In this document: positions 1 to 34,839 of the stretch, piece by piece | How the letters are laid out: every line of letters starts with the position of its first letter | How positions within the stretch are numbered: position 1 is the first letter of the stretch | From: Bacteroidota bacterium | GTDB lineage: Bacteria > Bacteroidota > Bacteroidia > JAADEI01 | NCBI GenBank assembly: GCA_026992635.1 | Contig: JALWYU010000101.1 | Coordinates: forward strand, 1-34,839 | DNA: 34,839 bases | Direction: 5' to 3' | Notes under the pieces: generated by a model | Told to the model about the DNA's origin: nothing | The model's database searches: none | Seen by the model: only the letters and a program-made list of their open reading frames with translations | Position numbers and translations under genes: made by a program

Positions 1-65
1 ATGCCTGCAACCACCACAACTCCCTGCCCTCCAGCCACTTGCGCCCCGCCCGCCACCCCGCTCAC
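1..65 (-). CDS. possible 5' end of a further minus-strand gene, cut by the window edge
   Basis: A GTG codon at 63-65 overlaps the TGA stop of the upstream gene (62-64) in the GTGA arrangement often seen between co-transcribed genes. The frame stays open to position 1, giving about 21 residues that are Gly-, Ala- and Val-rich. This is too little to assign a family. It may equally be non-coding spacer, as the base composition alone would keep this frame open. Confidence 0.2.
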   Translation of the reverse strand, partial: MSGVAGGAQVAGGQGVVVVAG

Positions 66-859
66 TCCCCAATCCACTGCCGAACATATCCCTCAGGGGG
101 GCGAAACATCTTCGCAGGCACCTCGGTCCGACTGACCGACACCACTTCCAGTACAATTGTTTGACCCATGTGGCGGGTTTCCGTCCGGATCGGTTCGCCA
201 AATTGTCGTGCTAGGCGTTCTAAGTAGGCAAAGGTTGCCTGGAGCAGCGTTTGAATCCGTTGGGCTTCTGCAGGGAGCAGTTCTTCAAAAAGGGCTTGGC
301 CCGTACCAGTGTGCATGCTCCGCATCAGGATTTGGCGGACAAGCTCCCGGTACTGGTGCATAGCCTGGAGGAGTGCATTCCATTCTCGCGTGCGCCACTC
401 GTCAACTTCGGCAGAAACGGCTTCCATCAGGTTCATGCGTGTGTGGAGGCGTCGGGTTTGGTATCCGCGAATTGTGCGAGTTTCTTTTTGGGGCTGGGTA
501 ATGCTGGTATCTAAGTAACAGTCGTTTTCGTCGCATCGGATGTACACGCCGAGAATTGCCATAGTCAGGAGAAGGGGAGTGGTCTCTATGTATTGTTGTG
601 CCTGAGGGAGGATTTGCCAGAGAACAGCCGAGTCAGCCACGAGTGCTAAAATGGTGATGGATTCGTTTTCTTCTATGCGGATTGCGTCCTCGGCAATGTA
701 GATGGTTTTGGTGGTCTGGTTTTGTTTGGCACCGTCTTCGGTGAGGATGTAACTGGTTTGCTGGATTTTCCATACGCTTCTTGTTTGTGCTGATAGGTTT
801 TGGTGGAGTGTGCTGAATATGACCAGCAGACTGAGGGCACGAATGATGTGGCTTGTCAT
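62..859 (-). CDS. secreted hypothetical protein, possibly DUF4412-like
   Basis: This 265-residue protein starts with a typical signal peptide (about residues 1-24, ending in a LSAQ-type cleavage region), so it should be exported. The mature N-terminal part (about 27-125) alternates short beta-like segments and contains the phrases KIQQTSYILTEDG and IYIAEDAIRIEE. These resemble DUF4412 or LolA-like periplasmic proteins that describe a material state, but I cannot confirm the family. Two cysteines (in IRCDENDCYLD) could form a disulfide. The second half is mostly alpha-helical and Arg/Gln-rich. It lies 51 bases after the M23 peptidase on the same strand and is probably the last or near-last gene of the exbB-exbD-M23 run. 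Function is unknown; an envelope role is inferred from its position and signal peptide. Confidence 0.7.
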   Translation of the reverse strand: MTSHIIRALSLLVIFSTLHQNLSAQTRSVWKIQQTSYILTEDGAKQNQTTKTIYIAEDAIRIEENESITILALVADSAVLWQILPQAQQYIETTPLLLTMAILGVYIRCDENDCYLDTSITQPQKETRTIRGYQTRRLHTRMNLMEAVSAEVDEWRTREWNALLQAMHQYRELVRQILMRSMHTGTGQALFEELLPAEAQRIQTLLQATFAYLERLARQFGEPIRTETRHMGQTIVLEVVSVSRTEVPAKMFRPPEGYVRQWIGE

Positions 860-910
860 GGTTTTCGGATTTGTTAAATAAGGTAAATTGGGTTAGGGGG
901 AAATTTTTTG

Positions 911-2752
911 CTACCAGTAACGCAGGTTTGTGCGGAACGCTGTGGAGTTGCCTGCTTCGTCCTGGACAATCAAAATGATGGAGTACCATTGTCCAGGGTG
1001 AAGCTCAGGCGTGAGCCACAGCCAGACTTTTCCTGAAGGTTTCCATTCTACGGGGTACCATGTTCCGTTGACGTAGGCGGTGACATTGCGTATGGTGTGG
1101 AGGTTATCCTGGACGTGTACAATCCAGCGGTCGGTAAGGGTGATGTCTAAGGAGTCGGGCAGGCGGAGTATAGGCGGTGTATAGTCAATTACTAAGGCGT
1201 AGGTGCCGGGCGTGCGAATTCTGCCTGACCACAAGCTGTCTGTCAAAGTACCTGCAGTGTAGGCTTTCCACTGGCCTTGCGCGTTACTCTGTCGGCGAAT
1301 CAGGACAGTCAGTCCTGTCGCACCTGTTGTGTCGGACAGCCCTTTTTGTAAAGAATAGACCAGCTGGAGTGGTCGTGTAAACGAAGCGTAAGGGAAGTCT
1401 TCAATTGTAAGGCAGGCAAGGAGACGTGTGCCAGAAGGGACAGTCAGCGAGCAACTTGTCACTGTCAGGGGCAGGGGTTCAGGTATACCACCCGAAAGGA
1501 TGACTGTCCACTGGGCTATGTGCAGGGTGTCGGGCAGAGTGTTGGGTGTGCGCCAGGATGAAGGGATGGGTTTTGCGGGATCAGTGCCCCAGCGAATCCG
1601 GAAGGGAAACTGCCGACAGTTCCCGAACATATCGCATAGCACCAGTGTGTAACGTGTTCGGTTTTTGCCATTGGCAGGGTAGAGGAGACCGCCCTGGCGG
1701 TTCTGGCGGATGCCTGGATGGCGCGTCCCCATTGGAAAGCCAACACGTAACCAGCGTTGTCCACGCCACCGGAGATACGTTGCCATGCGCAATGTGGAAT
1801 CGTACTGGAAGTAGTCGGGTTGCCACCAGAATATCGTGTCTTCGTCTTGAAGAAGCAACCAGGCGTAGGGCAGGTGTGTGTAATCGTCAGGATGCCGGTC
1901 TCCACCGTGAAACCACAGAAATGCATAGCGCCAGCGCAACCGAATTTCTGTAGCCTGTGCCGGAACAATGTAAGGTTTTGCAGACCAGTCGGGCACCCAC
2001 ACTGTGTCGCCATTTGCCCGAACCCAATATCGGGCAGGCAGAAAAATGAGTTTGTAGAGGCGGGGAGGAAGAGAGTCCAGCACACGACAGGGAAACACCT
2101 GGTGTGGTGCAACGGGTTTGAGCCAGCCCCGACGCACCTCTAAGTGCAGATGGGGACCGGTAGAAATCCCTGTGTTCCCGGAAAAGCCAATAATTTCACC
2201 TGCTTTAACCGGGATCCAGGCTGAGCGTGGCAGGAGCCAGCCCACCCGATTCTTCTGATGTTTTTTCTGGTATTGTCGGAGGCGCTTTTCTATGTGCCAG
2301 GCAAACCGCAAAAGATGTGCATACACGGCAATAGAGCCATCGGCATGGCGAATGAACAGAGCACGCCCATAGCCAGAGGGACCTACGCGAATCCGGACAA
2401 TGTATCCATCACGGACTGCCCGGATAATATCGCCGACGCGCCGACGTGTACTGAAGTCCCATCCACAATGGAAATGCGTTCCACGTACTTCACCAAAACT
2501 GGCAGTGAGTTTTAAGGGCTGGGCATACTCTAAGGGGGAAACAGCACATTGAATTCGTATGCCTGAGGCAGCCGGCACTCGCTCAGTTGTGCGGGCAGAT
2601 ATGTCTGTCAGACTATCTGCTACGACTGGTTGGACTGGCGCTTCTTTGGAGGGCTTCTGGTTGACAGTGGGCAATCCCCAGCCCAATAACAGAACACCTA
2701 TAGCAAGTATGCATCCTCCGGTCCAGCGATAGGATTGTCCAGTCCAGTGCAT
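911..2752 (-). CDS. M23 family metallopeptidase, membrane-anchored, with Ig-like C-terminal domain
   Basis: This 613-residue protein has an N-terminal hydrophobic segment (about 13-29) that works as a membrane anchor or uncleaved signal. A peptidase M23 (LytM/lysostaphin) domain follows at about 75-215. The zinc and catalytic residues are visible: H95 and D99 in HCGWD (HxxxD), H146 in YAHL, and H201/H203 in PHLHLE (HxH). All are present, so it should be an active endopeptidase cutting peptidoglycan cross-links. The remaining 400 residues are beta-rich, and the last 90 resemble an Ig-like domain found at the C-terminus of Bacteroidota M23 proteins. It starts 20 bases after exbD, which suggests co-transcription and a link between the proton-driven ExbB/ExbD pair and wall remodelling. 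That link is inference. The family assignment is firm. Confidence 0.9.
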   Translation of the reverse strand: MHWTGQSYRWTGGCILAIGVLLLGWGLPTVNQKPSKEAPVQPVVADSLTDISARTTERVPAASGIRIQCAVSPLEYAQPLKLTASFGEVRGTHFHCGWDFSTRRRVGDIIRAVRDGYIVRIRVGPSGYGRALFIRHADGSIAVYAHLLRFAWHIEKRLRQYQKKHQKNRVGWLLPRSAWIPVKAGEIIGFSGNTGISTGPHLHLEVRRGWLKPVAPHQVFPCRVLDSLPPRLYKLIFLPARYWVRANGDTVWVPDWSAKPYIVPAQATEIRLRWRYAFLWFHGGDRHPDDYTHLPYAWLLLQDEDTIFWWQPDYFQYDSTLRMATYLRWRGQRWLRVGFPMGTRHPGIRQNRQGGLLYPANGKNRTRYTLVLCDMFGNCRQFPFRIRWGTDPAKPIPSSWRTPNTLPDTLHIAQWTVILSGGIPEPLPLTVTSCSLTVPSGTRLLACLTIEDFPYASFTRPLQLVYSLQKGLSDTTGATGLTVLIRRQSNAQGQWKAYTAGTLTDSLWSGRIRTPGTYALVIDYTPPILRLPDSLDITLTDRWIVHVQDNLHTIRNVTAYVNGTWYPVEWKPSGKVWLWLTPELHPGQWYSIILIVQDEAGNSTAFRTNLRYW

Positions 2753-2772
2753 TGTTGGGTTCAGTGCATCGG

Positions 2773-3177
2773 TCAGGATTCGGGTGTGGTGGCTAAGATC
2801 ATTTTGACGCCAGCCTGCCTGCCCACATCCAGCACCTGAACTAAGCGTTCTACCTGGACGCGCCGGTCAGCGCGAATGACCACGACGGGTGGGTCGTCCG
2901 GCGGAAATTGGTTGCGTGCCTCGTTCAGTGCTTGCGGGAGCTGCTCCAGTTCAATGGGTTGTCCTTCCCAGAACAATGCGCCGTCAGCACGAATCGCAAT
3001 TCGGAAGTGCTGGGGCGTGATCACCTGCCCCTTAGCACGGGGTAAGAGCAGGCGAACCGCCGTCGGCGCAACGAACGACGACGTCAGCATGAAAAAAATC
3101 AGCAACAGAAACACCATATCAGTTAATGAAGCAAGGCTGAACTCGGCTTTGACGCGGTGCCGACTCCGAAAATCCAT
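2773..3177 (-). CDS. exbD: ExbD/TolR family biopolymer transport protein
   Basis: At 134 residues this is a normal ExbD/TolR length. The short cytoplasmic N-terminus is followed by one transmembrane helix (about 15-36). Asp20 sits in LTDMVFLLLIFFML, the position of the essential membrane aspartate that carries the proton in ExbD and TolR. The periplasmic part (about 45-130) ends with the usual pattern PPVVVIRADRRVQVERLV followed by a GVKMILAT strand. It would pair with the ExbB-like channel at 4057-4845 to power a TonB- or Tol-type system. The two are separated by a glutamine amidotransferase gene, which is unusual. There is no clear Shine-Dalgarno sequence before the ATG, as for most genes here. 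TolR rather than ExbD is possible; the subgroup is uncertain. Confidence 0.9.
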   Translation of the reverse strand: MDFRSRHRVKAEFSLASLTDMVFLLLIFFMLTSSFVAPTAVRLLLPRAKGQVITPQHFRIAIRADGALFWEGQPIELEQLPQALNEARNQFPPDDPPVVVIRADRRVQVERLVQVLDVGRQAGVKMILATTPES

Positions 3178-3212
3178 GAACCGGGCTATTCAACCTTCAT
3201 GGCTTCTGCGGC

Positions 3213-4004
3213 TCAAGGAAGCTGCCCTGTTTGGCATTGGATATCCTTGCCAGGCTCGGTCCACTGAATGAGGCAATATTCTCTGTTGGAAAGGGGTTTC
3301 CAGATCTTGCGTTCTTCTTCCCAGGGTGGGACCTCCGAGGCAATTTTGCAGGCGTGTTTTTCTTCGGCATAATAGAGCGTGTAGTAATTGGAGTAGTCTT
3401 CGGGAGCGTCATTGGGCAAGTAGCGCAGTGCCAGGAGCCAGTGTTCTGTTAACCACAACGAAGTCAACGACGTAAATGAGATGCCGCTCCCTTGAACCCA
3501 TTGGGTAATTCGCCTCAATATGGCGTTGGGATCTGCCACCTGTTCGCGTTGCACGCTGTTCCCCAGGACCTCTTCTATCCAGCGCTGCGTATCTGTTTGA
3601 TTGTCATGCAGGTCTCCGTATCTGACAGAACCATTATGGACCACTGCCAGAAATACCCCCTGGTCATCTTTCAACACAATGGGGTGGGCATGGTCGCGCC
3701 CCACTTTACTTTTATCCGTTGCCCGACGTGTATGAAAAATACCGGCGTAGCCACGCAGGTCCATTGCCTGCATCCAGAACTGGGGGTCGTACCACTCGTC
3801 TTTGCCACGCCGGTCTATGCGAAAGTCCTTGCCCGTATAGATAGCATAGCCAATGCCATCGCCATGGCGCAACTCGCCTTCTGGTGGCTCTTGTGCTTTG
3901 GGCGGGAGCTTCCCTTCTCTGGCTAAGTACCGCGTCAGACAAAGCGCCTCTACAAAGAACAGAGGCTCCTTTTCTTTGTGAACCCATCCCACGATTCGGC
4001 ACAT
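3213..4004 (-). CDS. class II glutamine amidotransferase (Ntn hydrolase)
   Basis: This 263-residue protein begins MCRIVGWV. Cys2 is the N-terminal nucleophile of class II glutamine amidotransferases once Met1 is removed. Other visible glutaminase features are GDGIGYAIY (about 48-56), the FHTRRATDKSKVGRDHAHP stretch (arginine and histidine that bind glutamine) and AVVHNGSVRYGDLH, equivalent to the HNG motif. The whole protein is only a glutaminase domain, like YafJ/EgtC-type proteins, with no synthase or phosphosugar domain fused. Its ammonia acceptor is therefore unknown. It lies between exbB (52 bases upstream) and exbD (35 bases downstream) on the same strand. It could hydrolyse a gamma-glutamyl compound or act on an envelope precursor, but that is speculation. 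Confidence 0.85.
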   Translation of the reverse strand: MCRIVGWVHKEKEPLFFVEALCLTRYLAREGKLPPKAQEPPEGELRHGDGIGYAIYTGKDFRIDRRGKDEWYDPQFWMQAMDLRGYAGIFHTRRATDKSKVGRDHAHPIVLKDDQGVFLAVVHNGSVRYGDLHDNQTDTQRWIEEVLGNSVQREQVADPNAILRRITQWVQGSGISFTSLTSLWLTEHWLLALRYLPNDAPEDYSNYYTLYYAEEKHACKIASEVPPWEEERKIWKPLSNREYCLIQWTEPGKDIQCQTGQLP

Positions 4005-4056
4005 GGCTCCAGGTTTTGCTTACCCGTTAACTTGTTGGATTGAGATGTTTTGGAAT

Positions 4057-4845
4057 TTACGAGGAAACGGAAGGGGGTGGTGCATGGGGTGGAGACCCTG
4101 CTGCCGGTGTTGAGGACATGCCTATGGGCGCACCGGTGGACTGACTCACCGCCGTACCGCCAGGGGTGCTGCTGCCAAAGGGGGTGGTGCCGGCAGGCTC
4201 CTGCAGCATGTCCAGGAAATCCACGGCGGTCACCTCCATCTGGTAAACAATGTGTTCAATTCGGACGACCAGATAATTGTACGCGACATAAGCGACGATA
4301 CCGATGGCTAAGCCCGCCGCAGTCGTGATCAGTGCTTCGTAGATTCCTCCTGCCAGCATAGAAGGATCTACACGTTGCCCTGCCACGTGCAACTTGTGAA
4401 AAGCACGGATCATTCCGGTTACTGTACCCAGGAAACCCAGCATGGGTGCGGCGCCGGAGATGGTCGCCAGTCCTGCCAGATTCTTTTCCAGGCGTGCCAC
4501 TTCCAGCTTGCCGGCATTTTCAATTGCTACCTCAATGTTTTTCAGTGATTTACCAAGGCGCGCCAATCCCTTTTCCAGGATCCGGGCAATGGGTGAAGAG
4601 TGGTTGCGGCACAGGGTGAGCGCCCCTTCTATGTTGCCCTGGTAAATGAGATCGCGAATGTTGGCGAAGAAGGAAGGGTCTGTCTTGGATGCCCGGCGAA
4701 TCACTATCCACCGTTCAATGAATAGATAGATTGCCAGAAGCGAGAGCGCTGCTAAGGGGATCATGACCCATCCCCCCTTCAGGAGCAACTCCCATAGCTG
4801 GATGCCTTCGGCAGCCCCCGTCTGAACGGCAACGGTATCGGGCAT
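4057..4845 (-). CDS. exbB: MotA/TolQ/ExbB family proton channel
   Basis: The 262-residue product has the ExbB/TolQ layout. A first transmembrane helix lies at about 25-46 (GGWVMIPLAALSLLAIYLFI), a cytoplasmic stretch follows, and two further helices lie at about 126-147 (around GAAPMLGFLGTVTGMIRAF) and 168-190 (around ITTAAGLAIGIVAYVAYNYL). The small-residue and Thr-rich faces of helices 2 and 3 are the proton path in the family. A Pro/Gly/Ser/Ala-rich tail of about 45 residues follows helix 3 and is longer than usual. The start is odd: a full AAGGAGGT lies only 1-2 bases before the ATG (4846-4854), too near for normal use, yet no better in-frame start follows. It lies 44 bases after serS and heads the ExbB-amidotransferase-ExbD-M23 run. 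Confidence 0.9.
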   Translation of the reverse strand: MPDTVAVQTGAAEGIQLWELLLKGGWVMIPLAALSLLAIYLFIERWIVIRRASKTDPSFFANIRDLIYQGNIEGALTLCRNHSSPIARILEKGLARLGKSLKNIEVAIENAGKLEVARLEKNLAGLATISGAAPMLGFLGTVTGMIRAFHKLHVAGQRVDPSMLAGGIYEALITTAAGLAIGIVAYVAYNYLVVRIEHIVYQMEVTAVDFLDMLQEPAGTTPFGSSTPGGTAVSQSTGAPIGMSSTPAAGSPPHAPPPSVSS

Positions 4846-4889
4846 GACCTCCTTGTTTTCTGTTTTTGTGTTTGAAACGGAACTGGATG

Positions 4890-6197
4890 CTAATTTTGTG
4901 TCCAGGCTGGCAAAGGAATTTCAAAGGGCAGGATCTCCTGACCCACGTAAGGGTGCAGAACGGAGGGCAGGCGAATTCCTTCTGGCGTGTAGTTGTTCTC
5001 TATCAGTGCTGCCATCAGGCGGGCAAGCGCTAAGGCACTTCCATTCAGTGTGTGGGGGTGATAGTAGTGTTTGCCCGTGCGCACGCGCAGGTTCATACGT
5101 CGCGCCTGAAACGCCTCAAAATTGGAAATAGAACTGACTTCCAGCCAGCGATCCTGACCCACGGCATACACCTCCATATCGTAGGTTTTGGCAGAGGCAA
5201 AGCCCAGCTCACCTCCACAGAGCAACACACGCCGATGCGGCAACTCCAGCTTTTCCAGCAATCCGTGAACATACGTGCACATGCGTTCCAGCTCTGCATA
5301 CGATTCGTCGGGATGAACAATGTGGACGATTTCCACTTTGTCAAACTGATGGACGCGGTTTAAGCCCCGGGTGAGCTGTCCCCAGCTCCCGGCTTCCCGC
5401 CGATAGCAGGGCGTGTACGAAACCATCCGGATTGGCAGGTCCTCCTCCTGAAGGATGCATTCCCGAAACAGGTTGGTGACTGGCACTTCTGCCGTGGGGA
5501 TCAAATAAAGTTCGTCCTCTTCAATGTAGTACATTTGCCGGTCTTTGTCCGGTAATTGACCGGTGCCAAAACCTGTGTCGGCATTCACTAAGTGTGGCGG
5601 ACTCACTTCTACATAGCCAGTACGAACCGCTTCGTCTAAGAAGAACTGAATCAATGCGCGCTGGAGGCGGGCGCCCCACCCCGTGAGCACGTAAAAGCCA
5701 CTGCCCGCCAGTTTTGCACCCCACCGGAAATGAATCAGCCCATGCTTTTGTGCGATTTCCCAGTGGGGCAGGCGGACAGGGGGCTCAGGCAGCGAACCCC
5801 ACGTTTCTATCACCTGATTGGCAGATTCATCGGTGCCTGGCGGGACCGATTCATGGGGACAGTTGGGAATTGTCGCCAAGGCGTTGTGCCAGTCCGCCTG
5901 AACCGCTTCCAGCGCTTTTTCTTTTTCACGCAGTGTGGTTTTTAACTGTTGCAGTTCGGTGAGGAGGGCTTCCGCTTGCTGTGCATTCCCTGAGCGGCGC
6001 AATTCACCTAGGCGTCGCGATAAGGTGTTTTGTCGCGCACGCAATGCATCTACTTCTTGCTGGAGGTGTCGGCGTTGTTCGTCCAGTGTGAGGATTCGGT
6101 CAATCAATTCTTGCGCCTGGCTGGTATCAGTGAAACGCCGGCTTAGCCGGTCAATCGCTTCATCTCTGTGGGTGCGTAGCCACCGGATATCCAGCAT
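4890..6197 (-). CDS. serS: seryl-tRNA synthetase
   Basis: This 435-residue class II synthetase charges tRNA-Ser and tRNA-Sec with serine in the cytoplasm. The N-terminal 1-105 is the expected long antiparallel coiled coil that grips the tRNA variable arm. Motif 2 is visible in SYTPCYRREAGSWGQLTRG, followed by the conserved RVHQFDKVEIV. Motif 3 appears in NGSALALARLMAALIENN. LEVSSISNFEAFQARRMN is the usual active-site block. Length is normal and nothing is missing. The ATG at 6195-6197 has no Shine-Dalgarno sequence. The region 6198-6392 between serS and the divergent plus-strand gene is the only space for its promoter. An AT-rich stretch around 6241-6252 (CGTATTTATGTT on the minus strand) is a weak candidate for the -10/-7 box. 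Confidence 0.97.
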   Translation of the reverse strand: MLDIRWLRTHRDEAIDRLSRRFTDTSQAQELIDRILTLDEQRRHLQQEVDALRARQNTLSRRLGELRRSGNAQQAEALLTELQQLKTTLREKEKALEAVQADWHNALATIPNCPHESVPPGTDESANQVIETWGSLPEPPVRLPHWEIAQKHGLIHFRWGAKLAGSGFYVLTGWGARLQRALIQFFLDEAVRTGYVEVSPPHLVNADTGFGTGQLPDKDRQMYYIEEDELYLIPTAEVPVTNLFRECILQEEDLPIRMVSYTPCYRREAGSWGQLTRGLNRVHQFDKVEIVHIVHPDESYAELERMCTYVHGLLEKLELPHRRVLLCGGELGFASAKTYDMEVYAVGQDRWLEVSSISNFEAFQARRMNLRVRTGKHYYHPHTLNGSALALARLMAALIENNYTPEGIRLPSVLHPYVGQEILPFEIPLPAWTQN

Positions 6198-6392
6198 CGG
6201 CTTAAATGGTTTTGCGGTTTGTGCCCGGCTTCTCTCTTACAACATAAATACGAGCCAGGAAGTGCCCACAATCCAGTTGGTGAATTTTCTCAAATGCCTT
6301 AACTTGTGAAAAGACGGGCAGGAAAATTTTGGTGGGCAATGGCATGAAAATTGCATAAGCCTTCGTGGGGAAGCAGAGAAAATCCAGGACAA

Positions 6393-7169
6393 ATGGTTGG
6401 GATAAGACAGTGTGTGGTACGGCGAAAGTTTTCAGGTAAGTTGCTTGCGCTCGTGGTGGCAGCGTTCATTCTTTTGAGTATGGTCAGTCAGTGGCATTAT
6501 GCTCAGGGTCAGGGACCCCTTGCACCTTTTGCCTTTGCTTCGGAGACGGTTTTGGTGGAATTGACCACGTACCAGAATGTGGTATTTGTGGAGAATTACG
6601 TTCGCAATCAGGCTTCGCAACGCGGGATTTTGCGCTGGCGTGTGGTAGGACAGAGTTTACCACCAGGATGGGATACCTATGTTTGCGATTGTGCAGATTG
6701 TTTTGGATCGGGCGTCCTGACCGACACCACTTACATTGCACTGGGAGACAGCTGTCCGTTGAAAGTGGCGTTTATGCTCCCTGACCCGGGTAATGTCTCG
6801 CCTGCCATTGCGCAGGTTCAGATGGTGATTTTTGATCCTGCAGATAGTTCAGGTACGATGCAGCAAGCCGTTTATCAGGTGCGCTATCAGGGTGTTACCA
6901 GTGTACGCACAGCGGAGGTTGCCACCTCTCCTGCAATGTATGAAGTGCGTGTCCAGTCTGACCATCTCGTTGTCTGGAACCAGAGTAATGAGCCCGTACG
7001 TGTCGCCCTGTTTGATATTCTTGGCAATGAGATTTTGGCGGTGTGGGTCGCGCCACGCACCCAAACGGTTGTGCCTCACCAGGTTGCACCGGGCAGGCTG
7101 GTATGGATCGTTCTTCAGAGTGCGGGCACAAACAGGCGGTACATTCAGAAGGTTCGTGTTCCCCGGTAA
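6393..7169 (+). CDS. small secreted protein with T9SS-type C-terminal sorting domain
   Basis: I place the start at the ATG at 6393, giving 258 residues. An upstream TTG at 6351 is in frame but less likely, and AGGA lies just before 6393. A positively charged start (about VVRRKF) leads into a hydrophobic signal peptide (about 15-35) ending near AQGQ. The body is beta-rich and contains a WDTYVCDCADCFG stretch with three cysteines. The last 75 residues (from about MYEVRVQSDHLVVWNQS) match the layout of T9SS type A sorting domains: a VRVALFDILGNEIL strand pair, a PG turn and a terminal IQKVRVPR. It would be exported by Sec, carried across the outer membrane by T9SS and perhaps anchored there. The cargo function is unknown. 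Confidence 0.75.
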   Translation: MVGIRQCVVRRKFSGKLLALVVAAFILLSMVSQWHYAQGQGPLAPFAFASETVLVELTTYQNVVFVENYVRNQASQRGILRWRVVGQSLPPGWDTYVCDCADCFGSGVLTDTTYIALGDSCPLKVAFMLPDPGNVSPAIAQVQMVIFDPADSSGTMQQAVYQVRYQGVTSVRTAEVATSPAMYEVRVQSDHLVVWNQSNEPVRVALFDILGNEILAVWVAPRTQTVVPHQVAPGRLVWIVLQSAGTNRRYIQKVRVPR

Positions 7170-7221
7170 GAGTGGGCAGACAAGGACGCACAGTGCGGTC
7201 CTGGAAAATGCTTGTGGGAAT

Positions 7222-7755
7222 ATGGACAGGCAAATGGCTGGCGCTGGAGGTTCGCCACCAACAAAGAAATTCCGGTTTTACTTTCCGGGTGGTCGGGAAC
7301 TTACCTCAGCCATTCAGCGCCAGATCGCCCAGTATTTGCAAGAGGCACTGGCAGGGTGGACCGACCATAATGAACCCATTCAATGGGAGGTCACGTTCCC
7401 CTGGAATAAACTGGTATGCATAGAGGCGTGGAAAGCCTCGGGTACGCGAATAGATGGGTGTGCGCAGGATGTTCTCTTTCGGGTCATGCGGGAGCTGGCT
7501 GGGCGCCTTCACCTTCCTTTGCTGGATTTTTCGCAAATTCTGGTTGTTGAGGGAGGGGAAGCCCGCTTTTTTCCGGGGCGTGCCGCATTGAAGGCTGCCT
7601 GGAAGAAGGGGGAGCTCACGCCGGATGCCCGGGTTTTCCTCTATGGGGAAGAGGGGCGAACCGTTCCGGTGGCTTCACTCTTTTTCCTTCAGGATCGGGA
7701 AGGCGGCGTAGAGGAAGTGGCAGAGGCGGAGAAAGGGATAGATGCAGTAGCCTGA
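7222..7755 (+). CDS. small conserved Bacteroidota protein (family often named 'ABC transporter ATPase')
   Basis: About 177 residues from the ATG at 7222; a second ATG at 7234 is equally possible. The pattern resembles a short Bacteroidota-specific family of about 160 residues that databases often label 'ABC transporter ATPase', although it has no Walker motifs. Points of similarity are an opening strand (KFRFYFPGGRELT), ALAGWTDHNEPIQWEVTF, the NKLVCIEAW strand, a short Ser/Thr-Gly-x-x-Ile-Asp-Gly-Cys turn (SGTRIDGCAQDVLF, where relatives have SGCSID) and LPLLDFSQILVVEGGE. The match is by eye and from memory, so it is moderate. It lies 52 bases after the T9SS cargo gene. The last 67 bases overlap the 3' end of the convergent DUF2851 gene. 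The function of the family is not known. Confidence 0.65.
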   Translation: MDRQMAGAGGSPPTKKFRFYFPGGRELTSAIQRQIAQYLQEALAGWTDHNEPIQWEVTFPWNKLVCIEAWKASGTRIDGCAQDVLFRVMRELAGRLHLPLLDFSQILVVEGGEARFFPGRAALKAAWKKGELTPDARVFLYGEEGRTVPVASLFFLQDREGGVEEVAEAEKGIDAVA

Positions 7756-9023
7756 GTCAGCCGGGCACGCAACAGTGGAATACCAATTTGGCAGCAGGCA
7801 CAGCGAAGATGTGCACAGTAGTGTTCCAGCAGGTGTAGGATGCCCTGGCTTTCTAAGGCGGTAGCGGGCAGCCAGCCCGCCAAACGTTTCCACTGGCGGA
7901 CGTACCGATTGTCTTCGGCAGGGAGAAGTTCCAGTCCCTGAATGGCTTTTTCTCTAAGCTGGGATTGGCGCATGACTTCACCATATGTGTACAGGACAGG
8001 GATCAGTGCATTGATGAGCAGGTGCCTGTGAAACATTTCCCCGGGTGGCGGTACAGAAGCCACCACAGTTGTGTTCAGCAATTCTGAGAGGTAATGGTGT
8101 ACTTCTTTCCAGGAAAATGCCAGCAATAGTTTCCACAGGGCTGGCAGGGCTTGCAGTACGGGGATGACCTGGATGAGCCGGCGTACAGGATGATGACCAG
8201 GACGAATCCTGCCTGTACGCCATCGCCACGCAATGGGTTGTAATTGATGTTTTTGGCGGAGGTAACTCCATTCCGCAAGCAGAGACCGGGGTAATTGCCA
8301 GTGCGCCATCACTTCATAGTGGAGAAAGCCGGCGACGCCCAGCAGAAGTACGGTGAACTGAGTGGGTTGATTGAGGTATCGGGCTAAAATTTGCCACCTG
8401 AGCGCTTCCCCTACCTGTTGCATACCTATTGAGTTTGTGGGGGCGCCCGCGGCATACAGGACTCGTTCTTTGAGAAGGTCCAGCCACTGCCCTTCCCAGG
8501 CTTGGAGTCGCGTCCGGAGAAGCGTTGCGCGATGTGTTAGCCGTGCAATTCCGCAATGGATAAGCCAGTTGGTAATGGGCAGGCGGCGACTGGTGGATAG
8601 ATCCGGCTGGCAGGGAAAGCCTCCCTGGGTGCGCGCATGGGAGCCATGCCACTGGCGAAGGTGTGCCCAGACCGAAGGATTCACCTGCTTCACCAGCTCA
8701 ATAACGGGCATCTGGAAACGATCTACCGAAACATCCATCTGATAGACGACGTGCAAAATCACCGATTGATACAGTGTGTGGTTGGTATGGTGATGGCGAA
8801 ACCAATCGGAAGCACGCACATGAAATTCCACGTCGCCCACCCACAGGAGGTTGCCTACACGAATGCGTGCTTCTAAGAAGTCAGGTCCTTCCTGGTGCCA
8901 GTTGGGCTTACCGGACTCCAGAATCAGAACAGGGTTTCCATCAATTGTGTAAAGGGGGACGGGAAGAAGGCGCTCGCTCCAGAGCAGATACATCCATTCT
9001 TCGCGAATCGGCTCGTCCACCAC
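7689..9023 (-). CDS. DUF2851 family protein
   Basis: I choose the GTG at 9021-9023 as start (444 residues). The family homology begins right there (VVDEPIREEWMYLLWSERLL) and no ATG is available between it and the end of the DUF177 gene. The N-terminal core shows the hallmark DUF2851 blocks: TIDGNPVLILESGKPNWHQEGPDF, LEARIRVGNLLWVGDVEFHVRASDW and a LYQSVILHVVYQMDVSV block. The DFLEARI...VEFH pattern with its Asp, Glu and His residues resembles a nuclease-like core, but activity is unproven. The C-terminus carries clustered cysteines (HLRCACCQIG) typical of the family end. The last ~22 residues lie in the overlap with the convergent gene and look non-conserved. It is 43 bases after DUF177. Function is unknown. 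Confidence 0.9.
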   Translation of the reverse strand: MVDEPIREEWMYLLWSERLLPVPLYTIDGNPVLILESGKPNWHQEGPDFLEARIRVGNLLWVGDVEFHVRASDWFRHHHTNHTLYQSVILHVVYQMDVSVDRFQMPVIELVKQVNPSVWAHLRQWHGSHARTQGGFPCQPDLSTSRRLPITNWLIHCGIARLTHRATLLRTRLQAWEGQWLDLLKERVLYAAGAPTNSIGMQQVGEALRWQILARYLNQPTQFTVLLLGVAGFLHYEVMAHWQLPRSLLAEWSYLRQKHQLQPIAWRWRTGRIRPGHHPVRRLIQVIPVLQALPALWKLLLAFSWKEVHHYLSELLNTTVVASVPPPGEMFHRHLLINALIPVLYTYGEVMRQSQLREKAIQGLELLPAEDNRYVRQWKRLAGWLPATALESQGILHLLEHYCAHLRCACCQIGIPLLRARLTQATASIPFSASATSSTPPSRS

Positions 9024-9066
9024 GGGTCGCCGGCGATTTGAATGTGTATAGTGGGTGCGGAAAGAG

Positions 9067-9666
9067 TTAGCCGCCTTTACTTTGGGCTTCGGATGAGGAA
9101 TGCAAAAGTTGCTGGAGAGATGCCCAGCGTGGATCCACTTCTTCCTCCATATTGGACGAAGGCGTATCCACCGCGTCAACCTGATGGTGATTGAGGATTT
9201 CCAGGACTTCCCGATTGCATGCCTGTGGATCGGGATGTGTGATCTGCATAGGCAGTTCCAGCAAAATGTAGTCATAGAAATCCTGCGCCAGGTACAGCGT
9301 GGTAATTCCTGGAGGGACGAGCATCAGTTCCTGGTCTCGTTCTATTTGTTTGACTTTGGGAGTGAATTTGACAATCAGACGCTTTTCACTTTGGATGGGA
9401 TAGTGAAAGGGTTCCAGGCAGCGGTCGCAGACCACTTCCACCCATCCGTCCATCCGGATCGTGAGATGAAGCATTTCGCTATGGCGATCCGCCGTAACCT
9501 TCAACACAACGTGGCCTTGTCGGATCGGAGAAAAGGGCAAATAGGAAAAAAACTCATTATCCACTACAAAGCGGAAATGATGGATACCCGGCCCCAGCCC
9601 TTCCGGATTGATTGCATAGGTCCGGAAAAACGGTTCTTCCAGGAAAGGATTGTCTTTGGCGGACAT
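9067..9666 (-). CDS. DUF177 (YceD-like) protein
   Basis: A 199-residue protein with the DUF177 signature. It has a beta-rich N-terminus, then VEVVCDRCLEPFHYPIQSEKRL, where the CxxC pair sits as in YceD-type proteins, and later an acidic segment ending LLELPMQITHPDPQACN. In other bacteria this family is linked to 23S rRNA accumulation and is nearly always followed by rpmF (ribosomal protein L32). Here no rpmF follows: the next gene is DUF2851, 43 bases on. Upstream is folE, 128 bases away. No Shine-Dalgarno sequence is seen. The family call is firm; the role in ribosome biogenesis is taken from relatives. Confidence 0.88.
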   Translation of the reverse strand: MSAKDNPFLEEPFFRTYAINPEGLGPGIHHFRFVVDNEFFSYLPFSPIRQGHVVLKVTADRHSEMLHLTIRMDGWVEVVCDRCLEPFHYPIQSEKRLIVKFTPKVKQIERDQELMLVPPGITTLYLAQDFYDYILLELPMQITHPDPQACNREVLEILNHHQVDAVDTPSSNMEEEVDPRWASLQQLLHSSSEAQSKGG

Positions 9667-9794
9667 GGATAAGGGGTTTCAACCACCTCCCGCGGCAATC
9701 CAGAGGGAAACGAAAGCAAAAGACAAACGGAAAGATCCGCCTTTCTCGTATCGGCAATTTCCTCAACTTCTGGTTGGGTTGGTGAATTACGGGG

Positions 9795-10361
9795 TTATGA
9801 GTTAGGAGAGCGGATCATTGCCAGGAACTCCTCACGAGTTGCCAGATCCTGAAATACGCCGGTGAAAGCGGAGGTGATGGCAACTGAGTTTTGTTTTTCC
9901 ACGCCCCGCATCATCATACACAGGTGCTGGGCTTCAATGACGACGGCAACCCCCTTGGGCTGTAATACTTCATGGATGCAGTCGCGGATTTGTATGGTCA
10001 GTCGTTCCTGGACCTGGAGGCGCCGGGCGAATACGTCCACGACGCGTGCCAGTTTACTCAAGCCCACGATGCGCCGGTCCGGAATATAGGCGACGTGTGC
10101 TTTCCCAAAGAAGGGCAGGAGATGATGCTCGCACAGTGAGTACACTTCAATGTTTTTTACCACAACCATTTCACTGTGGGGCTCTTCAAAGAGGGCGGAT
10201 GCCAGGATCTGGTAAGGATCCTGGTGGTAGCCGCGGGTGAGGAAGAGCCAGGCACGGGCGACGCGTTCCGGTGTTCGGCGCAATCCTTCGCGGGTGGGGT
10301 CCTCGTCAATTCCTTTCAGTATGAGTTCGCATGCCTGTTTTAACAGTTCCTTATCGGGCAT
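9795..10361 (-). CDS. folE: GTP cyclohydrolase I
   Basis: The 188-residue enzyme converts GTP to 7,8-dihydroneopterin triphosphate, the first step of folate and pterin synthesis, in the cytoplasm. The zinc ligands are all present: C77 and H80 in SLCEHH and C148 in QHLCMMMRG. The surrounding blocks [34 protein letters not shown] and [23 protein letters not shown] are those of the bacterial type IA enzyme. Length is normal and the C-terminus is complete. It begins 13 bases after the TonB-dependent receptor stop, so the two are probably co-transcribed, although no functional link between them is known. No riboswitch-like structure was seen before it. Confidence 0.97.
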
Positions 10362-10374
10362 TGTGATGTGGATT

Positions 10375-12756
10375 TTATGGATGGGTAGATAGTTGGGTAA
10401 CGCGTGCGGCTTGCTGTTGGGGGCGTGTATGCCATGCCCAGCGCACTTGAAGTACGTACTGGCGGGGTGGACCTACATTGCCGGGCAGGACGATATACAG
10501 GCGATTGGTCAGGTTGTAGACCCAGAAGGCGAGGGTGACCGCTCGCCAGCGCACTTGCAAATAGGCGTTCCATTGTTCCCGGTGGAAAGGAAACATTCTG
10601 TAAACCGTCAGAAAATCCGGGATCAGCAGGACGAAGATCGGGTCTATGCGCAGGAGCGGTGATTGGTACTGGTACTGGATGCCTGCGGAGAACAGGCGCC
10701 ATTTCCACGCAAGTTGTGTGCGGATCAGTGTGCGAAATCGGTATTTCAGGTAGGGGTTGAGGAAGGTGTCGGTGGTGGCGGCGTTGGGGTCGTAGGTCAG
10801 GTCGCGGGGATCCACCCACAGGATTCCGCCATAGAGCGAGATCTGGTGGCGTGCGAAGGTGAGTTGCCAGCCGGTTTCGGCTTCGCATCCGGCGATGCGT
10901 GCCTGTCCGGTGTTTTCAGCCCGGAAGCCCGCTATCCATTGTCCCTGGACCTGCCAGATGCCAAAGGTGTACTCAATCAGGTCCTGGAATTCTGTCCAGA
11001 ATGCGGAGAGGTCTATAAAGCCCTGAAGGAGGTCCTTCCACTGGAAGATCTGACGGATGCCCAGGTCGGCGGACCACCCGCGTTCTACCTGGATTTCGGG
11101 GTTGGGCAGCAGGTAGATGGCGCCAATCTGGTAGGAGGTGAAGCGCTCGGCAACGGTGGGATAGCGGACACCCTCTCCCACAGAGAAGCGCACAAATGTT
11201 CCGGGGGCGATCTGTGTATTGACGCCCATGCGGAAGATGGGTTCTTTCAGTGGGGTGAGTGTGTCAATTTGTCGCCAGGGTAGTCGGATCCCGGCAAACA
11301 CGCGCCAGATTGGGAAGCGCTTAGTGGAGGGTGTATCTTGCTGGCGGTTCGGTTGTGTGGTGTTGTTGGGTCCAAACTCATGGACGAACTGGAGGTAGGG
11401 GCTGATGCCGGTTTCCCGGTGGTGTTGCTGGAAGAACTCGGCGGAGTCCACCTGTGCCCACACACCCTGTATACCCACGAAGATTTCGGTTTTGCCAGCG
11501 GGGAGTGTCCAGTGGAATTGGCTCTGGTAGTCGGCAAGTCCGGCAAAATGCCGGGCTTGGTTGCGTTCAGCCCAGAAGAGGCGTGCAGCGAGTTTTTGAC
11601 TGTGTGGTGTGCGTAAGCGCAGGATGCGCCCGTCAATGATAGTTTGGGTGAGCTGGGAAGCGATAAGTGTACCCGGGAAGGGCAGGTAGGCGCTATCCCA
11701 GTTTGCCCAGTAGAAGAAGTCGTTTTGGTCGCTTCGTATGTGGTGTGCGGTGAAGGTGGCTTTCCAGGGGGCGTGCCGAAAGGTGATTCGTCCGGATAGG
11801 CGCTGGCGCCGGTACTGTTCGCCTGCACGGTAATACTGGTAGTTGGTGGCTTCGGCAAGGAGCCATCCGCCTAAGCGTGCAGATCCGCCTGAGGCAAAGA
11901 TGCCGCTTTTCCAGAACTGGGGAGGGCGATTGGATTGCCACCATTGCCAGTGGGAATAGGGTTGTGGTGGTTGTCCCCACCATCCGCCGTGGGCAAAGGC
12001 TTCTATGTGGATGCCGGGTTTGGGCTCGCGCAGTCGTATGAGGAGGACGCCATCCATTGCGCCGGCACCCCATAGCGTTGAGGAAGCGCCCTTGACCACT
12101 TCAATGCGGTCAATGGCGGCTTCGGGAAAGAGGAACCATCGGACGTCGCCGGCTTCGGGTGTCATCAGGGGCAGGTCGTCCAGGACGACCAGGACGCGGC
12201 TCCCCACGCCGTACGCCCATCCACTGGTGCCGCGCACGGAGAGCTGGCGCATCGTAACCTGTAAGCCACTGCGCAGTCGGAGGAGTTCTTCGGGCGTCAG
12301 AACTGGTTGCGCACGAATTTCTTCTTTTGTGATGACGGAGACGGAGGAGGGAACGGCTTCTACCGGTAGGGCTGTGCGGGTTGCGGAGACGACGACGGGC
12401 GACAGGGCGCGGGCGCTTCGGACCAGACATATGCTCAGGATCACAGTATCCTGGCAGGAGACAAAGATAGTGGTGTCTACAGGTTGATAACCCATTGCTT
12501 CAACGTGTACGGTGTAGGAGCGTGCGCATGGGATAGTGGGAAGTACGAAGCGTCCATCAATTTGAGAGAAGAAGGAGCGGTTATCCCAGGTGATCTGGGC
12601 GAGGATTGGCTTATGTGTTTGGCAGTCTGTGATTTGACCGGTAACGGTGACTGAAGAGCTGGCAAAGAGGGGGGTGCAGATTAGAATACTCAATGTGCTG
12701 TACTGAATCAGGATTGTTATGAGGTGGGGTGGGTGCTGATTTGGTGTGGGTTTCAT
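10375..12756 (-). CDS. TonB-dependent outer membrane receptor with N-terminal carboxypeptidase-like domain
   Basis: I place the start at the ATG at 12754-12756 (793 residues), because the signal peptide (about 10-35, ending near FASSS) begins there; a further in-frame extension to 12921 lacks signal-peptide character. After the signal comes a CarboxypepD_reg-like beta sandwich (about 37-115), common in Bacteroidota receptors. The plug domain follows (about 120-235), with [20 protein letters not shown] and [26 protein letters not shown] as the recognisable blocks. The rest is a beta-barrel rich in aromatic strands, ending in [22 protein letters not shown]. It should import an unidentified ligand using TonB and an ExbB/ExbD pair. 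No SusD partner is beside it, which argues against a glycan uptake locus. It is divergent from the sigma factor gene and precedes folE by 13 bases. Confidence 0.92.
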
Positions 12757-12810
12757 TCGTGGGGTGATTGTGGGCTGGCGTGTTGGTTTTTTAGGCAAAG
12801 GGCCTGTCAA

Positions 12811-12819
12811 CAAAGTACA
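12811..12819 (-). promoter_or_regulatory. candidate promoter -10/-7 box for the TonB receptor operon
   Basis: On the minus strand this reads TGTACTTTG, about 55 bases before the receptor ATG. Near-identical boxes lie a similar distance before the RND exporter and the small lipoprotein. It looks like a hybrid of the sigma-70 -10 box and the Bacteroidota TAnnTTTG -7 box. No convincing -35/-33 element was found at standard spacing. Confidence 0.3.
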
Positions 12820-12987
12820 GGATGGGTTAGAAAGTTTTGGGGACGTGCGAATTATTGCAGTTTTCCAGCAGATTGTGAAATTCTGAGGGGGTGATGCAAC
12901 GGTTGACTCCCTTCCTTGCATCTAAATAAATGGGGGACGGAAAAAGCGGAAGGACGCAAAGCGTACTTGCGTAAAAATGAGGGGATC

Positions 12988-13884
12988 GTGTGGCGCCAGT
13001 TGAAAATTACACGGCGTGCGGTGCCCAAGACTTCTGAGAGTCTTGCCCTGTATCTGAAGGCATTAACGCGTTCGCCGGTTCTGACGCCTGAAGAGGAGGT
13101 GGAGCTGATTCGGCGGGCACAGTCTGGCGATCGTCGTGCCTTGGAGAAGGTGATTCACGCCAATTTACGGTTTGTGGTGGCGGTTGCCCGGCAATTTACC
13201 GGGTATGGCTTACCCATAGAAGACCTGATCAGTGAAGGGAATATTGGCTTGTTGCGTGCGTTGAAGACGTATGATCCTACGCTGGGGTTCAAGTTCATTT
13301 CGTATGCGGTCTGGTGGATTCGTCAGGCGATTGTGGATGCCATTCGGGAATATGGGAATATCACGCGTGTGCCTCAAAATAAGCGGATCAGTCTGCGAAA
13401 AATCAACATGCTTCGTCGGCAAATGCTTCAGGAGGAGGAGCGTGAGCCTACTGTTCAGGAGATTGCCCGGGCTTGTCAAACGTCTATTCAGGAGGTGGTG
13501 GCGTTTTTGCGTGCGATTCAGGCACCTGTGCCCTTGACCAGTGGGACTGGCGTTCGAAATGGTAGTGCTTCGGGCATTCGTACAGAGGAGGAAGAGCGAA
13601 CTCTGGAGGAAGTTTTGCCGGATCCGTCGCCACCTATGGAAGAGCAAGTGGAACGTGCATTTTGGGGTCGGATTTTTCGGGAGGCGATACGTCGGCTTTC
13701 TCCCCGTGAGCAACGCATCGTAGAAGGTTATTTTGGGTTGAATGGGTGTGGTTTGCCCAAGTCTGTGGAGCAGCTGGCGCAGGAAGAGGGGTGTTCGGTG
13801 GAGTGGATTCGGCAGAGCTTGAAGAAAGCCATTCGGAAGCTGGGGCGCATTCTGAAGGAGTGCTGTCAGATGGAGGCGATTTAA
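12988..13884 (+). CDS. rpoD: RNA polymerase sigma factor, RpoD/SigA-type, short Bacteroidota form
   Basis: I choose the GTG at 12988 because the protein then begins VWRQLKIT, matching the MRQLKIT start of Bacteroidota RpoD, and GAGGGG lies just upstream. That gives 298 residues, close to the usual ~287. Region 1.2 is SLALYLKALTRSPVLTPEEEVELIRRAQSGD. Region 2 is NLRFVVAVARQFTGYGLPIEDLISEGNIGLLRALKTYD with FKFISYAVWWIRQAI, the -10 binding core. Region 3 follows (ITRVPQNKRISLRKIN), and region 4 is LSPREQRIVEGYFGLNG with a final helix-turn-helix. The helix-turn-helix is atypical: SVEWIRQSLKKAI stands where relatives have TRERVRQIKEKAI. It could be the principal sigma factor or a close paralog. 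It is divergent from the TonB receptor. Confidence 0.9.
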   Translation: MWRQLKITRRAVPKTSESLALYLKALTRSPVLTPEEEVELIRRAQSGDRRALEKVIHANLRFVVAVARQFTGYGLPIEDLISEGNIGLLRALKTYDPTLGFKFISYAVWWIRQAIVDAIREYGNITRVPQNKRISLRKINMLRRQMLQEEEREPTVQEIARACQTSIQEVVAFLRAIQAPVPLTSGTGVRNGSASGIRTEEEERTLEEVLPDPSPPMEEQVERAFWGRIFREAIRRLSPREQRIVEGYFGLNGCGLPKSVEQLAQEEGCSVEWIRQSLKKAIRKLGRILKECCQMEAI

Positions 13885-13921
13885 CAGGTTCAGTCAGGGG
13901 GGGGTGAGTACGGCTTGGGTG

Positions 13922-13949
13922 TTGACTTGTGTGCGCGGGGTATACTTTA
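13922..13949 (+). promoter_or_regulatory. candidate promoter for the RND exporter
   Basis: TTGACT (13922-13927) and TATACTTTA (13941-13949) lie 58-85 bases before the exporter ATG, after the sigma factor stop. The second box nearly matches TATAAT. The 13-base spacing is too short for a standard -35/-10 pair, so only the downstream box is given weight. Confidence 0.3.
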
Positions 13950-14006
13950 AGTTACTGGATGGAGAGTAGTGCGGTTGAGCGTGGGCACGGGACAGGAATG
14001 TGAAGT

Positions 14007-16283
14007 ATGTTTTCTCGGTGGGCACGCTGGCTGGTGCGCAATCGGTATATTCTCGCAGTGGTACTTTTACTGGTTACGGTTTGGTGGGGGTGGCACGCGA
14101 TGCAGGTGGAAGTTGCCTATCGGTTTGCCGCGGTGCTTCCGGAGGATCATCCTTTGCAGCAGGTTCAGGAGACGCTCTACCGGTTATATGGCGATGCCGA
14201 TAATGTGATTTTCATAGGTACGCAGATTGACTCGCCTTTTCGTCATCCTTCATTTTTGCTGGACTGGTACTGGTTGGGCGAGCAAATTCGGGATATAGAA
14301 GGTGTGGAGGGTGTGTTGTCTGCTACGCATTTGCTTGTTCTGAAGAAGGATGAGCGTCATCGTCGGTTTATCGTAGAGCCGATATTGAATGAGCCCCCAG
14401 CCACGCGTGAATTACGTGATCAGGTTCTTCGGGAGTTGCGCAATAATCCTCTGGGTAAATGGGTGTACAATGATTCCACGGGGGCATTGTTGATGGGGGT
14501 GTTGATTCGGCGGGAGGTTGCAGAGAGTGTTGAGCGTGAGCAGGTACTCAAGCGCATAGAAGAGCTGGTGCATTCGCGGGAGGTTACTTATCGTCAGCCT
14601 TTTTACATTTCGGGGATTGTAGCGATTCGTACGGTTGTAGCGCGTACGGTGAAGAGGGAGGCGTCGTTGTTTTTGGGTGTGGCGACGCTGGTGGTGGCAG
14701 TCCTGTTGTTTTTGTTGTTTCGGGCGGTTTGGGTGACGGTGATTCCGTTGATTGTGGCGGGGGGTTCGGTGGTGTGGTCGCTGGGTATCCTGCATGCTCT
14801 GGGTTATCGGTTGAATTTGCTTACGGGGTTGATTCCCACGATTCTGGTGGTTGTGGTGGTGCCCAATTGTGTGTATTTGATTATGCGGTTTCATCAGGAG
14901 TGGCGGAAGCTGGGCAGTCCGGCGTTAGCGTGGTTACGTGCGTTAGAGAAGGTGGGTCAGGCAAGTTTTTTCACGTATTTGACGACGGCAATAGGCTTTG
15001 GCGTGTTCATTGTTGTGGGCAGTGGGATTTTGTACTCGTTTGGTGTGGTTGCCAGTTTAAGTATGCTTTCGGCTTATGTTTTGACGGTTGTGCTGGTTCC
15101 GGTGTTGATGGGTGTGCATCGTCATCCGCAGAATCTGGCGTATATTCGTGAGGGTTGGATTATCCGGTTGTTGAATGCGTTACTGTTGTTGACGTTGCGT
15201 GCGCCGGTTCGGGTTTTTCTGGTGTTTGGTTTAGCGGTTGTGCTTTTGGGGTTGGCGGCGACGCGTTTGCGCGTAACGGGGTATTTACAGGAGGAGTTGC
15301 CAGGCTCAGCCTGGAAGCAAAGTTTGTTATTCTTTGAGGAGAATTTTGGCGGGGTGTTGCCAGTAGAGTTGCTGGTTCGTACGCCTGAGGGCAGGCTGTT
15401 TACGCTGGCTACGTTACATCGTTTGGATTCGCTGGTTCGCTCCTTAGAGGGGATTCCGGGTTTATCGCGAGGGGTTTCGCTGGCGGACATTGTCAAGTAC
15501 ATTGTGTATGCGTTTCATGGTCGGCGTCCTGATGCGTTTCGGTTGCCCACGCCTATGGAGCGTTCGTTTTTGGCTTCGTATTTGCGTGGTACGGAGCGCT
15601 CGCGATTTTTGCAGCGGTTTGTGGACTCGTCGCGCACGTACACGCGTGTGCTTTTTCGGATGAAGGATGTGGGCTTACCCCGGTATATGGAGATTCGTCC
15701 GGCGATAGATAGTGTTCTGGCACGGTTTCGGTCTGCGGAGTTTGAGGTGTGGGTAGCGGGTCGGGGAATTCTCTTTGAGGAGAGCAATCGGTATTTGCTG
15801 TACAATTTGGGGTGGTCAATAAGCTTGGCGCTGGTGTTGATTATTGGTGCGGTGGGCTGGCTGTTTCGTTCTGTCCGGTTTATTGTGTTTGCGGCTGTGG
15901 TGAATTTGGTGCCGCTGGTTGGGATTGCGGGTCTGATGAGTTTGCTGTCGGTTCCGCTGAAGCCATCTACAATTCTGATTTTCAGCGTTGTGTTGGGTAT
16001 TACGGTTGACAGTACGATTCATTTGTTGACGCGTTTTTCGCAGGAGTACCGGCTGACACGTGCGTCGCTTGCCCGCATTCTTTTCATCACGTTTCTGGAG
16101 ACAGGGCAGTCCGTATTGTTCAATGCGTGGGTGCTGGCACTGGGCTTTGCCACGTTTGCTTTCTCGTCGTTTGATGGGACGCAGGCGATTGGCTTTTTAG
16201 TGCCCAGTGCGTTTTTGATGGCGATGCTGGCGAATCTGGTGTTGTTGCCGGCGTTGTTAAGTCGGTTCGTTCCGGCTCGGTAA
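14007..16283 (+). CDS. RND superfamily (MMPL-type) exporter
   Basis: This 758-residue inner-membrane protein has the two-fold repeat of RND/MMPL proteins. There is one helix near residues 12-30, then a periplasmic domain (about 35-215). A block of five helices spans about 216-385, including VVVVVPNCVYLIMRFHQEW and TTAIGFGVFIVVGSG. Repeat two has a helix near 398-420, a second periplasmic domain (about 425-605) and a final block of five helices (about 606-755), including VVLGITVDSTIHLLTRFSQEY. The acidic and polar residues in TM4 and TM10 (D-S-T in the latter) fit proton coupling. At this length it resembles the hydrophobe/hopanoid-type (HAE-3 or HpnN-like) group rather than AcrB. No membrane-fusion or TolC partner is nearby. 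The substrate is unknown; lipids are typical for the group. Confidence 0.88.
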   Translation: MFSRWARWLVRNRYILAVVLLLVTVWWGWHAMQVEVAYRFAAVLPEDHPLQQVQETLYRLYGDADNVIFIGTQIDSPFRHPSFLLDWYWLGEQIRDIEGVEGVLSATHLLVLKKDERHRRFIVEPILNEPPATRELRDQVLRELRNNPLGKWVYNDSTGALLMGVLIRREVAESVEREQVLKRIEELVHSREVTYRQPFYISGIVAIRTVVARTVKREASLFLGVATLVVAVLLFLLFRAVWVTVIPLIVAGGSVVWSLGILHALGYRLNLLTGLIPTILVVVVVPNCVYLIMRFHQEWRKLGSPALAWLRALEKVGQASFFTYLTTAIGFGVFIVVGSGILYSFGVVASLSMLSAYVLTVVLVPVLMGVHRHPQNLAYIREGWIIRLLNALLLLTLRAPVRVFLVFGLAVVLLGLAATRLRVTGYLQEELPGSAWKQSLLFFEENFGGVLPVELLVRTPEGRLFTLATLHRLDSLVRSLEGIPGLSRGVSLADIVKYIVYAFHGRRPDAFRLPTPMERSFLASYLRGTERSRFLQRFVDSSRTYTRVLFRMKDVGLPRYMEIRPAIDSVLARFRSAEFEVWVAGRGILFEESNRYLLYNLGWSISLALVLIIGAVGWLFRSVRFIVFAAVVNLVPLVGIAGLMSLLSVPLKPSTILIFSVVLGITVDSTIHLLTRFSQEYRLTRASLARILFITFLETGQSVLFNAWVLALGFATFAFSSFDGTQAIGFLVPSAFLMAMLANLVLLPALLSRFVPAR

Positions 16284-16333
16284 CTTGTTCATGATGTCCG
16301 CTCATTGCAAGGGTTCTTTTTAATGGGGGACTC

Positions 16334-18022
16334 ATGCTGGATGGACCCATCATTGAGTGCGTACCCAATTTCAGTGAGGGTCGGAATCGTCAGGTCATAG
16401 ATGCCATTGCTCGCGAGATTGAGTCGGTGGAAGGGGTGTACTTGCTGGATGTGGACATGGGTTGGGCGACCAATCGGACGGTGGTCACGTTTGCGGGTTC
16501 GCCCGAGTCGGTAGTAGAAGCGGCGTTTCGTGCGATTCGTGCTGCCAGTGAACTGATAGATATGCGTGAACATCGGGGTGCGCATCCGCGGATGGGTGCG
16601 ACCGACGTTTGTCCTTTAGTGCCGGTGGCGAACATTACGATGGAGGAGACGGTTCAATGGGCGGTTCGTCTTGCGGAGCGTGTAGGCAATGAGTTGCGAA
16701 TACCTGTGTATTTGTATGAGGCGGCGGCGCGTACAGCTGATCGGAAGAGTTTGGCAGTGATTCGTGCTGGGGAGTACGAAGCGTTAAAGCAGAAGCTGTC
16801 GGATCCTAAGTGGAAGCCAGATTTTGGACCGGACAAGTGGGATGAACATGTTGCGCGGACTGGGGCAACCGTCATTGGCGCGCGTCCCTTCTTAGTGGCG
16901 TACAACATTAACTTGAATACGCGGTCGGTTCGTCGTGCCAATTCGGTGGCGTTTGATTTGCGTGAGCGTGGTCGTCTTTTGCGGAAGGATCATCCTTTGC
17001 TGGGTGAGCTGGTTCGGGATATTACAGGAGAGGCGTATCGTCAGCCGGGGTGGTTTCGCGATGTGCGTGGGATTGGCTGGTATATTGATGAGTATGGGTT
17101 TGCGCAGGTTTCGCTGAACATTTTGAACATAGACACGTGTCCTGTTCATCTGGTGTTTGAGAAGGCGGAGGAATGTGCGCGTCGTCGGGGTTTACGTGTG
17201 ACGGGCTCGGAGATTGTTGGACTGGTTCCCAAGAAGGTTCTGGTTGAGGCGGGCAAATACTTTTTGAAGAAGCAGCGGTTGTCGTGGGGTGTGCCTGAGG
17301 AGGAGCTGATTCACATTGCGGTGCTTTCGCTGGGTTTGTCGTCTGTTCAGCCGTTTGACCCCCGGAAGAAGGTGATTGAGTATGTTTTGGAGGAGAAGGC
17401 GGGCAAGGTGCCCAAGGGGGACAGGCAGAGTGTACGTGCCTGGCTCAATGAGGTGTCTATGGACACGCCGGTTCCGGGCGGCGGAAGTGTTTCTGCGCTT
17501 GTAGGGAGTTTAGCGTGTGCGCTAACGGCGATGGTTGCCAATCTTACAGCGAATCAGCGTGGCAGAGAAGAGGAGATGCAACCGGAGTTTGCCCCGCTTG
17601 CGGAGCGTGCGCAAAATCTGAAAGATGTGCTGTATCGGCTGGTGGATGAGGATGCCCAAGCGTTTGAAGCGGTGCGCGAAGCCTATCGGAGTAAGGATGC
17701 TGAGCGTGTGGAGCGGGCGTTGAAGGGTGCGGTGGAAAGTCCTTTCCGGATGTTGAAAACGATTGTTCAGTTGCTGGATGTTCTGGAGGCGGTGGCGGAA
17801 AGGGGTATGGAGAGTGCATTGAGTGATGTGGGTGTAGCGTGTCACTTAGCGCATGCGTGTTCTGAGGGGGCGTGGTTGAATATTCTGATCAATTGTCGGG
17901 AGATCGGAGATCGGGCGTGGGTGGAGGGTATGTTGCATGAGGCGGGAGCGTTACGCCAATTGGTGGAAGAAAAGACCCGTGTGCTTGGGCAACGGATAGA
18001 AAAGCGTCTTCAGCGTGCATGA
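16334..18022 (+). CDS. ftcD: glutamate formiminotransferase / formiminotetrahydrofolate cyclodeaminase, fused
   Basis: The 562-residue bifunctional enzyme moves the formimino group from formiminoglutamate to tetrahydrofolate and then releases ammonia to give 5,10-methenyl-THF, the final folate-linked steps of one histidine degradation route. The formiminotransferase half covers about 1-330, with IIECVPNFSEGRN at the start and HRGAHPRMGATDVCPLVPV, where H84 matches the catalytic histidine of the mammalian enzyme. The linker after about 335 leads to the cyclodeaminase half (about 365-560), marked by PVPGGGSVSALVGSLACALTAMVANLT. Both halves look intact. No hut genes are nearby. Its stop overlaps the start of the Rieske gene in an ATGA junction, so the two are translationally coupled. 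Confidence 0.95.
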   Translation: MLDGPIIECVPNFSEGRNRQVIDAIAREIESVEGVYLLDVDMGWATNRTVVTFAGSPESVVEAAFRAIRAASELIDMREHRGAHPRMGATDVCPLVPVANITMEETVQWAVRLAERVGNELRIPVYLYEAAARTADRKSLAVIRAGEYEALKQKLSDPKWKPDFGPDKWDEHVARTGATVIGARPFLVAYNINLNTRSVRRANSVAFDLRERGRLLRKDHPLLGELVRDITGEAYRQPGWFRDVRGIGWYIDEYGFAQVSLNILNIDTCPVHLVFEKAEECARRRGLRVTGSEIVGLVPKKVLVEAGKYFLKKQRLSWGVPEEELIHIAVLSLGLSSVQPFDPRKKVIEYVLEEKAGKVPKGDRQSVRAWLNEVSMDTPVPGGGSVSALVGSLACALTAMVANLTANQRGREEEMQPEFAPLAERAQNLKDVLYRLVDEDAQAFEAVREAYRSKDAERVERALKGAVESPFRMLKTIVQLLDVLEAVAERGMESALSDVGVACHLAHACSEGAWLNILINCREIGDRAWVEGMLHEAGALRQLVEEKTRVLGQRIEKRLQRA

Positions 18023-18351
18023 TGGAGGGGTGGATACGGCTTTGTCCGGTGTCGGCGGTTGGTGAAGGGGATGTACTGGGTTTTACTGTGGGTGGTGAGT
18101 CGGTCGTGGTTATGCGGTGGAGGGGCAAGTATCTGGCGTTTCGGGACGTGTGTCCGCATGAGTCGTTGCCAATATCGGAAGGGGGCTGGCTGGAAAACGA
18201 CTGTCTGGTTTGTCCGTGGCATGGTGCGCGTTTTCGGTTGCCAAAGGGGGAGTGGGTGGATGGACCTCCGTCGGGGGATCTGGATGGGCTGGCGGTGGTG
18301 GTTCGTGAAGGTTGGTTGTGGGTTGGTTTGGGTGAAGGGAAGGAGAGATAG
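18019..18351 (+). CDS. Rieske-type [2Fe-2S] ferredoxin
   Basis: This 110-residue protein is a single Rieske domain without a signal peptide, so it acts in the cytoplasm. The cluster ligands are complete: C45 and H47 in CPHESLP and C65 and H68 in CPWHGARF. Sequence and size match small ferredoxins of the NirD / biphenyl dioxygenase ferredoxin type, which pass electrons to an oxygenase or other enzyme. No oxygenase or reductase gene is in the window. Its ATG overlaps the ftcD stop (ATGA), and the MerR gene follows 11 bases later. This makes an ftcD-Rieske-MerR group. A direct role beside FtcD has no precedent that I know of. Confidence 0.9.
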   Translation: MMEGWIRLCPVSAVGEGDVLGFTVGGESVVVMRWRGKYLAFRDVCPHESLPISEGGWLENDCLVCPWHGARFRLPKGEWVDGPPSGDLDGLAVVVREGWLWVGLGEGKER

Positions 18352-18362
18352 GGTTGTTCAAA

Positions 18363-18725
18363 ATGGTGGGGGTTGTGCGTGGGCAGGGAGGTCGTCGTTA
18401 CTGGCGGATTGGTGAGGTTGCGCGGTTGCTGGATGTGAAGGAAGAGCAGATTCGGTACTGGGAACGGTATTTGTCGGGTGTGCCTGTACGGGTGACGCCT
18501 GGTAAGCATCGGTTGTACTCACGGGAAAACATAGAGTTGTTGCGGTTTATGCGGTATCTGGTTGTGGATCGCGGGTATAAGGTGCAGGTTGCGGCGCGGG
18601 TTGCTGAGCGCTGGCTGAAAACGCAGGGGTCTGCTGTGGAAATTTTTCGGTATTTGGATGGGGTGGAGTCGGTGTTAAGGGATCTGGCGCGGTTGCTGGG
18701 TGGGAGTTCTTTGCAGGAGCAATAG
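18363..18725 (+). CDS. MerR family transcriptional regulator
   Basis: About 120 residues from the ATG at 18363; a TTG three codons upstream is possible. YWRIGEVARLLDVKEEQIRYWERYL is the MerR helix-turn-helix (about 13-36), followed by the wing, with VRVTPGKHRLYSRENIELLRFMRYLV. The rest is a helical stretch with YKVQVAARVAERWL, a dimerisation helix typical of the short MerR-like proteins in Bacteroidota. There are no cysteine clusters for metal binding and no large effector domain. It may regulate the ftcD group itself or act elsewhere. It directly follows the Rieske gene and precedes a T9SS cargo gene by 128 bases, in which I see no clear terminator. Confidence 0.88.
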   Translation: MVGVVRGQGGRRYWRIGEVARLLDVKEEQIRYWERYLSGVPVRVTPGKHRLYSRENIELLRFMRYLVVDRGYKVQVAARVAERWLKTQGSAVEIFRYLDGVESVLRDLARLLGGSSLQEQ

Positions 18726-18853
18726 GTGTAGGGATAGAAAAAATTGGAGAGGTTGGTGGGAACTTTTGCAAAAATGAGTTGGTTGTTTCGGGATTGGTGC
18801 CTACCTTAGGGAGGAGAAAGCGCGTTGTTTGGGACGGCGTAAATCGGAAGGAC

Positions 18854-21202
18854 ATGTTAGGCAGAGGAAAGTGGTTGTATGGGTTGATGGCATGGCTGGT
18901 TGGGTGGCAGGTTTCGTGGAGTCAGGGAACGCTCTTGTTTTTTGAAGATTTTGACACGACGGGTGTGAATGGATGTCGTGTGGACTCTATTCTTACGGGG
19001 TGGGAGATTCGTGATGGCGGATGCGTTGCTGTGGGGAAGTGTGGTGCTTGGTTTACGATGTCGGATTCTATTTGGGTGATTGGTCCGGCTCCGTTTTCGC
19101 CATATTTATCAGGGCAGGTTGCGTTTGGCGATTGGTCATCGACATGCGTGTTCTTTGATACGTTGATCACTCCTTACATTAATGCGGCGGGTAACTGGTC
19201 AAAAGTAGAGTTGCATGTGAATTACCGGTTTTTGTACTGGGCTACGAACTGGGGGAAGATAGAAGTGCAGGATAGTTTGGGCAACTGGATTATGGTAGAT
19301 TCGGTGGGTGGTCCAAATAGTGTGGAGGGGCATTTTGTCTTCAACATTACGCCGTATGCACATGATAGTTTGCGGGTTCGCTTTATTTACTACGACAACA
19401 ATGACTTTGCCTGGTATCTGGATTCCGTTCAGGTGATTGGTTATCCGCCTTATGTGAATCTGTCCGTAGTAGAGAGTCGTATGATGGGCTGTCCGGGCTA
19501 TGGGGGTGTGCTGGCGGTGATTCAGAGTGTTGGGACGGACACGGCGTACATGACGGGGAATGATACGCTGTGGGTGATTGGCGAGGCAAGTGGGAATGGC
19601 TTTCAGATTCGCGATACGGTGATTATTGTAGGCGATACGCTGGCGCCCACCGACACGATGCATGTTCAGTTGCTGGCTGGGATTCCGCATACGGATTCTG
19701 TGTTCTGGGTGGTGTACTTGCAGTTTGGTCCGGATACCACTCATGGCGATGATACGCTGTACCGGGTGTTTGACGCTGTGAGCTGGCCGCTGGTTCAGAA
19801 TTTTGGGAATTTTTCGTGGGGAGATGTGAGTACAGCGTTTCCAGGTTGGGAAGAGCGACGTGGTCCGTGCTGTGATCCGCTGAGTGCGCAACCTATGAAT
19901 GCGTCCTGGTATTCGGATGAATGGATGAATGTATGGAATTCGCCCAATAAGGCGGCGAAGATCAACCTGTTCAGTGTGGGTAAGCGTGACTGGATTGTGG
20001 CGCCGCCTGTGTTTATTACGGATACTTTTGACGAGGCGCGCTTGCGTTTTGCGATAGGTATTTGGGATTTTGCTCTGGATGACCCTATGAAGCTGGGTAG
20101 TGATGATAGCGTGGTGTTTGTCTATTCGGGAGATTGTGGATTGACGTGGCACATCATTGCGGTGTTTGACACCAGTAACACGCCGTTGGGTTCTAATCCT
20201 GGGGATTCGCTGGTGGTGGATACGGTGCTCCCGATTCAGCAAGGGTTTTTCTGGCTGGCGTTCTGGGGTAGTGAAGGGACGGTGGATGATCCGGAAGACA
20301 ATGACGTGATGGTGGACAACATCAACATTGAAGCGGTGATTTATGATGCGTCGCTTGATCAGGTGGTTCAGACGCCTGGCGATACAATCGTATGCAGGGG
20401 TGCGACGGTTACGGTGAATGCCATTGTTCGCAATGCAGGGAATACGTTATTGGATTCCGTGTTCTGGAAGGTGTCTACGGACTTTGGATTTGTGGATTCG
20501 GGGTATTATGTGCTGGGATTAGCGCCGGGTCAGACTATTCAGGTGATGCTGGCGGCGTTCACGATGCCAAATAATCCGACGGTTCAGGTGACGGTGGAGA
20601 CGCGGGCATATCCCAAAGATCATCGGAGTTTCAACAATGTGGTTACGTACACGCTGTATTTGACTGCGCCGCCTCAGACCAGTTTGATTTTGCCGGATAC
20701 TGCGATTTTGAATGTGCCGGTAGCGGTAGGGTTGCTCGCCTGGGGTACGCCGTATGATCAGATTTTGTGGAATTTTGGTCCGCACGCAACGCCGCAGGCG
20801 GCGACGGGTGCCGGTCCGATTCAGGTGCGCTGGGATACGGTGGGCTGGCAGACTGTAACGATTGCGGTTACGTATTGTGCCAATGCGGATACGCTGGATC
20901 TGGTGGACAGCGTATATGTGGACTGGCGTGTTCCGCCTACGGGGCTCAGTGTGCCCTCGGGAAGCGGGGATGTCCAGCTTATGGACATAGGGGGTGGTGT
21001 ACTTCGGCTGGTTGCCTATGGAACGGCGTTGCGCAGGGTACGGGTTATGGGTGTAGAAGGTCGTGTGGTTCAGGAATATGTTTTGCGGGAGGGGTCGGTT
21101 ATGCAGGATGTGAATTTGGGTGCGCTTGCAGTGGGTGTGTATCTTGTAGAAGTTGAGACGGTTGACGGTGGATGGTGGCGGTTTCGTGTGGTTCGTCAGT
21201 AA
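18854..21202 (+). CDS. large secreted protein with T9SS C-terminal sorting domain
   Basis: The start at 18854 gives 782 residues and puts a signal peptide at once (MLGRGKWLYGLMAWLVGWQVSWSQ). An in-frame TTG at 18779 lacks support. Residues about 25-200 resemble a cleaved-adhesin/MAM-like jelly-roll domain (LFFEDFDTTG at the start, FAWYLDSVQVIG at the end). A second similar domain begins near NFSWGDVSTAFPGWEER (about 345-510). CARDB/Ig-like and PKD-like beta domains follow (about 520-700), with QILWNFG as a PKD-type motif. The last 80 residues fit a type A T9SS sorting domain (VYLVEVETVDGGWWRFRVVRQ). It is probably a surface adhesin or matrix protein. A weak TACCTTAG box at 18802-18809 could be its promoter. 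A strong hairpin follows the stop. Confidence 0.8.
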   Translation: MLGRGKWLYGLMAWLVGWQVSWSQGTLLFFEDFDTTGVNGCRVDSILTGWEIRDGGCVAVGKCGAWFTMSDSIWVIGPAPFSPYLSGQVAFGDWSSTCVFFDTLITPYINAAGNWSKVELHVNYRFLYWATNWGKIEVQDSLGNWIMVDSVGGPNSVEGHFVFNITPYAHDSLRVRFIYYDNNDFAWYLDSVQVIGYPPYVNLSVVESRMMGCPGYGGVLAVIQSVGTDTAYMTGNDTLWVIGEASGNGFQIRDTVIIVGDTLAPTDTMHVQLLAGIPHTDSVFWVVYLQFGPDTTHGDDTLYRVFDAVSWPLVQNFGNFSWGDVSTAFPGWEERRGPCCDPLSAQPMNASWYSDEWMNVWNSPNKAAKINLFSVGKRDWIVAPPVFITDTFDEARLRFAIGIWDFALDDPMKLGSDDSVVFVYSGDCGLTWHIIAVFDTSNTPLGSNPGDSLVVDTVLPIQQGFFWLAFWGSEGTVDDPEDNDVMVDNINIEAVIYDASLDQVVQTPGDTIVCRGATVTVNAIVRNAGNTLLDSVFWKVSTDFGFVDSGYYVLGLAPGQTIQVMLAAFTMPNNPTVQVTVETRAYPKDHRSFNNVVTYTLYLTAPPQTSLILPDTAILNVPVAVGLLAWGTPYDQILWNFGPHATPQAATGAGPIQVRWDTVGWQTVTIAVTYCANADTLDLVDSVYVDWRVPPTGLSVPSGSGDVQLMDIGGGVLRLVAYGTALRRVRVMGVEGRVVQEYVLREGSVMQDVNLGALAVGVYLVEVETVDGGWWRFRVVRQ

Positions 21203-21218
21203 TTGAAGTTCGGGGAAT

Positions 21219-21270
21219 GGGGGGAGCACATGGGCAAAGGACTCGTTTGTTGCTCCCCCCTTGTTTCTTT
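21219..21270 (+). terminator. rho-independent terminator between convergent genes
   Basis: A perfect 10-base inverted repeat (GGGGGGAGCA at 21219-21228 and its complement at 21251-21260) with a 22-base loop is followed by the T-rich TTGTTTCTTT. It lies just after the stop of the T9SS cargo gene and just before the stop of the convergent DCC-family gene. The T-tract is on the plus strand, so it mainly serves the cargo gene. Confidence 0.75.
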
Positions 21271-21272
21271 CG

Positions 21273-21758
21273 TTAAGGAAGCCAGAGGTAAGGAAATTGG
21301 TAAGTGGCTGGTTTGTGAGACGTGTGGGGAGGAGTAGGGCAGGATTTCTGTGGTGATTGTGGGCGTATGCGGGCGATGAGCCCGTAGAGGGCGGTGGCGA
21401 GGGTTCGGATCACAGGCAGAAGTAGTATTTTTCCGAGGAGGCGTATTCCGGGGTGGGTGCTGAGCTGGAGGAGTGTGGCGATTGCGGGGATGCCCTGAAG
21501 TTGCTGGGTAATGGTACCCTGGATCAGGCGGTGTTCCTGAATAAGCGCATTGTGTACCTGATAAAGGAGGACGTGCTGGGCGGTGGCTCGTGATTGACGG
21601 AGCCAGTGGCTGGTTTCTCCTTGTTGGGGTGCAATAGCGAGGGGTTTGTGGATCTGGAGTCGGGGCAGCTGTCGGACTATCCAGGAACACCATGGACAGG
21701 CGCCGTCATACAGGAGGATCCACAGGGTGGGGAAGGTTTGAAGGTTGCCTGGGCGCAT
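21273..21758 (-). CDS. DCC family (DUF393) thiol protein
   Basis: This 161-residue protein has the family signature at its N-terminus: LLYDGACPWCSWIV, with the CxxC pair C21/C24 and the conserved YDGxC block. The middle (QGTITQQLQGIPAIATLL) and the hydrophobic segment around LLGKILLLPVIRTLATALYGLIA also fit DUF393. Such proteins are called putative thiol-disulfide oxidoreductases, but the activity is not well established. The C-terminal 25 residues are a Pro/Thr/His-rich tail. It begins 36 bases after the T9SS cargo stop on the same strand, at the end of the dnaX-M16-PASTA-cargo run. Confidence 0.88.
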   Translation of the reverse strand: MRPGNLQTFPTLWILLYDGACPWCSWIVRQLPRLQIHKPLAIAPQQGETSHWLRQSRATAQHVLLYQVHNALIQEHRLIQGTITQQLQGIPAIATLLQLSTHPGIRLLGKILLLPVIRTLATALYGLIARIRPQSPQKSCPTPPHTSHKPATYQFPYLWLP

Positions 21759-21794
21759 GGGCGGTGGACGATTGGGAAGTGGATAGGGGGGTTT

Positions 21795-23687
21795 TTAGCG
21801 GGGTTTGAAGATTGGGATGGTCAGGTGTGTAGTGGGTGTGGGGGGTGTCGTGCTTGGAGTGGGTATCCAGTGGAGGAGGTAGATGCCAGGTGGGAGGTGG
21901 GCGATGGAGATGGTGAGGGGTTCGCCATGGGTTGTGCCTGTTTGCAGGATTATGCCGTGGGATGTGGTGAGTAGCCAGGTGGCGGTGATTGTTTGTGGGA
22001 AGTAGAGGAGTGTGGGTGCGTTGGCTGGATAGAGCTGGGGTTTGAGTTGGGGTTGACTCGTAAAGGGATCAGGCGATTGGTGTGATGTGCTGAGCAGCAG
22101 GTAGGTTTGGACTTCCTGGCGTGTCCCGATGATGGGTCGGAAGAGGATAGCACCGTTGACCTGGCTGGGCAGCCACTGGCTGGCGGCGTAGTACCAGGCG
22201 TAGGGTCGTGCGTTGCGGTTTTGGTCTAAGCCGACGAGGAGGGGTTCAGGCGTGGTCTGGATCCAGCCTGCGTAGAACTGTGTGGGGACGGGCACGGGTT
22301 CGGGAAACAGGTAGATGCAGAAGAGGGTATCGGGCAGGGAGTCGGGCAAGCAGGGTGTGAGGAAGTCGCGTCGTGCGATCAGGTTCTGGTCTATGGAAGT
22401 GCTGAGGTTGGTCCACACAGCGATGGAGAAGAGGAACTGCTGGATGTCGGCGTTATGGGGCACGAACTGGATGGCGATACCCCAGAGTGTGTCAGGGTTG
22501 GGGATCTGGTACTGGTAGGCGAAGGCGGTGCCCGCGCCAATGAGTCCGTAGGCGCGTTCGGGGGTTCCGTCGTCGTAGGCGAGCATTCCGGTAAAGTGTT
22601 GTGTCCAGGCGAGTGTGTCGTTGTTGTGGTAGAGGTTGCCGCTTCCGGGCTGGATTTCGTACCATACGCGGAAATGGACGGATGTGGTGTTGATGGGGGA
22701 GAAGGTGGCGGTGAGGTATTGGAGGTTCATCCAGAGTGTGTCGCGTTGTTGTGGCAGGAGGTTGAAGGCGGCGATGAGTGAGGAGTCCACGCGTTGGCTG
22801 GTCGCGGGGTATTCAATGACGAATCGGTAGGAGGTGTTTCGTGTGGCGTTGGACAGGTTCTGGAGGGCGACGAAAAGCGAGTTGTTCCAGAAGTAGGGTG
22901 CGAATCGCCAGGGGATGATGGTATATCGGTTGAGCCAGGCGGTGGGCATGTCGGCGATGGCGACGTCCAAGATGGTGGAGTCGGTGCGTGTTCGGTTCTG
23001 GTCCAGGTAGATGACGTCCAGGTGCCAGTGGTCGTTGTTTCCGCTGAGTGTGGCGAAGTTGATGAATCGGAACTGGAAGGAATCGTGGAGGAATTGGGTT
23101 TGCGTGATGGGGATTAAGACGAGCTGGAAGGGAGTGGCTTGTCCGCCGTAGGCGGTCCATACGGTGATCCATTGGTTGGATGCGGTTCGGAACTGTAGGA
23201 TGAGTGAGTCCTGGTATGCGGGGATGTCGCCCAGTCCGCCTGCCTGGTAAAAGAACGAGAGGAAGATGGAGTCGGCAGGTTGTTTATTCTGGAGGTTAAA
23301 GAGGGGGGAAAGGAGTGTGTCGGCGGGTCCCCAGCTGTTGGGTGTGGGGTTGTAGGGTAGTCCGAGGGCGTTGAGTCCGTCAAGGGTTGCGACGCCCCAT
23401 GTGGGGCAGTGGTCGGCATAGTGTGTGTTGAAGTAGACGCCGTGGGCGTCCCACAGGGTGTAGGAATAGGAGGGCTGGGAGAAGTCGTCCATGAAGGGGA
23501 GTGTGGCGTAGTAGGGTTGTTGTTTATGTTGTTGTGTATGGGTTTGTGTGGATAGGGAGGCGTGTAGTTTTTTTCGGAATGGGTCGTAAGGGAGGGGTTG
23601 TGTCCATTCCTGGGCGTGGGTCAGGAGTGTGAGGTGTAGGGATAGAGCGAGTGAGTAGACTGTGGTCAGGAGACGTGGACAGGGCAT
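21795..23687 (-). CDS. secreted protein with T9SS-like C-terminus
   Basis: The 630-residue product starts with a signal peptide (about 1-25, ending THAQ). The next part has phrases common in Bacteroidota surface proteins: LPFMDDFSQPSYSYTLWDAHGVYFN and LGLPYNPTPNSWGPADTLLSPLFNL, then a YLDQN-type strand. These resemble gliding or adhesion-related beta-sandwich proteins. The last 80 residues contain ATWLLTTSHGIILQTGTTH, PPGIYLLHWI and a final hydrophobic HLTIPIFKPR, which fits a type A sorting domain. Composition is very rich in Thr, Pro and Gln, in line with the C+A-rich coding strand. The cargo role is unknown. It lies 46 bases after the PASTA gene. Confidence 0.78.
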   Translation of the reverse strand: MPCPRLLTTVYSLALSLHLTLLTHAQEWTQPLPYDPFRKKLHASLSTQTHTQQHKQQPYYATLPFMDDFSQPSYSYTLWDAHGVYFNTHYADHCPTWGVATLDGLNALGLPYNPTPNSWGPADTLLSPLFNLQNKQPADSIFLSFFYQAGGLGDIPAYQDSLILQFRTASNQWITVWTAYGGQATPFQLVLIPITQTQFLHDSFQFRFINFATLSGNNDHWHLDVIYLDQNRTRTDSTILDVAIADMPTAWLNRYTIIPWRFAPYFWNNSLFVALQNLSNATRNTSYRFVIEYPATSQRVDSSLIAAFNLLPQQRDTLWMNLQYLTATFSPINTTSVHFRVWYEIQPGSGNLYHNNDTLAWTQHFTGMLAYDDGTPERAYGLIGAGTAFAYQYQIPNPDTLWGIAIQFVPHNADIQQFLFSIAVWTNLSTSIDQNLIARRDFLTPCLPDSLPDTLFCIYLFPEPVPVPTQFYAGWIQTTPEPLLVGLDQNRNARPYAWYYAASQWLPSQVNGAILFRPIIGTRQEVQTYLLLSTSHQSPDPFTSQPQLKPQLYPANAPTLLYFPQTITATWLLTTSHGIILQTGTTHGEPLTISIAHLPPGIYLLHWIPTPSTTPPTPTTHLTIPIFKPR

Positions 23688-23733
23688 GCTTCAGCAAAGA
23701 TTTTTCCCGCGATTGGTTTGTCTGGAGTAACGT

Positions 23734-24540
23734 TCAGAAGCCGGAAATGGTATCGGGGGAGGGCAGTGTATCTGAAGGGGGGAAGGAGTCTACGTAGAGG
23801 TCTATGGGCGTACCGGGTTCAACCCATCTGCCGGGTTCGGGAAATTGTTTGTGGACAAACCATTTGGTGGAGTCGTGGATAGTGAGTTCGTTCATGTGGT
23901 GGGCGTGGAGGATGAGTCCGGGTTCTAAGGAGTCGGACTGGATGGTGTGGATTGCCTGTGCGAGTGAGTAGCCTTTGTAGGACGGGATCCGCACAACGGC
24001 TCCGGTCCGGACACCTACGACGAGTGTGAGGGCGCTACCTGAAGGGATGGGGGTTTGGGGTGGGATTTTTTTGCCCTTCCAGAGGACGGCAAGGACGATG
24101 CTGTCGGAGTGGTAAGGCTGGAACTGGAGGTGGGCAATGGTGAATCCCTGGTGTTTAAGGCGGAGTCGTGCGATGCGCAGGGGCATGTCCAGGATTTCGG
24201 GCAGAGGGATGGAGGGCGGGTGCATACGTGAGATCCGCACGTAGATAGGTCTGCCCGGTTTGACGGAGTCTGGCGGTGCGGGGTTTTGTTCCAGGATGCG
24301 GGGTGGCTGGTGGATGAGGCTATCCACGTAGAGTGAGTCTATGATGACCAGTTTGAGGTGGAGTGCTTCAATTTGTTGTTGGGCTTGGTTGAGGGTGCGT
24401 CCGGTGAGTGGGGGCACGGGAATTGCTACCCCATAGCGTGTGTACCACTTTAGCAGGAAATGGATTGCCAGGAATAGGATAGTGCTGGCGAGGGCGATAA
24501 GTAAGAGATGGAGGAATAATGTTTTGAGTGTGCGTGTCAT
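23734..24540 (-). CDS. membrane-anchored protein with three PASTA domains
   Basis: A 268-residue protein. An N-terminal transmembrane helix (about 9-31) is followed by about three PASTA repeats on the outer face: about 38-105 (IPVPPLTGRTLNQAQQQIEAL), 108-178 (PLPEILDMPLRIARLRLKHQG) and 182-252 (IPSYKGYSLAQAIHTIQS). Each ends in the usual PGTPI/Y-V strand. There is no kinase or transpeptidase domain, which is common for Bacteroidota stand-alone PASTA proteins. These are thought to bind peptidoglycan or its fragments. Its ATG overlaps the M16 stop by one base, so the two are translationally linked. A short Asp/Ser/Pro tail follows. Confidence 0.9.
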   Translation of the reverse strand: MTRTLKTLFLHLLLIALASTILFLAIHFLLKWYTRYGVAIPVPPLTGRTLNQAQQQIEALHLKLVIIDSLYVDSLIHQPPRILEQNPAPPDSVKPGRPIYVRISRMHPPSIPLPEILDMPLRIARLRLKHQGFTIAHLQFQPYHSDSIVLAVLWKGKKIPPQTPIPSGSALTLVVGVRTGAVVRIPSYKGYSLAQAIHTIQSDSLEPGLILHAHHMNELTIHDSTKWFVHKQFPEPGRWVEPGTPIDLYVDSFPPSDTLPSPDTISGF

Positions 24541-27500
24541 CAGGGGATGAGTTGCTCGGGCTGGAATTCGTGGATTTCCCCGAAGGTTTGCTGGATGGCT
24601 TGCATAGGGAGGAGGTTGGGATTGCCGACGAGGGCGTAGGCGCAGGATTGGTTCGCAATGTATTGGTGGAATTGGGTTTGGAACTGTTCTAAGGTGAAGT
24701 GGGGCAGTTGTTCATAGAGGTAGTGGTGGGGGTCCTGGTTGATGTGCATGCGGATTTTCCAGTAGTAGACGTGCTCCAAGAGGTCCAGGTTGCGTAGGCG
24801 GTGTGTAGCGATTTCCTGCTGGAGCCCTTTGAGGGTGGTCTGGAAGGTGGTGGTTTCCAGTACGGGTTTCCTGAGAATTTGTTCTGCGACCTGGAGGACG
24901 TCCAGGACTTTGTCGTATTTGGCGGAGGCGAAGAAGAAGTGGAAGAGGGGCTGGGTAGAGTCGTGGGGGAAGATAAATCCGGAGGAAGTCGCGTAGGCGA
25001 GTCCACGCTTTTCGCGGATTTCTTTGAAGGTGATGGAACCCAGTCCCAAGCCATAGTATTCGCGGTAGATGCGTACGAATGGGTAGAGGGAGAGGGAGAA
25101 GGGTGCGGACTGACAGAGTCGGAGGACGAGTCCCTGGACCTGGTCAAAGGGTACGAAGTAGAAGCCGGGCTGGGTGGGTTGTGTCTGGAGTTTGTGCTGG
25201 TTGGGCAGGGGTTGTGGCGGGATGTTTTCATAGTAGGCTTTCAGCCAGCTGATTATAGTGTCTGGTGGTAGGGGTGCGGTGATGAGGATGTAGTGGTTCC
25301 AGTGGAGCAGGTTTCGGATGCCCGCCAAAGCCGTGTCGAGGGATACCTGGTTAAGGGCAGATGATGAGAGGCGCAGTGTATAGGGATTGTGTTTTCCGTA
25401 GCGGATATATGCGCTGAGCGCGAAGAGGAGTGCTCTGGGTGATTTACGCTGGTTTTCGCGTTGTTTGATGAGGTCTTTGATGAGGTTGTGGAAGGTTTCG
25501 GGTGAGGCGGAGGGCTCGGTAAGAAGGGAATAAAGGAGTTCTAAACCGGTTTGCATCTGGTCTTTGAGTCCGGTGAGTGTGATGGTTGCGCTTTGTGGGT
25601 GGATGTGTGCACTGAAGTCCAGGGCGTGTTGAAAGAGTGCTTCCCGGAATTGTCGGGAGGAGAGGTTGGCGGTGCCGGCGTGTTCCATCAGGTTGAACGC
25701 GACTTCTAAGGTGGGGTTCTGGACGTAGCCAAAGGGGAAGACCAGTTCAATTCGGAAGATTTCGTTGTCGGTGTTGGGCACGAACCATACGGGGATTTGT
25801 CGGGTGGGAGTATTGAGTGTGAGGTACTGGATGTCTATCTGGAAGTTGACGAAGTGGGGAGTAGGTGGTGGGACGTGCATTTGTTTCCACTGGTGGGCGA
25901 ATTGGGATTCGGCGTGGTTGGGGCTGTTGACGGGTGTGAAGGGTGGTTTGGGCAGGAGCACGCGGTCTTTGGGTTCGCCCTGTCGTTTGTAGACGACGAC
26001 GTGTCCGGGAAGGAGGTATTCGCGTGCGATGGCGACGACGTCTTCGTAGGTGACGTTCTGGAGGTCCTGGAGGATGTGGAGGAAGTCCTGCCAGGAGATG
26101 CCGTGTGCGACGGCTTCAAAGATGGTTTCCACACGCCCTTCGGCGGATTCCCACCGTTCCATGAGGTCTAAGCGGAGGTTCCGGATGGCGGCGGGGATCA
26201 GCCATTTGGGGAAGTTACCCTGGGCGAGTCGCTGAACGCTTTTCAGGACGTGCTGGTAGACTTCTTCCAGGGATTGGTTTTCGCGGGGGTAGGCCTGGAC
26301 CATCCAGAGCCCTCCTTCCACCCATTGCCAGTCGTAGGTTCGGTACTTGAGGACTTTTTGTTCGTGGATGAGGTCCATATCCAGGATTCCGGCAAATTCG
26401 TTGGAGAGGACGTACATTGCGACGAGCCAGGGTGCGATTTTGTCTTTCATGCGGTAGGTGGGCGTTCGCCAGGCGACCATCACGTATTCGGGCTGGGGAC
26501 TCCAGACTTCTCGGACGGGTGTTCCATAGAAGGGTTTGGCAAAGAGGGTTTCAGCGATTTCGGGAGGATTGCCTGTGGGGAGTTGTTCAAACCATTTGGC
26601 GAGGATCTGGATGGCGGAATCGGGGTTGATGTCGCCCGATAAGCAGATGGTCATGTTTTTTCCCACGTACCATTTGTGGAAGAAGTCCTGCATTGCGCGG
26701 ATGGAGGGGTATCGGATGTGTTGTGCGTAGCCGATGACGGGTCGGGCGTAGGGGTGTCCTTTGAAGAGTTCTTCGACGATGGCGTCCCAGACGCGGTAGA
26801 CGTCCCAGTCCTGGAAGCGCATATTGAATTCCTCAAAGACGGCTTCCAGTTCTAAGTTGAAGAGTCGGGGCACGACCATACGGAGTCGTTCGCTTTCTAA
26901 GCGCGCCCATCGTTCCAGTTCGTTGGCGGGGAATTCGCCGTGGTAGGCTGTCCAGTCGTAGATGGTGGTGGCGTTGAGTTTGTCGCCGCCCATTGCGCGG
27001 AAGAGCGCTTCGAATTCGCCGGGGATTGCGTACTGGCTTGCCATCTGGTTGATGGAGTCGATCTGGTGGTAGATTTGCTGTCGTTGCTGGTCGGATTGGG
27101 CGGTGCGCAGTTGTTCGTAGAGTTCTGCCATTTGTTCCAGGTAAGGTTGCTCGGCTTGCCAGTTTCGTGTACCGAGTCGGTCTGTACCTTTGAACATCAT
27201 GTGTTCCAGGTAGTGGGCGAGACCGGTGGCGTGGTCGGGTTCGTGTCGTGCGCCGGCGTGGATAATGACTGTGTAGAAGACGCGAGCGGAGGCGGGGTAG
27301 GGCGAGATGAGTACGCGGATTCCGTTGGCGAGCTGGTACTGGTGGACGTTCAGTGGGTCGTTGGGGAAGGTTCGTGCCTGATAGGTTTTTGCAGCTGGAG
27401 TTGTTGTTGTGGTGGCAGTCATGGTTGTTGTTCGTTTAGCGGTGCATGTCCATAGTGTGCAGATTGGGATGAGGCAGGCGAAGGAAAGGAAGATCAGGGG

Positions 27501-27542
27501 TAAGGGATGGATGTAGGGGTTGCCTTTGTTAAGGTGGAACAT
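24540..27542 (-). CDS. M16 (insulinase/pitrilysin) family peptidase, two-domain
   Basis: This 1000-residue protein is a double-length M16 metallopeptidase. An N-terminal hydrophobic segment (about 14-32) with cysteines nearby (in ICTLWTC) suggests export, perhaps as a lipoprotein, though the lipobox is poor. A Thr-rich linker follows. The zinc motif HxxEH is H110-E113-H114 in LAHYLEHMMFKG, so the first half should be catalytic. The second half (from about 560) is a non-catalytic M16_C-type pair that closes the chamber, with the conserved phrases GLGSITFKEIREKRGLAYATSS and YIANQSCAYALVGNPN. It would degrade peptides or protein fragments in the periplasm. The gene starts one base after dnaX ends and overlaps the PASTA gene start. 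Confidence 0.92.
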   Translation of the reverse strand: MFHLNKGNPYIHPLPLIFLSFACLIPICTLWTCTAKRTTTMTATTTTTPAAKTYQARTFPNDPLNVHQYQLANGIRVLISPYPASARVFYTVIIHAGARHEPDHATGLAHYLEHMMFKGTDRLGTRNWQAEQPYLEQMAELYEQLRTAQSDQQRQQIYHQIDSINQMASQYAIPGEFEALFRAMGGDKLNATTIYDWTAYHGEFPANELERWARLESERLRMVVPRLFNLELEAVFEEFNMRFQDWDVYRVWDAIVEELFKGHPYARPVIGYAQHIRYPSIRAMQDFFHKWYVGKNMTICLSGDINPDSAIQILAKWFEQLPTGNPPEIAETLFAKPFYGTPVREVWSPQPEYVMVAWRTPTYRMKDKIAPWLVAMYVLSNEFAGILDMDLIHEQKVLKYRTYDWQWVEGGLWMVQAYPRENQSLEEVYQHVLKSVQRLAQGNFPKWLIPAAIRNLRLDLMERWESAEGRVETIFEAVAHGISWQDFLHILQDLQNVTYEDVVAIAREYLLPGHVVVYKRQGEPKDRVLLPKPPFTPVNSPNHAESQFAHQWKQMHVPPPTPHFVNFQIDIQYLTLNTPTRQIPVWFVPNTDNEIFRIELVFPFGYVQNPTLEVAFNLMEHAGTANLSSRQFREALFQHALDFSAHIHPQSATITLTGLKDQMQTGLELLYSLLTEPSASPETFHNLIKDLIKQRENQRKSPRALLFALSAYIRYGKHNPYTLRLSSSALNQVSLDTALAGIRNLLHWNHYILITAPLPPDTIISWLKAYYENIPPQPLPNQHKLQTQPTQPGFYFVPFDQVQGLVLRLCQSAPFSLSLYPFVRIYREYYGLGLGSITFKEIREKRGLAYATSSGFIFPHDSTQPLFHFFFASAKYDKVLDVLQVAEQILRKPVLETTTFQTTLKGLQQEIATHRLRNLDLLEHVYYWKIRMHINQDPHHYLYEQLPHFTLEQFQTQFHQYIANQSCAYALVGNPNLLPMQAIQQTFGEIHEFQPEQLIP

Positions 27543-27543
27543 G

Positions 27544-28920
27544 TCAGTGATGGTTCCCGGTTACGCTTTGGAGCTGGAGGAGTTCGCGGAAGGTCTGGAA
27601 GGGGTCTTTTTGGGGTTTGTTGGCGGAGGTGGTTGTTGGTTTTTTTTGGGGGTTTGGTGGCGGTGTGGTGCGTTGAGGGGCTGGTTGGGTCGTTGTGGAG
27701 GTTTTTTTTGTGGTTCTGGTGGTTTTTGGTTTTTGGGAGGTTTTGGTTTGTGTGGGTGTGTTGTTGCTGGTGGTTTGGGGTTGGGAAGTGGTTTTCAGTG
27801 TGGTGGTGGGGATTGTTCGTGCCCGGTTGAGCCAGGGGAGGACGGTCATTTCTAAAAGAGCGATTTCCAGGATGGATTGTTTGTCTTCGGCGTATCGGAG
27901 CTGGCTTTCGTATTTGTGGAGGAGGGTGAGTGCGGAGAGGAGGAGTGCGGGTTCAATGGCTTGTGCGAAGCTGGCGTAGCGCGAAGCGGTTTCTGGCGGC
28001 AGGTCTTCTTTGAGGGAGTTGGGGTTGAGGTGGGCGTGCAGGAGTAGTCGGAGGTGTCGTCGTAGGCTTCGGAGGATTTCGGCGGGCTCGTAGCCTTGCA
28101 GGAAGAGGTTGCGGAGTGTGGTAAGGATTTCAGCGGTGTCGCTGAGGAAGATTTTCTGGCTGAGTGTGAAGAGCTGGTCGTCGTCCAAGAGGTGGAGGAT
28201 CTGGGCTACGGTGGTGTAGGTGATGGTCTGGTTGGTGGTGTAGGAGGCGAGTCGGTCAAAGAGCGTGAGTGCGTCGCGGAGGGATCCGTCGGATTGGCTG
28301 GCGATGACGTAGGCGGCGCGTTGTTCCAGCTGGATGTTTTCCTGTTGGGCGATGGAGAGGAGGTGCTGGACGATTTGGGGTATGGGTATTCGCCGGAAGT
28401 CGTAGATCTGGCATCGTGAGAGGACGGTGGGGAGTATGCGGTATTTTTCGGTGGTGGCGAGGACGAAGACGGCGTAGGGTGGGGGTTCTTCTAGGGTTTT
28501 GAGGAAGGCGTTGAAAGCGGCTTGTGAAAGCATGTGGACTTCGTCAATGATGTAGACTTTGAACTGGCGTGTAGGTGGGTATCGGACGTGCTCAATGAGG
28601 TTACGGATGTCGTCCACGCTGTTGTTGGAGGCGGCGTCCAGTTCGAAGACGCTGGTGGCTTTACCTGATAGGAATTCTTTGCATGCCTGGCACTGGTTGC
28701 AGGGTTCGCCTTCTGGGGTCAGGTTGAGGCAGTTGAGTGCTTTGGCGAGGAGTCGTGCGCAGGTGGTTTTGCCCACGCCGTGCGGTCCGCAGAACAGGAG
28801 GCTTTGTGGGATCTGGTTTCGTACGAGCAGGTTGCGCAGGGCGATGGTGATGTGGTCTTGTCCGACGACTTCGGCGAATCGTTGTGGTCGGTATCGGCGA
28901 GCGGTAGAGAAGATGGGCAT
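27544..28920 (-). CDS. dnaX: DNA polymerase III subunit gamma/tau
   Basis: The 458-residue clamp-loader ATPase has Walker A at G45-T52 (GPHGVGKT), the four-Cys zinc site near 64-82 (CNQCQACKEF), Walker B/DEVH in IIDEVHMLSQAAFNAFLKTLEEPP and the sensor/SRC motif LSRCQIYDFRRI. Domain III (about 240-365) follows. After about residue 370 the protein is a Thr/Pro/Gln/Lys linker and ends soon in DPFQTFRELLQLQS. The tau-specific C-terminal domain seems absent or reduced, so the encoded full-length product looks gamma-like. Within the linker are two runs of eight A on the coding strand (27640-27647 and 27702-27709), both coding Lys-Lys. The M16 gene begins one base after the stop. Confidence 0.95.
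   Translation of the reverse strand: MPIFSTARRYRPQRFAEVVGQDHITIALRNLLVRNQIPQSLLFCGPHGVGKTTCARLLAKALNCLNLTPEGEPCNQCQACKEFLSGKATSVFELDAASNNSVDDIRNLIEHVRYPPTRQFKVYIIDEVHMLSQAAFNAFLKTLEEPPPYAVFVLATTEKYRILPTVLSRCQIYDFRRIPIPQIVQHLLSIAQQENIQLEQRAAYVIASQSDGSLRDALTLFDRLASYTTNQTITYTTVAQILHLLDDDQLFTLSQKIFLSDTAEILTTLRNLFLQGYEPAEILRSLRRHLRLLLHAHLNPNSLKEDLPPETASRYASFAQAIEPALLLSALTLLHKYESQLRYAEDKQSILEIALLEMTVLPWLNRARTIPTTTLKTTSQPQTTSNNTPTQTKTSQKPKTTRTTKKTSTTTQPAPQRTTPPPNPQKKPTTTSANKPQKDPFQTFRELLQLQSVTGNHH
27640..27709 (-). other. two A8 tracts in dnaX, possible slippage sites
   Basis: On the coding strand there are AAAAAAAA runs at 27702-27709 (in ACA AAA AAA ACC) and 27640-27647 (in CAA AAA AAA CCA), 54 bases apart. 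Long A runs in dnaX of Thermus cause transcriptional slippage. Here a one-base gain gives an open frame ending at 27494-27496 inside the M16 gene. A one-base loss ends at 27561-27563. Neither yields a short gamma form, so the effect would be altered tails. Confidence 0.6.
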
Positions 28921-28948
28921 GGGTTGTGTTGATTTCAGGCTTCTTTCA

Positions 28949-28958
28949 GAAAGTTACA
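28949..28958 (-). promoter_or_regulatory. candidate promoter -7 box for dnaX
   Basis: The minus strand reads TGTAACTTTC about 30 bases before the dnaX ATG. TAACTTTC matches seven of eight positions of the Bacteroidota TAnnTTTG box. No clear -33 TTTG at the expected distance. Confidence 0.25.
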
Positions 28959-28971
28959 AAAGGAGGAACGA

Positions 28972-29049
28972 ATGAGTGGGTTGATTTCACGTGGGGAAGC
29001 GACAAAGATTTTGTGGTGGGGTTGGAAAGTTTCGGGGCGAGCACTGTAA
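28972..29049 (+). CDS. possible 25-residue peptide with a strong ribosome binding site
   Basis: Between divergent dnaX and the cytochrome gene, AAAGGAGG (28958-28966) lies five bases before an ATG at 28972. The frame runs 25 codons to TAA at 29047-29049. The peptide is basic with three Trp in a WWGW cluster. Almost no gene here has such a full Shine-Dalgarno sequence, so this stands out. It may be a leader peptide or small membrane-active peptide upstream of the cytochrome, or chance. No homolog is known to me. Confidence 0.35.
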   Translation: MSGLISRGEATKILWWGWKVSGRAL

Positions 29050-29091
29050 GTTGGAAATAGGAAGTGATTGGTTTGGGAAATTGGGTTGGTC

Positions 29092-29571
29092 ATGCGTCGT
29101 TTGTGGTTGGTTGTTGTAGTGGGTGTGGGATTGCTGGTGGCATGTCAGTCTGGCGGGGAGTCGGGTCGTAGTGGTGGTGATCGGGGTTTGCCGGCATCGG
29201 GTTCGGTGAAAGAGAAGGAGCAGAGTGGTGGTGCGAAGGAGGTGGTGGATTTATCGGCGGTTCGTCCGGATCCCAAGAAGGGTGAGGAGATATACCGGAA
29301 TGTGTGTATTTCGTGTCATGGTCAGGATGCGACGGGCTTACCGGGCTTGGGCAGGAATTTGTTGACCAGCAAGTATTTGTGGGAGACGCCCATAGAAGAG
29401 GTTGCGCGTAAGCTGGTTCATGAGGGAATACCCATAGATGACCCACTCAATACAGGGAAGCAAAGTACGATGCCACCGATGTCATCGTACAATTTGACGG
29501 AGGCGGATATTGTGCATGTTAAGGCGTATCTGGCGCAGTTGCGTGCGCAGTCTGGTGAATCGGGTTCGTAG
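29092..29571 (+). CDS. cytochrome c lipoprotein
   Basis: I start at the ATG at 29092 (159 residues), which puts a lipoprotein signal at once, with lipobox LLVAC and acylated C18. A TTG upstream is possible but unneeded. After a flexible Ser/Gly-rich linker (19-50) comes a mono-haem class I cytochrome c domain. C72-xx-C75-H76 (CISCH) binds haem, and the Met ligand is probably in MPPMSS. PKKGEEIYRNVC and LTEADIVHVKAYLAQL are the usual first and last helices. It is probably anchored to a membrane and carries electrons in respiration. The last 53 bases overlap the 3' end of convergent rimO. Confidence 0.92.
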   Translation: MRRLWLVVVVGVGLLVACQSGGESGRSGGDRGLPASGSVKEKEQSGGAKEVVDLSAVRPDPKKGEEIYRNVCISCHGQDATGLPGLGRNLLTSKYLWETPIEEVARKLVHEGIPIDDPLNTGKQSTMPPMSSYNLTEADIVHVKAYLAQLRAQSGESGS

Positions 29572-30949
29572 CCGTGTTGGTGTGTGAGTTGTGTGGTTGG
29601 ATGGTGTTGGGGAGGGGTTCGCCGAAGAGGTCCAGGTCTATATAGCTGGTGATTGTGGTGAGGAGGAAGGTTCCGGGTTTGGGGTTGGTGGATTGGGGTT
29701 TGGAGAGCCAGAGGTAGGCATCAATTTCTGGGGCGTCCCACCAGGTGCGAGCGATCAGGGTTTGGTCGTCGTAGATTTCGTCAATGATGGTGGGTATGCC
29801 GTTGGGGTGGGTTGAGCGCATGCGCTGTACGCTTTGTGGAAAGAGAACTTGCTGGTAGAATTCTGAAAGGATCTGGTGTCGGCGGATTTTTTCCCTGTGT
29901 GGGATATGGTCGCGTAGGGTTTTGTAGGCGTGTGTTCCTTCTTCGTGTGAGTAGGTGAATATGCCGAGTCGGTCAACCTGCCAGTTTTCCAGGGTTTTCA
30001 TGAGTAGGTCTAGGTCGTGGGGGGATTCGCCGGGGAATCCGATGATGACGGCGGTTCGGAAGCAGAGGTTGGGTACGGTGGAGCGTGCTTGTTCTATGGT
30101 GCTGGAGAGGTAAGCAAGAGGTGTTCCGCGACGCATGCTTTGGAGGATGTGGTTGGCGGTGTGCTGGACGGGCATGTCTAAGTAGGGGACGAGGGGGTGG
30201 GCAGGGTCGCGCATCATGTGGAGGATGGGTTTTGGGAAGGGTCTTGGGTGCAGGTAGTGGAGTCGCAGCCAGTAGGTTCCCTGGAGGTTTCCGAGTTGTT
30301 CTAAGAGGTGTGTGAGTGAGGTGGGTGGCTGGAGGTCCTGTCCGTAGGCAGTGGGGTCTTGTGCGACCAGGAGGAGTTCGCGGACGCCCCGGTTGATCAG
30401 TTGCTGGCATTCGTGGAGGATGAGGTGAGGGGGGTAGGATCGGTGTTTGCCGCGCATGAGGGGAATTGCGCAGAATGCGCATTTTCGGTTGCAGCCTTCA
30501 CTGATTTTGACGTAGGCGTAGTGTTTGGGAGTGGAGAGGAAGGTTCGTGAGAGGGGTTGGTGGCAGGATTGGGCGGGCTGGATACCGAGTGCGCGGAGTG
30601 TAGTGGTGAAGTCTTCGGGTTTGATCCAGTGGTCGACTTCGGGTAGTTCGTGCTGGAGCTGGTTTTGGAATCGTGGGACGAGGCACCCCATAACGAGGAT
30701 TTGCTGGATGCGTCCCTGTTGTTTTTTGTGGATGGCTTCTATGATGGTGTCAATAGATTGTTGCTGGGCTGGGAGGATGAATCCGCAGGTGTTGATGATG
30801 AGTGCGTAGAGGGGTTGGTGGATCTGGTTGAGGTCGTGGAGCCAGAGGATTTGGAAGCCGTATTGCGTGAGGAGGGAAGCGATTCGTTCGGAGTCCACGC
30901 GGTTTTTGTCGCATCCGAGTTGGAGGATGCCGATGTAGGGTTTGGTCAT
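29519..30949 (-). CDS. rimO: ribosomal protein S12 methylthiotransferase
   Basis: This 476-residue radical-SAM enzyme adds a methylthio group to an aspartate of ribosomal protein S12. The N-terminal UPF0004 domain supplies C13, C55 and C89 for one [4Fe-4S] cluster (LGCDKN, NTCGF, MGCL). The radical SAM motif C153-xxx-C157-xx-C160 (CNRKCAFC) binds the second. The substrate-side stretch ISEGCNRKCAFCAIPLMRGKHRS and the TRAM domain (from about 370, with WWDAPEIDAYLWL) point to RimO rather than MiaB. After the TRAM domain a tail of about 30 His/Thr/Asn/Pro-rich residues lies mostly antisense to the cytochrome C-terminus and looks non-conserved. It follows the atpI-like gene by 43 bases. Confidence 0.95.
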   Translation of the reverse strand: MTKPYIGILQLGCDKNRVDSERIASLLTQYGFQILWLHDLNQIHQPLYALIINTCGFILPAQQQSIDTIIEAIHKKQQGRIQQILVMGCLVPRFQNQLQHELPEVDHWIKPEDFTTTLRALGIQPAQSCHQPLSRTFLSTPKHYAYVKISEGCNRKCAFCAIPLMRGKHRSYPPHLILHECQQLINRGVRELLLVAQDPTAYGQDLQPPTSLTHLLEQLGNLQGTYWLRLHYLHPRPFPKPILHMMRDPAHPLVPYLDMPVQHTANHILQSMRRGTPLAYLSSTIEQARSTVPNLCFRTAVIIGFPGESPHDLDLLMKTLENWQVDRLGIFTYSHEEGTHAYKTLRDHIPHREKIRRHQILSEFYQQVLFPQSVQRMRSTHPNGIPTIIDEIYDDQTLIARTWWDAPEIDAYLWLSKPQSTNPKPGTFLLTTITSYIDLDLFGEPLPNTIQPHNSHTNTATNPIHQTAHATAPDTP

Positions 30950-30992
30950 GGTTTGGGGGTGGTTTAGGCGCTACGTTAGGCGCTATGTATGG

Positions 30993-31394
30993 TCAGGGGC
31001 TGTGTGTGGTGTAGATTGAGGTTTTGCGTTCGGAGAGGAAGAAGGCCAGGATTGGGAGTGCACCCCAGAGCAAGAGCCAGGTTGTGGGGTGGTGGGGTTT
31101 GAGTATTTTGGCGAGGATCAGGGCGGCGGTGAGGAGGGTGAAGCGAGTCAGGAAAGGGAGGAGGAGCAGGGTTGTCCACGGTGGTGCTTTGTGGTGGGGG
31201 GAGTGGGTTGTCTGGTTGAGTCGGTGGAGGAGCCACAGGTGTGAGAGGGTGATGGTGAGCCAGAGGAGGAGGCTTGGCAGGAGGAGGTGGGCTTGCCACA
31301 GGTGCCAGTGGATGGTTGTGGCGAGGAGTCCTGTCAGGAGTGCGGTGGCTGTGAACCAGTGGTTGGAGGAAGAGATTCTGGATGGGTTGTTCAT
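30993..31394 (-). CDS. small membrane protein, possibly AtpI-like
   Basis: A 133-residue protein with about four hydrophobic helices (near 17-30, 37-56, 77-94 and 104-119) and little else to recognise. Its start overlaps the atpZ stop by four bases. In Bacteroidota a small membrane protein in this place, between atpZ and atpB, is the AtpI-like (ATP synthase subunit I) protein that helps assemble the c-ring. I infer that identity from topology and position only. No atpB or other ATP synthase gene follows; rimO does. Confidence 0.55.
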   Translation of the reverse strand: MNNPSRISSSNHWFTATALLTGLLATTIHWHLWQAHLLLPSLLLWLTITLSHLWLLHRLNQTTHSPHHKAPPWTTLLLLPFLTRFTLLTAALILAKILKPHHPTTWLLLWGALPILAFFLSERKTSIYTTHSP

Positions 31395-31705
31395 GGGTGG
31401 TGGTTAGATGTGGAGGTGTTGTGCTGGTTGTGTTTGTGTTTGCGTTTTTGCTGGGTGTTGAGGATTTGTGGTAGCTGGAGCAATCGCCAGAGCATAGCGG
31501 TGAATCCGAGGAGTGTGCCTGTGAGGGTTGCCCATGGGATTGGGGTGTTGAGCCAGTGCCGATCTAAATATCTGCCTGCAAGGATTGCGAATATCAGGAT
31601 GAGGGCGGCTTCCAGGATGGTCTGGGAGATGAGTGCGTAGGTTCGGAGGCTTTTTCCCAGTGTGGATTTGTGTTTGTGCTGTTTTTTGGGGGATGGGGTG
31701 TTCAT
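31391..31705 (-). CDS. atpZ: AtpZ/AtpI family protein
   Basis: The 104-residue product has a basic N-terminus (KKQHKHKSTLGKS) and two transmembrane helices (about 24-45 and 54-76). Between them lies GRYLDRHWLNTPIPWATLTGTLLGFTAMLWRLLQLP, the pattern of the F0F1-ATPase-associated AtpZ family (PF09527-type). Relatives help assemble the ATP synthase or move Mg/Ca. A His/Lys-rich tail follows. It overlaps bactofilin upstream and the small membrane gene downstream, each by four bases, so translation is coupled. The rest of the atp operon is not in the window. Confidence 0.75.
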   Translation of the reverse strand: MNTPSPKKQHKHKSTLGKSLRTYALISQTILEAALILIFAILAGRYLDRHWLNTPIPWATLTGTLLGFTAMLWRLLQLPQILNTQQKRKHKHNQHNTSTSNHHP

Positions 31706-32160
31706 GCGGCGGCGCGCTGTTCAATGGGTTGTGTGGGTTGTGTGGTTGTGGTTTTCTGTTCCTGTTGTTTGTGGTTTGGGGAAGTGTGGCTGGTTTGTTC
31801 GGTTTGGAGTGCGTTCAGGTGCTGGGGTATGGCGTTCATAGTGCAGTGTCCTTCAAAGTGTGCGCCTTCTTCTATGATGAGTTGCTGGGTGTAGATGTCG
31901 CCGTGGACGCGTGCGGTGGAAACCATATGGATGCGCTGTTTACCGAGGATGGTTCCGTGTACAGTTCCTTCTATGATGACGATTTCGGCTTCTATGGTGC
32001 CTTCTACTTTACCGGTTTCGCCAATGACGATTCGGTCGTGGCAGATGATGGTTCCTTTCAGTTCGCCTTCTATGCGGCAGGCGACTTCGGAAGTGAGGGA
32101 TCCTTCAATAGAGGTGGTGGCGTGGATAAGCGTGAGTTCCAGGTCGCTTTTCCTGCCCAT
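31702..32160 (-). CDS. bactofilin (polymer-forming cytoskeletal protein)
   Basis: This 152-residue protein is a bactofilin. The central part (about 10-115) is a right-handed beta-helix of short repeating strands, seen in SIEGSLTSEVACRIEGELKG, VIGETGKVEGTIEAEIVIIEG, VHGTILGKQRIHM and HGDIYTQQLIIEEGAHFEG. Short flexible ends follow, with a Gln/Thr/Pro tail. Bactofilins polymerise without nucleotide into filaments that position envelope enzymes. It stands upstream of atpZ in the common Bacteroidota order and overlaps it by four bases. Confidence 0.93.
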   Translation of the reverse strand: MGRKSDLELTLIHATTSIEGSLTSEVACRIEGELKGTIICHDRIVIGETGKVEGTIEAEIVIIEGTVHGTILGKQRIHMVSTARVHGDIYTQQLIIEEGAHFEGHCTMNAIPQHLNALQTEQTSHTSPNHKQQEQKTTTTQPTQPIEQRAAA

Positions 32161-32166
32161 GAGTGG

Positions 32167-32421
32167 TTATTTGGAAGCGAGTGAACAGGACCAGGTATTG
32201 CCGTTTTCGTCGGTAGCCTGGATGCTGGAGCACTTTTCTTCGGCTTTTTTCTTGCTGATTCGTTCAATGGTGAGTTCGCGATAGTCCAGGACTGTGCCCT
32301 GTTCGTCTTTCAGGAAGCACTGGCAGCGGTGGATACGTCGGCAGGCGGTAGTTATGGTGAGGGAAGCAGCGAGCAAGCAGAGGCTGATCACGGTTGTGAA
32401 CATGTTTGGTTTTGGGGTCAT
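32167..32421 (-). CDS. small lipoprotein, hypothetical
   Basis: An 84-residue protein with a lipoprotein signal (hydrophobic about 10-26, lipobox ITTAC with the acylated cysteine near 27). A second ATG seven codons on is equally possible. The mature part has four further cysteines (RCQCF, EEKCSS, WSCSL), which could form two disulfides, and ends IQATDENGNTWSCSL. I do not recognise a family. Six bases separate its stop from the bactofilin ATG, suggesting it is the first gene of that operon. Confidence 0.7.
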   Translation of the reverse strand: MTPKPNMFTTVISLCLLAASLTITTACRRIHRCQCFLKDEQGTVLDYRELTIERISKKKAEEKCSSIQATDENGNTWSCSLASK

Positions 32422-32433
32422 GGAAGGAGGATT

Positions 32434-32461
32434 TTTGGTGGTTATTTTGTGTGTACCTTTC
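32434..32461 (+). promoter_or_regulatory. candidate promoter for the peroxiredoxin
   Basis: TTTG (32434-32437) and TACCTTTC (32454-32461), 16 bases apart, resemble the Bacteroidota -33/-7 pair (TTTG and TAnnTTTG, one mismatch). The second box is 58 bases before the ATG. Confidence 0.35.
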
Positions 32462-32470
32462 GTTTGAGGG

Positions 32471-32479
32471 TAAAGTACA
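32471..32479 (-). promoter_or_regulatory. candidate promoter box for the lipoprotein-bactofilin operon
   Basis: The minus strand reads TGTACTTTA about 50 bases before the lipoprotein ATG. It matches the boxes before the TonB receptor and RND genes in sequence and distance. It lies within 10 bases of the divergent peroxiredoxin box. Confidence 0.3.
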
Positions 32480-32518
32480 GCATTTGGTGGAAACGGTTTT
32501 CTGGTAAATCAGTGTGTC

Positions 32519-33025
32519 ATGTCGGGATTGTCGTTGTTGTCGGTGGGGATGCGTGCGCCAGATTTTGCTTTGCCTGATCAAAATGAAGAGGAGGTTCGTT
32601 TGTCGGACGTGTTGCGAGATAAGCACGTGGTACTTTACTTTTACCCGAAGGATCATACGCCGGGTTGTACTGCGGAGGCGGAGGGTTTCCGCGATCTTTA
32701 CCCGGAATTTCAGAAGCTGGGTGTGGAGGTTTTGGGTGTGAGTACGGATTCGGTTCGGTCGCATCGTCGGTTTGCAGAGAAGCTGGGTTTGCCGTTTCGG
32801 ATTTTGTCGGACAGCAAGAAGGAGGTGGTTCGCAAGTACGGGGTTTATGGTGAGAAGAAGCGGTTTGGGAAGGTGTCGTGGGGCACGTACCGGATTACGT
32901 ATGTGATTGGGCGGGATGGTTTGATCAAGCAGGTGTTCAGTAATGTGAATGCGAGGACGCATCCTGAGGAGGTGCTTGCGTGGGTTCGTGCGCATCTGTC
33001 GGGTTCGGAAAATGCGGAGCGCTAA
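32519..33025 (+). CDS. bcp: thiol peroxidase, BCP/PrxQ-type peroxiredoxin
   Basis: The 168-residue enzyme reduces hydrogen peroxide and alkyl peroxides using thiols. The active site is DHTPGCTAEAEGFRD with peroxidatic C50. At position 55, where E. coli BCP has its resolving cysteine, there is Glu, so this is a variant without the usual C-x4-C pair. It may form disulfides with a partner or act as a 1-Cys enzyme. Other conserved parts are VVLYFYPKD and VLGVSTDSVRSHRRFAEKL. It is divergent from the lipoprotein gene. Its last 89 bases overlap the convergent UPF0014 gene, and there its own C-terminal helix is the conserved partner. Confidence 0.95.
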   Translation: MSGLSLLSVGMRAPDFALPDQNEEEVRLSDVLRDKHVVLYFYPKDHTPGCTAEAEGFRDLYPEFQKLGVEVLGVSTDSVRSHRRFAEKLGLPFRILSDSKKEVVRKYGVYGEKKRFGKVSWGTYRITYVIGRDGLIKQVFSNVNARTHPEEVLAWVRAHLSGSENAER

Positions 33026-33731
33026 GTAGAAAAAAGAGGGTGCATGACCAGATGATGGAAGTGAGAGCCAGGATCATGATGACGATCTGGTACTGGGCGG
33101 CGGTGAGTGGGGGTGTTCCGGCGAGGACCTGTCCGGTAAATACGCCGGGGATAGAGACGAGTCCTACGGCGAGGAACTGGTTGGTGAGCGGGATCAGGGC
33201 AGTGCGGAGTGCCTGGTTGCGTGCCTGGTTGAGGGAGGTATGTGGCGTTTGGAGTTCGCGGAGGAGTCGTTCGGCGAAGAGGCTCAAGCCATTCATTGCC
33301 TGAGAAAAACTCATGCCTGCTAAGGGGATGAGGACGGGCAGGTGGTACCAGGGTTTAATAGCGAGGATCAGCTGTGTGGTGAGGAGGGTTGCGGTGCCTG
33401 CGCCGAGAGCAATGCTCAGGATGCTGATGGGGAGGAGCTGGATTCGGAGGTGTGCGATCGGTCGGAGTGCGATCCACCCGGCAAATGCGACCATTGCAAT
33501 AAGAATAGCGAGTGCGGCGGGGTGGTCGGTCTGGAAAAGGAGGCGGAGTGCATAGCCCAGGATCAGGAGCTGGAGAATCATGCGCAGGAGAGGTATGCCC
33601 AGGGTGTAAAGATCGCCGAGCCATCGCCACAGCAAAATTCCCGAAGGGATAATCATGACCAGCAAGAAGAGGAGGTTCTCCGTGGGAAAAGTCAAGATAG
33701 ACAGTAGCAGGGGTGCTGGGATTGGGTGCAT
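32937..33731 (-). CDS. UPF0014 family ABC transporter permease (FetB/YbbM-like)
   Basis: A 264-residue membrane protein with about seven helices. The UPF0014 pattern is clear in GDLYTLGIPLLRMILQLLILGYALRLLF, in the central block IPLAGMSFSQAMNGLSLFAERLLREL and in TALIPLTNQFLAVGLVSIPGVFTGQVLAGTPPLTAAQYQIVIM. In E. coli FetB pairs with the ATPase FetA in iron export and oxidative stress resistance. No ATPase partner lies within the window. The last ~28 residues (SAPHFPNPTDAHEPTQAPP onward) are antisense to the peroxiredoxin C-terminus and look non-conserved. The gene points toward bcp and away from thiL. Confidence 0.9.
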   Translation of the reverse strand: MHPIPAPLLLSILTFPTENLLFLLVMIIPSGILLWRWLGDLYTLGIPLLRMILQLLILGYALRLLFQTDHPAALAILIAMVAFAGWIALRPIAHLRIQLLPISILSIALGAGTATLLTTQLILAIKPWYHLPVLIPLAGMSFSQAMNGLSLFAERLLRELQTPHTSLNQARNQALRTALIPLTNQFLAVGLVSIPGVFTGQVLAGTPPLTAAQYQIVIMILALTSIIWSCTLFFLLSAPHFPNPTDAHEPTQAPPQDASSHSHY

Positions 33732-33803
33732 GGCGTGTTTGTTTTTCGGGGTGCAAAGAGGCTGGTTGTCAGAAAAGTTCCCGGGGTAAGGGGTGGAACT
33801 GCC

Positions 33804-34839
33804 ATGTCGTCTCTGCGGGAAATTGGAGAATTTGGGTTGATCCGCAAGATTCAGGAGTGGCTATCCGGGAGTAAGTCTGAAGACGTTGTGCAGGGCATAG
33901 GAGATGATGCGGCAGTAGTAGTTACCGGGAAAGAAGCAAAAGAAGCATGGGTGATCTCCGTGGATGCATTTATGGAACGCGTTCACTTTGACTTACTCTA
34001 CACGCCTATGCGTGCCTTAGGGTACAAGGTGGTGATGGCAACGGCTTCCGATATTTGCGCCATGAACGTCTTTCCGCGGTTTTTTCTACTGACGCTGGCA
34101 GTAGATAATCGGCTGGATGACGTGGGACTCATAGAAGACTTCTATCAGGGGATTCGCGAAGCCTGCGAGACACTGAATATGGTCGTCATTGGCGGAGATA
34201 CCACCACGTCAGTACGGGGTGTAGCGATTCAGGGAGTGGCAATCGGCGTTGGGCAACAAGAAGAAATTGTCTATCGGAAAGGGGCACGTCCTGGCGACAT
34301 GATTTGCGTGACAGGCGATCTGGGCGCCGCCTACTTGGGATTGCAGCTCTTAGAACGGGAACGCAAGATCTTCATGGAAAATCCCCGTGCGCGCCTCCAG
34401 ATAGAAGAGCGCTACGCTTATTTATACCGCCGGTTGCTGAAGCCCCGTGCCCGAACGGACGTGCTCCAGATTTTGCGTGGTCTTGGTATTCGTCCCACTG
34501 CCATGATAGACATTTCCGACGGGCTTGCGTCGGATTTGCTCCACCTGTGCAGCCAATCCCAAGTAGGCTGCGTGATCTACGAACGGGCACTACCCATGGA
34601 CGAGACTGCCCGACGCGTAGCCATTGAATTCCACTTAGACCCCACGACGGCAATGCTCAGTGGTGGCGAGGACTATGAGCTGCTGTTTACGGTTTGTCCG
34701 GAAGACGCCAGAAAGCTGGAAGGTCACCCGGACGTTACGATCATCGGAGAAATCGTGGAAGAAGAGAAAGGGCGGGTGTTGGTGAGTCGTGGTGGAAAGA
34801 GATATGCGTTGCGGGCGCAGGGATGGGATGCGATAGGGG
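33804..34839 (+). CDS. thiL: thiamine-monophosphate kinase, 3' end cut off by the window
   Basis: An open frame from ATG 33804 runs to the window end without a stop (345 codons), so the gene is only just incomplete. ThiL phosphorylates thiamine phosphate to thiamine pyrophosphate. The features are GIGDDAAVV near residue 35 (Mg/ATP acidic loop), ISVDAFMERVHFDLLYTP, MATASDICAMN, VIGGDTTTS, GDMICVTGDLGAAYLGLQLL, MIDISDGLASDLLHL and SGGEDYELLFTV. All match the PurM/AIR-synthase-like kinase family. No frameshift is seen. Its base composition is balanced, unlike the strongly G+T-rich stretch before it. AAGGGGTGG lies upstream of the ATG. The missing part is probably only a few residues. Confidence 0.93.
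   Translation, partial: MSSLREIGEFGLIRKIQEWLSGSKSEDVVQGIGDDAAVVVTGKEAKEAWVISVDAFMERVHFDLLYTPMRALGYKVVMATASDICAMNVFPRFFLLTLAVDNRLDDVGLIEDFYQGIREACETLNMVVIGGDTTTSVRGVAIQGVAIGVGQQEEIVYRKGARPGDMICVTGDLGAAYLGLQLLERERKIFMENPRARLQIEERYAYLYRRLLKPRARTDVLQILRGLGIRPTAMIDISDGLASDLLHLCSQSQVGCVIYERALPMDETARRVAIEFHLDPTTAMLSGGEDYELLFTVCPEDARKLEGHPDVTIIGEIVEEEKGRVLVSRGGKRYALRAQGWDAIG

Follow-up and report, generated by a model that had tools for sequence, protein, structure and literature searches.

The dnaX gene described here is probably a shortened gene that has no slippage switch and gives one main product, its two runs of eight A being incidental rather than programmed. The A run that follows domain III is gone from this genome, and so is the folded C-terminal domain of tau. 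It has long been asked why and how bacteria make two DnaX proteins, and a gene in which the A-run switch and the tau domain both seem to be lost offers a natural test of what the tau domain is for.

The dnaX gene and its two A8 runs

We analysed a 34.8-kb stretch of DNA (the window), one contig of a Bacteroidota draft assembly of 2.13 Mb in 114 contigs that is 82.55% complete (G000). Its dnaX is a minus-strand ORF of 458 codons (27544-28920) with an ATG start and a TGA stop. The product scores 401.3 bits against TIGR02397 (curated cut-off 250), which assigns it to the DnaX gamma/tau core, and it carries Pfam matches to the DNA_pol3_delta2, lid and gamma3 domains; the best 80 named matches are all Bacteroidota by their record titles. 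The AlphaFold model, built on a 12-row alignment (mean pLDDT 76.5), predicts a folded core, a disordered linker and a terminal helix. The features are as follows:

27841..28920, minus strand: domains I-III, well-folded core, codons 1-360 (Pfam, TIGR02397; AlphaFold pLDDT mostly 70-94 in 10-residue blocks)
27544..28920, minus strand: dnaX, clamp-loader ATPase subunit without the tau C-terminal domain (ORF call, TIGR02397, Pfam)
27607..27810, minus strand: T/P/K/Q low-complexity linker, codons 371-438, predicted to be disordered (pLDDT below 50 over residues 371-438)
27702..27709, minus strand: first A8 run, ACA AAA AAA ACC, codons 404-407, first A at codon position 3
27640..27647, minus strand: second A8 run, CAA AAA AAA, codons 425-427, first A at codon position 2
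27571..27603, minus strand: predicted C-terminal helix, residues 440-450 (AlphaFold, pLDDT about 61)
27494..27563, minus strand: stops of the shifted frames, +1 at 27563-27561 and -1 at 27496-27494
24540..27542, minus strand: M16 peptidase gene (Pfam), starting one base past dnaX

The initial annotation had pointed to two A8 runs 54 bases apart in the dnaX linker, and both are present (27709-27702 and 27647-27640); the window holds no other A8 or T8. It had also located the stops of the shifted frames correctly, but with the frame signs swapped relative to the usual convention: one A fewer leads into the +1 frame, which ends at 27563-27561, and one A more into the -1 frame, which ends at 27496-27494. 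These frames stay open for 46 and 69 codons past the first run and for 26 and 48 past the second, and their tails, ending at 27561 and 27494, are of low complexity. Slippage here would thus swap tails with hardly any change in length, just as the annotation had proposed, and both shifted frames miss the C-terminal helix from either run. From the linker to the M16 gene no frame shows tau coding sequence, so this is not a two-ORF dnaX. Nor is the unshifted product a plain gamma form, as had been thought: gamma-length products in the class mostly end near codon 360-386, and this one is about 70 residues longer, with a disordered linker and then the predicted helix. The suggestion that the paired runs permit compensating shifts found no support, as two rare opposite events would be needed; both shifted frames are open between the runs, yet nothing favours the idea.

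Ribosomal -1 frameshifting of the E. coli type would be another way to two products. The E. coli signal is A_AAA_AAG, and the window gene shares with it AAA-AAA lysines in the linker, including A_AAA_AAA-like stretches within the runs. However, there is no AAAAAAG heptamer, no AAG after the runs and no stem-loop; the surrounding RNA is G-poor and unstructured (MFE -0.5 kcal/mol), which makes such a signal unlikely, and the -1 frame runs on for 48-69 codons. We regard this mechanism as extremely improbable. It is also very unlikely that assembly or binning hid a true longer A run or tau sequence. The draft is fragmented and incomplete, as noted above, but dnaX lies inside the contig and runs straight into the M16 gene, which also directly follows dnaX among the ORFs of two relatives (G001 and G002), and the tau domain is encoded in no frame.

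The A-run switch in related dnaX genes

To place the gene among its relatives we searched 59 related genomes and read the dnaX of 56 (G013, G017 and G039 gave no usable dnaX), together with that of 80 named contigs. Four loci were too short for the counts (L102, L113, L193 and L199), leaving 54 and 78 genes, or 132 in all, from two sets that may share species. Just after domain III, in codons 341-420, 99 of the 132 have 9 or more A in a row (42/54 relatives and 57/78 named loci). The longest run was exactly 10 A in 36 relatives and 42 named loci; within these codons it was 8 A in none of the 132. Among the genes with a run and a long ORF, 71/71 (27 relatives, 44 named) have a stop in each shifted frame no more than 16 codons on, compared with 41% at random core positions. 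The remaining genes with a run have a short ORF (15 + 13 = 28), and in all of them a shifted frame leads into tau, staying open over 120 codons or more or as far as the contig reaches (L107, counted here, is cut by its own contig end). The frame bearing tau is -1 in 27 of these and +1 in one, L206 (G045), where the run lies at codon 372; it is the sole two-ORF A10 dnaX that we read with tau in the +1 frame. By the argument made in the available text of PMC3711429, the use of both shift directions suggests slippage in transcription.

From these sequence patterns, dnaX in this class appears to switch between gamma and tau by slippage on an A run, and the data indicate that Bacteroidia dnaX keeps an A10 switch in two layouts, each the mirror of the other. 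As far as the available parts of the sources describe them, Thermus dnaX combines an A9 and a full tau with stops close by in both frames (PMC1088944; PMC5009743), and the two-ORF dnaX genes with A10 reach tau through a -1 shift (Antonov et al., 2013, PMC3711429); to that extent our survey matches and extends both the A9 case and the A10 genes. On a quick core tree the presence of the run changed at least 15 times. Two loci stand apart: L058 has its tau domain in a shifted frame past codon 382 with no A run nearby, and L214, the DnaX of a relative whose genome measures 0.5 Mb (G028), ends at domain III and is apparently gamma only.

The slippage idea of the initial annotation holds for the group, in which an A-run switch is apparent, but the A8 runs of the window differ from it in length, position and nearby stops. 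They lie at codons 404 and 425 instead of just after domain III and fall short of 9 A, and their shifted frames stop after 26-69 codons, as opposed to at most 16 in the 71 class genes. The window gene resembles dnaX of Thermus thermophilus, which relies on transcriptional slippage at an A9, in being a single-ORF gene whose linker holds an A run and whose C-terminus a slipped mRNA would alter; it differs in having A8 twice, no nearby stops and no tau domain. With the two-ORF A10 genes it shares an A run and a short zero frame, but its shifted frames open no tau.

Genomes of the same family show what this lineage may have had. The dnaX of G001 (L006) is 51% identical over window residues 4-420 and also has the M16 neighbour, but it is 543 codons long, with a tau domain and an A9 at codon 372 from which both shifted frames stop by codon 380. 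At the site of this A9, G002 has GAA AAG AAA AAC and no run, and G003, whose dnaX runs off its contig, has no A run. The initial annotation had looked to conservation of the A runs in close relatives; at the positions of the window runs they are absent in 3/3 same-family genomes, which is one of the two results that it had named as speaking against slippage. A profile search for the tau C-terminal domain gave no match at E<=1 in G000 (82.55% complete), so the gene lacks the domain of a tau form; the same profile (A2) matched G001, G002 and G004, and gave no match in G003 with its truncated dnaX locus.

We suggest that the lineage inherited a Bacteroidia-type dnaX with A9-A10 after domain III, the pattern seen across the class, on which slippage of RNA polymerase would yield gamma and tau. 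What remains would be the clamp-loader core, a linker predicted to be disordered and a short predicted C-terminal helix, maybe the old polymerase-binding tail. The A8 runs most likely stem from Lys-Lys pairs, written with AAA only, in an A/C-biased linker: all 21 lysines of dnaX (21/21) are AAA, and adjacent minus-strand genes share the same bias. As a shift of frame past codon 404 leaves the core intact, the gene may tolerate them. The runs probably slip at a low level, and a minority of the proteins would then lack the final helix, though not as part of a programmed switch; a slip in either direction would remove the helix and leave the clamp-loader core, a gamma-like outcome. Across all genes of the window there is a strong strand-specific third-position bias, with minus-strand genes rich in C/A and plus-strand genes rich in G/T.

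A8 runs in the genome and the C-terminal tail

By base composition the pair of runs is ordinary: at least two A8 or T8 runs arose in 43/100 dinucleotide shuffles of the window, so their count alone is not unusual. Under codon-preserving nulls for dnaX, 0.27 A8 are expected with the codon usage of the window (P of two or more 0.016), 0.57 with strand-matched usage (P 0.07) and 0.79 with the gene's own usage (P 0.116). We also counted A runs in 418 kb, the window plus 20 further stretches of the same genome (L114-L133), over 285 ORFs taken from crude longest-ORF calls. In these ORFs sense A6 occurs as expected (174 observed versus 168-177) and A7 is below expectation (39 versus 52-56). A8 is strongly depleted, with 3 observed versus about 18 expected, two of the three in dnaX, and A9 is absent (0 versus 6-8). 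Outside dnaX, the other 284 sampled ORFs hold 1 sense A8 versus 17.6 expected, and T8 is depleted too, less strongly (5 versus 12.2). If dnaX were depleted like the other ORFs, two A8 would have a P of about 0.0005-0.004, uncorrected for the gene having been chosen for its A runs. The avoidance of sense A8 and longer runs alongside normal A6 in this genome marks 8 A as the length from which runs become slippage-prone.

Over the whole genome we found 70 distinct runs of A8 or longer and classified 69, namely 12 sense, 27 antisense and 30 intergenic; of the 12 sense runs two lie in dnaX, and no other ORF has more than one. That sense A8 is avoided genome-wide and yet occurs twice in dnaX is one point in favour of a function. 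Baranov (2005), in the text available, infers that some bacteria slip productively on 8 A, which likewise counts against reading the runs as incidental. Weighing the other way, sense A8 or A9 also lies within recognisable genes (FtsW, GreA and, with A9, adenylosuccinate lyase), so such runs are not intolerable. The A9 in the adenylosuccinate lyase gene (L157:1320-1328, on contig C49 of G000) is the longest sense A run that we found in an ORF of the genome.

The end of the protein bears on the same question. Tau proteins of the class end in a motif with the profile consensus EKNPNLQELKQRFNLDID, to which the window tail, PQKDPFQTFRELLQLQ, is similar when a one-residue skip is allowed. The profile was built from 93 of 108 collected tails, leaving out the window and incomplete or domain-less rows; L009, L058, L063, L091 and L094, whose ends were atypical or whose frame was odd, were left out as well, and this sharpened the profile towards a match. 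A shuffle test gave a P of 0.0064 with the gap and 0.061 without it; the tail ranked 3 of 285 C-termini of the genome, and 27 of 5554 internal 40-mers scored as well. A plain alignment test of the same tail disagreed (P 0.185, rank 24 of 285). The predicted C-terminal helix is possibly a remnant of the polymerase-binding tail of tau. In E. coli the C-terminal residues of tau bind alpha, according to the available portion of PMC11470591, which makes a tau reduced to the helix conceivable.

A switch could on these grounds have been relocated. The zero frame would then be a minimal tau made up of the core, the linker and a helix that binds the polymerase, and a slip at either A8 would exchange the helix for a neutral tail, giving gamma, with two A8 in series offsetting the lower slipperiness of each compared with an A10. 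This would fit the loss of the helix in both shifted frames from either run, the predicted isolated helix at 440-450 after a disordered linker, the better of the motif tests, the avoidance of A8 elsewhere in the genome and the alpha-binding end of E. coli tau as the accessible text of PMC11470591 has it. Yet no class gene has A8 as its longest run, the shifted frames lack nearby stops, the ungapped motif test (P 0.06) and the alignment test are not favourable, and the runs are not conserved in the family. We consider a relocated switch rather unlikely. The fuller proposal, a minimal tau that has lost the folded domain but kept the helix and in which the gamma/tau choice has moved from one A10 to two A8, seems to us unlikely.

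The converse proposal is a gamma-only DnaX, whose tail past domain III would have no function and whose polymerase would be tethered otherwise or not at all. It agrees with the lack of a tau domain in G000, with the DnaX of G028 that stops at domain III and with the non-significant alignment test of the tail. Against it, a helix is predicted exactly at the protein end, and DnaE of this genome keeps its C-terminal region, which is uninformative as a discriminator since DnaE has other roles. We find a gamma-only protein doubtful, and a shortened gene with incidental A8 runs remains the reading that we favour.

An in-frame TAG in a Bacteroidales lineage

In three named Bacteroidales loci (L039, L047 and L059) dnaX has no A run; a TAG near codon 366 ends the zero frame, and a full tau domain follows beyond it in frame. 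Among the 99 genomes nearest to that of L047, 54 have exactly one in-frame TAG in the dnaX match. Of the 32 loci that we read (L225-L256), 30 have the TAG at codons 364-387; the two left out are L248, which lacks the core motif, and L228, which has TAA instead. In 30/30 the TAG is followed by AT(T/A) GCN AG(A/G), with Ile never ATC and Arg never CGN, and the Ala codon is GCA in 28/30. No A run longer than 5 lies near the TAG in these 30 loci. In 4/30 the tau ORF itself ends with TAG, indicating that TAG still terminates in this lineage.

A conserved TAG at the gamma/tau boundary followed by a complete tau looks like a candidate programmed readthrough that would replace the A10 switch. Re-initiation at the AUU or AUA past the TAG is an admissible alternative to readthrough. 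A search of literature titles found none on readthrough at a dnaX TAG, and the dnaX section of a 2016 review (PMC5009743), in its available text, lists ribosomal frameshifting, transcriptional slippage and proteolysis without mentioning readthrough; the conserved in-frame TAG of this sister lineage would thus be a route outside those named there. This lead is stronger than the finding on the window dnaX. About 12 bases downstream of the TAG there is a three-pair hairpin, with compensatory changes in two of the pairs among 12 sequences.
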